This document shows, in pieces, positions 1-64,000 of a stretch of 64,000 bases of DNA; positions within the stretch are counted from its first letter, which is position 1, and each line of letters opens with the position of its first letter. The notes under the pieces were generated by a model, which saw nothing but the letters and a program-made list of their open reading frames with translations, was not told the DNA's origin and ran no database searches. This stretch comes from Betaproteobacteria bacterium (lineage in GTDB: Bacteria > Pseudomonadota > Gammaproteobacteria > Burkholderiales > SG8-39). The DNA lies in contig SCTX01000106.1 in assembly GCA_004298385.1 (NCBI GenBank), forward strand, positions 1-64,000, in the 5' to 3' direction. Both the position numbers and the translations under genes were made by a program.

Positions 1-198
1 GGCGGTTAACAGCGCGTCAAGGGTTCGCGCCTGTCCTCGGTTCGGCATCCGGCCGGCCAACAGCAAAAAGACCGCCTCGGCGAAGCTCGCATTCTGAATG
101 AGATCGCTGAGGCGGTGCCCGCGCAGGATTACCTCATCGTCATGCTCGTCGCTGACGATCTTGGATATCGCCGTGACGTAGTGGTGCATATCGGACAT
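1..198 (-). CDS. Citryl-CoA lyase / citrate synthase-family protein, N-terminal part (runs off window)
   Basis: Minus-strand reading from ATG at 198: MSDMHHYVTAISKIVSDEHDDEVILRGHRLSDLIQNASFAEAVFLLLAGRMPNRGQARTLDALLTA; resembles citrate synthase-like N-termini. Confidence 0.5.
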   Translation of the reverse strand, partial: MSDMHHYVTAISKIVSDEHDDEVILRGHRLSDLIQNASFAEAVFLLLAGRMPNRGQARTLDALLTA

Positions 199-322
199 TA
201 GGAGACTCCGTAATACTATGCGGCGGAGCATTGTATCATTCTAAAGTAACTATTCAGCCTACCGGCGGGCATTGCAACGCGTTGATTTAAGTGTCGCCGA
301 TTCTAAATTTGGCAACCACGAA

Positions 323-2275
323 TCACAGCTTTGCGTGACGCGCCTGTCGCAGCACGAAGCGCCCGGGATCGAGTGCATCGGCCAGATCGCCCTCGAGCGG
401 CAACGGTTCGCCTTCGATCAGGCTCGCCAGCAGCTCGCCGGCCAGGGTTGCCCAGATGAGGCCGCGCGATGCATAAGCCGAGGCACAGTAAAGCCCCGGG
501 CATCGAGGCAGATCAGCCAGTTGCGCGCCGGAGAGTGCGGCCTTTTGCGTGTGGGCCGCATCCACGTCCGGCATGGCGCCGATGAGCGGCATGCGGTCCG
601 GCGCCACGCAGCGAAAACCCACTGCACCGCCCAGCTTCGACGCATCCAGTGCAAGCTGCGCATGCGGCAGCAGTTGCGCCAGGCGCAGCAGATTGGCCTC
701 GTGGCTTTGCACCTGCGGCTCCGGGTCGTCGTTGTCGCGATCATAGGTGCTCCCTGTCACCACGATCCCGCCGGCGGCGGGCAGCACATATCCCGAGCCG
801 GTGAGCACGACGCGCGGGGCCGTCAGGATTTCCGCCGGCAGATAGGTGATCTGCCCGCGAATGTTCTTGAGCGGCTGCGCGATGGAGGCGAGACGCGTGG
901 TGTCGTTCGAGTTGGCGAGGACGAGCACTGGGGCCGCTGCGATGAGCCTGCCGTCCGCGGCAAGCGCCCGCCATTCGCCGCCGTTGCGCTCGATGGCATG
1001 CACTCCGATGCCGAAATGCGGCGTGAGCGCCGCAGCGCGCGTGGCGCGGGCGCCCGCTGCGGCGAGCTGCGCCGCGATGAGACCGAGCGGACGCATCCAT
1101 CCGGCGCCGGGAAACCACCAGCCGCCGCTCTTCAATCGGCATCGCGCCAGCGTCTCGGCCGCGCCACGCTCTACGTATTGCGCATAGTCGGGCGGATAGC
1201 CCAGCGCGGCGATCGCCTCCGTCATGCGCTGCTCCCGGTCGGAGTCCCCGCCGAGTTGCAGCACGCCGCAACGCGCCCACGCAAGCGCCTGGCCTGTCCG
1301 CTCCAGCGCCGGCCAGCGCGAGACGGCGTAGAGGAAACCGCTGCGCGTGGCTCGCGACAGGATGCAGTCGTCGCGCGAAATGTGCGGGTGGAAGACGCCG
1401 GCGTAACTGCCGGGAGTTTGCGCGCCAGGCGGCGCTCGGCGCTCGATCAGGTCGATTTGCCATCCGCGGGAAGCCAGGCGCTCGCTGATCGCCGCACCCG
1501 CCAGGCCTGCCCCGATGACGATGGCGTGGCGGCTGGTCCGCCCCGGGACGGCTTCCCGCGGACTGCGCGGCGGACGGCGCGGCGCGTAGCTGCCGCGCAG
1601 CATTTCGCGCTTGCGCCCGAATCCGGAGCACTTTTCGAGCGTGAACCCCGCCGCCTCGAGTCCCTGGCGCACGGCGCCCGCGCTCGAGTAGGTCGCGACG
1701 CTCGTGCCGGGGCGAGCGAGCCGCGCCAACTGCCGCATCAGTTGCGGCGACCACATTTCCGGATTGCACCGGGGCGCGAACCCGTCCAGGTAAACGCCGT
1801 CCGCGCGCAAGCGCAAGCGCGGCATCAGCAGGGCGACGTCCCCGAATGCCAGCGTCAGCGTGAGCCTTTCACCGTCTAAATGCAGCCGGTGCAATCCGGC
1901 CACGAGCGGCGGCCACGCCTGCCGCAACCGTTCGGCCAGTGGCGCGAATTCGGCGTAGCGCCGATGCAGGGTGCGCAGCGCGTCGCGCTCGAACGGATGC
2001 TTTTCGATCGAAACAAAGTGCAGGCGTTCGCAGCGCGCGGGATCGGCGCGCCACTCGCGCCAGGTGGCGAGGAAATTCAGCCCCAGCCCGAATCCGGTTT
2101 CGAGGATGGTGAAATTGCGCTCATGTGCCCATCGGCGTGGCAGATCGCTGCCCCCGACGAACACATGGCGCGCCTGACCGGGGCCCGACTCCGCGCTGTG
2201 GTAGACATCGCCGTAGGCGGGCGAATACGGTGTTCCTTCACTGTCAAAGGCGAGTTCGGCGGGCTCGATGCGCAT
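323..2275 (-). CDS. mnmC: Bifunctional tRNA 5-methylaminomethyl-2-thiouridine methyltransferase / FAD-dependent oxidoreductase MnmC
   Basis: 650 aa; N-terminal ETGFGLGLNFLATW methyltransferase plus C-terminal FAD domain (AIVIGAGLAGAAISERLASRGW). Confidence 0.95.
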   Translation of the reverse strand: MRIEPAELAFDSEGTPYSPAYGDVYHSAESGPGQARHVFVGGSDLPRRWAHERNFTILETGFGLGLNFLATWREWRADPARCERLHFVSIEKHPFERDALRTLHRRYAEFAPLAERLRQAWPPLVAGLHRLHLDGERLTLTLAFGDVALLMPRLRLRADGVYLDGFAPRCNPEMWSPQLMRQLARLARPGTSVATYSSAGAVRQGLEAAGFTLEKCSGFGRKREMLRGSYAPRRPPRSPREAVPGRTSRHAIVIGAGLAGAAISERLASRGWQIDLIERRAPPGAQTPGSYAGVFHPHISRDDCILSRATRSGFLYAVSRWPALERTGQALAWARCGVLQLGGDSDREQRMTEAIAALGYPPDYAQYVERGAAETLARCRLKSGGWWFPGAGWMRPLGLIAAQLAAAGARATRAAALTPHFGIGVHAIERNGGEWRALAADGRLIAAAPVLVLANSNDTTRLASIAQPLKNIRGQITYLPAEILTAPRVVLTGSGYVLPAAGGIVVTGSTYDRDNDDPEPQVQSHEANLLRLAQLLPHAQLALDASKLGGAVGFRCVAPDRMPLIGAMPDVDAAHTQKAALSGAQLADLPRCPGLYCASAYASRGLIWATLAGELLASLIEGEPLPLEGDLADALDPGRFVLRQARHAKL

Positions 2276-2300
2276 GTGCGCGAATTAGCGCTGCGTGACG

Positions 2301-3548
2301 CTAGAATGCAACATAAGGTCCGCTGGGACCGCCCGGCGTGCCGGTCCCTTCGATTGCCGTGTACACCTTGCGCCCGTAGAAGAAAGGAAGCCCCCAGTCG
2401 AAGCTGTTGGCGGCGAATTGCGGCGCCGCGAGATTGCCGAACGCGGCAAAACCCGGGTTGCTCTTCACCAGCGTAACCGCATTGGCCACGCTGAAATTGA
2501 CCGGCGCGGACCCGCCGTTCCTGCCTAGGATGGTGGCGGATACATTCTTCGCCGCAGGGGGGCAGTAAAACCCGGCGGCGGATGGGTCGGTGCAGACCGG
2601 CGTGCCGGCGTCGGCGAAGAAAAAAGCATTCGAACCGCTATCGATAAAGCTGGCGCTGTAGCTGGCGCCGTTATAAATCGTGGTGAAATTGGCCGTGTTC
2701 GAATCCACGCCGATCACGGTCGCGGTTCCGATCCCGTTGTTCGCCTGCGTGCCGATGCCGAACACCAGCGATCCGCTGACGCTGGCCGCTCCGGCGGCCG
2801 GCACCGACGGCAGCTCGATGATCACGCCGTTGTTGTTGACGGCAAACATCGATACCGGGTGCTGCAATTGCAGGGCCAGAGGAATCGCCGCCGCTTGGCA
2901 GCCCGAGGAAGGGCAGGTGTAATAGATGCCGGGCCTGCCGCTCAGCACACACGCATTGCCGCAGTCCTGGCGGAATATGGCCAGCCCCAATATACCGTTG
3001 GCGCGCAATTCCGACACCGAGTTTCTCGATGGCCCGGTGGCGGAGCATCGGCTCGGCGCCAAGGAAACTTTAGGATCGCCGATTACCTGGATCGGCAGCG
3101 AGTTCGCCTGCTCGCCCGCGATTTTCAAATCCGCCAGTTTCACCGGGCCCCAAGCGTAGCCGTCCGCGAACTGGGCGCACTCGACCACCGGATCGCCTTT
3201 GGCGTCCATCTGCTGCGGCAGCGAAAGCGATGCGGAAAGCGCCGAGGACATGATCCTCAGCCCGGTCGATCCAGTGTCGATCAATACATTGTCGATGGTC
3301 TGGCAATTGCCGCTTCCCGGCGCGCACAGCACGACGCTGGTAAACGCGAGATTGACGCTGCCGCCCAAACCGGCGTTGACTGAAATCGGCTGCACATTGG
3401 GGCCAGTGAGCGCAACCGTGTTTGTGTCCGCCGTTGCCGCGGCCGGCGTTGGCGCACCGCCGCCTCCGCCACCTCCTCCGCCGCACCCCTGGATCGCCAT
3501 GAGGGCCGCAAGCGATGCCGGCGTGAGCCATTTGCGCATGCGACTCAT
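2301..3548 (-). CDS. DUF3443-family lipoprotein
   Basis: Lipobox-like IQGCGGGGGGGGG signal; VLIDTGSTGLRIM aspartic-protease-like motif; next to a DUF2844-like gene. Confidence 0.75.
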   Translation of the reverse strand: MSRMRKWLTPASLAALMAIQGCGGGGGGGGGAPTPAAATADTNTVALTGPNVQPISVNAGLGGSVNLAFTSVVLCAPGSGNCQTIDNVLIDTGSTGLRIMSSALSASLSLPQQMDAKGDPVVECAQFADGYAWGPVKLADLKIAGEQANSLPIQVIGDPKVSLAPSRCSATGPSRNSVSELRANGILGLAIFRQDCGNACVLSGRPGIYYTCPSSGCQAAAIPLALQLQHPVSMFAVNNNGVIIELPSVPAAGAASVSGSLVFGIGTQANNGIGTATVIGVDSNTANFTTIYNGASYSASFIDSGSNAFFFADAGTPVCTDPSAAGFYCPPAAKNVSATILGRNGGSAPVNFSVANAVTLVKSNPGFAAFGNLAAPQFAANSFDWGLPFFYGRKVYTAIEGTGTPGGPSGPYVAF

Positions 3549-3551
3549 GCT

Positions 3552-4004
3552 CTATTGAATTTCCCCGGCCAAAACGCCTCGCGGCAACAGCTTGGGAACA
3601 TACGCTCTGCCGAAAAATGCCCGCATATGCCCGCCGCTCTGCACCACCAGGCCGGGCTGTTGCGTCACGCGGGGTCCCGGACCGCCATCCGAGGTCTTCA
3701 CCGCCTCGGTATATTGTTCGAAGTACCGGCCCAGGACCTGCCGTAGATCCGGAAGCGAGGGACCCCGCCAGGAAACGGCGAACACCATTCCCGCCGGCGA
3801 GACATATTGCCTGACCACGGTGCCCGAAGGCAACTGGATTTCGTGCACGGCGAATTTTGCGGCGCCGGTGATTTGCAGCGTACCCTGCAGTTGCGTTCGA
3901 TCGGTCCGCACCGAGCTCACGTCCTCTCCCAGCGTTGCTGCGGCGGGAACGGAAACGACCAGCGCAACTAAAGCAAGGCGCGTCAAGCAGAGGTTCAATT
4001 CCAA
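3552..4004 (-). CDS. DUF2844-family secreted protein
   Basis: Signal peptide, LGEDVSSVRTDRTQLQGTLQ...; immediately upstream of the DUF3443 gene. Confidence 0.7.
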   Translation of the reverse strand: MELNLCLTRLALVALVVSVPAAATLGEDVSSVRTDRTQLQGTLQITGAAKFAVHEIQLPSGTVVRQYVSPAGMVFAVSWRGPSLPDLRQVLGRYFEQYTEAVKTSDGGPGPRVTQQPGLVVQSGGHMRAFFGRAYVPKLLPRGVLAGEIQ

Positions 4005-4046
4005 TTCCGTCCCCCGCGTCCGATTGCTTACGGACTCACCCCGGCG

Positions 4047-4199
4047 TCACAGGATCTGCCGCGCAATGCGCAGGCGCGTCGCGCGCATGTCGGTGCCGCC
4101 GGCGATCAGCATGCCGCGCGGCCCTTCGCCCGCGAGGATACGAGCGGCTTCCGCCACGCTGGTGAGCGCATGAAATCGAAACCAGAGCAGACGCATCAT
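4047..4199 (-). pseudogene. Truncated N-terminal remnant of a molybdenum hydroxylase FAD-binding (medium) subunit
   Basis: Minus reading MMRLLWFRFHALTSVAEAARILAGEGPRGMLIAGGTDMRATRLRIARQIL*; matches the FAD-binding PCMH start (aGGTDl) but stops after 50 aa. Confidence 0.55.
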
Positions 4200-4382
4200 G
4201 ATTTACGCGATTCCGACCGATTTTGAGGCTCTCGGCATGATATCTGCAATTGACTGCCGCTGCCAGACTCGGAGATACTGTCAAGAGTGTCGCTGAATTT
4301 CCTATCCTTGCACCGCGGTCATATGCACTTCAGGGCATATCTCTCAGCGCTTGATCTTGATCCATAAGAAGGAGGCCCGTCC

Positions 4383-6431
4383 ATGAAATTCCAGAAACTA
4401 TTCGAACCCGGCAAGATTGGCGCCATGGAACTAAAGAACCGGATAGTACTCCCCGCAATGGGGTTGAATTTCTGTACGGACAAAACCCTAAATGAGCGCT
4501 TGCTGGGTTTTTACGAGGAGCGCGCCCGTGGCGGCGTTGGACTGATAATTGCCTCGGCCGGCATAGAACACACCGATGAAAGGGGCTACGAGCAGTTGAA
4601 CAAGAGCGATAAGATGGGTTATATCCCCAGCCTGGGCCATGATAAGTATCTGCCCGGATGGCAAAGGCTGGTAGATGTTGCGCACAAACACGGGGCCAAG
4701 CTGGGAGTTCAGATTGCGCACATCGGTAAGTATGCTCATTCCAGCCTATTGGGTGGCGAGCAGCCAGTCTCGCCTTCGGCTATCCAGGCCAATCTGACGG
4801 TGCACGGCTTGCCCGGTGAGATGCCGCGGGAGCTTGCTATTCCGGAAATAAAACTCATCCAGCGAAACATTGCCAATACCGTCAAACGCGCTAAGGGAGC
4901 CGGTGTAGATATAGTTGAGCTGAATGCGTGCTCGGGCTATCTCATCCGGGAATTTCTCTCGCCCATCACCAATAAGCGGACGGACGAGTATGGCGGCAGT
5001 CTGGAGAACCGGATGCGCTTCCTGCTCGAAGTCATCGGCAAAATCCAAGCGACGGTGGGAAAAGACTATCCCCTGATGGCCCGGATCTCAGCCAACGAGT
5101 ATCTTCCCGAAGGCCATACTCTCGATGAGTCCGCCATAGTGGCCCGGGCCTTGGAAAAAGCCGGGCTCCATGCCATTAGTGTTGTCGGGGGGGGGCATGA
5201 GACCATGGTTCCATTGTCGCCTATGTCGGTTCCCCGAGGCGCTTTTGTCTATCTGGCGCAAGGGATCAAGAATGTGGTGAGTATCCCGGTTATTGCTTCA
5301 GCCCGGATCAATGACCCCGTAATGGCGGAAAATATCTTGCGCGACGATCGGGCCGATTTTGTGGCTATTGCTCGCGCCTTGCTGGCGGACCCTGATTTTT
5401 CCAACAAGGCCAAGGATGGGAGGTCGGATGATATCCGGCCTTGCATCGCCTGTAACCAGGGGTGCTTTGATTTGCTATTCGAATGGAAACCGGTGACCTG
5501 TTTGATGAATCCACTGGTCGGCTGCGAGAAGGAGCGTCAAATAACTCCGGCTGGGAAGAAAAAGAAAGTCATGGTGATCGGAGGTGGGCCGGCCGGCATG
5601 GAGATATCCCAGGTGCTGGCCTTGCGCGGACATACGGTATCTTTATACGAAAAAGCGGATCGGCTGGGAGGTCAGATTAATCTATCGGCCATACCGCCCG
5701 GCCGGGAAGAGCTTGCCAACATACCGGTATATTTCAGCAAGCAACTAAACAAACTGGGGGTTAAGGTAAACCTGGGTCGAGAGGTTAACTCCCAATTGAT
5801 CAGCCAGGAAAAACCCGATGCCGTTGTGGTGGCCACGGGTGCTCAGCCCTTGGTTCCGGATCTGCCCGGTTTGAAAGAGAATCAAGTAATCACTGCCTGG
5901 GATGCCTTATATGGTGATGCGCCGGTAGGCAAACGGATAGTGGTGCTGGGCGGCGGTTCCGTAGGCTGTGAAACCGCCATATTTTTGGCCCAAAAAGGTG
6001 CCATAGACGCTGAAACCTTTGCTTTTCTAAGCAGTTACGGGGCCTGTGATCCGCAAACCGCTTTGGGTTTGACTATGAAAGGGAATAAGGACGTCTCTCT
6101 CATAGAGATGCAGACCCGGATCGGTCAGGACTTCGGCAAAGGGAACCGGTGGGTATTCATGGGCGAGATAAAGCGGCTCGGTATCAAGGTCATAACCAAA
6201 GCCGAAGTCACGGCAATAACCCCCGAAGGGGTAAGGATCAAAATCGGAGCGCAGGAACAGCTTGTCCCGGCGGATACCGTGGTCTTGGCCGTGGGCTCTC
6301 GGCCGAATAACCGACTCTATGCGGAGATAAAAGATAAGGTGGCCGAGACTTATCTGATCGGCGATGCCCAGAAACCCAGACGGGCTCTGGATGCAATCCA
6401 TGAGGGGTTTGAATTGGGATGCCGCATCTAG
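4383..6431 (+). CDS. Old-yellow-enzyme/2,4-dienoyl-CoA reductase-like FAD/FMN/Fe-S oxidoreductase (2-enoate reductase type)
   Basis: 682 aa; OYE barrel, Cys cluster CIACNQGCFD, FAD/NAD domain VMVIGGGPAGMEISQVLALRGH; RBS aagaaggagg. Confidence 0.9.
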   Translation: MKFQKLFEPGKIGAMELKNRIVLPAMGLNFCTDKTLNERLLGFYEERARGGVGLIIASAGIEHTDERGYEQLNKSDKMGYIPSLGHDKYLPGWQRLVDVAHKHGAKLGVQIAHIGKYAHSSLLGGEQPVSPSAIQANLTVHGLPGEMPRELAIPEIKLIQRNIANTVKRAKGAGVDIVELNACSGYLIREFLSPITNKRTDEYGGSLENRMRFLLEVIGKIQATVGKDYPLMARISANEYLPEGHTLDESAIVARALEKAGLHAISVVGGGHETMVPLSPMSVPRGAFVYLAQGIKNVVSIPVIASARINDPVMAENILRDDRADFVAIARALLADPDFSNKAKDGRSDDIRPCIACNQGCFDLLFEWKPVTCLMNPLVGCEKERQITPAGKKKKVMVIGGGPAGMEISQVLALRGHTVSLYEKADRLGGQINLSAIPPGREELANIPVYFSKQLNKLGVKVNLGREVNSQLISQEKPDAVVVATGAQPLVPDLPGLKENQVITAWDALYGDAPVGKRIVVLGGGSVGCETAIFLAQKGAIDAETFAFLSSYGACDPQTALGLTMKGNKDVSLIEMQTRIGQDFGKGNRWVFMGEIKRLGIKVITKAEVTAITPEGVRIKIGAQEQLVPADTVVLAVGSRPNNRLYAEIKDKVAETYLIGDAQKPRRALDAIHEGFELGCRI

Positions 6432-6464
6432 AGGCGGGATGGCGGGAGCCTGCGCCGCCCGCGC

Positions 6465-7238
6465 CTACAGTACCGCCGAAGCGCCGCCGTCCAGATTGAT
6501 GCTGGTGCCGGTGATATAGCTCGCCGCTTCCGACGCGAGAAACGCGATCGCGTCGGCGACTTCCTCGGCGCGGCCGACGCGCCCCAGCGGTATGTCCTTC
6601 GCCAGCTTGGCGTAGTACTGCTCCAGCGCGACACCGGCCTTGGCTGCCTTGCGTTCGTGCTGCCCCGCGCGCACCAGGCCGATGCATATGGTGTTTACCA
6701 GGATCTGGTGTGGCGCAAACTCCTTCGACAGCGCCTTCGTGAACGCGAGTCCCGCTGCGCGCGTGACCGTGGTCGGCATCGACTTGGCGCGGGGCTGCTT
6801 GGCGCCGGTATTGGTGATGTTGACGATGCGCCCCCCGCCCTGCTGTTTCAGGTGCGGGATCGCCAGGCGCGCGAGCCGGATCGCGGCGAAGAGCTTGAGC
6901 TCGAAGTCCGCCTGCCAGATGTCATCGGTCACCGATTCGAATTCGCCGGTGGCCGAGGTGCCGGCATTGTTGACGAGAATGTCGAGCCGGCCGAATGCCC
7001 CGACCGCCTCCGCCACCAGCCTGGCGCAATCCTCCGCCCTGCTTACGTCCGCCTGCACCGCGGCAACGCTGCCCCCGGCGGCGCGGATCTCGAGCGCGAC
7101 CTGATCCAGCAGCTCCCGGCCGCGCGCGGCAATCACCACGCTTGCGCCCTCTTGCGCCAGCCGCAGCGCGCTCGCCCTGCCTATGCCCTGCGAGCCGCCG
7201 GTAACGATCGCGACCTTGTTCTTCAGTTGCAAATCCAT
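6465..7238 (-). CDS. SDR-family oxidoreductase (3-oxoacyl-ACP reductase-like)
   Basis: TGGSQGIGRASA, NNAG motifs; 257 aa. Confidence 0.9.
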   Translation of the reverse strand: MDLQLKNKVAIVTGGSQGIGRASALRLAQEGASVVIAARGRELLDQVALEIRAAGGSVAAVQADVSRAEDCARLVAEAVGAFGRLDILVNNAGTSATGEFESVTDDIWQADFELKLFAAIRLARLAIPHLKQQGGGRIVNITNTGAKQPRAKSMPTTVTRAAGLAFTKALSKEFAPHQILVNTICIGLVRAGQHERKAAKAGVALEQYYAKLAKDIPLGRVGRAEEVADAIAFLASEAASYITGTSINLDGGASAVL

Positions 7239-7371
7239 CGGTGTTCTCCCATAGATTCCTGCGCTTCAAATGCCCGACAAAACCGCTACGACAAATTCTT
7301 TTTGTCGATAGATGATAGGTAAGATCATAGCCAGATACCGGCTTCAGGGCGAGGCCATTTTGAACCTGTGA

Positions 7372-8589
<1,218 letters not shown>

Positions 8590-8626
8590 GGGGCGCTCAT
8601 CCCGGGTGTTGCGGGGTCTCGACGTT

Positions 8627-8812
8627 GCGCGGACGAGAACCCGTCCGCGCGGATCGTCGATAGCGCACGGATGAAAAGCACATCCGCGCGCGATCGACGA
8701 TCTTGGATAAAAGCCACCCCAAACCGATTTTGGTTTTATTCATAACCGTGTTTTCCGTGCGGATACGCTTTTCATCCGCGCGGAAAACACGGTTGGCGCG
8801 CGCGAGCGCGCA
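8627..8812. repeat. Intergenic multi-hairpin repeat, family A, copy 1
   Basis: Three nested hairpins: GCGCGGACG/CGTCCGCGC (8627-8650), GATCGTCGAT/ATCGACGATC (8652-8702), AACCGTGTTTTCCG/CGGAAAACACGGTT (8744-8794); homologous in reverse orientation to 62283-62570. Confidence 0.85.
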
Positions 8813-8913
8813 ATGCCAGTGCGTCGGCACGCGGCGAAATATAAGGCAGGGTATATAGGGCTCCCGCCTGCCTTGCACACCAGTGTCGGGATTTGCGCTG
8901 GCTGACGCCGCCT

Positions 8914-11391
8914 TCAGCGCACTACGGGTTCGGCCTGCCAGATCTGCTCCGCGTATTCGCGGATGGTGCGGTCGCTGGAGAATTTTCCCATATTGGCTAC
9001 GTTGAGAATGACTTTGCGCAGCCATTGCTGCTGATCGCGATAGGCCGCTTCGACCTCCTTCTGACAGGCAACGTAGGACGCATAGTCGGCCAGCAGCAGA
9101 TAGTGGTCGCCGTCGGCGAGCAGGTTATCCACGATGGCCTTGAACCGGTCCGGTTCCTCCGGCGAAAAATAGCCCCTGGCAATCATGTCGATGGCCTGGC
9201 GCAAGTCGTCGTTCGCGAGATAGTAATCCGCCGGCCTGTAGCCGCTGGCGCGCAGCTTGGCGACCTCTTCGGTGGTAAGGCCGAAAATGAAAATATTGTC
9301 CTCGCCTACTTCGCTCCTGATTTCGACATTGGCGCCGTCCAGGGTCCCTATGGTAAGTGCCCCATTCAATGCCAGCTTCATGTTGCCGGTGCCCGACGCC
9401 TCGGTGCCGGCGGTGGATATCTGCTCCGACAAATCGGCTGCCGGAATGATGTTCTCGGCCACGGAAACCCCGTAATTGGGCACGAATACCAGCTTCAGCC
9501 GTCCGTGTATGCGAATGTCATTGTTGACGATATCGGCCACGTCGTTGATCAGCCGGATAATCAGTTTGGCCATGGCGTAGGCCGGCGCCGCCTTGCCGCC
9601 GAAGATCACGGTGCGCGGCACCGCGTCGCCCTGCGGAGCATCGCACAGGCGCTTGTACAACGTCACCACGTGCAGCACGTTGAGCAATTGCCGCTTGTAT
9701 TCGTGGATGCGCTTGATCTGCACGTCGAACAGCGAATCAACGTCGATCTCCATGCCCAGTAAAGACTTGAGTTCCGCCGCGAACCTTTGCTTGTTGGCGC
9801 GCTTTACCGCCGCGAATTCCCGGCGGAACTGCGCGTCCTCGGCCAGCGGAATCAGGCGCCGCAACTGGGTGAGATCCTTGAGCCAGCCGTCGCCGATGCG
9901 CTCAGTGATTAAAGCCGCGAGCAGCGGATTGGCCTGGTTCAACCAGCGGCGGGGGGTAATGCCGTTGGTCATGTTGATGATCTTGCCCGGAAAATAGCGG
10001 TCGAAATCGGCAAATATGGTCTGCTTCATGAGCTCGGTGTGGATCTGCGCCACGCCGTTTACCTTATGGCTGCCGACGACGGCGAGGTGCGCCATGCGCA
10101 CGCGCTTGCCCTCTTCTTCGCCGATGATCGACATGCGCCGGCGCATGTCGTTGTCGCCGGGAAAACTGTGCATCACCCCGATGAGGAAGCGCTGGTTGAT
10201 TTCGTAAATGATCTGCAGGTGGCGCGGCAGCAGTTGCTCGAACATCGCGATCGGCCAGGTTTCCAGCGCCTCCGCCATCAGCGTATGGTTGGTGTAGGAG
10301 AAGGTGCGGGTGGTGATGTCCCAGGCCCTGTCCCAATCCAGGTGGTTTAGGTCGACGAGGATGCGCATCAGCTCGGGGATGGCGATCGCGGGGTGGGTAT
10401 CGTTCAACTGGATTGCGACTTTGTCCGGAAGCTGGTCGAAGCCTTCGTGGAATTTGCTGTAGCGGTACAGGATGTCTTGCAACGATGCGCAGACGAAGAA
10501 ATATTGCTGTTTCAGGCGCAGTTCGCGGCCCATTGCAGTGGAGTCTTGGGGGTAGAGGACCTTGGACAGGTTTTCCGACTGGTTCTTGTCCTCGACCGCC
10601 TTGATGTAATTGCCCTCGTTGAAATATTTAAGGTCGAAGTCGCGCGACGCCTTGGCCGCCCACAAGCGCATGTTGTTTACGGTAGAGGTGGCATAACCAG
10701 GGATGGGCGTGTCGTAGGCCATCGCCATCACGTCTTCGGTGTCCACCCAATGATGGCGCTGCACGCCGTCTTCGTCGGAGAACTGCACCACGCGCCCGCC
10801 GAATTTGACATGGTAGAGCACTTCCGCGCGCGGGAATTCCCAGGGATTGCCGTAGCGCAGCCAGTTGTCGGGGTGTTCCACCTGCCGCCCCCCCTCGATG
10901 CGCTGCGAGAACATGCCGTACTCGTAGCGTATGCCGTAGCCGAAGCCGGGCAGATTCAGCGTCGCCATCGAATCCAGAAAACAGGCCGCAAGCCGCCCCA
11001 GGCCGCCGTTGCCCAAAGCCGCGTCGAATTCCATTTCGCACACCTGCCGCAAATCGACGCCTTGCTGCCGCAACGCTTCGCTGCATTCTTTCTCGAAGCC
11101 GAGGTTGAGCAGACTGTTCATCAGCGTGCGCCCCATCAGGAACTCCATCGACAGGTAATACACCCGCTTCGCGTCCGCGGCGTAATAGCTGCGCATGGTT
11201 TCCATCCAGCGCTCGATCAGGCGGTCGCGCGTCATGAACGCGGTGGCATGAAACCAGTCGCGCGTGGTCGCCATGATGTCGTCCTTGCCTACGGAAAACA
11301 CCAGGCGATTGACCATGGACTTGCTCACCGAAGCGACGTCGACGCCGGCAAGCTGATGGTTGATGAGGGATTGCAGCGGCTGCTTTGTCAT
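8914..11391 (-). CDS. glgP: Glycogen/starch/alpha-glucan phosphorylase
   Basis: 825 aa; EASGTGNMKLALNGALTIGTLDGANVEI and other glycogen phosphorylase motifs. Confidence 0.97.
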   Translation of the reverse strand: MTKQPLQSLINHQLAGVDVASVSKSMVNRLVFSVGKDDIMATTRDWFHATAFMTRDRLIERWMETMRSYYAADAKRVYYLSMEFLMGRTLMNSLLNLGFEKECSEALRQQGVDLRQVCEMEFDAALGNGGLGRLAACFLDSMATLNLPGFGYGIRYEYGMFSQRIEGGRQVEHPDNWLRYGNPWEFPRAEVLYHVKFGGRVVQFSDEDGVQRHHWVDTEDVMAMAYDTPIPGYATSTVNNMRLWAAKASRDFDLKYFNEGNYIKAVEDKNQSENLSKVLYPQDSTAMGRELRLKQQYFFVCASLQDILYRYSKFHEGFDQLPDKVAIQLNDTHPAIAIPELMRILVDLNHLDWDRAWDITTRTFSYTNHTLMAEALETWPIAMFEQLLPRHLQIIYEINQRFLIGVMHSFPGDNDMRRRMSIIGEEEGKRVRMAHLAVVGSHKVNGVAQIHTELMKQTIFADFDRYFPGKIINMTNGITPRRWLNQANPLLAALITERIGDGWLKDLTQLRRLIPLAEDAQFRREFAAVKRANKQRFAAELKSLLGMEIDVDSLFDVQIKRIHEYKRQLLNVLHVVTLYKRLCDAPQGDAVPRTVIFGGKAAPAYAMAKLIIRLINDVADIVNNDIRIHGRLKLVFVPNYGVSVAENIIPAADLSEQISTAGTEASGTGNMKLALNGALTIGTLDGANVEIRSEVGEDNIFIFGLTTEEVAKLRASGYRPADYYLANDDLRQAIDMIARGYFSPEEPDRFKAIVDNLLADGDHYLLLADYASYVACQKEVEAAYRDQQQWLRKVILNVANMGKFSSDRTIREYAEQIWQAEPVVR

Positions 11392-11904
11392 GATTATCCC
11401 CTAAGCCGGACAAATAACAGACTTAGACCCCGTTGCAAATCGAGTGTTACAACGTGCCGAATGCGGGTATTGGACCGGATTACGAACGACATGCGCTTTT
11501 TGTTCACCGGAACGCAGGACAATCAGGCTCAGTGAGACTATCCATCGGCCGAACCGCCGTGCCTTGCAGCATAATGAACACGATTCTAGGCCTTTTTGCC
11601 GCAGTCCGGTTAAAACGAACCCATGGTCCTGAAAGCGAGAGCTGGCGCGGAAATTGGAGATTTTAAGGGTATCCTCGAGTTGAACGGCGGATTGCCGATC
11701 CGACAGTCTTGCGGCATTGCTTTGGCCGGAGACGCCGATGAATCTTGGCAAAACGCTTTTTGCTCAACTCTACCTACAGGGATTAGCCCATCCGCGGCTG
11801 GCCACGTGGTCGGGACATGTTTTCAAGAACAGCTTGAACCCGGCATGCGCTCCCGATAAACTCTTCGGCCCAACGGCTCATTTTTTGATTGGCAAGGAGG
11901 AACC

Positions 11905-12147
11905 ATGTCGGACGAAGATCTGAAGGCCGAGCTGGAGCGGCTGCGTAGCGAGAACGCCGCGCTCAAAAAAGGGGGCGCCGCCGGCCTCACCATGAAAGTC
12001 AGCGAGAAGGGCGCGCTCTCGATCTACGGCATGGGGCGTTTCCCGGTGACCTTGTACAAGGAGCAGTGGCTCAAGCTCCTGGAGCGGTCCGATGACATCC
12101 GCACGTTCATTGCGGCGAACGAGGGGCGGTTGAAAACGAAGGGGTGA
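11905..12147 (+). CDS. Small hypothetical protein
   Basis: 80 aa; RBS aaggagg before ATG; coiled-coil N-terminus then LTMKVSEKGALSIYGMGRFPVTLYKEQWLKLL. Confidence 0.75.
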   Translation: MSDEDLKAELERLRSENAALKKGGAAGLTMKVSEKGALSIYGMGRFPVTLYKEQWLKLLERSDDIRTFIAANEGRLKTKG

Positions 12148-12240
12148 GTGCGTTGAATAAGCCCAAAATGACCGGCGCGAGCGACGCCGAGGTCATCGCA
12201 CTGCTGTTGACGGAGCGCGCCACCCTGGCTCGGGGTTGGC

Positions 12241-13365
12241 CTAAGCACCCCACTCCCGCCACCCCGCCAGCAGCGGAAAATAAAGCCCCAGCATCGCTCC
12301 GTCGCCTTGCGCGAGTGCCCGGGCGTAGCGTTCGAGTTGAACTTGGTATCGCTCCTTTTCCCGATCGAGGAAGCCGTCCACGTTCGTGCCTTCGTGCCCG
12401 CTCGCCTTGTAGTCCACGATCCAGCGCTTCCCGTCGCGGTCGGTGAAACTGCGGTCGATGACCAAGTTGCGGCGCTCGCCGTCGAGCATGGCCGTGAGGC
12501 GGTATTCATTGCGCGCGTCCTGCTGCGGCCCGAGCAGCCAACGCCCGCGTTCGTCGGCGAGCGCGCTTGCGAGCGCTTTGGCGACGCGTGCGCTGGCGGC
12601 GGCAAGCTGCGCTTCTTCCACGCCACGCGCGGCGAGTTCGTGGTGGAAGACATCGCGCATGGTCTCAACACGCGCCGCGCTCCAGCCGTGCAATTCACCT
12701 TCGGCGATTCTCTGCAGCCAGCGATGCACCACGCTGCCGACGTGGCGCGCGGTTTCGCCCACCCAGGAGTATTCGACGTCGTCCTGCGAACGTGCGGTTT
12801 CGCTGGCGGCGTTCCACGCGAGCGCGGGCGGCGCAACCGGCGGGGACCAGCCAGACGCCAGGCGGCGCAGCGACTGGTCGAGGACTGCGTCCCCGTCCGC
12901 GCCCTCGGTCGCCAACGGCGCCGGCGCTGTCGCGGCAGCGCGTTGGAACTCGCTCGCCACCACCGGCCAGAGCTTGGCCAGCAGGCTGCGCGATTCGGGA
13001 GTGCGCGCCGTTTGCACCTTGTCCTCGACCAGCAGCCGCGTTTCGCCGAATAAATGCAGGCGCTGCTTCGCGCGCGTGGCCGCGACGTAGAGCAGGCGGC
13101 CGTCCTCAAAGGCTGCTTGCTCGGCGGCAAGCTGTTTGATCCACGCATAGATGGGATCGCGCTCGGCGCCGGTTTCTTCGATCGGGGCGAGGAGCAGATT
13201 CGTGTTCGCTTCCGGTCTGCGCGGATTTGACGCATCCGGCTGCGCCGGGCGTTCCATCCACAGCAAGAGCTTCTTTCCTGCGGCAGGCGGCGCCTTGCCC
13301 AGGCCGGGCACGATCACATGATCGAACTCCAGGCCCTTCGCCTTGTGCATGGTCATGATCTGCAC
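12241..13365 (-). pseudogene. Displaced C-terminal fragment of an AddA-like UvrD helicase/RecB-family nuclease (374-codon open frame)
   Basis: Starts at helicase motif QIMTMHKAKGLEFDHVIVPGLG and retains nuclease motifs (VGSVVHRWLQRIAE, WIVDYKASGHEG, QLERYARAL); roughly three quarters identical by eye to the C-terminus of the gene at 15924-19199. Confidence 0.85.
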
Positions 13366-13617
13366 CGTGAACTTAAGGGGGCGGCATGAAATTTTCTGAC
13401 GAAGCCAAGCGTGCTGCTGAAATTCTAGCCCCCCTTAGTCCGTCGACTCCAGGTAGACGATAGCAATGCCCTTTCTGGTACTCTATGTCTTGCTTATGTG
13501 GTTTCCATGTATCCATCGGCTCCCATGTCACTTTGTCGGAGGCGAAAAATACGGCCAAACGTCCGCGAGGACCAAGGCGCACCCTTCGCGTAGGCACATC
13601 CGAGGCTAGATGTCGCA

Positions 13618-13647
13618 TTGACGGGCTATTCAAATGGCGAGTACTAT
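13618..13647 (+). promoter_or_regulatory. Candidate sigma70 promoter of the retron
   Basis: TTGACG (13618-13623), 18-nt spacer, TACTAT (13642-13647); predicted start coincides with retron a1 at about 13654. Confidence 0.55.
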
Positions 13648-13653
13648 AAGTGC

Positions 13654-13815
13654 GTCTCTTAGTTGGGCTTGTTCGGTTTTCTGTTCGAATGACGCTCTTG
13701 GCCCGGTGTACAGCCAGGCCGAATTATATTGCGCGAGACTCTTTGGGCTGGTTTCCCATCCCGAGAGCTCCTCGCTCTCGGGCTGGGAAACCAGCCCACG
13801 CTCTTAGTAAGAGAC
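13654..13815 (+). ncRNA. Retron msr-msd non-coding RNA
   Basis: a1 gtctctta (13654-13661) and a2 taagagac (13808-13815) complementary; candidate branch G at 13662; small msr stems at 13672-13689 and 13697-13718; 25-bp msd hairpin 13744-13798 with one internal mismatch and loop TCCTC. Confidence 0.85.
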
Positions 13816-13858
13816 AATCGTGACACCCCAGCTCTCCCATCCGAGCAGTAAGACACTG

Positions 13859-14749
13859 ATGGGGGAGCTGGTTTCTCTTTTTCAATCCAAGAGCATTCAT
13901 ACTCGCCGAGATCGGCGACTAATCTTTGTTTGCGGCGGCTCCGTGAAACCGTATGGACGATCTTTCCGAAAACGATTTCTCAATTACGCACGAACCTCTC
14001 TCCACGATGTTCGCCTGTTTCTCGCCGAAGATGCCGCCCGAGATGTCTTCGCACATGAAAATCCATTTTTCGTAAATATTGCCGAATTTGAAACTCTGAT
14101 CAGCGAGCTTGCTGATTGCGTTGTTGTAATTCCGGAAAGTACCGGTTCAATCGCAGAACTCGGTTATTTCTCCGGCCACAAATCGATTAGAAGCAAGATT
14201 CTCGTCGTCAATGATCTTCAGTTTCAAGGTGAGCCATCCTTCCTGAATCTCGGCCCCATCGAACTCGCAAACCATCACTCCGACTACCGCCCGACCCTTC
14301 ATTTCAACTTAAAGGAGAAAGATCAGAATTTTCGCGCGATCGTTAACCAGTTAAGGCGCTTCGCACTGGAAATTCGAGGCCCCTTTGAATTCAAGAAATA
14401 TGGCCAGCTTCCTATTCGGCATCGCCTTTTTGTAATCTTTGAATTAATCCACTTATTTGGAGAAATTAGTTACGACGCCTTAGAACTCGCGGTTAGATTT
14501 GTATTTCTAGGTGGAAGATACCTAGGCGACAAACATAAACGAGAGGTACGACAACTTCTATCAATTCTCTGTGCAGGGAAATATGTACAGCGCCTCGATA
14601 ATGGCCTCCTGTTGTCGCCAGTGCCTGAAGTCAAGCCGTTTTTGGATATCAATGAATCTCTTAGGGATGATCTTCGAGTCAAGATATCTGACTTTGTCCA
14701 ACGGGTGTCAGTACGTGATCTGGCCCGGCGCAAAGGGACAACAACATGA
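13859..14749 (+). CDS. Retron effector, nucleoside deoxyribosyltransferase-like with C-terminal winged-helix-like region (type II-A, Ec86 type); ORF extends to a GTG at 13820
   Basis: RLIFVCGGSV...VRLFLAEDAARD...FETLISELADCVVVIPESTGSIAELGYFSG matches the layout of the Ec86 effector (IFLCGGDV...DIFYPEDL...VDVIILFPESPGSFTELGAFS); located between msd and RT. Confidence 0.85.
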   Translation: MGELVSLFQSKSIHTRRDRRLIFVCGGSVKPYGRSFRKRFLNYARTSLHDVRLFLAEDAARDVFAHENPFFVNIAEFETLISELADCVVVIPESTGSIAELGYFSGHKSIRSKILVVNDLQFQGEPSFLNLGPIELANHHSDYRPTLHFNLKEKDQNFRAIVNQLRRFALEIRGPFEFKKYGQLPIRHRLFVIFELIHLFGEISYDALELAVRFVFLGGRYLGDKHKREVRQLLSILCAGKYVQRLDNGLLLSPVPEVKPFLDINESLRDDLRVKISDFVQRVSVRDLARRKGTTT

Positions 14750-15699
14750 TTCTCCGCAAAATGGCCGAAGACATGAGAGTTCCCCTAGCTCATATTGAGT
14801 TGTTGGCCACAACTGCCAACCATCGTTACAAGATATACCGAATACCAAAGCGCACAGGAGGAACCCGAGAAATCTCACATCCTTCGAAGGAGCTCAAGAG
14901 CCTGCAAAGATGGCTTGCGCTTCACCTGTTTTCAAGGTTGCCGATTCACGATTCGGTCTATTCGTATCGGATCGGGGTTGGTATTCGCGACCACGCCGAG
15001 ATCCATAAGAGGGGCAATTACCTGGTTCGGATCGATCTCAAGGATTTCTTCCCTTCAATTACCTCAAAGGACGTGGCCCGCCTCCTCATTGAGAATCGAC
15101 AGAAACTTGGACAAATAATAACGGCTACGGACTTGAAAGCCATTTGCTGGATCGTCTGCCGCAATGGTCGTTTAACGATCGGGGCCCCGTCCTCTCCTGT
15201 TATTTCGAATGCGGTGCTATATGCGGTCGACGAGTATTGGTCTGTGACTTGCGAGCAACGTGGAATTACTTATTCCCGCTATGCGGATGACATTTACCTT
15301 TCAACAAACAGGCCGAACATTTTAGCCGGCACTTACGACGAAATGCGCAAAGATCTTGAAAATCGCGAATGGCCAAAATTGCAGATCAATCGGCGGAAGG
15401 TTGTGTTTACTTCCCGTAAGCATAATCGAAATGTTACCGGCCTGATCCTCACGTCGGATCGACGAGTGTCGATCGGGCACGAGAAGAAAAGACAGATCCG
15501 ATCTCAAGTCTTCAAATTTACGCAAGATCAACTCTCCGCAGAACAAGTTTCTTATCTTCGCGGATATTTATCGTTTGCTAAATCCGTAGAACCAAGCTTT
15601 CTAACAAGACTTAGAAAGAAATTTGGCGTCAGCGTGATTCATCAAATTGCGAATACTCAATCGATACAGATCAAGAAGGTTAAGGCGCGAAAGCAGTGA
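14746..15699 (+). CDS. Retron reverse transcriptase
   Basis: 317 aa; DLKDFFPSI, GAPSSPVISN, YADDIYLS, retron-specific VTG (RNVTGLIL); overlaps effector stop by 4 bp (ATGA). Confidence 0.95.
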   Translation: MILRKMAEDMRVPLAHIELLATTANHRYKIYRIPKRTGGTREISHPSKELKSLQRWLALHLFSRLPIHDSVYSYRIGVGIRDHAEIHKRGNYLVRIDLKDFFPSITSKDVARLLIENRQKLGQIITATDLKAICWIVCRNGRLTIGAPSSPVISNAVLYAVDEYWSVTCEQRGITYSRYADDIYLSTNRPNILAGTYDEMRKDLENREWPKLQINRRKVVFTSRKHNRNVTGLILTSDRRVSIGHEKKRQIRSQVFKFTQDQLSAEQVSYLRGYLSFAKSVEPSFLTRLRKKFGVSVIHQIANTQSIQIKKVKARKQ

Positions 15700-15774
15700 T
15701 GCTAGATCCTTCCTGGTTGGGGAGCCGCTATTCCAGTGACACCCTCCGCACCCAGGAATTATCAGATTTGACCG

Positions 15775-15811
15775 GGCCGGGGACCCGAACGGGGCTCAAT
15801 TCTCTCCGGCC
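15775..15811 (+). terminator. Strong hairpin 3' of the retron RT, possible transcript end (no U-tract)
   Basis: GGCCGGGGA...TCTCCGGCC with inner CCC/GGG stem between the RT and the convergent addA-like gene. Confidence 0.3.
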
Positions 15812-15923
15812 ATTCAACTACTAATATGTCCCTTCGCTCAGGCCAATAGCAACGAAATCCGCAGCATCAGTTGTCTCGCACTCCCCCGCTGGGCCTCAGA
15901 GATGGTCGCTTACATCGAACAAG

Positions 15924-18900
15924 CTAAGCGCTCCACTCCCGCCAGCCCGCCAGCAGCGGGAAGTAGAGCCCCAGCATCGCTGGCTCAGCGCGAGCGAGTG
16001 CTTGGGCGTAACGCTCGAGTTGCGCCCGGTAGCGTTCCTGCTCCTGGTCGAGAAACCCGCCCACATTCGTGCCCTCATGGCCGCTCGCCTTGTAGTCCAC
16101 GATCCAGCGCTTGCCGTCCGTGCCGGTAAAGGTGCGGTCCATGACCAGGTTGCGGCGCTCGCCTTCGATCACGGTGGTAAGACGGTATTCGCTGCGTGCG
16201 TCCTGCTGCGGCCCGAGCAGCCATTGGCCGCGCGGGTCGGCGAGCGCATTCGCGAGCGCCCTGGCCACGCGCTCGGCCGCCGCGGCAAGCTGCGCTTCCT
16301 CGACGCCGAGCGCGGCGAGTTCGTTGTTGAAGCTCTCGTACATAGTATCGATGCGCGCCGGGTTCCAGCCTTTCAGTTCATCCTCGGCGATCCTCTGCAG
16401 CCAGCGGTGCACCACGCTGCCGACGTGGCGCGCCGTCTCGCCCACCCAGGAGTATTCGATGTCGTCGCCGACGCGGGCAGTATCGGCAGGCGGCGTCCAG
16501 GTCGCGGCGGGTGGCGGAGCAGGTGATGACCAGTCCGAAGGCAGGCGGCGGAGAGCTTTGGAGGTTTGCCCCTCGGCCGAGGCCTCCTGCCGCGAGCGGG
16601 TAGAGGGAGCGTCAGTTGCATCTTCCGCGGGTGGCGACATGGCAGCGGCCTCGCCGAACTCCGCTTTAACCGCCGGCCATAGCTTTTCCAGCAGTGAACC
16701 GCGAGCGGGCGGTTTTAGTTCGGTCGCGTCGTCCTTGGCGCTGAGTTTCACGTCGCCGAGCAGGTGCAAGTGCTTCTTCGCGCGGGTGGCGGCGACGTAG
16801 AGCAGGCGCCCAAACTCGTGGGCCCCTTTCTCCTTGTCCAGACGGCGGATCGTTTCGTAGATGGGGTCCTTGTCGCTGCCGGTCGGGTTGATGGGCGCGA
16901 GGAGCAATCCGCCGGCCTGGCCTGCGCGCTCCATCCACATGAACAACTGGCGCTCGTCGCGACCGGTGCCCGAGCCGAGGCCGGGGACGATGACGGTGTC
17001 GAATTCCAGGCCCTTGGCTTTGTGGATGGTCATGATCTGCAGGTGATCGCTCGCTGCGAGGTCGGGTTGCGCGTAGAGCTTGGCGAGGCTCGCCTCGAAC
17101 GAGGCGGGATCGGTGATGGCGCCGGCTTCCTCGGACTTCTCCAGGTGGTCAAGATAGATGTCAGCGTCTTCGAGATCGGTGTCGTCGGCCACACAGGCGG
17201 GACCGCCAAGGGCGAGCCACACGCCTTCCACCTGCTCCCGCAGACTTGAACGAAAACGCCGGGCGAAGCACGCGGCGAGCGCAGTGCGCGTGCGTTCCAG
17301 GCGCGCGCGGCCGTCGACGGTGAGCGCCGCGAGGCGGCGCGCGTCGTGCATCAGTTCCCACACGGTCCGTCGGCTGGAGATCGGCTCTGGTAGCTGGTCT
17401 ACGGGCAATTCCTGTTCGATCAGATCTGTCCCAGCAAGCGCGTGCAGGTCGGCGAGCGTGAGCCCGCACCAGGGCGCGCGCAGCACGGCGAGCCAGGCGA
17501 GGCGGTCGGCCGGGTGGGCGATGGAGCGCGTCAAAGCGAGTAGGTCCTGCACCACCGGGCGGTGGCCGAGCGGCTCGATCTCGATGGCGCGGAACTTGAG
17601 GCCGGCGGCGCGCAGCGCCGGTACGATGGCTTCGAGATGGTTCTTGGCGCGCACCAGCAAACCGATGGTGCCCTGCGGATCCTCGGCCTGCGCCTCGCGA
17701 ACCAGCGCGACGACCTGCTCAGCTTCCGCGACAGCGTCGCCGTTGAAGACGGGATGCACCCTCACCGCATCGGCCTCCGCCGGGTGCACCGGCTCCGAAG
17801 GCGAGTATGGCACCGCGCCCGCGGCGACGTCTTCCTCCTCGGGCATCAACTGCGCGAACGCATTGTTCACCCACTCGACGATGTCAGCCTGTGAACGAAA
17901 GTTGGCCGAAAGCGTGAGCGGCTCCAGCGCTACGCCGCCTATGCCTTCGTGGCGCGCCTTGAGAAACAGGCCAACCTCGGCCTCGCGGAAACGATAAATC
18001 GACTGCATCGGGTCGCCCACCACGAACAACGTGCGCCCATCGCCCTGCTCCCAGCCTGCGGTGAGCTTCTCCAGCAGTTCGTACTGCGTGAAGGACGTGT
18101 CCTGGAATTCGTCCACCAGGATGTGGCGGATGCGGTAGTCGAGCGACAACAGCAGGTCGGTGGGCCCCTCGTCGGTCTCGAGCGATGTGAGTGCGCCCTG
18201 CGCGATCTCGACGAAATCGGCCTCGCCGTGCGCGGCGAACACGATCTTTAGCTGCGCGACGGCAAGGGGTAGCAGGCGCGTAATGGCGCCGAGCGCCTGC
18301 CACTGCTCCTCGGAGTAGCGCGCCGGCGGCAGGGACTGCACTGCGAGCAGTGCTTCGAGTAAGTCGTCGCGCTCCGCGAGTGTGTCGTAGAGCGGATGCT
18401 TTTTTCGCCAACCGCCGGCCTTGGTGAGCAGCGATTCAGCGAAGGCGATCCACGCGCCGGCATCATCATCCGCGGGCGCCTCCAGGCCGGACACGAGCAG
18501 CGCGCGCGCGCGGCGCACGGCGTCGGCCCGCAAGCCTGCGAGCGCGGCCTCGAGCGCAGCGCGGTCTCCGGCGCGGCCGTGCTGCCTCATCCAGTGGTCG
18601 CGGCGCGCGAGCATGCCGGCGATCAAGGACTCGGCGGTGGCGACGTTGTTGTCCAGATGACCGAGCAGGCGCGCGACGTCGGCAGCGGCGGCTTCATCGG
18701 CGCCTTCGAGTGAATCAAGCGTAGCACGCGCGGCTTCGAGGTAAAGTTGCGACGCGTCCTCCACGCTCTCCGGCTGCGCGCCGAAGCGCGCGAGCACTGG
18801 CATCTGGCGCGTGAGCGAAGCGCACAGCGCATCTATGGTCTGGATGCGCAGGCGCGCGGCGACCGTCTCGAGATTCCAGCCGAGCTTGTCGTTGCGCACC

Positions 18901-19199
18901 AGCGCCGCGCGAGAGAGATCCCAGGTCAGGGCACGGTGACCCGCATCGGGGCGTGGCGTGTCGCGCGCGGCGGCAAGCGCTTCCAGCACGCGCTTCTTCA
19001 TCTCGGCCGCGGCTTTCTTGGTGAAAGTGACGGCGGCGATTTCCTCCGGGCGCTCCACGCGCGCGAGCAGCACCAGCATGCGCTGGATCAGGAGCTCGGT
19101 CTTGCCCGAGCCTGCAGGCGCTTGCACGATGAACGAGGTATCCGGATCGAGTGCGCGGCGGCGCTGTTCGAAGTCGGGGGCGACGGCGACGTTACTCAT
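15924..19199 (-). CDS. addA: AddA-like UvrD-family DNA helicase / RecB-family exonuclease; 5' extension of the ORF to 19544 is not used
   Basis: From MSNVAVAPDFEQRRRALDPDTSFIVQAPAGSGKTELLIQRML (Walker A) to the nuclease motif VDYKASGHEG; start overlaps the addB-like stop. Confidence 0.9.
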   Translation of the reverse strand: MSNVAVAPDFEQRRRALDPDTSFIVQAPAGSGKTELLIQRMLVLLARVERPEEIAAVTFTKKAAAEMKKRVLEALAAARDTPRPDAGHRALTWDLSRAALVRNDKLGWNLETVAARLRIQTIDALCASLTRQMPVLARFGAQPESVEDASQLYLEAARATLDSLEGADEAAAADVARLLGHLDNNVATAESLIAGMLARRDHWMRQHGRAGDRAALEAALAGLRADAVRRARALLVSGLEAPADDDAGAWIAFAESLLTKAGGWRKKHPLYDTLAERDDLLEALLAVQSLPPARYSEEQWQALGAITRLLPLAVAQLKIVFAAHGEADFVEIAQGALTSLETDEGPTDLLLSLDYRIRHILVDEFQDTSFTQYELLEKLTAGWEQGDGRTLFVVGDPMQSIYRFREAEVGLFLKARHEGIGGVALEPLTLSANFRSQADIVEWVNNAFAQLMPEEEDVAAGAVPYSPSEPVHPAEADAVRVHPVFNGDAVAEAEQVVALVREAQAEDPQGTIGLLVRAKNHLEAIVPALRAAGLKFRAIEIEPLGHRPVVQDLLALTRSIAHPADRLAWLAVLRAPWCGLTLADLHALAGTDLIEQELPVDQLPEPISSRRTVWELMHDARRLAALTVDGRARLERTRTALAACFARRFRSSLREQVEGVWLALGGPACVADDTDLEDADIYLDHLEKSEEAGAITDPASFEASLAKLYAQPDLAASDHLQIMTIHKAKGLEFDTVIVPGLGSGTGRDERQLFMWMERAGQAGGLLLAPINPTGSDKDPIYETIRRLDKEKGAHEFGRLLYVAATRAKKHLHLLGDVKLSAKDDATELKPPARGSLLEKLWPAVKAEFGEAAAMSPPAEDATDAPSTRSRQEASAEGQTSKALRRLPSDWSSPAPPPAATWTPPADTARVGDDIEYSWVGETARHVGSVVHRWLQRIAEDELKGWNPARIDTMYESFNNELAALGVEEAQLAAAAERVARALANALADPRGQWLLGPQQDARSEYRLTTVIEGERRNLVMDRTFTGTDGKRWIVDYKASGHEGTNVGGFLDQEQERYRAQLERYAQALARAEPAMLGLYFPLLAGWREWSA

Positions 19200-21930
19200 C
19201 GCTGCGCTCGTTAATGCGGCACAGCGGCTGCATGCCGCAGAACTGGCAGGTGTCGTCGCCGTGCTTGGGAGCCACGCGCGCGTCACCCGAGGCGAAGCCC
19301 TGCCCCAACGCGGCCAGCTCGCGCCGCCAGCCTTCGACAAGGTTCTCCCAGGAGCCGTAGCCCTTGGCGAGCGCGCTGCGTTGGTCGCCGATGGTTTTGA
19401 CGCCCGGCAAGAGATCTTTGTCGCGCGCGATGCCCTTGAATTCCAACTCTCCTGTTTTGACGCGCGCGAAAGCGACGGCCGCGATGTTCTTTTCGCTGCC
19501 GATTGCGTAAAGCGGCAGTTGCGGCTCGTCCGGCCGGGTGCCAAGCCATGCCGTGACGCTGGCTTCGCCCGTCTTATAGTCGAGAATGACGTGGCCGCCC
19601 GCGCCCAGTTTGTCCATGCGGTCGAGCTTGGCGTTCACCGCAACGCCACCGAATTGCACGACGCGTTTTTCTTCCACTGCGGCCACTTCGAAAACCGGGC
19701 GTTGCTTCTCGAATTCGAGCCAGTCGCGCGCGAGTGCGGCGAGGCGCGAGCGTTCCCGCTCGGCGAAGCGGCCTTGCAGCGCTTCGGGTTTCCAGCGGCG
19801 CAGCCTGCCGATGGCTTCATCCGCGCAGTGAGCGAGTAGCGTGGCAAGATCATCCGTGCTGATCGCATCAAGCGCGGCTTTGCCGCCGAGCGCCGTCCAG
19901 ACCGCGGCGAGCACCGAGTGCAGCAGCGTGCCACGGTCCCTTGCGTTTAGACCGGGCTGCGGCGTCTCCAGTGCTTCGGTGCCGAGGCGATGCGCGGCGA
20001 AGGCGCGGAACGGGCATGCCGCCTGGTCGCGAAATATGCCGGTGCCACCCGAGTGCGGGCCTGCATCCGCGCCCAGGCGTGCGAGCTCAGGCGCCTTATC
20101 GTCGGCGATGCGCTCCTCGCGCCGCGCACGGTGGATCGCGTCGCGCAGCTTGTCGTAGACCGGAATGCCGAAATCTTCGAACATCGCTCCGGGCACGGCC
20201 GCAATCAGCGGGCTCGCAGAAAGTTCGCGGTCGCCCTCGCGTAGCGGATGGCTGAACACCACTTCCGGTGCCGCGGCCAGCCAGCCTGCGGTGATGCGCC
20301 GGTCGAGCTCGATCGATCCGGCGGCGTCCGCCTGGGGCACTCCCGCTTCGCGCTGCAACTTGATCGGAATGAACGGGTTAGGCCGCACGGGAATGGGCCA
20401 TGCGTCGTCGGTGAGTCCCATCACCCACAGGTGGTCGAATTCGAGTCCGGCGGATTCGAGCACGCCGAGTATCTGCACAGGGACATCGGCGGCTTCGGGC
20501 TGGAACAGCGTGTCGGCGGTCACGCGCGCCAGACGCCGGCAGGCATCAGCATAGCCCATGCGCCCGGCGACGGCATCGAGCGCGGCGAAGCCCGCCACCA
20601 CTTCGTGCCATTTTTTCAGCGTCTGGTATTCCGTCGAGTCTAAGCCGCGGCCCTTGTCGAGAAACCCGAGAAGACCGAGCGCCGCCGAGATCGCCTTCGC
20701 CCACTCCGAAGGCCGCTTCGCGCCGAACAGATTTGTCTTGCGGAATTCGGCGAGCTGCGACAGCCGCTCGGCGAGGACGGGGCAACGCGGCGCGCCGCGC
20801 ATGTCCATCAGGCGCAGCAGGGCTTCCAGCGTGAGGGTCGTGCCGGCGCGCGCGCGCAACACGGCATCGAGTCGCGCGCGAGCGGTCATTTCCGCCTCGC
20901 TGCCCGCGAAAAACGGCGAACGAAGCAGCCGGCTCGCACGATTGAATTCGATCTCGCGCCCGGCAAGCTGCAGCGCGAGCAACGCGTCATGTACCAGAGG
21001 GTATTGATTGAGAGAGATGCCAATCGATATGTTGAAAGGCAGCGTTTGCTTCGACACCCCGGGCAGTGAATGGTCCGGCTGCATGATCGATGCAAAAATG
21101 CGTTTGACCGTGCTGCGCGCCTGCGCGAGGCCGGGAACGACGACGCCGATATGCGCCTGCGGATTGGCCTCCAGCCGCGCGCGCGCCCAAGTGGCGCTAG
21201 CGAGCATTTCGTCGCGCTCGGCGGTGAACGCGATGCGCGAGCAGCGCCCCGCGTCTCCAGCCGGGCCAGTCGCAAGCACTTCGATACCCACGGCTTCCAG
21301 GGCATCAAGCAACGCGCGCTGCTGAGCAGTCATAATGTCAAAGCCATAGCGGACCAGGGTCTTTGGTTTGGTGAGGGCCTGATGCGCGAGCAGCGGAATC
21401 ACTGCGTCGGGCAGCCGTGCCGCGTCGATGTAGCCGGATTTTCGGCTGGAACGCGCGCAGGCGCGCTCGTAGCGCGCCGCCCAGTCGAGAAAGGCCTTCG
21501 CATCTTCGTTCGCAGCAGCGGCCTTCAGGCGCGGCATCAGGCACCCGGCGTGCGCGAGCTGCCAGGCTTCGCGGCATTGCGTTGCGGCAGACGAGGCCGA
21601 GAGCAGAGTCTCTGCCAGTTTGGATGCGCGGATCGCGTCCTCCCACAGTGATTGCTCCTGCGCCGGCGTGAGCAGGATAGGCAGAGCGGACGCGAGTTCG
21701 GAGTAGAGCGCGTCTTCATAGCAGCGCTGGACGAAAGCGGAGTACGACAGGATGTCGGCCGATTCCCAGGCGCTGCGGCCTTGCGCGGCCTGGGCCGCAT
21801 CGAATTCGCGCTCGAGCGATTGCGCCAGGCGCTGGTTGGGGGTGATTACTGTGACACCGCCGGCGAGTCCTTCGGCTAAGCGCGCGAACAGTTGCGCTTT
21901 GGATAACGCTGCGTAAGGTTCGCCGGACAT
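19192..21930 (-). CDS. AddB-like PD-(D/E)XK nuclease ('probable DNA repair protein' family)
   Basis: From MSGEPYAALSKAQLFARLAEGLAGGVTVITPNQRLAQSL; C-terminal nuclease GGHVILDYKTGE and Cys-rich CQFCGMQPLCRI. Confidence 0.85.
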   Translation of the reverse strand: MSGEPYAALSKAQLFARLAEGLAGGVTVITPNQRLAQSLEREFDAAQAAQGRSAWESADILSYSAFVQRCYEDALYSELASALPILLTPAQEQSLWEDAIRASKLAETLLSASSAATQCREAWQLAHAGCLMPRLKAAAANEDAKAFLDWAARYERACARSSRKSGYIDAARLPDAVIPLLAHQALTKPKTLVRYGFDIMTAQQRALLDALEAVGIEVLATGPAGDAGRCSRIAFTAERDEMLASATWARARLEANPQAHIGVVVPGLAQARSTVKRIFASIMQPDHSLPGVSKQTLPFNISIGISLNQYPLVHDALLALQLAGREIEFNRASRLLRSPFFAGSEAEMTARARLDAVLRARAGTTLTLEALLRLMDMRGAPRCPVLAERLSQLAEFRKTNLFGAKRPSEWAKAISAALGLLGFLDKGRGLDSTEYQTLKKWHEVVAGFAALDAVAGRMGYADACRRLARVTADTLFQPEAADVPVQILGVLESAGLEFDHLWVMGLTDDAWPIPVRPNPFIPIKLQREAGVPQADAAGSIELDRRITAGWLAAAPEVVFSHPLREGDRELSASPLIAAVPGAMFEDFGIPVYDKLRDAIHRARREERIADDKAPELARLGADAGPHSGGTGIFRDQAACPFRAFAAHRLGTEALETPQPGLNARDRGTLLHSVLAAVWTALGGKAALDAISTDDLATLLAHCADEAIGRLRRWKPEALQGRFAERERSRLAALARDWLEFEKQRPVFEVAAVEEKRVVQFGGVAVNAKLDRMDKLGAGGHVILDYKTGEASVTAWLGTRPDEPQLPLYAIGSEKNIAAVAFARVKTGELEFKGIARDKDLLPGVKTIGDQRSALAKGYGSWENLVEGWRRELAALGQGFASGDARVAPKHGDDTCQFCGMQPLCRINERSDE

Positions 21931-22028
21931 GGTGGCGTATGATAATCCACGAGCGTCAGTCACGTGAGCGAGGTAAGCCGATTGAATACGAACCTGGAAT
22001 TCCCCGCTGTCCTCCCAGGCACGCGAAC

Positions 22029-23288
22029 ATGACTGCCGAATCCGCACGCATAAACCGCCTCACGCTGCGTTTCACCGACGCGGGCCTGGAGAAGGCTTTT
22101 GCCGAGGAGCAGGCGAAGAAATCCCTGCGTCCGGTTCGAATCGCGCTCGTCTGCGCCGGTGCGCTGACGGTCGTCATATGGCCCGTGGCCATTCAGACAG
22201 CTCCTGCTGTTCAAGAGCACATGCCGAGAATCGTTGTCACGGTTCTGGCCACGCTTGGCCTCTGCTTTGCCTTGACGCATACGCAGGTTTTTCTGCGCCG
22301 GCATCAGTGGATAATGCTCGCCCTCGCGTGTGTGCTGTCGTTTGGAATGACAAATGGCATCATGCCACGATATCCGCCGCAGATACTGGAAGCACGCGGC
22401 TTTTTCCCAATGGCGATTCAATTGTTCACCATCTACGGCGTTTTTCGCCTGCGTTTTCCCGCCGCGGTGGCCGGCGGATGGATCAGCATGGCGATGTACC
22501 TTGCCTTGCTTCGCGCGCTCGGATTGCTGCCCGAAAGCGCGTTCTTCGTGCACGCGTCCACACTCATGGCGGCGAACCTTTGGGGCATGCTGATTTGCTA
22601 CCAGATGGACCTCGCCATCCGGCGTGCGTTCCTGGCAATGCGCGACGTCGCCGCCGAGCACGAGCGCTCCGAGCAGCTGCTGCTCAACATCCTGCCGGCG
22701 GACCTTGCGAAAGAGTTATCGGAGACCGGCAGCGCGCGTCCGGCCCGGCACGAGTCCGTCACGATATTGTTTACCGATTTCAGTGGGTTCACGCAGACGG
22801 CATCGGCAATGCCCGCGGACCGCATGGTTGCCGAATTGAGTGACATATTCGCGGCGTTTGACGACATCTGCGATGAACTGGGCGTCGAAAAGATCAAGAC
22901 CATCGGCGACGCCTACATGGCCGCCGCCGGTTTGCCCAAGCCCTGCGCGGATCATGCCCAGCGCTGCGTACGCGCGGGCCTGCGCATGTTGGACTATCTT
23001 GAGCAGAGGAACCGAAAAGCGCCTTTCAAGTGGTCACTTCGCGTCGGCGTTCATTCGGGTCCGGTGGTCGCGGGTGTCGTCGGCAAGCGCAAGTATGCCT
23101 TCGACATCTGGGGCGATACCGTCAATATCGCGTCGCGAATGGAAAGCGCCGGCGAGGCCGGCCGGGTCAACGTTTCGGCCTACACCTTCGATCTGATTCA
23201 GGATGAGTTCGCCTGTGAATATCGCGGCAAGGTGGGCGCCAAGGGCAAGGGCGAGATCGATATGTACTTTGTCACTGGTGCACGATAA
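22029..23288 (+). CDS. Class III adenylate/guanylate cyclase with N-terminal membrane domain
   Basis: Hydrophobic N-terminus; ESVTILFTDFSGFTQ, TIGDAYMAAAGLP, VGVHSGPVVAGVVG, YAFDIWGDTVNIASRME. Confidence 0.9.
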   Translation: MTAESARINRLTLRFTDAGLEKAFAEEQAKKSLRPVRIALVCAGALTVVIWPVAIQTAPAVQEHMPRIVVTVLATLGLCFALTHTQVFLRRHQWIMLALACVLSFGMTNGIMPRYPPQILEARGFFPMAIQLFTIYGVFRLRFPAAVAGGWISMAMYLALLRALGLLPESAFFVHASTLMAANLWGMLICYQMDLAIRRAFLAMRDVAAEHERSEQLLLNILPADLAKELSETGSARPARHESVTILFTDFSGFTQTASAMPADRMVAELSDIFAAFDDICDELGVEKIKTIGDAYMAAAGLPKPCADHAQRCVRAGLRMLDYLEQRNRKAPFKWSLRVGVHSGPVVAGVVGKRKYAFDIWGDTVNIASRMESAGEAGRVNVSAYTFDLIQDEFACEYRGKVGAKGKGEIDMYFVTGAR

Positions 23289-23333
23289 TCCAGAGGTGCC
23301 CCTGGTCACCAGCAGCGGCGCCATTACCCGAAC

Positions 23334-24245
23334 TTACATCAGTTTCCTGAAAAACCTGTCCAATGCACGCTGAGGCAATAGCGTGGGCAGGGTCCACTTG
23401 AAGAATTTATTCTGAACGATGGCATAGCGTATTTTTGGTTTCTCCGTTTCAAAAATATCCGCGATCTGCCTCGAGCATTGCTCCAGGGGCATTCCTGTTC
23501 TTTTCGCCTCAGGCAAAACTTTGCCAAAGAATCTGGCCAGCGAATCAGAATACGAAGTCCCTTCGAACTGCTGCAGCGAGCCCTTGTCCCAGATGGGCGT
23601 CCGGATCACACCAGGCCCGATAATGATCACGGTGATGCCATAACGCATGAATTCCATGCGCATGGCATGCGAAATGCCTTCCAGGGCATGCTTCGTACCG
23701 GCATAGGGCGCCATATAAGGGCCTGCAAGCTTGCCGGCCACCGAACTTATATTCAAAATCCTGCCCGGCGCTGACGGATGATCTTTTTGGGCGCCCAGCA
23801 ACGGCAGAAAGGCTTTTGTCACACGGAGCAGGCCAAACACATTCACTTCGAAATTATGGGCTATCTCCTCCACGGACAGCAGCTCGATGGGTCCGAGGAC
23901 CGAAATGCCGGAGTTGTTGATGAGCCCGCCGAGTCCCTGCCCTTTGCATTGGCCTTTGACTTCAGCCACCGCGCGGCCTATGGCCGCCGCGTCGGTAACG
24001 TCGAAGAAAAGCGGCAGGAAACCGGCACCCAGCTCGGATTTCACCCGGTCCGCATCTTCCTTTTTGCGCACGCTGCCAAAGACCGCGTAGCCTCTGCGGA
24101 TCAATTCTTTCGCGGCGCCGTAACCAATGCCCGTGGAAGCGCCGGTGATCAGGACGAACTTGGATTTTGGTTTCACAATCGGTTCGCGTCTAATGGTTTG
24201 CGCGTAACACTCAATCGCTATCCCGATCGGTGCGCCGGGCGGCAA
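23334..24245 (-). CDS. SDR-family oxidoreductase
   Basis: VLITGASTGIGYGAAKELIRRGY, NNSGISVLG, YAGTKHALEG. Confidence 0.85.
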   Translation of the reverse strand: MPPGAPIGIAIECYAQTIRREPIVKPKSKFVLITGASTGIGYGAAKELIRRGYAVFGSVRKKEDADRVKSELGAGFLPLFFDVTDAAAIGRAVAEVKGQCKGQGLGGLINNSGISVLGPIELLSVEEIAHNFEVNVFGLLRVTKAFLPLLGAQKDHPSAPGRILNISSVAGKLAGPYMAPYAGTKHALEGISHAMRMEFMRYGITVIIIGPGVIRTPIWDKGSLQQFEGTSYSDSLARFFGKVLPEAKRTGMPLEQCSRQIADIFETEKPKIRYAIVQNKFFKWTLPTLLPQRALDRFFRKLM

Positions 24246-24510
24246 AATACAGGCGCGCGAGCGGCAGCAGGCTCAGGTAGAAGACGAGATAGGTCAACAG
24301 CCCCCAGACGAATGCGCTTTGATACGGCCGGTCCAACATCCAGGCAATGACAGCAGTCGTCGCGCCCCAAGCGAGGACACCGGCCAATACGCGCGGCCAG
24401 GCTTTGTCGATGATGAACCATAAATCGGCGATGCCGTGGAGCGCCACGATCATGCGGATCGACAGATAGCTTCCCAGCGCAAAGGCTGCGATCTGAAGGA
24501 GCAGTGTCAT
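24211..24510 (-). CDS. Small integral membrane protein of unknown function
   Basis: 99 aa, about three TM helices, coupled to the upstream PEP-dikinase-like gene (4-bp overlap). Confidence 0.65.
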   Translation of the reverse strand: MTLLLQIAAFALGSYLSIRMIVALHGIADLWFIIDKAWPRVLAGVLAWGATTAVIAWMLDRPYQSAFVWGLLTYLVFYLSLLPLARLYFAARRTDRDSD

Positions 24511-27335
24511 GCGTCCTCCTTTGGCGCAAGAATCCGCACGCTGCCAAGGTTACCGTCAACGGCAACGCGATCGCCGTTGCGTATCTTTTGCGTCGCTTCC
24601 GCGACGTCGACCACGCAGGGCATGCCGAATTCGCGCGCCACGGTTCCGGCGTGCGAAAGATAGCTTCCCACCTCGACCACGGCCGCGCCCGCGGTAAGGA
24701 ACAGCGGCGTCCACGCGGGATCGGTATAGGGGGCGACGAGCACCTCGCCCGGCGTCAGTTCCACGTCGATCGACGGGTCCAGGATCACGCGCGCGCGGCC
24801 TTCATAGGCGCCCGGCGAAGCAGGCTGCCCTTGCAGCACTGTGGCGCCCTCATGCTGCGTGGCCGGTGCATATTTCTCGGGCATGTCGATGCCGATCGTC
24901 TTCGGCGGACCCATCTTGCACAGGCGAATATGTTCGATGCGGCGTTCGCGAATCCTGTCCTCCACGTCCAGCCATCCGAGACGGCCGGACTGCAACCCGC
25001 TCAGTTCGCTTATTTGCAGGAAGAAGATGTCGTCCTTGCATTTGAGCTTTCCCTGACGCATGAGTTCGCCCTCGATGCGCAGCACGATTTTGCGCACCGC
25101 GCCCAATCCCATGATGTAATAAAAGCGCGAGTTCTCGCGCAGCTTCTGGAAGTAGCGCACCCGTTCCGCGGCAAACTGGATCAGCCGCATGCGCAATCCC
25201 AAGGCGCGCTCGAGCGGCAGCGCTTGCAGCCTGGCGCGCAGATCATCGATCAACGCCGCGCGCGCCTCGGCGATCTTCTGTTCGTGGATCGACGGCGCGG
25301 CCTCGATCAGCAGGTAATTGCGCACCATGCCGAGCACCACCGCCGGGTTTTCGTCCCAGCGCGGCGAGCGAAGTTCCCACTCCTTGATCGCGCGGTGGCC
25401 GTTCTTCGCCAGGAAACCATCGAGATGACGCAGGAAATCCTGCGCGTCCGTGCTCAGTTTGAGTTCGGCCAGCGCCCGCTCCGGCGCCTGCGCGAGGAGT
25501 ATGCCACGCACGCTGGCATTGCGATTCGCCTCGACCGCGAGCGCCCAGATGCCGCGGCCCATTTCCGCCGAGAGCACGCCTTCCCCACCGGAGCAGAGTA
25601 TGGCCTCCGCGTCGGCGCGCACATCGGGCGCCCAACGCCGCACGATCCGGCGAAGGACGCGCATCCGCGATATGTATCTGACGGCCGAAAGATTGATCAA
25701 CAAGGGCATGTTCGCAACGGGATCGCGCAACTTCGGCAGCAGCAACAGCCGGAGCGCGGCATCGGCGGGACCGATCATTGGATCCGCGCCGATGTCTTTG
25801 CATAGCGCCCGGTAGCTGTCCAGCGCGCCGTCGGGGAGATTTCGCGTGCGCAATAGCAGCACTACATTCACGATGAAAAACATGAAACCCAGCACGAGCA
25901 GCGCCGGCAGCTTGGCGATGGAGATCCTCCACGCCGGCGCGTCCTTCGAAATCGAATAAAGATAGTCGGCAAGCGCTTCGGCCGAAACCTTGAACGGCAG
26001 CGGGCGCCGCAGTGCCTCGACGTCGACGTAGATCCAGCCGTGGATGGACCGGAACAGGAGAGACGGGATCAACATCAGCAGATTCCCGGCCAGCGGTGTA
26101 AACGGATCGGTGAAATTCTCCACCAGCGGCTTGAACAGCACGTATTTGCCCACGATGTCGCGGCCGATGTCCTCGCGACCCATGACCGTGATCGGGCGCG
26201 ACTGCAGCAGATAGAAGTGGCCGTCGCAGATCGCCCACTCCACGTCCTGCGGCTTGCCGAAATGCGACTCGCATTTGAGCGACCACTCGGCGACTGTGCG
26301 CAGAAGATCGGGCGTGAGCGATTCGCGCCGCCGCATCGCGTTCGGGACTTCCTCGAGCCGCGCGGATCGTCCCGCTTCGAGGTGCGCCGCGACCATCAGC
26401 CGCTTGTCGGCCACGCGCTGCGATCGAACCCGCAGATCGGCGCGCTCCAGCACGTAGTTGTCGGGCGTGACGCGGCCATCGACGATGGCTGCGCCCATGC
26501 CCCAACTCGACTCGATGATGACTTCATCGCGCGAGCCGCTGACCGGATTCGCGGTGAAACTCACGCCGGACACTTCGGAGGCGATCATTTCCTGCACCAC
26601 CACCGCCATCGACACCGACGCATGATCGATGCCGTGCGTGGCGCGATAGGACACCGCTTCCGCGCTCCACAGCGAGCCCCAGCACTGCCTCACTTTCTTC
26701 AGCAATTGCGCCGCGTCGACGTAGTAATAGGTACCGTGCTGACCGGCGAAGCTCGCGGCGCCCAGATCTTCCGCAGTGGCGGAACTCCTGACGGCGCAGA
26801 CGATCGGCCGCCCGCGGTTTTCAATCAATCTGCGATGCGCCGCGAGGATCAGATCTGCCAGTTCCGCGGGCAAGTCCTCGTTTTCGAGACGTTCGCGAAT
26901 CGCGGCGCAGCGCGGTACGATCTCCTCAGGCGGCACGGAATCGAGCTCGCGCAGTGCGGCGCCCAGATCGAGGACCTCCAAGACACGGGCGTAGGCGTCC
27001 GCGCATACCACGAATCCAGGCGGAACCGGAAAGCCGTTCCGGAGCAGTTCGCCGAGGTTGGCGCCTTTGCCTCCGACCAGCCCCGTGTCGCCGGCGCCTA
27101 CTTCATCCAGTGAAAGGACGAGCGACCTCACTGGTTTTCCATCGACAATGCGCTGCCGTCCATCGCCGTCCCGCTCCCTTTGAACCGCCCGACTCCTGGT
27201 ACCAGGCTGTCGCGACGCCGAGATTAGGCCGATATTCAAGCTCGCGCAACCTCCAATTTTGAACGGACATTCAGGCTCGATCAAACGGGAATTATTCCCT
27301 GCGGCATTCCCCCATCGCATCGCTCTCATCCCCAC
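24507..27335 (-). CDS. PEP synthase / rifampicin phosphotransferase-like dikinase (ATP-grasp plus PEP-utilising His domain); true start probably about 27130
   Basis: GGKGANLGELLRNGFPVPPGFVV, NPVSGSRDEVIIESSWGMGAAIVDG, LSHAGTVAREFGMPCVVDV. Confidence 0.85.
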   Translation of the reverse strand: MGMRAMRWGNAAGNNSRLIEPECPFKIGGCASLNIGLISASRQPGTRSRAVQRERDGDGRQRIVDGKPVRSLVLSLDEVGAGDTGLVGGKGANLGELLRNGFPVPPGFVVCADAYARVLEVLDLGAALRELDSVPPEEIVPRCAAIRERLENEDLPAELADLILAAHRRLIENRGRPIVCAVRSSATAEDLGAASFAGQHGTYYYVDAAQLLKKVRQCWGSLWSAEAVSYRATHGIDHASVSMAVVVQEMIASEVSGVSFTANPVSGSRDEVIIESSWGMGAAIVDGRVTPDNYVLERADLRVRSQRVADKRLMVAAHLEAGRSARLEEVPNAMRRRESLTPDLLRTVAEWSLKCESHFGKPQDVEWAICDGHFYLLQSRPITVMGREDIGRDIVGKYVLFKPLVENFTDPFTPLAGNLLMLIPSLLFRSIHGWIYVDVEALRRPLPFKVSAEALADYLYSISKDAPAWRISIAKLPALLVLGFMFFIVNVVLLLRTRNLPDGALDSYRALCKDIGADPMIGPADAALRLLLLPKLRDPVANMPLLINLSAVRYISRMRVLRRIVRRWAPDVRADAEAILCSGGEGVLSAEMGRGIWALAVEANRNASVRGILLAQAPERALAELKLSTDAQDFLRHLDGFLAKNGHRAIKEWELRSPRWDENPAVVLGMVRNYLLIEAAPSIHEQKIAEARAALIDDLRARLQALPLERALGLRMRLIQFAAERVRYFQKLRENSRFYYIMGLGAVRKIVLRIEGELMRQGKLKCKDDIFFLQISELSGLQSGRLGWLDVEDRIRERRIEHIRLCKMGPPKTIGIDMPEKYAPATQHEGATVLQGQPASPGAYEGRARVILDPSIDVELTPGEVLVAPYTDPAWTPLFLTAGAAVVEVGSYLSHAGTVAREFGMPCVVDVAEATQKIRNGDRVAVDGNLGSVRILAPKEDA

Positions 27336-27526
27336 TGCGCATCATGCGATGGCCTCATGCCCCTCAGGAATCGCGTCATTTAATTGCAATCGGGCGGGCG
27401 AACGTGCAGTATGGTTCCCGGCGCAATGCTCGGCAGCGCCGAATCGGCGCCAGACTGTCGCCGTCGACCGGTGGTACGAAAGGATCTGGAGTAGATTTCC
27501 TGTCATTTTGTCCATACCATCCTGGA

Positions 27527-28096
27527 ATGTCCCCGACCAAGCTGATACTTACCATTCTCGTTCGGGCCATGCTTTGCCTGCTGGTTTCAGCCGCCTGCTA
27601 TTTCATGTTCACGGCCTTGCTCGGTGCAACTGGCCAGGCCTCCGAAACGAGAATAATCTGGGCCATGACCATACTCACCAGCGGCGTGGTTTGGGTATTT
27701 GCCTTCGTGCGCCCGGCGTTTGAGCTGGTGGGAGCGCTGACCGACGCGGTTCGGGCGCTGCTCTGGCGCGACGAGAACGGGCGTTATTACGCCTTCGATG
27801 GGCAGAGGATCAGAGTCGTTGTTGTTGAAGGCGAGCCGTGGGTGGCCGAAACGGATGTGCTCAAGGTGTTGGGTCCGAAGGCGCCGAGGCATCTGAACTG
27901 GCAAAAGATGCCCGCCGACGAGTACGGGGAGATTGCAGGGGCGGATCTGAAGGGTTTCTCGGAAAAAGGCGTAGAGAAGCTCTTTACCGGGAAATCCGAT
28001 GCCTCTTCTCTACGGTTTCGAAAATGGCTGATCGGAGATGTGTTCTTTCCGTTTCGCCGCGCGCGCGAGCGTGGCTTGCCGCCGCCGTGGACGTAG
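27527..28096 (+). CDS. Two-TM membrane protein with Bro-N-like C-terminal domain
   Basis: MSPTKLILTILVRAMLCLLVSAACYFMF... then GQRIRVVVVEGEPWVAETDVLKVLG...FSEKGVEKLFTGKSDASSLRFRKWLIGDVFFPFRRARERG, a Bro-N pattern. Confidence 0.65.
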   Translation: MSPTKLILTILVRAMLCLLVSAACYFMFTALLGATGQASETRIIWAMTILTSGVVWVFAFVRPAFELVGALTDAVRALLWRDENGRYYAFDGQRIRVVVVEGEPWVAETDVLKVLGPKAPRHLNWQKMPADEYGEIAGADLKGFSEKGVEKLFTGKSDASSLRFRKWLIGDVFFPFRRARERGLPPPWT

Positions 28097-28150
28097 CCAT
28101 CGATTGTTGGCCACACAGGCGGCGCGTCATTCGCAAACCGGAGAAGGTAC

Positions 28151-29464
28151 ATGCGCACATTCCTTGGCGGCCTCGTTGGCGTCGCAGCCGCACTGACCAT
28201 GGTGTTCCCAGCACGCGCTGCGTCCCCCGTGTTCGAATCGACGCTTGGCATTCGCATGCTCGACTCGAGGACAGAGCAATCGCTCGAAGGTGCGGTGGCG
28301 GTAGCCTCGGAGCACTATTACTGGACTGCTTTTCACAACACGGGCACGACCTGTTTTCGCGCCGCGGCCAAGCGGCTTGAGTCGCGCGGCGAGGCCGGGA
28401 TCCTGCGCCTGCCCGCCGTGGACCCGGTCACGTCGGCAAAGGTCATCGACGAGACCCGCCACGTCGAATTGTTCGGCTATCGCGCAGGATATTGCCTTGC
28501 GCAGCCGTACGCTTCGGCGGGACATGCCGGTTTCACCAAGTGGGCGAACAAGGGCAAATCATCGGGCAGTTGGGGAAAGGTCGAGACGCCGCAATTTGGG
28601 AGCACCATCGTGCTGCGCCTGAAGCCTTCGAACGATGCGCCGGAGCGCCGCCTGCGCTACCTCGTGCGCATCGCCGAACAAGTCGGCGGCCACTGCCGCG
28701 ATGTCGGCGAGGCTTGGCTGCAACCATTCAAGGCGGCGGTTCTCGCCGAAGCGCACGCCCTGGCGTCGGACCCAGTGGAAAAGCTTCTCGCTGCGCGCGT
28801 GAGCGAGGCATTCGAGCCCAATCCCCGGCACAAGGTCCTGCGCAACGTGCTGCATGCCTCCGCGGTGAAAGGCGATGTCCCGGGCATGCGCAGAATGCTG
28901 GGGTGGGCGAGAAAGGATCCGTTTCTCGCCGGAAGTTACTGCCCGCCGGATGAATCGACCTGCATGATCCCGGTTCGAGCCCAGGATGAGATGCCGCGCG
29001 AGCGTGCCTTCGACATCAATGAACGCGACGAAAACGGCTACTCCGCGCTGATGGCCGCAGCCAGGGCGATGCAGCCCGCAAGCGTTCGCGCGCTCATCGA
29101 AGCGGGGGCTGACGTCAATGTGCTGAGCGGCCCGGGCGGCTACGGCGCGCTCGATCTGGTGCTGTCGCGCGCGCGCGATGACCTGAAGGAAGGCGGCGCC
29201 GAGGGGCTCGAGGGCCACTTGCTGCGCATGATCGACCTGCTCAAGAGCGCGAACCCGCCGCCGACGCTGCACCCGGTCTATCACGCGCAACTGTCGGACA
29301 CTTCGCGCTGGAAGCTCGGCCCGCGCCTGCAGCCGTTCTGGATGGAAGTGCGCGCGCGCGTCGCCGCGCTCGCGCCGCGCGCCGCGATCGAGGCGGCCTG
29401 CCCGATAGAGGAGCCGGCGCGGTTGTCGCTCGATATTTGGGATGAAAAGCCTGTGGCGCGCTGA
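28151..29464 (+). CDS. Secreted ankyrin-repeat protein
   Basis: Signal peptide; DINERDENGYSALMAAARAMQPASVRALIEAGADVNVLSG. Confidence 0.7.
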   Translation: MRTFLGGLVGVAAALTMVFPARAASPVFESTLGIRMLDSRTEQSLEGAVAVASEHYYWTAFHNTGTTCFRAAAKRLESRGEAGILRLPAVDPVTSAKVIDETRHVELFGYRAGYCLAQPYASAGHAGFTKWANKGKSSGSWGKVETPQFGSTIVLRLKPSNDAPERRLRYLVRIAEQVGGHCRDVGEAWLQPFKAAVLAEAHALASDPVEKLLAARVSEAFEPNPRHKVLRNVLHASAVKGDVPGMRRMLGWARKDPFLAGSYCPPDESTCMIPVRAQDEMPRERAFDINERDENGYSALMAAARAMQPASVRALIEAGADVNVLSGPGGYGALDLVLSRARDDLKEGGAEGLEGHLLRMIDLLKSANPPPTLHPVYHAQLSDTSRWKLGPRLQPFWMEVRARVAALAPRAAIEAACPIEEPARLSLDIWDEKPVAR

Positions 29465-29475
29465 AGCGCCGGGTT

Positions 29476-31371
29476 TCAGCGTTGAAGGAACAGCGACGGG
29501 TACATCAGTTTGAGGCGGGCGCGATTCGCGATCTGCTTCACCGACAGTCTGCCGCCGCGTATCTCGAGCAGCGCTTTCACCTCCGGCTTGTTGTCGTAGG
29601 CCGCGGCGTACGGCGACCCCCCCTCCTTGTCCTCGCGATTCGGGTCGGCGCCCGCGTCGAGCAGGAGCTTCGCCGTCTCGACATTGTTGTTCGACGCCGC
29701 CCAGGCGAGCGGTGTGCTGCCGATGTTATCGGCCGCCTCGACCTTGGCGCCGGCCGCAAGCAGCAGGCGCACGCATTTGGGGCTGCCGCTCGCGGCCGGG
29801 TGCAAGGGCGTCTGGCCCGCGGACGAGGCGGCATTGACATTCGCGCCGCGCGCGAGCAGCAGCGCCGCGAGTTCCACACGCTCGGGCTTGCCGTAGCCGC
29901 TGTCGCAGGCGGCGTGCAGCGGCGTCTTGCCGTCCATGCCGCGGATATTCACGTCGGCACGGGCGTCGAGCAGCAACATGGCCGCGTCGGGATTGGAATA
30001 TGCAGCCATCAGCAGCGGCGGCTGAACGCTTTGCGCAACGGGACCGTTCGGGTTGGCGCCGTGGGCAAGCAGGTTGGGGACGATGCGCCGGTAGTGCTCA
30101 CTCTCGATCCAGCGCGTCAGCGATTCCGCCGACGGTTCGCGCAGGCTGCGGTTCTCGGCTTCGACCCGGGTGAACAGGCCGGAACTTGCCGCCACGCGCT
30201 CGTAGGGAAGGCGCTCGAGGACGCGACTCTTGAGGCGCGCGAGGTCGACCTGCGCCGGCGGCAGTACCGGCCCCAGCAGCGGCGTAAGCCGGGTCAGGAA
30301 GTCGTTGCGGTCTTCGGGATTCTCGATCGCGGCGGCGCGTTCGATATCGGTCGCGAGCTGCTGCGTCGCCTCCAGCGAATCGCTGGACACGAGCGCATGG
30401 TGCAGCGCCAGGATGTTCCACCAGGTATCCCTGTCGGTCTGCGTACCTTGATCATTCGGAGCCATCTCTTTCAGCACGGCTATCGCGCCAGCGGCATCGG
30501 GACTGTAGTGCCGGGATCTGAAAAACTGCAGGAATGCCGCAGGCGGGCGTGCCGTCTGGAACACGATCCCGTCAGGCCGCCCGCCGGCGCGGCTCCAATC
30601 GGCCGCGGGAAACAGCGACAGGTCGCGAAATAGCGGTCCGAGTCTGGCCTCGACGCCGGGTACCAGCGTGCGCGCGACCGCCTCGGCGCTCGCCCATTCG
30701 CGGTTGGGCCTGCCCCCGGCGCCAAACGGGCGTCCGTCCAGATCGGTGGCCGAATCGTCTTCGCCTGCGGAAGCACAGGTGTAATTCCAGGTGATCAGGC
30801 CGGCGCCGGGCAGGAATCCGATGCGCGGCTGCCGTCCCGCCGGAAGCGCTATCGCGCCCTGCGCCGGCGCTGCCTGGATCGCGGCGTGTCCGCGGCCGCC
30901 GCGCGCCTGAATCGGCGCGCGGTACTCCGCGATTTGCGCGCGGCATTTTTGTCGCCGTTCCCTGCGCCAGCGCGCCAGCGTCTCGGCGTCGCGGTACAGC
31001 GCTTCGAACAGCTCCGGATTGCGGTACTGGTACAGCCCCGGAATCAATACCTCGGCAAGCTCGCGATTGCCGAAATGCTTGAGTACGCGCTCCTCGAATC
31101 CGGGTGTGCTGTTCCTGAGGACCGAGCCTTCGGCGAAATTGCGAATCAGGGAAAGCTGGCTGCGCCCGATCAGATAGTCCAGCGCCGCCATGTCCTGTTC
31201 GTTGCCGAGGCGACGGCCAAGGCTGCCCGCCCGCTCCCGCACCGCATTCGAGGCGCCCGGCGTGGCTGCTTCCTCGAACAGCGCGCGGTCGGCATCCGAA
31301 AACGCGGCCGCCGCGCATGGCGCGAACAGCGCGGCTGCAATTAGCACCCAGTTGTGGCAAAGCGTTCTCAT
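29476..31371 (-). CDS. Secreted ankyrin-repeat protein
   Basis: Signal peptide; multiple ANK repeats (DGKTPLHAACDSGYGKPERVELAALLLARGANVNAASSAGQTPLHPAASG...). Confidence 0.85.
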   Translation of the reverse strand: MRTLCHNWVLIAAALFAPCAAAAFSDADRALFEEAATPGASNAVRERAGSLGRRLGNEQDMAALDYLIGRSQLSLIRNFAEGSVLRNSTPGFEERVLKHFGNRELAEVLIPGLYQYRNPELFEALYRDAETLARWRRERRQKCRAQIAEYRAPIQARGGRGHAAIQAAPAQGAIALPAGRQPRIGFLPGAGLITWNYTCASAGEDDSATDLDGRPFGAGGRPNREWASAEAVARTLVPGVEARLGPLFRDLSLFPAADWSRAGGRPDGIVFQTARPPAAFLQFFRSRHYSPDAAGAIAVLKEMAPNDQGTQTDRDTWWNILALHHALVSSDSLEATQQLATDIERAAAIENPEDRNDFLTRLTPLLGPVLPPAQVDLARLKSRVLERLPYERVAASSGLFTRVEAENRSLREPSAESLTRWIESEHYRRIVPNLLAHGANPNGPVAQSVQPPLLMAAYSNPDAAMLLLDARADVNIRGMDGKTPLHAACDSGYGKPERVELAALLLARGANVNAASSAGQTPLHPAASGSPKCVRLLLAAGAKVEAADNIGSTPLAWAASNNNVETAKLLLDAGADPNREDKEGGSPYAAAYDNKPEVKALLEIRGGRLSVKQIANRARLKLMYPSLFLQR

Positions 31372-31622
31372 TTCCGTGAATAGCGACTTTGATCAAATGT
31401 CCCGCGCCAGCGGGCGCTGCCCGGGTACACTACCAGCGTCAGGAGATCCGATGCAAGCGGCACTGCGCCGACCGCGGGTCAATGCACCCGCCCACGATCG
31501 CAGGAAACATCCGGTTCGAACGTGAAAAATTCACGCTGCGCACGTTTTATTATGTGCGTTACCGCACGGAAGCGCCCGGGCTATTCGCGGAATCTTGCAG
31601 CCATAATCACGGTCATATTCAC

Positions 31623-32975
31623 ATGGACATCAACGTATTGCTGGTAGCCGCCGATCCCGGCGACGTCCGCGCAGTCGAAGCGGCGCTGTCGCGCGGGGGC
31701 GACGTGTCGTTTCGCCTGCGCTGCGTGAGCCAGTTGCCGCAGGACCTCGAATCGCTCGGCGACGGCGGAACGACCGTGGTCCTGCTCGATCTCCATCTGC
31801 CCGACGTCAAGGGCATCGGAGCGCTGGACCGGTTGCTCGCGGCCGCACCGCAGGTCCCGGTGCTGGTCTTCTGCGGCGCGGGCGATGAAGACCTGGCGCG
31901 GCAGGCCGTGCGGCGCGGCGCACAGGACTATCTCCTGAAGACGCACCTCGACAGCTACTCGTTGCCGCGCGCGCTGCGCAACGTGATCGACCGCAGCGCC
32001 GCCGAAGAGGCATTGTTCCTGGAACGCGAACGCGCCCAGGTTACGCTCGACTCGATCGGCGACGCGGTCGTGACCACCGACATCGCAGGCAAAGTGACTT
32101 ATCTCAATTCGGTTGCGGAGAAAATGTCCGGGTGGTTGCGCAAGGACGCCCGCGGCCGGCCTTTTGGCGAGGTGATCCGCATCGTGGACGCGACCACCGG
32201 CGCATCCCCCACCCGCAATCCGATGGCGCGCGCCATCGAGCAGGACCAGTCCGTGGGCCTGGCGGCAAACAGCGTGCTCGTGCGGCGCGACGGGGTCGAA
32301 TACGCGATCGAGGACTCGGCCGCGCCCATCCACGGGCGCAACGGGCGCGTGATCGGTGCGGTGATCGTGTTCCACGACGCCAGCGAATCGCACGCGGTCA
32401 AGGCGAGAATGTCGCATCTGGCGCAATACGACTTTCTCACCGATTTGCCGAATCCCGTTCTGCTCAACGACCGCATGACCCAGGCGATCGCGCTGGCGCG
32501 CCGCCACAAAAAGCAATTGGCGGTGCTGTTCATCGATCTGGACGATTTCAAGCGCATCAACGATACCCTCGGACACGCCGCCGGCGACAAAGTGCTGCAA
32601 TCGGTGGCGCTACGCCTGAAGGCTTGCGTACGCGACTCGGATACGGTCAGCCGCAGGGGTGGCGATGAGTTCGTGATACTGCTCTCCGAGATTAGCCGGG
32701 GCGAAGACGCGGCCCACGGCGCGGACAAGCTCATCGCCGCGGTAGGTGCGGCGCACGCGGCTGCCGGGCAGGAGCTGCTGGTCACCGCAAGCATCGGCAT
32801 CAGCATCTATCCGCTGGACGGCGCCGATGCGGAAAGCCTGGTCAAGTGCGCGGACGCGGCGATGTACCAGGCGAAGACAGGCGGCGGCAATCAATACCGA
32901 TTTTTCGGGCAGGGCACAAACCCGGGTGCCGCGGGGCAGCGCCCGCCCCCGAATCAGAACCGTCCTGCCGGCTAA
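31623..32975 (+). CDS. REC-PAS-GGDEF diguanylate cyclase
   Basis: REC (VVLLDLHLPDVKG), PAS (LDSIGDAVVTTDIAGKVTYLNSVAEKMSG), GGDEF (RRGGDEFVILL); no EAL domain. Confidence 0.9.
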   Translation: MDINVLLVAADPGDVRAVEAALSRGGDVSFRLRCVSQLPQDLESLGDGGTTVVLLDLHLPDVKGIGALDRLLAAAPQVPVLVFCGAGDEDLARQAVRRGAQDYLLKTHLDSYSLPRALRNVIDRSAAEEALFLERERAQVTLDSIGDAVVTTDIAGKVTYLNSVAEKMSGWLRKDARGRPFGEVIRIVDATTGASPTRNPMARAIEQDQSVGLAANSVLVRRDGVEYAIEDSAAPIHGRNGRVIGAVIVFHDASESHAVKARMSHLAQYDFLTDLPNPVLLNDRMTQAIALARRHKKQLAVLFIDLDDFKRINDTLGHAAGDKVLQSVALRLKACVRDSDTVSRRGGDEFVILLSEISRGEDAAHGADKLIAAVGAAHAAAGQELLVTASIGISIYPLDGADAESLVKCADAAMYQAKTGGGNQYRFFGQGTNPGAAGQRPPPNQNRPAG

Positions 32976-33119
32976 GACCCGCGCATCCGCGGCTCGGCGA
33001 GGCGGGATCCAGGGCGACCAGTCCTGCGAATCCACGCACTCCGCACGGTTTGCCAATAGCGTCGCGCCACACGCCGGAGTAAGATGATCGGCGCGTGCTC
33101 GTTCAACTGAGCCACCCCC

Positions 33120-34466
33120 ATGGACAACCCCGATCTCCTCCTGCTCGCCCGCGCCCAGTTCGGGCTGAACATCGGTTTCCACATTCTTTTTCCCAGCCTC
33201 ACCATCGCGTTGGCGTGGATCCTGGTGTACTTTCGCATCCGCTTCGCGCAAAGCGGCGACGCGGCCTGGCTCGCGACCTACAAGCTGTGGGTGAAAATAT
33301 TCGCCCTCAGTTTCGCCATGGGCGTGGTCTCCGGCATCACCATGTCGTTCCAGTTCGGCACCAACTGGCCCGGTTTCATGAAGCACGTCGGCAACATCGC
33401 CGGGCCGCTGCTCGCCTTCGAGGTGCTGACCGCGTTCTTTCTCGAAGCCACCTTCCTCGGCGTGATGCTGTTCGGCATGAACCGCGTGCCCCCCTGGGTC
33501 CACATCGCGGCAACCGTTCTGGTCGCGGTCGGCACCTTGGTCTCGTCATTCTGGATCCTCGCGCTCAGTTCCTGGATGCATACGCCCGCGGGGCAGGTGA
33601 TGGACGGCGGCGCGCTGATCGCGGGTGACTGGCTGCAGGTGATATTCAATCCGTCCTTCCCCTACCGCTTCGTGCATATGCTGCTCGCCTCGGGGCTGAC
33701 CGCCTCCTTCGTCCTCGCCGGGCTGTCTGCCTGGCGGCTGCTGCGCGCGCCCGCGGATGCATCGGCATTGCACACACTGCGCACCGGTGTGGCGATCGCC
33801 GCCGTGCTGGCGCCGCTGCAGATTTTCGTGGGCGACCTGCACGGACTGAATACGCTGGAGCATCAGCCGGCGAAAATCGCCGCGATGGAGGCGCTGTGGA
33901 AGACCGGACGCGGCGCGCCGCTGGTGCTGTTCGCGGTGCCGAACGCGGAAACGCGGCGCAACGATTTCGCCATCGAAGTGCCCAAACTGGCGAGCCTGAT
34001 ACTGACGCACGACCTGGATGGTGAAGTGAAAGGCATAGACGCGTTTGCGCCCTCCGCACCGGGTGCGGACCAGTTGGCGCCGCCCGTGGCACCCGTGTTC
34101 TTCGCCTTTCGACTGATGCTTGCGGTGGGAGTATCCATGCTCGCGCTTGCGTGGATTGGGACGTGGGTATTGCGCAAGGGCGCAACGCCGCCCGCGTGGT
34201 TGCTGTGGAGCTTCGCCGGTTTCACCTTTTCCGGCTGGGCGGCGACGCTGGCCGGATGGCTGGTCACCGAAATCGGGCGCCAACCCTGGCTGGTCACCGG
34301 CGTCCTGAGAACTTCGCAGGCGGTTGGCCGCGTTCCCGAGGCGCAGCTCGGCGCGAGCCTTACCGGCTACGTACTGGTATATGCTCTGATGCTCGGCGCT
34401 TACATCGTGGTGATCACGCACCTTGCGGGCAAAGGGACCACGGCTGCGCGGGCCGAATCAACATGA
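33120..34466 (+). CDS. cydA: Cytochrome bd-type ubiquinol oxidase subunit I (short Q-loop, CIO-like)
   Basis: LLLARAQFGLNIGFHILFPSLTIALAW; GLNTLEHQPAKIAAMEALW. Confidence 0.95.
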   Translation: MDNPDLLLLARAQFGLNIGFHILFPSLTIALAWILVYFRIRFAQSGDAAWLATYKLWVKIFALSFAMGVVSGITMSFQFGTNWPGFMKHVGNIAGPLLAFEVLTAFFLEATFLGVMLFGMNRVPPWVHIAATVLVAVGTLVSSFWILALSSWMHTPAGQVMDGGALIAGDWLQVIFNPSFPYRFVHMLLASGLTASFVLAGLSAWRLLRAPADASALHTLRTGVAIAAVLAPLQIFVGDLHGLNTLEHQPAKIAAMEALWKTGRGAPLVLFAVPNAETRRNDFAIEVPKLASLILTHDLDGEVKGIDAFAPSAPGADQLAPPVAPVFFAFRLMLAVGVSMLALAWIGTWVLRKGATPPAWLLWSFAGFTFSGWAATLAGWLVTEIGRQPWLVTGVLRTSQAVGRVPEAQLGASLTGYVLVYALMLGAYIVVITHLAGKGTTAARAEST

Positions 34467-35458
34467 ACCTCGACCTGCCACTCGTATTTGCCGCGCTGAT
34501 GGGGGTGGCCGTGCTCGCCTATGTCGTGCTCGATGGCTATGACCTCGGCGTGGGCATGCTGATGCCCGCAGCCGAAGCGCGCGAGCAGGAGCTCATGGTG
34601 GCCTCGATCGGGCCGTTCTGGGACGCGAACGAAACCTGGCTGGTGCTCGGCGTGGGCATCCTGCTGGTGGCGTTCCCGGTGGCGCACGGCGTGGTGCTGG
34701 GCGCACTCTACCTGCCGGTGGCGGCGATGCTGATCGGGCTGATGCTGCGCGGCGTCGCGTTCGAGTTCCGCGTCAAGGCCGAGGGCTGGCACCGTGAATT
34801 GTGGAACTGGCTGTTCTGGCTCGGCTCCTTCGTCGCCTCGTTCGCGCAGGGACTGATGCTCGGGCGCTACATCACCGGCTTCGACTCGGGCTTCGGCTTT
34901 CTGCTGTTCGGGCTGGTGGTCGGCGCCGGGCTGTGCGGCGGCTACGTGCTGCTCGGCGCAACCTGGCTCATCTACAAAACCGAGGGCACACTGCAGAAGA
35001 AGGCCCTGGCCTGGGCGCGCTGGGGCCTGCTGTGGGTCGCGCTGGGCGTGGCCGCGGTCAGCGTCGCCACGCCGTTCGTGAGCCAGACGGTGGAGATGAA
35101 ATGGTTCGATTTTCCGCGGACGCTCGGACTGATGCTGGTGCCGCTCGCGACGCTCCTCGCATGGATCTGGGTGTGGCGCTCGACCGGGCGCTTGTCGCGG
35201 GGCGCCGCGGGCGCCCCGGAATGGGCGCCGTTCGCCGGCGCCGTGGCCATATTCGTGCTCGCCTTCATCGGCCTCGCCTACAGCCTGTTTCCCTATGTGG
35301 TGATCGACCGGCTGACGTTCTGGGATGCCGCGGCGCATCCGTCGTCGCTCAGGGTGGTGCTCATAGGCGCGCTCATCGTGCTGCCCTTCATCCTCGCCTA
35401 CACCGCGTTCTCCTACTACGTGTTCCGCGGCAAGGCGCGACCCGGCCTGTACGATTAG
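34463..35458 (+). CDS. cydB: Cytochrome bd-type ubiquinol oxidase subunit II
   Basis: VLDGYDLGVGML...PFWDANETWLVLGVGILLVAFP; overlaps cydA stop (ATGA). Confidence 0.95.
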   Translation: MNLDLPLVFAALMGVAVLAYVVLDGYDLGVGMLMPAAEAREQELMVASIGPFWDANETWLVLGVGILLVAFPVAHGVVLGALYLPVAAMLIGLMLRGVAFEFRVKAEGWHRELWNWLFWLGSFVASFAQGLMLGRYITGFDSGFGFLLFGLVVGAGLCGGYVLLGATWLIYKTEGTLQKKALAWARWGLLWVALGVAAVSVATPFVSQTVEMKWFDFPRTLGLMLVPLATLLAWIWVWRSTGRLSRGAAGAPEWAPFAGAVAIFVLAFIGLAYSLFPYVVIDRLTFWDAAAHPSSLRVVLIGALIVLPFILAYTAFSYYVFRGKARPGLYD

Positions 35459-35666
35459 ACCGGCGGCTTGGGGCAGCGGCGCGGCCGCCGCCGCAGGAGA
35501 AAATGCGGCAGCGTGCGCTATCACACAGATGGCGCCGCGCCGAACGCGTAGATTCCCCATCGCGGCATTGCGCCTGCCGACCGGCGAGAACCGCGTCATC
35601 GCAAAGCGCAAATGTCCGGCCCGTACCGGGCCGATTCGTCCGCTCAATCTTTCCAGGAGATCTCAC

Positions 35667-36416
35667 ATGCTAGAGAATCGCGAAGGCCAGCGCGTCCCGA
35701 ACGTCACATTCCATCTGCGCGCGAACGACGCCTGGCAGCTCGTCACCACCGAGGATCTGTTCCACGGCAAAACTGTGATAGTGTTTTCGCTGCCCGGGGC
35801 GTTTACCCCGACCTGCTCGGCCACGCACCTGCCGCGCTTCAGCCAGCTCGCCTCGGCGTTCAAGGCCAACGGGGTCGACGACATCATTTGCATTTCCGTG
35901 AACGACGCATTCGTCATGAATGAGTGGAAGAAGAATCAGGCGGCGGACGACATCACGCTGATTGCCGACGGGAACGCGGAATTCACCGAAGGCATGGGCA
36001 TGCTGGTGGACAAGCGCGACATCGGCCTGGGCAAGCGCTCCTGGCGCTACTCGATGCTGGTGAAGGATGGCCTTATAGAAAAGATGTTCATCGAACCGCA
36101 GAAGCCCGGGGATCCGTTCGAAGTGTCCGATGCGGACACCATGTTCGCGTACCTCGCGCCCGAGGCAAGGAAACCGGCGAAAATCGCCCTGCTGACCAAG
36201 CCGGGCTGCCCGTTCTGCAAGCGTGCCAAGGACCTGCTGCACGAACACGGTCTCGCCTACAGCGAAGTGCCGCTGGAGGATCGCGTGCGGCTGGCCGTGG
36301 TAAGCGCCATCACCGGCGCGACGAGCACGCCGCAGATGTTCGTCGACGGCAAGCTGATCGGCGGCTCCGAGGCGATCGCGCAGTGGCTCGGTCAGACCGA
36401 ACTCAAAGCGGCCTGA
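35667..36416 (+). CDS. Peroxiredoxin-glutaredoxin fusion protein
   Basis: Prx5-type [16 protein letters not shown] and C-terminal glutaredoxin [11 protein letters not shown]. Confidence 0.95.
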
Positions 36417-36447
36417 GGCGGGCAAATCAAGAAAGGGGGGACAATCG

Positions 36448-37896
36448 ATGATTCCGGCTCAAATCGAAACCGACATCGCCATCATCGGCGCCGGCACCGC
36501 CGGCATGGGTGCCTATCGCGCCGCCCGCGCGCATACCGAATCGGTCCTGCTGATCGAAGGCGGCGCCTACGGCACGACCTGCGCCCGGGTCGGCTGCATG
36601 CCCAGCAAACTGCTGATCGCCGCGGCGGAAGCCGCGCATCACGCCCGCCATGCCGACCCCTTCGGGGTGCATGTGCAAGGCGTGACGGTGGACGGGGCCG
36701 CGGTGATGGCTAGGGTGCAGCGCGAGCGGAATCGGTTTGTCGGCTTCGTGCTCGAGACCATCGAATCCTATCCGCAGGCGAGCCGCCTGCAGGCGCAGGT
36801 GCGCTTTCAGGACGCCGGTACCCTGGTCACCGAGCAAGGCCAGTTGATCCGCGCCCGGCGCATCGTGATTGCCAGCGGCAGCGCGCCGGTGCTGCCGCCC
36901 CTGCTCAAAGGCCTGGGCGCGCGCCTGCTGACCAGCGATTCGGTGTTCGAATTACCCACCTTGCCCAAGCGCCTCGTGGTATTCGGCCCGGGTCCGCTCG
37001 GCCTGGAACTGGCGCAGGCGATGAGCCGGCTGGGGGTCGTGATCAGGGTGTTCGGCGTCGGCGGCGGCATCGCCGGCATTCGCGACGAAGCCATGCGCGC
37101 ATACGCCGACAGGGTCTTCAATGAAGAGTTCTATCTGGACGCATCGGCCAAGGTGGAGTCGGTCAGGGAAACGGCGGCGGGAGTCGAGGTGCGCTATCTG
37201 CACCGGGACGGCAGCTGGCGGACCGAGCAATTCGACTATGTGCTGGCGGCGACCGGGCGCGCGCCCAATGTCGCAGGTTTGGCGCTGGAAAAAACCGGCC
37301 TGCCGCTGGACAAACGCGGCGTGCCGCTGTTCGACCGCGCCACCCTGCAGTGCGGCGGCAGCCCGATATTCATCGCCGGCGACGCCAGCAACGACATACC
37401 GCTGCTGCACGAAGCGGCCGACCAGGGCCGCATCGCCGGCGACAACGCCGGGCGTTACCCCAAGGTGCAGGCCGGCCTGCGCCGCACGCCGCTGGCAGTC
37501 GTGTTCACCGAACCGCAGGTCGCGTCCGCCGGATTGAACCTGGAACAGATCCGCCGGCGATCGCAGGACAGTTACGCCGTGGGCGAAGTGTCATTCGAAG
37601 ACCAGGGCCGCAGCCGCGTGATGCTGCGCAACAAAGGTTTGCTGAAGGTCTATGCCGAAATGGGCAGCGGGCTGTTCCTCGGCGCGGAAATGTTCGGACC
37701 CGACGCCGAGCACATCGGGCATCTGCTCGCCTGGGCGGCACAAAAAAGCATGACGGTTTCCGAAATGCTGGACATGCCCTTTTATCATCCGGTCGTCGAG
37801 GAAGGGCTGCGCACCGCCTTGCGCGACCTCAACCACAAGCTCCACATCGGCCCGAAACCGGTCGAGCACTGCATGGATTGCGGACCGGGAGCGTAG
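36448..37896 (+). CDS. Dihydrolipoyl dehydrogenase-like pyridine nucleotide-disulfide oxidoreductase
   Basis: [19 protein letters not shown], redox [10 protein letters not shown], dimerisation domain at C-terminus. Confidence 0.9.
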
Positions 37897-38037
37897 CTGC
37901 GGTCGCCTTCGACCGCACGATGGATTTCGACCAGTCTGGAGCGTAGGCGCGCGGAGGGCGGCGCAGGGCCCCCAGCGAACGCCGGGGATGTGACCCTCGG
38001 AGCGGGTCCGAGGCGCCGAAAGCGACTACTACTACTG

Positions 38038-38361
38038 CTACCTCTGCAAAAGCTTCTTCTTGTCTTTCACTTTCGACCATTCTTCGGCGTCCGCCGGCGC
38101 GTCCTTGCGCTCGATGATGGGTTTCCACACCTTGGACAGCTCGGCGTTGATCGCGGTGAATTCCTGTTGGTCGTCCGGCACGTCGTCCTCGGCAAAAATC
38201 GCCTCGACCGGGCATTCGGCCACGCACAGGGTGCAGTCGATGCATTCATCCGGATCGATGACCAGCATGTTCGGCCCCTCGCGGAAGCAATCCACGGGGC
38301 ACACGTCGACGCAGTCGGTGTATTTGCACTTGATGCAGGATTCGGTTACGACATAGGTCAT
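38038..38361 (-). CDS. fdxA: Ferredoxin FdxA (7Fe type)
   Basis: [55 protein letters not shown]. Confidence 0.95.
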
Positions 38362-38596
38362 GGGAAATGTCCAAAAAAGACGGCCGCTGAACTCTTGCGG
38401 GTTAATAATTAATTTTACCATAGCCCTTTCGCGATCTGAAGCTTGAAAACCCGGCGGCTTGCCCCCACACAATCGGAAACGGGTGTCCCTGCGGCAAGTC
38501 GGAAATAGGGCTAGAATCCAACTTCACCCCTCCCCGGCCCTCACGGCCGCGGATCGCGAACAAACCCAGAACACGAAACTGATACAAGAGGACTGC

Positions 38597-38923
38597 ATGA
38601 GCGAGCATATACATCACGTTACCGATGATACATTCGAAGCCGAGGTGCTGCAGGCGCAAAGCCCGGTGCTGGTCGATTACTGGGCCGAATGGTGCGGCCC
38701 GTGCAAGGCAATTGCGCCGACGCTGGAGGAAATTGCCAAGGAATATTCCGGCAAGCTCAAGGTCGCCAAAGTCAACGTTGACGAGAACCAGGAGATTCCG
38801 CGCAAGTACGGCATCCGCGGCATCCCCACGCTGATGCTGTTCAAGAAAGGCAACATCGAGGCCACCAAGGTCGGCGCGCTGTCGAAATCGCAGCTCACGG
38901 CATTCCTTGACAGCAACATCTAG
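38597..38923 (+). CDS. trxA: Thioredoxin
   Basis: [22 protein letters not shown]. Confidence 0.97.
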
Positions 38924-38965
38924 ACCCTCTATCCTTCTCCCCTAAGCGTCGCTGGCGGACTTTCT

Positions 38966-39034
38966 CAGAGGCCGTTTCAGAATTGTCGAAGCGGCCTCTG
39001 ACGTAGGGGAGCATGAGGGGGAATATCCCCTCAT
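38966..39034 (+). repeat. Intergenic structured repeat, family B, copy 1 (upstream of rho)
   Basis: gccgtttcagaattgtcg...tgacgtaggggagcatgagggggaatatcccctcat; 9-bp stem CAGAGGCCG/CGGCCTCTG plus ATGAGGGG/CCCCTCAT; shared with 49454-49516 (minus). Confidence 0.7.
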
Positions 39035-39149
39035 ATCGTAATAACCCCAGCCGGTTCCGGACGCCGGATCCTCCCTGTTGCAACTCCCAAGGCCTCTTTT
39101 GCCTTACCGTTCCACATGATTTTTTTCGTTCTCCACGAGCGTTATCCGC

Positions 39150-40409
39150 ATGCAATTATCCGAGCTTAAAACCCTGCACGTCACCGAGTTGGTCGAAATG
39201 GCGGTGGAACATGAAATCGAAGGCGCCAACCGCCTGCGCAAACAGGAACTCATTTTCGCGCTGCTGAAAAACCGGGCGAAAAAAGGCGAATCGATTTTCG
39301 GCGACGGCACCCTGGAAGTGCTGCCCGACGGCTTCGGCTTCCTGCGCTCGCCCGACACCTCCTACCTCGCCTCTACCGACGACATCTACGTCTCCCCCTC
39401 CCAGATTCGCCGCTTCAACCTGCATACCGGCGATACCATCGAAGGCGAGATCCGCACGCCCAAGGACGGCGAGCGCTATTTCGCGCTGGTCAAGGTGGAC
39501 AAGGTCAACGGCGATCTGCCGGAGAATTCCAAGACCAAGATCCTGTTCGAGAACCTGACGCCGCTGCACCCGGACGAGGTGTTCAAGCTCGAGCGCGACA
39601 TCAAGGCCGAGGAAAACATGACCGGCCGCATCATCGACATCATCGCGCCCATAGGCAAGGGCCAGCGCGGACTGATCGTGTCCCCGCCCAAAGCGGGCAA
39701 GACAGTGCTGATGCAGCACATGGCGCATGCGATCATCGCCAATCATCCGGAAGTGGTGCTGATCGTGCTCCTGATCGACGAGCGTCCCGAGGAAGTGACC
39801 GAGATGACGCGCACCGTGCGTGGCGAGGTGGTTGCCTCCACCTTCGACGAGCCGGCCACGCGCCACGTGCAGGTCGCTGAAATGGTAATCGAGAAGGCGA
39901 AGCGCCTGGTCGAGCACAAGAAGGACGTGGTGATCCTGCTCGATTCGATCACCCGCCTCGCGCGCGCCTACAACACGGTGGTGCCGGCCTCGGGCAAGGT
40001 GCTCACCGGCGGCGTCGATGCCAACGCGCTGCAGCGCCCGAAGCGCTTCTTCGGCGCCGCGCGCAACGTCGAGGAAGGCGGCTCGCTCACCATCCTCGCC
40101 ACCGCGCTGATCGACACCGGCAGCCGCATGGACGACGTGATCTTCGAGGAGTTCAAGGGCACCGGCAACATGGAATTGCACCTTGACCGGCGCATGTACG
40201 AAAAGCGCATCTTCCCGGCGATCAACGTCAACCGTTCCGGCACGCGCCGCGAGGAACTGCTGATAGCGAAGGAAGTGCTGTCCAAGGTATGGGTGCTGCG
40301 AAAACTCCTCTATCCGATGGACGACCTCGAAGCGGCGGAGTTCCTGGTCGATAAAATCCGGGCGACCAAGAACAACGCGGATTTTTTTGATTCAATGCGT
40401 CGCGGCTAA
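39150..40409 (+). CDS. rho: Transcription termination factor Rho
   Basis: 419 aa; [20 protein letters not shown]; classic Rho sequence. Confidence 0.99.
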
Positions 40410-40492
40410 GTTTGCTTGCTTAGCGCATTGATTTCCGGGATAATTGTTGTTTTTTACGGCTCCTATTTCCGGACCGCGCCAAAGGAAACGCC

Positions 40493-40720
40493 ATGAAAAC
40501 AGACATCCATCCCGACTATCACGAAATCCAGGTCACCTGCAGTTGCGGCAACACCTGGAAGACCCGCTCGACCATGAGCAAGGCCCTGCACGTCGAGGTA
40601 TGCTCCAACTGCCACCCGTTCTACACCGGCAAGCAGAAAATCGTCGACACCGCCGGCCGCGTGGAGAAGTTCCGCCAGAAATACGCGAAGAAACCCGCGG
40701 CAGCCGAAAAGACCGCCTGA
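40493..40720 (+). CDS. rpmE: 50S ribosomal protein L31 (Cys-containing)
   Basis: [28 protein letters not shown]...[25 protein letters not shown]. Confidence 0.98.
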
Positions 40721-40737
40721 GCTTCGCTGCACCCACG

Positions 40738-40763
40738 AAAAGGCAGCTTCGGCTGCCTTTTGC
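40738..40763 (+). terminator. Rho-independent terminator after rpmE
   Basis: AAAGGCAGC ttcg GCTGCCTTT followed by TTgcgTTTT. Confidence 0.8.
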
Positions 40764-40769
40764 GTTTTC

Positions 40770-40797
40770 AGGCAGCCGCGGCTGCCTCTTTTGTTTT
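40770..40797 (+). terminator. Second, tandem terminator hairpin after rpmE
   Basis: AGGCAGCC gc GGCTGCCT followed by CTTTTGTTTT. Confidence 0.75.
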
Positions 40798-40818
40798 CCA
40801 GCCGAGTAAAATAGAAGC

Positions 40819-42255
40819 ATGAACTCGCGCGCCAAAGCCGCGTTCCTTGCGTTGCCTGTGCTGCTCCTGCTCGCCGACTGCGCGCAGAACCCGGTGACGG
40901 GCAAGCAGGACTTCGTCATGATGAGCGAGTCGCAGGAACTGTCCCTCGGCCTCAAGGCCGACCAGGACGTGAAACGCCAATACCTGCTCTACGATCATCA
41001 CGGACTCGCCAAGTACGTGGACGAGGTCGGCCAGCGCCTCGCGCGGCAGAGCCATCGCAACACCCTCGACTACCGGTTCACCGTGGTCGACAGCGCCGAG
41101 ATCAACGCGTTTGCGCTGCCTGGAGGGCATGTCTACATCACCCGCGGCATTCTCGCCTACCTCAACTCCGAGGCGGAACTCGCCGCGGTGCTGGGACACG
41201 AGATCGGTCACGTCACCGCGCGCCACAGCGTGCGCCAGATCAGCGCGGCGCAGGGCGCCGACATCGCCCTTTCGGTCGCCGCAATTCTCAGCCCGGCGTT
41301 GCGCGGCGAAGGCGTGAAGAACATCACCAATCTGCTCGGCACTGCGCTGCTCTCCGGCTACGGCCGCGAGCACGAACTCGAGGCCGACCATCTGGGCGCC
41401 GAGTACCTGTCGCGCGTGGGCTACGATACCCAGGCGATGATCCGCGTCGTCGGCGCGCTGAAGAACCAGGAACTGTTCGACGCCGAAGCCGCGAAGCAGG
41501 AAGGCCGCACGCCGCGCGCCTATCACGGCCTGTTCGCCTCGCACCCGGACAACGACACGCGCCTGAAACAGGTCGTCGCCGATGCATCGCATTACGGCGG
41601 CGGCAAGCGCGACGACGGCCGCGCCGCGTACCTGGCCAAAACCAGCGGCATGGTCTACGGCGATAACGCCCACCAGGGCGTGATCCGCGCCGGCTACTTC
41701 TACCACGAGACGCTCGGCGTAGCGTTCAAGCTGCCGCAAGGATGGCGCGCCGCCAACCTGCCGGACAAACTGATCGTGACCGGACCGGGCGACGAGGCGC
41801 GCCTCGAATTGACCGGGCAAAAAAAACCGGCCGCGACTCCGCAGGAGTACCTGCGCCGCACGCTGCGCATCGCCGCCGGCGATATCGACATCTCGCCGGT
41901 CAACGGCCTGCCGGCCGCCACCCTGGTGACGCGCGACCGTTTCCACGCGGTGATCTATCTGGGTGACGAGGCCTACCTCTTCGCCGGCGCGGCGCGCTCG
42001 CCGGAACTCATGTCCAAGCATCGGGAGACACTGCGCGCCAGCGTCCGGTCCTTTCATGCGATGACCGACGCCGAACGCAAGCTTGCGCGCCCGCTCGTGA
42101 TCAAACTCATCACCGCCGATGCCGGCACGCGCTTTGCCGACCTTGCGCGGGTCTCGCCGCTGGGCCGCAACGCGGAAGGCCATTTGCGCCTGATCAATGC
42201 GATGTACCCTGCGGGCGAGCCCAAGCCCGGGCAGGCCATCAAGGTGATCGAATAG
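40819..42255 (+). CDS. M48-family metallopeptidase lipoprotein (BepA/YfgC-like)
   Basis: Lipobox LLLADCAQ; HEXXH in LGHEIGHVTARHSVRQ. Confidence 0.9.
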   Translation: MNSRAKAAFLALPVLLLLADCAQNPVTGKQDFVMMSESQELSLGLKADQDVKRQYLLYDHHGLAKYVDEVGQRLARQSHRNTLDYRFTVVDSAEINAFALPGGHVYITRGILAYLNSEAELAAVLGHEIGHVTARHSVRQISAAQGADIALSVAAILSPALRGEGVKNITNLLGTALLSGYGREHELEADHLGAEYLSRVGYDTQAMIRVVGALKNQELFDAEAAKQEGRTPRAYHGLFASHPDNDTRLKQVVADASHYGGGKRDDGRAAYLAKTSGMVYGDNAHQGVIRAGYFYHETLGVAFKLPQGWRAANLPDKLIVTGPGDEARLELTGQKKPAATPQEYLRRTLRIAAGDIDISPVNGLPAATLVTRDRFHAVIYLGDEAYLFAGAARSPELMSKHRETLRASVRSFHAMTDAERKLARPLVIKLITADAGTRFADLARVSPLGRNAEGHLRLINAMYPAGEPKPGQAIKVIE

Positions 42256-43919
42256 TGGCCGGCGCGCGCATCGCGCTGCCGCTTGCGGGTATCCCGCTGC
42301 TGATTCTGGTTGCGATCTGGCTGCTGCCCGGCCTGATCGGTCACGATCCGTGGAAGAACGACGATGCCATCGGCATCGGCATCGCACACCAGTTTGCGAG
42401 CCACGGCGATTGGTTGCTGCCGCGGCTCTCAGGCGAGCACTATGCCGAGGACGGCCCGCTGTTCTACTGGATCGCGGCGGCGTTCGCCAAACTGCTGGGC
42501 TGGCTCGTCGCGCCGCACGATGCCGCGCGCCTCGCGGGCGGCGCCTGCATTGCCTTGGCGCTCGTATTCGTGCGCCTCGCGGGACGCGCGTTTCAGCAAG
42601 GCGAGGCGCGCAGCAGCGACCAGCGCGAGCAGCGCGGCCGCGGCGACGCCGTCATGCTCCTGTTCATCGGTTGCACCGGCTTGCTGCTGCACGCGCACGA
42701 GACCATCAGCGACACCGCGCTGCTCGCCGGCCTCGCCTGCGCCTATTACGGCGCCGCACTGGTCGAGCGGCGCCCCTATGCGGCAGGCATCGCCATCGGC
42801 TGCGGACTGGGCTCGGCATTTCTCGCCACGGCGTTTGCGCCGATCCTGCCCCTGCTGTTCGCCCTGTTGGTGACGCCGCTGTTCGTGCCGGACTGGCGCA
42901 GCCGCAATGCCGCGCTCGCGCTCGTTTGCGCGCTGGTGGTGCTGCTGCCCTGGCTCGCGCTGTGGCCGGCGCTGCTTCACGCGCGCTCGCCCGCGCTGTT
43001 CGCGGCCTGGCTCTACCAGGCCAATCTGGCGGCATTCGCCCAGGAGCCGAGCCTCGCGGCATTCGGGTACATGCTGCAAACGCTATCCTGGTTTGCGTGG
43101 CCGGCGTGGCCGATCGCGCTGTGGGCGCTCTGGCTTTATCGCAGGAAGCCGATGTCTGCCGGCGTGGTGCTGCCGCTCGCCGCCCTCGTCGCCGGGCTGG
43201 GACTGGCCGCGTTGGCGCGCGCGCACGGCGAGTTGCCCTTGTTGCCGCTGCTGTTGCCGCTCGCACTGCTCGGCGCGCCGGTGCTCGACGATTTGCGCCG
43301 CGGCGCGGCCAACGCGCTCGCCTGGTTCGGCGCCATGACCTTCAGCCTGCTCGGCGGCCTGATCTGGCTTGGCTATTGCGCGCTGCAAACCGGCTTTCCG
43401 CCACGCATCGCCGCCAACGCAATACGGCTCGAGCCCGGTTTCGTGTCGCAGTTTGCCTGGCTGCCGTTCCTTGCCGCGATCGCGCTGACGCTTGCCTGGG
43501 TCGCGCTGCTTGCGCGCAGCCAGCATTCGCCGCAGCGCAGCGTCACCTTCTGGGCGGCGGGCCTCGCGCTGTTCTGGGCGCTGACCATGCTGCTGTGGCT
43601 GCCGTGGATCGATTACGGCAAGAGCTACGCCAGGGTGGCGCGAATGCTGCACGCGAGCCTGCCCAAACAGCCGGGCTGTATTGCGAGCCTGGGCCTGGGC
43701 GAGGCGCAGCGCGCCGCCTTCGATTACCATGCGGGCATTGTCACCGTGCGCGCCGAACTGCGCCCGCGGCATGATTGCCGCCTGCTACTCGTGCAAAGCA
43801 ATGCGCGGCAGCCCGAGGCGAGCTGGGGGGAAGCCTGGAAGAAACTCTGGGAAGGCAACCGCGTCGGCGACCGCAGCGAAAAATTTCGCCTCTATGCGAA
43901 AGAAAGAACAACGCCATGA
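42255..43919 (+). CDS. Glycosyltransferase family 39-like membrane protein (ArnT-like)
   Basis: LLPGLIGHDPWKNDDAIGIGIAHQFASHGDWLLPRLSGEHYAEDGPLFYW; many TM helices. Confidence 0.8.
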   Translation: MAGARIALPLAGIPLLILVAIWLLPGLIGHDPWKNDDAIGIGIAHQFASHGDWLLPRLSGEHYAEDGPLFYWIAAAFAKLLGWLVAPHDAARLAGGACIALALVFVRLAGRAFQQGEARSSDQREQRGRGDAVMLLFIGCTGLLLHAHETISDTALLAGLACAYYGAALVERRPYAAGIAIGCGLGSAFLATAFAPILPLLFALLVTPLFVPDWRSRNAALALVCALVVLLPWLALWPALLHARSPALFAAWLYQANLAAFAQEPSLAAFGYMLQTLSWFAWPAWPIALWALWLYRRKPMSAGVVLPLAALVAGLGLAALARAHGELPLLPLLLPLALLGAPVLDDLRRGAANALAWFGAMTFSLLGGLIWLGYCALQTGFPPRIAANAIRLEPGFVSQFAWLPFLAAIALTLAWVALLARSQHSPQRSVTFWAAGLALFWALTMLLWLPWIDYGKSYARVARMLHASLPKQPGCIASLGLGEAQRAAFDYHAGIVTVRAELRPRHDCRLLLVQSNARQPEASWGEAWKKLWEGNRVGDRSEKFRLYAKERTTP

Positions 43920-45466
43920 GCAAACTCACGCGTAGCCACGCCTGGAAGGCGCTGCAAGCGCACCAGGCCGAAATGGCGGGCGTGCACCTGCGCGAGCTGT
44001 TCGCGCGCCAACCCGGGCGCGCGCGCGAGTTTTCGCTCGAGGCCGGCGCGCTGCTGCTCGATTACTCCAAGCACCGCGTGACCGATGCCACGCTGGCCCT
44101 GCTCGTCGATCTGGCGCGGCAGGCCGGGGTCGAGGCCTGGCGCGCGCGCATGTTCGCAGGCGAGCACATCAACGCGAGCGAAGACCGCGCCGTGCTGCAC
44201 GTGGCGCTGCGCTCCGCGCTCGACGCCTTTCCCGCGCGTGGCGATGTCATGCCCCTGGTGCGCAAAGCGAAAGAGGACATGCGCGCGTTCAGCGAGGCGG
44301 TGCGCGGCGGGCGCCTGCTGGGCAATGGCGGCAAGCCGATGCGCACTGTGGTCAACATCGGCATCGGCGGTTCCGATCTCGGCCCGCGCATGCTGACGCA
44401 GGCGCTGTGGCGCCACGCGGATGCGCCGCAGTCGGTCGCTTTCGTCGCCAACGCGGACCCCGGCGATCTCGCGCGCGTGCTCGCGCAGGCGCAGCCGGAA
44501 ACGACGCTGTTCATCATCGCCTCGAAGACTTTCACCACCGTCGAGACCCTGGGCAATGCCCGTCTTGCGAAAGCCTGGCTCGTCCGCGCGCTGGGAAGCG
44601 AGACCGCGGCGACATGGCATTTCGCCGCGGTCACCGCCAACACCGAGGCCGCAACCGCCTTCGGCATCGCCCGCGAGCGCTGCTTCCCGCTGTGGGACTG
44701 GGTCGGCGGGCGCTATTCGGTCTGGTCGTCCGTGGGACTGCCCGTGGCCATCGCCATCGGCATGGACCGGTTCGAACAACTGCTCGCCGGCGCGCGCGCC
44801 ATGGACGAACATTTCCTCACCGCGCCGCTCGACGCGAACATGCCGGTGCTGCTGGCGCTGCTCGGCATCTGGTACGCGAATTTCTTCGGCGCCGAAACTC
44901 ACGCCGTTCTGCCTTACGCGGAAAGCCTGCGCGAGTTGCCGGCCTACCTGCAGCAACTGGAAATGGAATCCAACGGCAAGAGCGTCGATCGCGACGGGCA
45001 GCCGGTAGATTACGCCACCGTGCCCGTGGTCTGGGGCGCGCCGGGCACCAACAGCCAGCACGCTTTCCATCAGATGCTGCATCAGGGCACGCACCTCGTG
45101 CCCTGCGATTTCCTGGCGCCGGCCGACACTGGCGCGGCGGCCGAGAACGCGCTGGCGCAGGCCGCCGCACTGATGGCGGGAAGGGAGGCGACCCTGCCGC
45201 AGCGGCGCTTCGATGGCAACCGGCCTACTTCCACACTCATGTTCAAGACCATCGACGCCTATACGATGGGACAAGTGCTCGCACTCTACGAGCACAAGGT
45301 GTTCGTGCAGGGCATCATCTGGAACCTCAACAGCTTCGACCAGTGGGGCGTGGAACTGGGCAAAGACATCGCGCGCGCGCTCGCGGCGCAGGCGGCCGGC
45401 AGCGTCCCCGGGCTGGACGCATCGACCAATGCCCTGCTCGCGCGCCTGCGCGAATGGCGCAGTTGA
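43916..45466 (+). CDS. pgi: Glucose-6-phosphate isomerase
   Basis: [25 protein letters not shown]. Confidence 0.97.
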
Positions 45467-45477
45467 TCCGGAGCCGC

Positions 45478-47634
45478 ATGGACACTCAAGTCAAGCCGAT
45501 CTTCTCGTATCGCAAGCACTGGGCCGAGCGCTTCGGCATCGCCCCGTTCCTGCCGATGTCGCGGGAGGAAATGCAGACGCTCGGCTGGGACGCGTGCGAC
45601 GTCATCATCGTCACCGGCGACGCCTACATCGATCATCCGAGTTTCGGCATGGCGCTTGTAGGGAGGCTGCTCGAGGCGCAGGGGTTCCGCGTCGGCATCA
45701 TCAGCCAGCCCGACTGGCGCTCCGCCGCGGACTTCAGGCGACTGGGCAAGCCCAAGCTGTTTTTCGGCGTCACCGCCGGCAACATGGATTCGATGGTCAA
45801 CCGCTATACCGCCGACCGCAGGATCCGGTCCACCGACGCCTACACCCCCGACGCCGCGCCGGACAAGCGTCCCGATCACGCGGTGACCGTTTACTCGCAG
45901 CGCTGCCGCGAAGCCTACCCCGATGCCGCGCTGGTGATCGGCAGCATCGAGGCGAGCCTGCGCCGCATCGCGCATTACGATTACTGGTCGGACACCATGC
46001 GGCGCTCGATCCTGCCCGATGCGAAGGCCGACCTGTTGCTCTTTGGGAATGCCGAGCGCGCGCTGGTGGAACTCGCGCACCGCCTGGCCCGCGGCGAGAA
46101 CATCAAGGTGATCCGCGACCTGCGCGGCAGCGCCTTCATGGTGCCGCGCGGCTGGCGACCCGAGGGCTGGACCGAGGCGGACTCCATCAGCGTGGATACG
46201 CCGGGGGCGATCCATGCGCGTCCCGATCCGTACGCGATGGTGCAGACGCCGGCTCCTGCGGCCGCGGCAGCGGCGAGGACCCATACCCTCCGTTTCCAAA
46301 GCCGCGGCGAGCGCCTCGCTGCGCGTCAAGAAGAGCGCGCGCGCAGCGTCATTCGCTTGCCCTCGTACGAGCAAGTAAATGCGGACCCAGTGCTCGATGC
46401 GCACGCTTCGCGCACTTTTCACCTCGAATCGAACCCGGGCAATGCCCGCGCGCTGGTGCAGGCGCACGCCGATCGCGATGTCTGGCTCAATCCGCCGCCG
46501 CTGCCGCTTGCCACCGCCGAAATGGATCATGTCTACGGCCTGCCCTATGCGCGCGCGCCGCACCCTGTCTACGGTGACGCCAAAATTCCGGCCTGGGAAA
46601 TGATCCGTTTTTCGGTGAACATCATGCGCGGCTGCTTCGGCGGCTGCACCTTCTGCTCGATCACGGAACACGAGGGACGCATCATCCAGAGCCGCTCGGA
46701 AGCATCCGTCCTGCACGAGATCGAGGAAATCCGCGACAAGACGCCCGGCTTCACCGGGGTGATTTCCGACCTGGGCGGGCCGACCGCCAACATGTACCGC
46801 ATGGCGTGCAAGGATCCGGCGATCGAATCCGCCTGCCGCCGCCTGTCCTGCGTCTATCCCGGCATCTGCGAAAACCTCAACACCGACCACGCGCCACTCG
46901 TCGGGATCTACCGCAAGGCGCGCGCGCTGCCCGGCATCAAGAAAGTGCTGATCAGCTCGGGCATCCGCTACGACCTCGCCGTGCGCTCGCCCGAATACGT
47001 GAAGGAACTCGCGACCCACCACGTTGGCGGCTATCTGAAGATCGCACCCGAACATATCGAAGACGGGCCGTTATCGAAAATGATGAAACCCGGAATCGGC
47101 AGCTACGACAAATTCAAGGCGCTGTTCGACCGCTTCTCGCGCGAAGCAGGCAAGGAGCAGTACCTGATCCCCTACTTCATCGCCGCGCATCCGGGCACCT
47201 CTGACTCCGACATGCTCGCGCTGGCGCTCTGGCTCAAGCACAACGGCTTCCGCCTGGACCAGGTGCAGACCTTCCTGCCGACGCCGCTGGCGCTGGCGAC
47301 GACCATGTACCACACGGGCAAGAACCCGCTGCACAAGTTGTCGGCCACATCGGAACAAGTGAGCGTGGTCCGCGGCGCACGCCAGCGGCGGCTGCACAAG
47401 GCGTTCCTGCGCTATCACGACCCGGAGAACTGGCCGCTGCTGCGCGAGGCGCTCGCCCGCATGGGCCGCGCCGATCTCATCGGCAACGGCAAGAAACACC
47501 TGATTCCAACGTATCAACCGGCGGGGACCGGGAAGGTACCGCGGCGCGCGGGCAGGCGGCCACCCGTGAACCGCGTTGCGCCGGTAAAGCCCGGCGGCAA
47601 ACCGAGTCGCTTTATACGCCGTACTGCTCCCTGA
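45478..47634 (+). CDS. ygiQ: YgiQ-family radical SAM protein
   Basis: [41 protein letters not shown]; radical [13 protein letters not shown]. Confidence 0.95.
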
Positions 47635-47800
47635 CCACGTCCGCTAGCCCCGCTTTCTGCGGCCGCTCCATCGGCGCCGGCAGGGTGACCGTGACCATGC
47701 CGGCGCGGCGGCCGATTTCGATGGCGACGGTCAGAGTGGCGCGGTTCGCCACTTCGACTTTCGCATAACCCAGCAACACGCTTAACAATAAGCTGCTCAT
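47612..47800 (-). CDS. Small ORF of unknown function, overlaps ygiQ 3' end
   Basis: 62 aa [41 protein letters not shown]...; plausible but unsupported by motifs. Confidence 0.3.
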
Positions 47801-47820
47801 CCAAAAAGAACGGAATCTCC

Positions 47821-49014
47821 ATGCAACTACCGCTAGAAGGAATCAAGGTACTCGACCTGAGCCATGCGCTCGCCGGGCCGTTCTGCTCGACCATGCTGGC
47901 CGATTATGGCGCGCAGGTGATCAAGATCGAACCGCCCGGCCCGGGCGACATCGCCCGCGCCTGGGGCTCGCCGCTGCCGGGCGGGGAAACGGATTATTTT
48001 GTGAGCCTGCATCGCAACAAGAAAGGCATCGTGCTCGATCTGAAGACCCTCCAGGGCAAGGAAACTTTCCTGCGCATGGTTGAGCGCTGCGACATTGTGC
48101 TTGAGAACTACCGCGCCGGCGCGCTGGCGCGCCTGGGGCTAGCCTACGAAACGGCGCGCCTGCGCAATCCCGGCATCATCTACTGCTCGATTTCCGGATT
48201 CGGCCAGGACGGGCCGTACCGCGACCGTCCCGCGCTCGACCTGATTGTTCAAGCCGAGAGCGGCATGATCAGCGTGACCGGCGAAGCCGGCGGACACGGC
48301 GCCCGCGCCGGCGTTTCCATCGCCGACCTGACTGCCGGCATGAACGCCGCCTTCGGCGTTATGCTTGCGCTCAGAGCAAAGGAGAAAAGCGGGTTTGGAC
48401 AGGCGATCGACGTGTCGATGATGGAGGGCCAGCTCGCGCTGCTCGGCACCATGATCGCAAACTATTGCGCCAGCGGCGACATCCCCAGGCCCATGGGCAC
48501 CGCGTACAAGGCCCTGCTGCCCTACCAGACGTTTCAAACCAAAACGCGGGATCTGGCGCTTGCCGTGGGCAGCGAGAAACTGTGGAAAATATTTTGTCCC
48601 GCGATCGGCTGCCCCGAACTTGCCGACGACCCGCGTTTTCGCGGCAATGGCGAGCGCAATCGAAACCGCGAAAGCCTGATCGCAAAGCTGCAACAGGTGT
48701 TCCTCACGCGGACCTACGACGAGTGGGAAGCGCTTCTGAGCGCGAACGGCATTCCGGTCGGCGCCATCAACAACCTCGCCCAGGTGGTCGATCACCCGCA
48801 GGTGAAGTCGCGCGGCTCCATTGTCGAGATCGACCATCCGCGCGCGGGCGCGATGCGCGTCGTGGGCGTGCCGGTACGCCTGTCGGCGACACCGGGTTCA
48901 TTGCGCACGCCCGCGCCGGCGCTGGGCGAGCACACCGACGAAGTGCTGCGCGAACTGCTGGGCTTGAGCGTTGCGGAAATCGGCGCGCTACGCGCGGCAG
49001 GCGCGCTGGGTTGA
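47821..49014 (+). CDS. CaiB/BaiF family (type III) CoA transferase
   Basis: LPLEGIKVLDLSHALAGPFCSTMLADYGAQVIKIEPPGPGDIAR. Confidence 0.95.
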   Translation: MQLPLEGIKVLDLSHALAGPFCSTMLADYGAQVIKIEPPGPGDIARAWGSPLPGGETDYFVSLHRNKKGIVLDLKTLQGKETFLRMVERCDIVLENYRAGALARLGLAYETARLRNPGIIYCSISGFGQDGPYRDRPALDLIVQAESGMISVTGEAGGHGARAGVSIADLTAGMNAAFGVMLALRAKEKSGFGQAIDVSMMEGQLALLGTMIANYCASGDIPRPMGTAYKALLPYQTFQTKTRDLALAVGSEKLWKIFCPAIGCPELADDPRFRGNGERNRNRESLIAKLQQVFLTRTYDEWEALLSANGIPVGAINNLAQVVDHPQVKSRGSIVEIDHPRAGAMRVVGVPVRLSATPGSLRTPAPALGEHTDEVLRELLGLSVAEIGALRAAGALG

Positions 49015-49044
49015 CCCCGACCCGCGAGCGGGTTACTCGGCCGA

Positions 49045-49428
49045 TCAGTTATTCTTCGCGCCCTCGTTCACCCAGACCTTGAGCGTTTCGATGTCCTTGG
49101 CGGGGAGTTTTTCCCGGCCATGCGGCATCTGGATGGACGCATGCACGCGTCCTTCCACCAGCATATTGAGCGCGCTGGTCAAGGCATCGCCCGGCTTGAC
49201 TAGTTGCCCGAACTTGCCGCCTTTCATCAGACTTTGATAGCTCGTGGTATCCAGCCCGCTCGCCTCGAAGCCCTTCTGGCCCGGCGCGTGGCATTCAGTG
49301 CAGTTCTTGGCAAGAATCGGCTGTACGTCCTTGTTGTAGCTCACGCCTGCGGGCGCGCACGCGGCCACGGCAAGCAGCGCCAGCGCGGCGAGGGAACTTC
49401 TCGATACGGCTCCGAACCCGGCATTCAT
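49045..49428 (-). CDS. Secreted c-type cytochrome
   Basis: Lipobox-like signal; CTECH haem motif; MPHGREKLPAKDIETLKVWVNEGAKNN. Confidence 0.85.
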   Translation of the reverse strand: MNAGFGAVSRSSLAALALLAVAACAPAGVSYNKDVQPILAKNCTECHAPGQKGFEASGLDTTSYQSLMKGGKFGQLVKPGDALTSALNMLVEGRVHASIQMPHGREKLPAKDIETLKVWVNEGAKNN

Positions 49429-49453
49429 GACTGATCTCCTTAGCTGTTGCAGG

Positions 49454-49516
49454 GCGAGGGGAAACACCCCCTCATGCTCCCCTATCCTGACGTCGTTGCG
49501 GCAAATCCGAAACGGC
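49454..49516 (-). repeat. Intergenic structured repeat, family B, copy 2 (upstream of cytochrome gene)
   Basis: Reverse complement reads gccgtttcggatttgccg...gacgtcaggataggggagcatgagggggtgtttcccctcg; matches 38971-39034. Confidence 0.7.
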
Positions 49517-49602
49517 GTTTTTGCGCGTGATGTTGCGAATCTACCCCAGAGCAGGGCGACTGGCAACCAATGCGCCCCGGAATCCGCTTTCAAAATGAGC
49601 CC

Positions 49603-51921
49603 TCACTTGCTTTCCATCACCCACACACCGTTCCAGTCACCGCCCGGGGGATGCTCGCCGAGATAACGGCAACGCTCGACGTAGAGCTTGGCCGCCTTGT
49701 CCGCCGGGTTCATAGCCATCACTTCCGAAAATTGCTTTACCGCATCGTTCCACTTGCCCTGGCGATACTTGACGAGCCCGTCGCGGAAATAGCCCAGCGC
49801 GTCGATCAGGCGCGGGTAGGTTTCGTCGGTATGGTAGTCGAGTATTTCGTGGATCGCGACCGGCTGGGTCTTGCCCTTGACCACCACCAGATCCACCTCG
49901 CGCGCGCGGTAGGTGCCGCGCAGCTTGGCATAGGTAAACTCGCTCACCAGAATGTGGGTGCCATACTGCTTGCACGCCGACTCCAGGCGCGATGCAAGGT
50001 TCACCCCGTCGCCGATGATGGTGTAGTCCATCCGTTTCTTCGAACCGATATTGCCCGACACCACCATGTCGGTATTCAGGCCGACGCCTATGTCGATCGG
50101 CATCTTGCCCTCGGCAACGCGCTGGACGTTCCATGCCTTCAACGCGCGCAGCATCGCGATCGCGGCGCGCACCGCCCGGTCCGCGTCGTCCTCGTGCCCG
50201 ACGGGGATGCCGAAGGCGGCCATGATGGCGTCGCCGATGAACTTGTCGAGCATGCCCTCTTCATGCTGGATGCAGTCGACCATGAGGGTGAAATATTCGT
50301 TGATCAGGGCCACGGTTCCCTGCGCGCCCAGTTGCTCGGTGATGGTGGTGAAGCCGCGAATATCGGAGAACAACACAGTTGCCAGCACGCTCTGGCCGCC
50401 GAGCAGCTCGGCGCCGCTCGCCACCAGCCGGTCGGCGATGCCCGGATCCATGTAGCGCGACATGGTCGATTTCATGCGCTTTTCGCTGCTGATGTCCTCG
50501 ATCAGCAGCATCGAGCCGAGGCGCTTCTTCTCCATGTTGAATAAGGGCAGGATAGTCACATTGGCCGAGACTTTTTCGTCGCCGACCGCGAGTTCCGCAT
50601 CCATGAACATGTCGGCGGCTGCGGTTTCGTCGACCTGCTTCAGCCTTTCCAGGATCCAGTCGTTCGCGCCACCGAAGAACTCCGCCACTTGGCGCTGCAG
50701 GATCTGCTCCGGACTGACCTTCAGGATTTTCAGCCCGGCGGCGTTGCAGGTGGCGATCTTGCCGCCGTCGTCCAGCGTGACCACTGCGTTCGACATCGAC
50801 TCCAGCATCGCCTCGTTGTAGTTTTTCATGTTGTGGACGTCGGCGAACAGCTTGGCGTTCTCCAGCGCGATCGAAATCTGCGCGGTGAAGGCGCGCAGGC
50901 GTGACTCGTCTTCGTTGGTGAACGGCCCGCCGTGCTTGTTCAGAACCTGGGTAACGCCGATGGTCTTGCCGTGCTTGTTGACGATGGGAACGCATAGAAT
51001 GGAGCGTGTGAAAAAGCCGGTCTTCTTGTCGAACGCGGGATTGAAGCGCAGGTCGGCATAGGCGTAGGGAATGTTGATCGCCTTGCTGGTGGTAAACACC
51101 GCGCCCGCGATGCCGAGGTGGTTGGGCAGCCGGATCTGCACCGACGCGAGCCCCTGTCCGACCTCCGACCACAGCTCGTGGGTCTTGTCGTCGTTGAGAA
51201 ACAGGGTCGAGCGCTCGGCGTTGAGCATGCGCGTCGCCTCGCCCATCACCTTCTGCAGCAGCGAGCCGAGCTTGATGTCCGCGGTCATCTCCGACACCAC
51301 ATCGACGAACTCCATCTCCTGCTTGCGCACCGCCTTCATGCGCTCGATGAATACCGCGCCCTGCAGCGCCAGCGTTCCCTGGGTGGTCATCGCCTCGAGC
51401 ACGGCGAGATCGCGCTTGGTGAAGTCGCCCTTCTTTTTGTTCAGGGTCTGCGCCACGCCGATGATTTCGCCTTTCACCGTCCTGATCGGCGTGCACAGGA
51501 TGTTGCGGGTGACAAACCCCGTCTGCTCGTCGACTGTGCGATTAAACCGCGGATCCGAATAGGCATCGGCAATCAGGACCGACTCCCCGGAAGTAAACAC
51601 GTAGCCGGCGATGCCGCTGGTGTTCAAAAGGCGAATCTCGTGCTTGATATTTCCCTGAGCCACGCGCGAATACAACTCGTTGGTTTCCGCGTCGTTGAGA
51701 AACAGGGTTCCACGCTCGGCCTCGAGTTCCGCGGTCGTCATCTCGACCAGAATTCTCAGCACATCGTCGAGCGAGTCGTAGGCCGCCATTTTGCGCGACA
51801 CCTCGAGCAGCAGCTCGACCAGCTTCAGCCGCCCGCGAACCGCCGTGCTTGCCTGCTTTTTCCGCTGCTTGCGCCGCCCGGCCAGGTGCGTGATTTCGGC
51901 AGTGTGTTTGGGTTGCTCCAT
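49603..51921 (-). CDS. GAF-GAF-PAS adenylate/guanylate cyclase
   Basis: Two GAF domains (AERGTLFLNDAETNELYS; AERSTLFLNDDKTHELWS) and class III cyclase (ATVLFSDIRGFTTI, IGDGVNLASRLE). Confidence 0.95.
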   Translation of the reverse strand: MEQPKHTAEITHLAGRRKQRKKQASTAVRGRLKLVELLLEVSRKMAAYDSLDDVLRILVEMTTAELEAERGTLFLNDAETNELYSRVAQGNIKHEIRLLNTSGIAGYVFTSGESVLIADAYSDPRFNRTVDEQTGFVTRNILCTPIRTVKGEIIGVAQTLNKKKGDFTKRDLAVLEAMTTQGTLALQGAVFIERMKAVRKQEMEFVDVVSEMTADIKLGSLLQKVMGEATRMLNAERSTLFLNDDKTHELWSEVGQGLASVQIRLPNHLGIAGAVFTTSKAINIPYAYADLRFNPAFDKKTGFFTRSILCVPIVNKHGKTIGVTQVLNKHGGPFTNEDESRLRAFTAQISIALENAKLFADVHNMKNYNEAMLESMSNAVVTLDDGGKIATCNAAGLKILKVSPEQILQRQVAEFFGGANDWILERLKQVDETAAADMFMDAELAVGDEKVSANVTILPLFNMEKKRLGSMLLIEDISSEKRMKSTMSRYMDPGIADRLVASGAELLGGQSVLATVLFSDIRGFTTITEQLGAQGTVALINEYFTLMVDCIQHEEGMLDKFIGDAIMAAFGIPVGHEDDADRAVRAAIAMLRALKAWNVQRVAEGKMPIDIGVGLNTDMVVSGNIGSKKRMDYTIIGDGVNLASRLESACKQYGTHILVSEFTYAKLRGTYRAREVDLVVVKGKTQPVAIHEILDYHTDETYPRLIDALGYFRDGLVKYRQGKWNDAVKQFSEVMAMNPADKAAKLYVERCRYLGEHPPGGDWNGVWVMESK

Positions 51922-51926
51922 GGCGC

Positions 51927-52475
51927 CTACTTTACCCGATCGGCCGGCGCTGCCGGCAGTTGTTCGCGCAGCTCGCGCAGCGTCGCCTGCAGTTGTACGA
52001 TTTCCGCGTGATCCTGCGCGCGCGCCGCCGCAACCGCGCTCTGCTTCGCGAAATTTGCCAGTTCCAGCGCCTCGCGCAAGGAAGCCGCGGTCGAGCGCAA
52101 TTGCGCGATTTCGTCCTGCGCGGCGATGATCGCCTGGCGCACGGCCGTCTCCTGCGCGAGGCGCGCCGCCTCCAAGGCATCGCGCAAGGCCCCGACGCTG
52201 GCTTTCAACTGCTTGATCTCGTCCAGATTGGCGGACTGGGCGAGCCTTGCGGCCTCGTCGCGCCTGATCGGCCACTCCTGCAGTTCCTCGCGCAGCGCGG
52301 TGATGGTCGCCTTCAACTGCGCGATTTCGGCGTTCGCCCCGGACACTGCCTGCCGCACCGCCTCGCCGGTATCGCGGCGCGCCTGTTCCAACTCCTCGCG
52401 TAGCGCGAACACCGTCATCTTCAAATCGCGGATCTCGGCAAGATCGAGGGCGGTGGTTTCCGTTTCGGCGATCAT
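51927..52475 (-). CDS. Coiled-coil protein made of 36-aa tandem repeats
   Basis: 182 aa: four 36-residue units beginning EIRDLK/EIAQLK/EIKQLK/EIAQLR plus a partial fifth EIVQLQ; 5 bp from the cyclase start. Confidence 0.8.
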   Translation of the reverse strand: MIAETETTALDLAEIRDLKMTVFALREELEQARRDTGEAVRQAVSGANAEIAQLKATITALREELQEWPIRRDEAARLAQSANLDEIKQLKASVGALRDALEAARLAQETAVRQAIIAAQDEIAQLRSTAASLREALELANFAKQSAVAAARAQDHAEIVQLQATLRELREQLPAAPADRVK

Positions 52476-52526
52476 AGAGCTATTCTAATACCGCGGCGCA
52501 GTTCGAGGAACCTTGTTCGTTCTCGC

Positions 52527-53144
52527 CTACCTGCCTCCTGGAACCGGCAAGCGTGCCATTTCGAAGCGGTCGGTAATGCGGGTATAACCGCCCCTGCCGG
52601 CGAGGCGGCCAATGGGATTGATCTTGCCTACGTCGACGTGAAACCGCTCGTCGACGATACCTTCGTGGAAATGATAGTAGACGACCTCGCCGATCACCAC
52701 GTGATAAGGCGCGCGGCCGAGCTCCAGCCTCTGCAGCAAGCGGCACTCGAACGCGACCGGAGCTTCCGCGATGCGCGGCGGACGCACCTTTTTCGACGCC
52801 AGCGCGGTGAAGCCCGCCTCGGCGATTTCGTTCACGCCGCGCGGGTAGTCGATCGCGCATACATTCATCTTCTCCTTGATCGCATCGCTCACGATGTGCA
52901 CCACGAATTCCGGGATCTCGAGGATGTTCGCGATGGTGTCCTTGGCGCCGCCTTCCCTCGCGCCGACCGAGAACATGAGCATTGCCGGGTCGGTGCCGAC
53001 CCCGTTGAAAAAGCTGAACGGCGCGGCGTTCGGCCCGCGGCTGCCGAGCGTGGTCACCAGCGCGATCGGCCGCGGCGTCACGCTCCCGATCAGCAACTTG
53101 TACTGCAATTGCCAGTCGAGCGTGGCGGCGTCGAATTCGGTCAT
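52527..53144 (-). CDS. Flavin reductase family protein
   Basis: LIGSVTPRPIALVTTLGSRGPNAAPFSFFNGVGTDPAMLMFSVG. Confidence 0.9.
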   Translation of the reverse strand: MTEFDAATLDWQLQYKLLIGSVTPRPIALVTTLGSRGPNAAPFSFFNGVGTDPAMLMFSVGAREGGAKDTIANILEIPEFVVHIVSDAIKEKMNVCAIDYPRGVNEIAEAGFTALASKKVRPPRIAEAPVAFECRLLQRLELGRAPYHVVIGEVVYYHFHEGIVDERFHVDVGKINPIGRLAGRGGYTRITDRFEMARLPVPGGR

Positions 53145-53363
53145 GTTGTTCCTTTGCAGAATAAGATGGTTTCGGTCGATCACGGGGTAATGGTGATTTT
53201 CCATGGCCAATCTATCCCTATCCGGGCAAAGACGCAACGCTGCGCCGGCATTAGCCCCCGGTAAGATAGGGCGGAACGCCAACCGCACGTGAACGAACCT
53301 CTTTGCCCGCCGCCTGGACCGCTTCTAATCTATAATCACCGGTCCCATCCATCGGGGGCTTCC

Positions 53364-54749
53364 ATGAATCAGCCGCGCGAACTCGACGCCAGCCTCGTCA
53401 ACGAACTCAAGGTCCTGCTGGGCGAACGCGCCACCATCGCCCGCGGAATCTGCGATCAACACGGCAAGGACGAGTCCTACTTTCCGCATGCGCCCCCCGA
53501 TGCCGTGGTGTTTCCCCAGACCACCGAGGAAGTGCGCGATATCGTCAACGTCTGCCGCCGCCACCAGGTTCCGATGATTCCCTACGGCGTCGGCACTTCG
53601 CTCGAAGGCCACATCCTGGCGGTGAAGGGCGGCGTGTGCATAGATCTGAGCCAGATGAACAAGGTGCTCGCGGTGCACGAAGCCGATCTCGACGCGGTGG
53701 TGCAGGCCGGCGTCACACGCAAGCAATTGAACGAGCACATCCGCCACACCGGGCTGTTCTTTCCCGTCGACCCGGGCGCCGATGCGACCATCGGCGGCAT
53801 GAGCGCCACGCGCGCCTCCGGCACCAACGCGGTGCGCTACGGCACCATGCGCGAGAACGTGATTTCGCTCACCGTGGTGCTCGCCGACGGCCGCATCATC
53901 AGGACTGCGCGGCGGGCGAAGAAATCCGCGGCGGGCTACGATCTGACGCGGCTGTTCGTCGGTTCGGAAGGCACGCTAGGCGTCATCACGGAGATCACGG
54001 TGAAACTGTATGCGGTGCAGGAAGCCATGTCCGCCGCGGTGTGCGCATTCGATTCCATCGAAGGTTGCACCAAGACCGTGATCCAGACCATCCAGGCGGG
54101 CGTGCCGGTGGCGCGCTGCGAGATCGTCGACGCGACCGCGATCGGCTGCATCAACAAATACAGCAAGACCGACTACCGCGTCGCCCCGACCCTGTTCTTC
54201 GAATTCCACGGCACCGAGGCGAGCGTGATCGAGCAGGCCGAGGCGGTGCAGGCCATCGCCAGGGAGAACGGCGGCAAGGATTTCCAGTGGGCGACCAAGG
54301 CCGAGGACCGCACCAGGCTATGGGAAGCGCGCCACAATGCCTACTATGCCGGCTTGCAGCTTCGCCCCGGCTGCCGTGCGATTTCTACCGACGTGTGCGT
54401 GCCGATCTCCCGCCTGGCCGAGTGCGTGTCCGAGACCATGAAAGACGTGGCGAACTATCTGTGCCCGGTGCCGCTGCTCGGCCACGTGGGCGACGGCAAT
54501 TTTCACCTGGCGTTTCTGGTCGACCCGGCCAAGCCGGAAGAGTTGGAACTCGCCAAGTCGTTCAACCAGCGGCTGGTCGAGCGCGCGCTCGCCATGGAAG
54601 GCACCTGCACCGGAGAGCACGGCATCGGCATGGGCAAGCAGATCTGGCTGAAACAGGAATTGGGCGAAGCCGTCGACGTGATGCGCGACATCAAGCACCT
54701 GTTCGACCCCGGCAACCTGATGAATCCGGGGAAGATGGTGCCGCTATAG
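53364..54749 (+). CDS. FAD-binding oxidase (GlcD / D-lactate dehydrogenase family)
   Basis: VVFPQTTEEVRDIVNVCRRHQVPMIPYGVGTSLEGHIL; C-terminal GEHGIGMGK. Confidence 0.92.
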   Translation: MNQPRELDASLVNELKVLLGERATIARGICDQHGKDESYFPHAPPDAVVFPQTTEEVRDIVNVCRRHQVPMIPYGVGTSLEGHILAVKGGVCIDLSQMNKVLAVHEADLDAVVQAGVTRKQLNEHIRHTGLFFPVDPGADATIGGMSATRASGTNAVRYGTMRENVISLTVVLADGRIIRTARRAKKSAAGYDLTRLFVGSEGTLGVITEITVKLYAVQEAMSAAVCAFDSIEGCTKTVIQTIQAGVPVARCEIVDATAIGCINKYSKTDYRVAPTLFFEFHGTEASVIEQAEAVQAIARENGGKDFQWATKAEDRTRLWEARHNAYYAGLQLRPGCRAISTDVCVPISRLAECVSETMKDVANYLCPVPLLGHVGDGNFHLAFLVDPAKPEELELAKSFNQRLVERALAMEGTCTGEHGIGMGKQIWLKQELGEAVDVMRDIKHLFDPGNLMNPGKMVPL

Positions 54750-54806
54750 GCGTGTCGTCAATGCGGCCACGCCGCTGATTCGATCGATTATTGACTACCC
54801 GGAAAG

Positions 54807-55223
54807 CTATGCGACCAACCTGAAACCGGCAACCGCGAAGTGGTGATCGAACGCGAACGCGAACCGGATGCGCGCGCGCTTCATGATGGTGAAGCTGGTC
54901 GCGTCCACGGCAGACAGCTTGTGCAGATCCGGGCGCCGAAAATACTCCCAGGAATGCTCCAGATCGCGCAACTCGCAGGGAAGGATCTTGACGGTTCCAG
55001 GCTTGTAGATCCAACCCTTCCACGTCAAGGCCACGTCCAGGTTGGCATTGCGCTCAAGAAAGGTGAATGTCTCAATCAACACGGGAATGGAGGTGTGAAG
55101 CTTCGCACCGGCACCCTGCAGAATTTCCCACTGCTCCCGCGCTTGCACGTGCAGAGGATCCCGCGTAAGCGCAAGCGCGATCCACGCTCCGCTGTCGACG
55201 AAAGCGGCCTCCCGCTGCCGCAT
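54807..55223 (-). CDS. PIN-domain toxin (VapC-like)
   Basis: AAFVDSGAWIALALTRDPLH...VLIETFTFLER...LSAVDATSFTIMKRARIRFAFAFDHHF. Confidence 0.85.
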   Translation of the reverse strand: MRQREAAFVDSGAWIALALTRDPLHVQAREQWEILQGAGAKLHTSIPVLIETFTFLERNANLDVALTWKGWIYKPGTVKILPCELRDLEHSWEYFRRPDLHKLSAVDATSFTIMKRARIRFAFAFDHHFAVAGFRLVA

Positions 55224-55432
55224 CAGGGCTCGTCGTGAACGGTGTCGTGCTCCACTGACAGGCGCTTGGGCTCGCCGTCCCAGATTGCGACCGGACCCGC
55301 AGCCTGCGGCTTGAGCACAACCTTGCGAACAGCGTCCCGAACCAGCTCCGCGACGCTCCGTCCCGATCGGGCCGCGGCTTTGCGCAGCGCGGCAAGTTCC
55401 TCCTTGCGCAGGTACACCTGGGTCTTTTCCAT
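55223..55432 (-). CDS. Ribbon-helix-helix antitoxin
   Basis: MEKTQVYLRKEELAALRKAAARSGRSVAELVRDAVRKV; overlaps the PIN gene. Confidence 0.85.
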   Translation of the reverse strand: MEKTQVYLRKEELAALRKAAARSGRSVAELVRDAVRKVVLKPQAAGPVAIWDGEPKRLSVEHDTVHDEP

Positions 55433-55536
55433 ATGTGTCAATTTAGTCCTTAAAGTGACATATGTCAAACCCGCAAAGGAAAAACGAGTAGCGTGCTGTT
55501 TACGACCCGCGCCACGCCCTGCCCGGGCGTTGCGCT

Positions 55537-56082
55537 CTACACTTTCAAAAAGTGCTCGCGGTAGTACTTAAGTTCCTCGATCGACTCCTGGATGTCGGCC
55601 AGCGCTTCGTGCTTGCCATGCTTCACCATTCCCTTGGCGAGTTCCGGCTTCCAGCGTTTCACCAACTCCTTGAGCGTGCTGACATCGAGATTGCGGTAGT
55701 GGAAATGGGCTTCCAGCCGGGGCATGTAGCGCGCGAGGAAGCGCCGATCCTGGCAGATCGAGTTGCCGCACATCGGTGAAGTACGCACGGGCACGTGCTG
55801 CAGCAGGAAATCGAGGAACTTCTGCTCGGCTTCGGCCTCTATTACAGTGGACGCCTTGACCTTGGCGATCAGGCCGGAGCGGGCGTGTGCGGACTTGTTC
55901 CAATCGTCCATCGCCTCGAGCACGCTGTCCGGCTGATGCAGGACCAGCACCGGCGCCTCGGCGACGGTATTCAATTGCGAGTCGGTGACCACCATGGCGA
56001 CTTCGATGATCCGGTCGCGGTCGGGATCCAGGCCGGTCATTTCCATGTCCAACCACACGAGACTATTCTGATCTTGAGGCAT
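55537..56082 (-). CDS. orn: Oligoribonuclease
   Basis: [32 protein letters not shown]...[21 protein letters not shown]. Confidence 0.98.
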
Positions 56083-56109
56083 GGCTCGGATTTCTTCCGC
56101 GTCGATTGA

Positions 56110-57411
56110 TTGAAGGGCGTTATTGTGTCATATTTCAGCCAGATGCAGACCTTCACCGCCGTTTTTCTTGCAGCGCTCGCGCTTACCGTGGGCCTGCGCC
56201 TGTGGCTGGCCTGGCGTCACATCCGCCACATCGCACGCTGCCGCGACGACGTGCCGGCGGATTTCTCGCTGCATATCGGCCTGGCCGCGCACCAGAAGGC
56301 AGCCGATTACAGCGGCGCCAGGACGCGGTTCGGCATGGTCGAAATGCTCATCGGTGCGGTGCTGCTGCTCGCGCTCACCCTGGGCGGCGCGCTGCAGGCG
56401 CTGCACGACGCCTGGCTCGGCGTGTTCGGCGCCGGCGGCTACGCGCAGGGCATCGCGCTCATAGTCAGCGTCGCCTTGATTTCCGGCCTGGTCGACCTGC
56501 CGCTGTCGCTATACCGGACCTTCGTCATCGAAACGCGCTTCGGCTTCAACAAAATGACGCTACGTCTGTTCTTCGCCGATCTCGTCAAGCAGACCTTGAT
56601 CGGCGCGGCACTGGGCCTGCCGCTGCTCGCGTGCGTGCTCTGGCTGATGCAAGGCATGGGCGAGCAATGGTGGCTGTACGTCTGGATCACCTGGATCGCG
56701 TTCAATCTGCTGGTGCTCACCCTCTACCCGACACTGATCGCGCCGCTGTTCAACAAGTTCACGCCGCTCGCGGATGCCGGCCTCAAAAACCGGATCGAGG
56801 CGCTGCTTGCCAAATGCGGTTTCAAGGCGCAAGGCCTCTACATGATGGACAGCTCCAGGCGCTCCAGCCACGGCAATGCCTATTTCACCGGTTTCGGCGC
56901 GGCCAAGCGCATCGTGCTGTTCGACACCCTGATCGCGCGCCTCGCGCCGGCGGAAATCGAGGCGGTGCTGGCGCATGAGCTGGGGCACTTCCGCCACCAT
57001 CACGTGTGGAAACGCATGGCCGCGCTATTCGCGTTGAGCCTCGGTTTCCTCTGGCTGCTCGGTTACGCGATGAAACAGGACTGGTTCTACGCCGGCCTCA
57101 ATGTCCAGGCGCAGTCGACCGCGCTCGCGTTGGTGCTGTTCTTCCTGGTGGTGCCGGTGTTCACCTTTCCCCTGCACCCGCTCACCAGCCTGTATTCGCG
57201 TATGCACGAGTACCAAGCCGACGCCTATGCCGCCCGGCACACGGCGCCGGCCGACCTGATCCATGCGCTGGTGAAGCTGTACCAGGACAACGCCGCCACG
57301 CTCACACCCGATCCGCTGTACTCGGCCTTCTACGATTCGCATCCGCCGGCGCTGCTGCGCATTGCCCGGCTGCAGGGCGCGGGGGCGCAAGTGCAGGCGC
57401 AGCCTGCATGA
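56110..57411 (+). CDS. M48-family (Ste24-like) zinc metallopeptidase
   Basis: 433 aa membrane protein; HEXXH in [12 protein letters not shown]. Confidence 0.92.
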
Positions 57412-57421
57412 AAGGCGGCAC

Positions 57422-57751
57422 ATGAGCAAACTCTCGGAAAGAATGTCCAAACCGCAACCGGCCGGAACGCCGCCGCTAGCGCAGGCGAAGATCGACGAAT
57501 ACCTGAAGCAGGTGCCGGGTTGGGAGCATCGGGACGGCGCGATCCGCAAGACCTACTCGTTCAAGAATTATTACGAAACGGTGGCGTTCGTGAACATGGT
57601 GGCCTGGATCGCTCACCGCGAGGATCATCATCCGGAAATGCTCATGGGCTACAACAAGTGCCAGGTCGCCTGGAACACCCACTCCGTGGGCGGCATCTCG
57701 ATGAATGATTTCATCTGCGCGGCGAAGATCGAATCCCTTTGCCTGATCTGA
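57422..57751 (+). CDS. phhB: Pterin-4a-carbinolamine dehydratase
   Basis: FKNYYETVAFVNMVAWIAHREDHHPEMLMGYNKCQVAWNTHSVGGIS. Confidence 0.92.
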   Translation: MSKLSERMSKPQPAGTPPLAQAKIDEYLKQVPGWEHRDGAIRKTYSFKNYYETVAFVNMVAWIAHREDHHPEMLMGYNKCQVAWNTHSVGGISMNDFICAAKIESLCLI

Positions 57752-58635
57752 AGGACGACCGGATGCTCGCCGGCCAGGTGATCGCAGCCTACGGCCGGCA
57801 CTACCTGGTTGAAACCGGCGACGGCCGCCAATACGCCTGCTTTCCGCGCGGCAAGAAAAGCACGGTCGCGTGCGCAGATCGAGTGATGTTCGTCCGAACC
57901 GCGGACCAGCAGGGCGTGATCGAGGCAGTGGAGCCGCGCTCCACCCTGTTCTCCCGCTCCGCTGCACACCGGCAAAAACTGATCGCCGCCAACGTCTCCC
58001 AGCTCGCCATCGTCGTCGCCGCCGAGCCCAGCTTCAGCGAGGAATTGATCAACCGCTGCCTCGTGGCCGCCGAGTATCAGAACATGCACGCCCTCATCCT
58101 GCTCAACAAGTGCGACCTGAAGCAAGCCGCGATGGCGGCACTGGCGCGGCTCGAACCCTACGCCCAGGCCGGTTATCGCGTGGTCCAGTTGTCGGCGCTG
58201 GAAGGCGCGGAGGCGCTGCGCCCACTGCTCACAGGCCAGTCTACCGTGCTGGTCGGGCAGTCCGGCATGGGCAAGTCCACCATCATCAACGCACTGTTGC
58301 CGGATGCGCGCGTCGCCACCAGGGAAATCTCCGCTTTTCTCGCTTCCGGCCGCCACACCACGACCCAGGCGCGGTTGCACCGCCTGGACACCGCCAGCAC
58401 CCTGATCGATTGCCCCGGCCTACAGGAGTTCGGCCTGCATCACCTGTTGCCGCAAGACATCGAAGCCGGTTTCGTCGAGTTCCGGCGTTTTCTGGGGCAA
58501 TGCCGCTTTCAAAACTGCCGCCACCTGAGCGAGCCGAGTTGCGCCCTGGCGCAGGCCGCCGCGGAAGGCGTCATCCACCCGCGGCGCCTGGACATGTTCC
58601 GCCGCATCAGCCGTGCTGAAACCGGCCAAAAGTAA
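57739..58635 (+). CDS. rsgA: Ribosome small subunit-dependent GTPase RsgA
   Basis: GQSGMGKSTIINALLP, circularly permuted GTPase order, C-terminal Zn motif CRFQNCRHLSEPSC. Confidence 0.95.
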   Translation: MPDLKDDRMLAGQVIAAYGRHYLVETGDGRQYACFPRGKKSTVACADRVMFVRTADQQGVIEAVEPRSTLFSRSAAHRQKLIAANVSQLAIVVAAEPSFSEELINRCLVAAEYQNMHALILLNKCDLKQAAMAALARLEPYAQAGYRVVQLSALEGAEALRPLLTGQSTVLVGQSGMGKSTIINALLPDARVATREISAFLASGRHTTTQARLHRLDTASTLIDCPGLQEFGLHHLLPQDIEAGFVEFRRFLGQCRFQNCRHLSEPSCALAQAAAEGVIHPRRLDMFRRISRAETGQK

Positions 58636-58637
58636 TC

Positions 58638-58952
58638 ATGCAGCCGCTGTACAGCTCGCTTAACCTGCTCGAGATCCATCACCTGAAGAACCTGCTCGAG
58701 GCCGAGGGCATCCGCTGCCAGCTCAAGAACGAGTTGCTCAGCCGGCTTGCCGGAGAAATTCCGTTCACCGAATGCGCGCCCCAATTGTGGCTGCTGGACG
58801 AGCGCGATCTGGAGCGGGCCAGGCGGGTCGTGAGCGATTTCGGCCGAGGCGCAGTTGCCGGGCCGCAGTGGCAGTGCCCAAGCTGTGGCGAGGCGCTGGA
58901 AGGCCAATTCAGCGCCTGCTGGCATTGCGGCGCACTGCGGCCGCAATGCTGA
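58638..58952 (+). CDS. DUF2007-like protein with C-terminal zinc ribbon
   Basis: LNLLEIHHLKNLLEAEGIRCQLKNELL; CPSCGEALEGQFSACWHCG. Confidence 0.75.
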   Translation: MQPLYSSLNLLEIHHLKNLLEAEGIRCQLKNELLSRLAGEIPFTECAPQLWLLDERDLERARRVVSDFGRGAVAGPQWQCPSCGEALEGQFSACWHCGALRPQC

Positions 58953-59003
58953 TAAGTATGCGTCAGCGGCGGTGACGCGGACATCGCGTCCTCGCCCGCG
59001 TCG

Positions 59004-59927
59004 CTAGCTGAGTGCCCTCGCAATAGCCAGCAGCAACAATATGAACAGGATCACGACCAGCGCGCGCCATACCAAACCGATGGTGCTGTCGAGAAAACCG
59101 ACGTCGGCCGCGTCGCCCAAGCCCAGTTCCGGCCGGTCGACGGGACTCAGCTCGGAAAGAAATGGCATGCCCAGGCGCACGCCCATGGCGCCGGCGCCGC
59201 TGGCGAGCACGACACCGAGCGAGGGGTCGGGCCATTTCGCCGCCTGCATGCGCCAGCAGTAGGCTGCATCCTCGAAATCGCCGACGACGGCAAAGGCAAT
59301 GCCGGTCAGCCGCGCCGGTACCCAATCAAGCAGCCTGAACACCTGGGCGGCGAAACTGCCGAACGCCGCCAGTCCGGCATCGCCGCCATCGGCCCAGCGA
59401 CGCTGCAAGAACGCCGACAGCCGGTAGAGTATTGCCCCGCTCGGTCCAGGCAGCACCACGAACCAGAACACCACCGCGAACACGTGCCGATACGAGGCCA
59501 CGAGCGCCTCTTCGATGCTAAGGCGGACCACCTCTTCGAGGCTCAGCCGCGCGCAGCTCGCGCCGCGCCATTGGCCGAGGAGCGCGCGCGCCTGGTCCAG
59601 GTCGCCGCTCTTAAGCGCCCAATGAATGTCGGTAAAATAGTGGCCCACCTGGCGGAAACCCATGGTCATGTACAGTATGAGCACGTTGAAAGCCAGGGCC
59701 AGTAGCCAAGACAGGTGATAAAGAAGGTAATGTGCGCCGATCGCCAGCAGCGTCGCCGGTACCACGCCCAGCGCCCACGCGATCATTCCATGCGCGCGCT
59801 CGCCCGCATTGAAATGATGCAGCAGGAAGTCGGCAAATCGCGCGGCCGGGGATGCCAGGTACTTGCGCTCGGCCAGCGGCCGCCACTGCTCGAGCAGCAA
59901 GGCGATGATCAGCGAGATAAGACTCAT
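59004..59927 (-). CDS. CobD/CbiB-family membrane protein
   Basis: 307 aa; GRVP-like organisation ending DLDQARALLGQWRGA...EDAAYCWRMQAAKWPDPSLGVVLASGAGAMGVRLG. Confidence 0.8.
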   Translation of the reverse strand: MSLISLIIALLLEQWRPLAERKYLASPAARFADFLLHHFNAGERAHGMIAWALGVVPATLLAIGAHYLLYHLSWLLALAFNVLILYMTMGFRQVGHYFTDIHWALKSGDLDQARALLGQWRGASCARLSLEEVVRLSIEEALVASYRHVFAVVFWFVVLPGPSGAILYRLSAFLQRRWADGGDAGLAAFGSFAAQVFRLLDWVPARLTGIAFAVVGDFEDAAYCWRMQAAKWPDPSLGVVLASGAGAMGVRLGMPFLSELSPVDRPELGLGDAADVGFLDSTIGLVWRALVVILFILLLLAIARALS

Positions 59928-60040
59928 TGGGGAAGCGGGATTCTTAAGCGGCGGCGCAGAACAGCCATCACGATATTATACGCACTCCGCCGGGTCGGAC
60001 GCATGACCAGACACGCAGGCATCGGCAAACGATTGCCGAG

Positions 60041-60676
60041 CTACGACCCAGTCAGAAACGCGTAGAGGTTCATCAGCATCCCCGCCGTTGCGCCCCAGAT
60101 ATAGCGACGTTCAAAAGGCATGGCGTAGTAATGCCGGGTGCGGCCCTGATACTGCATGCTGTTGCGCTGATGGTTGACGGGATCGAGAAAAAACGTCAAC
60201 GGCACCTCGAATGCCTCCGCCACCTCGAATGCGTCCAGGCTCAAGATCGGCGGTGAGCTCACCAACCCGACCACCGGGGTGACGTGGTAGCCGCTGACCG
60301 TGGTGTACTCGGGCAGCAAACCCAGCACTTCGACATGGGAGTGCGGCAGGCCGATTTCCTCGAACGTTTCGCGCAAGGCTGTCGCTGCGGGGGATTCATC
60401 GTGGACTTCGCTGCGCCCCCCCGGAAAGCTGATCTGGCCGGCATGGTCGTACAGGTGGTCGGTACGCTGGGTAAGCAGGATGGTAAGCCCGGTCTCGCGC
60501 CTCACCACCGGCACCAGCACCGCCGCGGGCCGCAGCTCCTCGGTCTGGCGCCACAACTGACCGTCCCCGGTGGCGATGGGCGTCATCGCGCAGCCGGCCG
60601 CGAAGCGCCGGCGCAGCCAGGCTTCGGCGGCGGGGCCGCTCATTTCCCTCCAGTCGGTTGCGTCTGAGGACATCAT
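60041..60676 (-). CDS. CoA pyrophosphatase (NUDIX)
   Basis: Nudix box GGRSEVHDESPAATALRETFEEIGL. Confidence 0.92.
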   Translation of the reverse strand: MMSSDATDWREMSGPAAEAWLRRRFAAGCAMTPIATGDGQLWRQTEELRPAAVLVPVVRRETGLTILLTQRTDHLYDHAGQISFPGGRSEVHDESPAATALRETFEEIGLPHSHVEVLGLLPEYTTVSGYHVTPVVGLVSSPPILSLDAFEVAEAFEVPLTFFLDPVNHQRNSMQYQGRTRHYYAMPFERRYIWGATAGMLMNLYAFLTGS

Positions 60677-60679
60677 TTC

Positions 60680-61654
60680 TCAGGGAACGAGCAAGGTCGA
60701 TCCGCTGGTCTTGCGCGCTTCCAGGTCACGGTGCGCCTGCATCGCGTCCTTGAGCGCATAGCGCTGCCGCACCTCGATTTTCACCTTGCCCGACAGGACG
60801 ATGTCGAACAGATCCTTAGCCGTGGCCGTCAGGTCTTCGCGCTTCGCCGTGTAGTGCATCAGGCCCGGCCGAGTGAAAAATAGCGAACCGCGCGAAGCGA
60901 GCATGCTCGAGTCGAACAGCGGGATCGGACCCGAGGCGTTGCCGAAGCTCACCATCATGCCCATCGGGCGCAGGCAGTCGAGCGACCCGACGAAGGTGTC
61001 CTTGCCGATCGAGTCATACACCACCGGCAACAGAGCGCCTCCGGTGATCTCCTTCACCCGCTGGGCAAAATTCTCGCGCGTGTATACGATGGCGTGGTCG
61101 CAGCCGTGAGACTTCGCCAGCGCCGCCTTCTCGTCCGAGCCGACGGTGCCGATCACGGTCGCGCCCAGCGCCTTCGCCCATTGACAGACAATCAGGCCCA
61201 CACCGCCCGCCGCAGCGTGGATGAGGATGGTGTCGCCGGGTTGGACCTTGTAGGTGCGCTTGAGCAGATACTGTGTGGTCATGCCCTGCAGCATCATCGC
61301 CGCGCCCTGGTCGAAGGAAATCCAATCGGGCAGATTCACCAGGCGGTCGACGGCCATGATGCGCACTTCCGCATAGGCGCCGACCGGGCCGGAAGCGTAG
61401 GCCACACGGTCGCCCTTCTTGACGTTGGTCACGCTCGGCCCCACCGCTTCGACCACGCCGGCGGCTTCCATGCCGATGCCGCTCGGCAACTGCAGCGGAT
61501 ACAGGCCGGAGCGGTGGTAGACGTCGATGTAGTTCAAGCCGCAGGCATTGTGGCGCACGCGCGCCTGCCCCGGTCCGGGCTCGCCTACCTCGACGTCCTC
61601 CCACGCCATGACTTCGGGACCGCCTTGTTGATGCAATCGGATCGCTTTTGACAT
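60680..61654 (-). CDS. NADPH:quinone oxidoreductase (zinc-free MDR)
   Basis: MSKAIRLHQQGGPEVMAWEDVEVGEPGPGQ...ILIHAAAGGVGLIVCQWAKALGATVIGTVG. Confidence 0.92.
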   Translation of the reverse strand: MSKAIRLHQQGGPEVMAWEDVEVGEPGPGQARVRHNACGLNYIDVYHRSGLYPLQLPSGIGMEAAGVVEAVGPSVTNVKKGDRVAYASGPVGAYAEVRIMAVDRLVNLPDWISFDQGAAMMLQGMTTQYLLKRTYKVQPGDTILIHAAAGGVGLIVCQWAKALGATVIGTVGSDEKAALAKSHGCDHAIVYTRENFAQRVKEITGGALLPVVYDSIGKDTFVGSLDCLRPMGMMVSFGNASGPIPLFDSSMLASRGSLFFTRPGLMHYTAKREDLTATAKDLFDIVLSGKVKIEVRQRYALKDAMQAHRDLEARKTSGSTLLVP

Positions 61655-61800
61655 CTTCTGTTCCCAACAAGAAGATTGAACCATGGAAAATCAGAGATGG
61701 GTCGCGCAAAGCCCACTGCGGTCGAACCCCAACGGAGCGGCATATTACAACAGAAAATCCGCCGCGATCGAATGAGACCCGCGGCGCGGGTCCGTTCCCG

Positions 61801-62196
61801 CTATTTTGGCTTCGCCTTGGCCGGCGTCTCATCCGCGGGCTTTGCCTCGGCCGGCTTGGCCGCGGCGGCACTCGCGGCCGCGGCCTGCATCATGGTCCAC
61901 CAGGCGCTAGGATCCGGGAACGGAATCTTGGCCGATTGCCCGCCGGCGTCTGCCGGCCCGGATTGCATGGCCGTCATCGCGGCCAGCGTGTTCTTCTGCA
62001 TCTCCAGTCCCTGGATCGACAGGCGCAGCATGTTGAGATTGAGATTGAGCCAGCTCTCCACCGATTTCAAGTCGGTGATCTTTTTTTCCACGGCGTCTAG
62101 GTCGAGCGTGGGCGCGACCATCCCCGGCATGGGCAATCCCATGGGGTTCCACAGCTTTTTCATGAATTCGAACGGATCAGGCAGCGGATCGGACAT
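61801..62196 (-). CDS. phaM: PhaM-family PHA granule regulatory protein
   Basis: DPFEFMKKLWNPMG...VEKKITDLKSVESWLNLNLNMLRLSIQGLEMQKNTLAAM with Ala/Lys/Pro-rich tail. Confidence 0.85.
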   Translation of the reverse strand: MSDPLPDPFEFMKKLWNPMGLPMPGMVAPTLDLDAVEKKITDLKSVESWLNLNLNMLRLSIQGLEMQKNTLAAMTAMQSGPADAGGQSAKIPFPDPSAWWTMMQAAAASAAAAKPAEAKPADETPAKAKPK

Positions 62197-62282
62197 GGCG
62201 GCACCTCGATACGCGATGGAGAGTTACAAGTTTAGTCCAAAGCCGGACAAGCCGGAAGCGAACTTGCGCGCCGCGCGCGGTT

Positions 62283-62570
62283 ATGGATGAAAACAATGAC
62301 AGCGCAGGGTCTTATCCAAGATCGTCGATTGCGCGCGGATATGCTTTTCATCCGTGCGCAAGCGACGATCCGCGCGGACGGTTTTTCGTCCGCGCAGGTT
62401 TCGCCAAAACCCGCGCGCTGCGCGCGCCAACCGAGTTTTCTGGACGGATGAAAAGCACATCCGTCCAGAAAACTCGGTTATCGATAAAAGCAAGGACAGT
62501 GCGGGGGTTTCATACAAGATCGCCGATTGCGCGCGGACGGTTCTTCGTCCACGCAACAAGCGCAAAACCG
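62283..62570. repeat. Intergenic multi-hairpin repeat, family A, copy 2 (about 1.5 units)
   Basis: GATCGTCG/CGACGATC (62320-62370), GCGCGGACG/CGTCCGCGC (62372-62395), 22-bp perfect AACCGAGTTTTCTGGACGGATG/CATCCGTCCAGAAAACTCGGTT (62429-62479), then a second partial unit (62519-62554). Confidence 0.85.
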
Positions 62571-62578
62571 CACATAGT

Positions 62579-63718
62579 TCATTGCCCCACGCCGAGAAAC
62601 TCCAGCACCGCATCGCGCCGGGAGAAGGTGTCCCGATAGCCCAGATCGATGAGTGCTCGGCAATAGGTCTCCTCGAACAACAGGTAGCTCGCCAGGTTGG
62701 AGCCTCGGCGGTTCATCGCGCCGATGCCGCCGAGCACGAATTTCAGCATCCGCGGCAACTCCTGCACGTGCCGGCCAGCGATGCGCTCGATCGGCTCGCT
62801 GGGCGAGATCATCAGCACCTTGATCGGGCGCAGGTGCACCCCGGCCTCGAGCCGCTTGTCCTCCGGAATCAGGCTGACCGTGCGGTTGATGCGTTGCAGC
62901 CGCTCCAAGTCCACCGCCAAACCGTCCAGAAAAATGCTATTCAGCGCATGGCCGGCGATCTGAGCGATCGAAGGATAAAGGCTGGAGCGCACCCGCGCCG
63001 CCTCGGTCTGCGCTCGCCCGGTGCCGATCACCAGCACGCGATCGGCGCCCAGATGCAGTGCCGGACTGATCGGCGCGATCTGCCGGATCGAGCCGTCGCC
63101 GAAGTATTCGCGATTGAGCTTCACCGCGGGGAAAAGGAAGGGCAAGGCCGAGGATGCCATGAGGTAATCGACGTTGAGCGTGGTGGCGGCGCCCACGCGC
63201 TGGGTGCGCTCCCAAGCCTCGAGTCCGGGGCCACCTTGGTAAAAGGAGACATTTTCCCCGGATGAATAGCCCGAAGCAGTGACCGACACCGCATAAAGCG
63301 CACCCTTGTCGATGTTTTTCTGGATGCGCCCGAAATCGAGGTTCTTCTCCAGCATCTCGCGTATCGGCGTGTTGTCGAATAGCGATGCCGGGCTGTTGCG
63401 TTTGATCCACAACATCGAGGCGAACCAGCGGGCGCTGGTCTTGAGCATGGACCAGGGATCGGCGCGGTAGACCCGCTCCACGTGAAAATTCTCCCACACG
63501 TCCAGCAAGTAGCCCACGCCGCGGCGGAAGTCGTCGGCATAGATCGCGAGCACCGCGGCGTTGATGGCGCCGGCCGAAGTCCCGCACAGTATGGGAAAGG
63601 GGTTCTTCGCCTGGTCGGGCAGCAGATCGCGGACCGCCTTGAGCACGCCTGCCTGGTAGGCAGCGCGCGCGCCGCCGCCGGTGAGAATCAAACCTGCTTT
63701 TGGTTTTGTCTGTCCCAT
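62579..63718 (-). CDS. Patatin-like phospholipase
   Basis: LILTGGGARAAYQAGVL...CGTSAGAINA, DGSIRQIAPISPALHLGA. Confidence 0.92.
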   Translation of the reverse strand: MGQTKPKAGLILTGGGARAAYQAGVLKAVRDLLPDQAKNPFPILCGTSAGAINAAVLAIYADDFRRGVGYLLDVWENFHVERVYRADPWSMLKTSARWFASMLWIKRNSPASLFDNTPIREMLEKNLDFGRIQKNIDKGALYAVSVTASGYSSGENVSFYQGGPGLEAWERTQRVGAATTLNVDYLMASSALPFLFPAVKLNREYFGDGSIRQIAPISPALHLGADRVLVIGTGRAQTEAARVRSSLYPSIAQIAGHALNSIFLDGLAVDLERLQRINRTVSLIPEDKRLEAGVHLRPIKVLMISPSEPIERIAGRHVQELPRMLKFVLGGIGAMNRRGSNLASYLLFEETYCRALIDLGYRDTFSRRDAVLEFLGVGQ

Positions 63719-63725
63719 CCCAATG

Positions 63726-64000
63726 CTAGAGCGAAAGTTGCAGCCGGCTGCGCGCCGCGTTCGCGTCTACCACCGTCAGCGCCGCCATGTTGACGATGCG
63801 CCGCACCGTGGCCGATGGCGTGAGGACGTGTACGGGCTTGGCCGAACCGAGCAGGATGGGGCCGAGCGAAATGCCGTCGCCGGCCGCGGTCTTGAGCAGG
63901 TTGAAGGCGATGTTGGCCGCGTCCACCGTGGGCATAAGCAGCAGATTCGCCTCGCCCTTCAGGCGCGAGCGCGGGAACGCGGCGCGGCGCACCTCGTCGG
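63726..64000 (-). CDS. C-terminal phosphotransacetylase domain, probably of malic enzyme MaeB (partial)
   Basis: RRAAFPRSRLKGEANLLLMPTVDAANIAFNLLKTAAGDGISLGPILLGSAKPVHVLTPSATVRRIVNMAAL. Confidence 0.75.
   Translation of the reverse strand, partial: DEVRRAAFPRSRLKGEANLLLMPTVDAANIAFNLLKTAAGDGISLGPILLGSAKPVHVLTPSATVRRIVNMAALTVVDANAARSRLQLSL

What the first reader, a model, noticed from the sequence alone, without database searches (positions are those of the whole stretch)
13618..15699. Complete type II-A (Ec86-like) retron
Seen: promoter-like TTGACG-N18-TACTAT, an msr-msd-like structured RNA, an ORF with nucleoside deoxyribosyltransferase-like motifs, and an RT with YADD and VTG, all on the + strand with a 4-bp effector/RT overlap. 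Established: the order msr-msd, NDT-like effector, RT is that of Retron-Eco1 (Ec86), a type II-A anti-phage abortive-infection system. Inference: this is an intact defence retron in a betaproteobacterium-like genome. It is embedded among housekeeping genes rather than in an obvious defence island.
Basis: partly seen in the sequence, partly recalled or inferred. Interest (0 to 1): 0.85.

Follow-up and report, generated by a model that had tools for sequence, protein, structure and literature searches.

The report
Type II-A retron beside swapped addAB
This is a complete, intact anti-phage retron of a known kind (type II-A, the Retron-Eco1/Ec86 kind), ordinary as a system, but it sits at the edge of a block of foreign DNA that replaced the host's own DNA-break-repair genes (addAB) and left a piece of the old gene behind.

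Summary
The effector (GTG 13820-14749) matches PADLOC NDT_II-A (1e-50), NCBIfam 'retron St85 family effector' (above cut-off) and, as a profile, the Ec86 effector over nearly its full length (6e-49). The RT (14746-15699, ATGA overlap) matches RT_II-A (2e-106) and the St85 RT family. The ncRNA (13654-13815) has a1/a2, a priming-G motif, two msr hairpins and a long msd hairpin, with covarying pairs against relatives. By sequence the RT is nearer to solved Ec83/Ec78 RTs than to Ec86, so 'Ec86-like' holds for architecture and effector only. The retron occurs in 1 of 98 family genomes; a near-twin (RT 83%, effector 76%) lies in another family at an unrelated locus, so it moves horizontally. Also seen: a2 overlaps the effector's weak Shine-Dalgarno, and a covarying hairpin with a U-rich tail lies in the effector's first codons. 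msDNA production and defence remain untested. New member of a known kind.

The parts
13618..13647 (+). promoter: TTGACG - 18 nt - TACTAT
   Evidence: same hexamer pattern and 18-nt spacing upstream of a1 in L084 and L089
13654..13815 (+). msr-msd ncRNA, a1 to a2
   Evidence: fold z = -8 for 13650-13885; conserved in L084, L089, L086; no Rfam match at gathering score
13654..13661 (+). a1 (GUCUCUUA), pairs with a2
   Evidence: 8 of 8 pairs; U-A to C-G compensatory change at the second pair in L089 and L086
13662..13662 (+). predicted priming (branching) guanosine in UUAG
   Evidence: position right after a1 as in Retron-Eco1 (PMC11754653); invariant in the four aligned retrons
13665..13697 (+). 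msr hairpin P2
13698..13722 (+). msr hairpin P3 (nearly identical GCC-GG...GCCAGGC core in four retrons)
13744..13798 (+). msd hairpin P4, two 25-nt arms 96% complementary, 5-nt loop
   Evidence: one T-A to A-T compensatory change against L084
13808..13815 (+). a2 (UAAGAGAC); AAGAGA 13809-13814 lies at Shine-Dalgarno distance from GTG 13820
13828..13871 (+). 14-bp hairpin followed by a U-rich tail, inside the first codons of the effector (possible attenuator)
   Evidence: z = -3.4 here and -4.7 in L084; G-C to A-U compensatory change at 13831/13868, both changes synonymous
13820..14749 (+). NDT-like effector with C-terminal DNA-binding region (St85/Ec86 family), GTG start
14746..15699 (+). retron reverse transcriptase, YADD, VTG
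15924..19544 (-). intact addA-like helicase-nuclease gene, divergent allele class (shared with relative G006)
   Evidence: Pfam UvrD-helicase, UvrD_C, PDDEXK_1; about 79% nt to G006, about 71% to the class of the nearest relative
19192..22047 (-). addB-like gene, mosaic: foreign up to about 21600, native-like beyond
   Evidence: PDDEXK_1; identity to G011 jumps from about 62% to 84% near 21600
12241..13367 (-). truncated 3' end (374 codons, open) of the native addA, next to native downstream genes
   Evidence: 83% nt to G011 and G004, 71% to the intact copy in the same window

Best explanation
An intact type II-A retron, acquired horizontally. A sigma-70-like promoter makes one transcript of ncRNA, effector and RT (inferred). 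The RT binds msr hairpins P2/P3, primes from the 2'-OH of G13662 once the a1:a2 duplex has formed, and copies the P4 region into msDNA (inferred from Retron-Eco1). RT-msDNA holds the NDT-like effector in an inactive complex; when phage functions modify or degrade the msDNA the effector is released to cleave a nucleotide substrate (NAD+ for Retron-Eco1) and the infected cell stops growing (inferred from the family). The retron lies in a divergent addAB block that replaced the native genes, leaving the 3' 374 codons of native addA as a scar (shown by sequence comparison; the recombination route is inferred).
For: Family hits for both proteins. All eleven residues invariant among 11 II-A effectors are kept, including E113, which aligns with the residue that is Ala in chain 8qbl_G. 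ncRNA anatomy and covariation. Gene order and ATGA overlap. Near-twin retron in another family of the same order at another locus. Effector absent from the other 97 family genomes. GC 46-53% against 57-72% around it. Two addAB allele classes: window intact with G006 79%; G011, G013, G009 78-84% among themselves; 69-71% between classes; the remnant belongs to the second class. Flanking genes 93-95% to G011.
Against: Nothing tested contradicts it. The ncRNA matches no Rfam family, so it rests on anatomy and four relatives. The 'NAXXH' motif reads HAEIH here. The structure model failed (pLDDT 37), so the effector fold rests on profiles only. The genome is a fragmented draft (169 contigs); an assembly chimera at 13367 is not excluded by these tools.
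Confidence: 0.93

Rival explanations
1. Decayed or inactive retron: the parts look right but the system no longer works in this host.
For: Unusual HAEIH in place of NAXXH; the effector uses a GTG start with a weak, possibly sequestered Shine-Dalgarno.
Against: No frameshift or stop; substitutions against the near-twin in the first codons are synonymous and stem changes are compensatory; HAEVH and the GTG are shared by the near-twin, so they are not recent damage.
Confidence: 0.05
2. The retron and the divergent AddAB form one functional unit: the retron watches AddAB (as Retron-Eco6/Ec48 was reported to watch RecBCD, from memory) and was transferred with it.
For: They are adjacent and lie in the same foreign block.
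Against: The near-twin retron in G057 is not near its addA; G006 has the same addAB class without the retron effector; L089's neighbours do not include addAB. GC differs between retron and addAB.
Confidence: 0.06
3. The retron inserted by itself into an already duplicated addA 3' region, and the addAB replacement was a separate earlier or later event.
For: Two other genomes carry other cargo between addA and a partial 3' copy of addA (G035, G057), so such partial duplications arise without a retron. GC of the retron differs from addAB.
Against: No genome was found with this addAB block and scar but without the retron.
Confidence: 0.4
4. Not a retron: a group II intron RT or other bacterial RT next to an unrelated gene.
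For: RVT_1 and the group II RT model also match.
Against: The St85 retron RT model scores far above the group II model (328 against 47 bits), and the NDT effector and msr-msd are present.
Confidence: 0.01

Closest known systems
Retron-Eco1 (Ec86), type II-A
   Same: ncRNA-effector-RT order; NDT-like effector with DNA-binding C-terminus over nearly the full length; a1/a2, priming G after a1, P2, P3, long P4 hairpin; presumed catalytic Glu kept
   Different: RT is nearer to Ec83/Ec78 RTs than to Ec86 (205 against 120 bits); different msd sequence; effector GTG start 4 nt after a2; hairpin inside effector codons
NCBIfam retron St85 family (NF038232 effector, NF038233 RT)
   Same: both proteins above the curated cut-offs (163.5 against 100; 327.9 against 235 bits)
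   Different: nothing found by these models; note that the RT family name is also given to RTs of type I-A (PtuAB) retrons
Retron-Asa1, -Squ1, -Hch1 (type II-A from environmental bacteria, PMC12548924)
   Same: type II-A, NDT effector
   Different: Asa1 and Squ1 are set off by a phage GATC adenine methyltransferase, and Asa1 has its site in the reverse-transcribed part; the msd hairpin here has no GATC
unnamed retron in G057 (L084:5633-7678)
   Same: RT 83%, effector 76%, ncRNA nearly identical
   Different: other family of the order, other locus, not beside addA

Membership tests
Type II-A retron | retron-clade RT with YADD and VTG | tested here: met
   RT_II-A 354 bits, best of all PADLOC RT models; NF038233 above cut-off; tree places it with other II-A RTs L084 and L089
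Type II-A retron | NDT-like effector with C-terminal DNA-binding domain | tested here: met
   NDT_II-A 1e-50, NF038232, Ec86 effector 6e-49 over its residues 7-300 with the profile of 11 relatives
Type II-A retron | msr-msd ncRNA with a1/a2 and priming G upstream of the effector | tested here: met
   Rfam has no match
Type II-A retron | order ncRNA - effector - RT on one strand | tested here: met
Type II-A retron | NAXXH motif in the RT | tested here: inconclusive
   reads HAEIH at residues 83-87; HAEVH in the near-twin
Type II-A retron | msDNA is made | not testable with these tools
   needs cloning and a gel
Type II-A retron | effector-dependent phage defence | not testable with these tools
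   needs phage challenge
Ec86-like RT in the narrow sense | RT closest to Ec86 among solved RTs | tested here: not met
   Ec83 205 bits, Ec78 196, Ec86 120
Defence island | other defence genes nearby | tested here: not met
   PADLOC scan of ten further ORFs of the window gives only generic class III cyclase matches and one marginal hit; Pfam of flanking genes. Not every ORF was scanned

The most novel reading that the evidence does not exclude
In this branch of type II-A retrons effector expression is controlled in cis by the ncRNA. a2 doubles as the effector's Shine-Dalgarno, so the a1:a2 duplex needed for reverse transcription hides the ribosome site, and a hairpin with a U-rich tail just downstream thins out effector transcripts relative to ncRNA. 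A second part: the 3' end of addA is a recurrent landing site for defence or toxin-antitoxin cargo.
Probability: 0.2. Interest if true: 0.5.

Novelty: new member of a known kind. Interest (0 to 1): 0.33.

Why it matters
As a retron it adds an intact member, with a defined ncRNA, from an environmental betaproteobacterium-like lineage. The more useful points are (1) a readable trace of how a defence retron enters a genome, beside an exchanged addAB locus, itself a phage-facing nuclease, with a scar of the old gene; and (2) a testable idea that the ncRNA that makes the antitoxin (msDNA) also limits translation and transcription of the toxin.

Tried and rejected
Rfam at gathering and permissive thresholds: only chance miRNA-type hits to the hairpin. 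Exact-pattern and RT-alignment scans of viral contigs: nothing. First genome-contig scan with the RT alone: nothing. AlphaFold of the effector with two sequences: pLDDT 37, discarded, no fold search made. Idea that the retron travels with addAB as a pair: weakened because the near-twin and L089 are not next to addAB. Idea that the effector starts at ATG 13859: rejected, because the codons upstream keep their frame and have a homologue in L089. Idea that flanking direct repeats mark a mobile element: only short, chance-like repeats besides the addA homology. No paper found on a retron effector Shine-Dalgarno overlap (open-licence papers only). Mestre 2020 and Bobonis 2022 were not held.

Full report
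What was checked. The window lies on contig C144 (64,749 bp) of a 3.5-Mb draft genome. ORFs at 13820-14749 and 14746-15699 overlap by ATGA. The second is a reverse transcriptase (Pfam RVT_1) whose best PADLOC model is RT_II-A (1.7e-106, 354 bits; RT_I-A follows at 304), and it passes the NCBIfam cut-off for the St85 retron RT. The first matches no Pfam family but matches NDT_II-A (1.2e-50), NF038232 'retron St85 family effector' (163.5 bits, cut-off 100), and the solved Ec86 effector (3e-17 alone; 6e-49 over nearly its full length with a profile of 11 relatives). E113 aligns with the glutamate that is alanine in chain 8qbl_G, so the presumed active site is kept. By sequence the RT is closer to the solved Ec83/Ec78 RTs than to Ec86; in a tree of 14 RTs it groups with two other type II-A retrons (97/95 and 100/99 support).

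The ncRNA. 13650-13885 folds far better than shuffles (z = -8). a1 13654-13661, G13662 in UUAG, P2 13665-13697, P3 13698-13722, P4 13744-13798 and a2 13808-13815 follow the Retron-Eco1 plan, where the priming guanosine is immediately after a1 (PMC11754653). The near-twin L084, and the more distant L089 and L086, form the same elements. The second a1:a2 pair changes U-A to C-G in two of them, and one P4 pair changes T-A to A-T in L084. The promoter pattern and the 18-nt spacing recur in L084 and L089.

Two features of the leader. First, GTG 13820 starts 4 nt after a2, and the only Shine-Dalgarno-like stretch is AAGAGA inside a2 (13809-13814), which is 81-99% paired in the predicted ensemble. 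In L086 the a2 sequence AAGAGGA likewise lies just before the start; in L089 it does not (a separate AAGGAAG precedes ATG). Second, a 14-bp hairpin (13828-13871) followed by UUUCUCUUUUUC lies in the first codons; its one variable stem pair against L084 is a G-C to A-U compensatory change with both changes synonymous. In L080 and L094 a terminator-like hairpin with a T-rich stretch lies between a2 and the effector. I infer, without proof, an attenuator that keeps effector below ncRNA.

Spread. No other of 98 family genomes has the effector; 7 of 399 order genomes do (the window's own included), among them G057, whose retron is 83% (RT) and 76% (effector) identical at an unrelated place. GC is 46-53% against 57-72% in the neighbouring kilobases. 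This is horizontal movement.

The surroundings. Tail-to-tail with the RT lies an intact addA-like gene (15924-19544, -), followed upstream by addB. [quoted passage not shown] In relatives of the genus addA falls into two classes: G011, G013 and G009 (78-84% to each other) and G006; between classes identity is 69-71%. The window's intact addA belongs with G006 (79%); its remnant belongs with G011/G004 (83%), and stands next to the same small gene and glycogen phosphorylase that follow addA in G011. The rest of the compared flanks resemble G011 at about 80-95%. Identity to G011 rises again near 21600, inside addB. So about 8.3 kb (13367 to about 21600), holding retron, addA and most of addB, is foreign and replaced native addAB, leaving the scar. 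Whether retron and addAB came together or in two steps cannot be decided here. Partial addA 3' copies after an intact addA also occur in G035 (an unidentified ORF between) and in G057 (PIN-domain toxin, its presumed antitoxin and an HTH gene between).

How it most likely works. By family, RT-msDNA keeps the NDT-like effector inactive; interference with msDNA releases it. For Retron-Eco1 this means filaments that hydrolyse NAD+ (PMC12405507). Two other type II-A retrons are triggered by a phage GATC methyltransferase (PMC12548924); the msd hairpin here has no GATC, so that particular trigger is not predicted. None of these steps was tested here.

Verdict. It is a new member of a known kind with an informative genomic scar.

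Noticed in passing
window 12241-13367 and 15924-19544; L027 4136-6016; L028 5446-6958: Partial 3' copies of addA behind an intact addA in three genomes of three genera, each with different cargo between (retron; unidentified ORF; PIN toxin-antitoxin and HTH gene).
   Followed up: partly
window 19192-22047 (-): addB looks like a mosaic gene: identity to the nearest relative jumps from about 62% to 84% near 21600.
   Followed up: yes
window 15700-15800; L084 7680-7835: Imperfect repeats of about 25 nt (like CAGATTTGACCGGGCCGGGGACC), by eye two behind the window's RT and three behind the twin's RT; function unknown.
   Followed up: partly
L080, L094: Terminator-like hairpins with T-rich tails between ncRNA and effector in other type II-A retrons.
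   Followed up: no
L092 1447 (phage 4LV2017 record KY271398): The deposited start of the retron effector gene appears to lie inside the msr-msd RNA and is probably wrong.
   Followed up: no
window 13368-13610: About 240 bp between the addA scar and the retron promoter match nothing else fetched and occur once in the genome.
   Followed up: partly
window 49606-52275 (-): 890-aa protein with a class III nucleotide cyclase domain (matches Pycsar cyclase models); probably an ordinary signalling cyclase.
   Followed up: no
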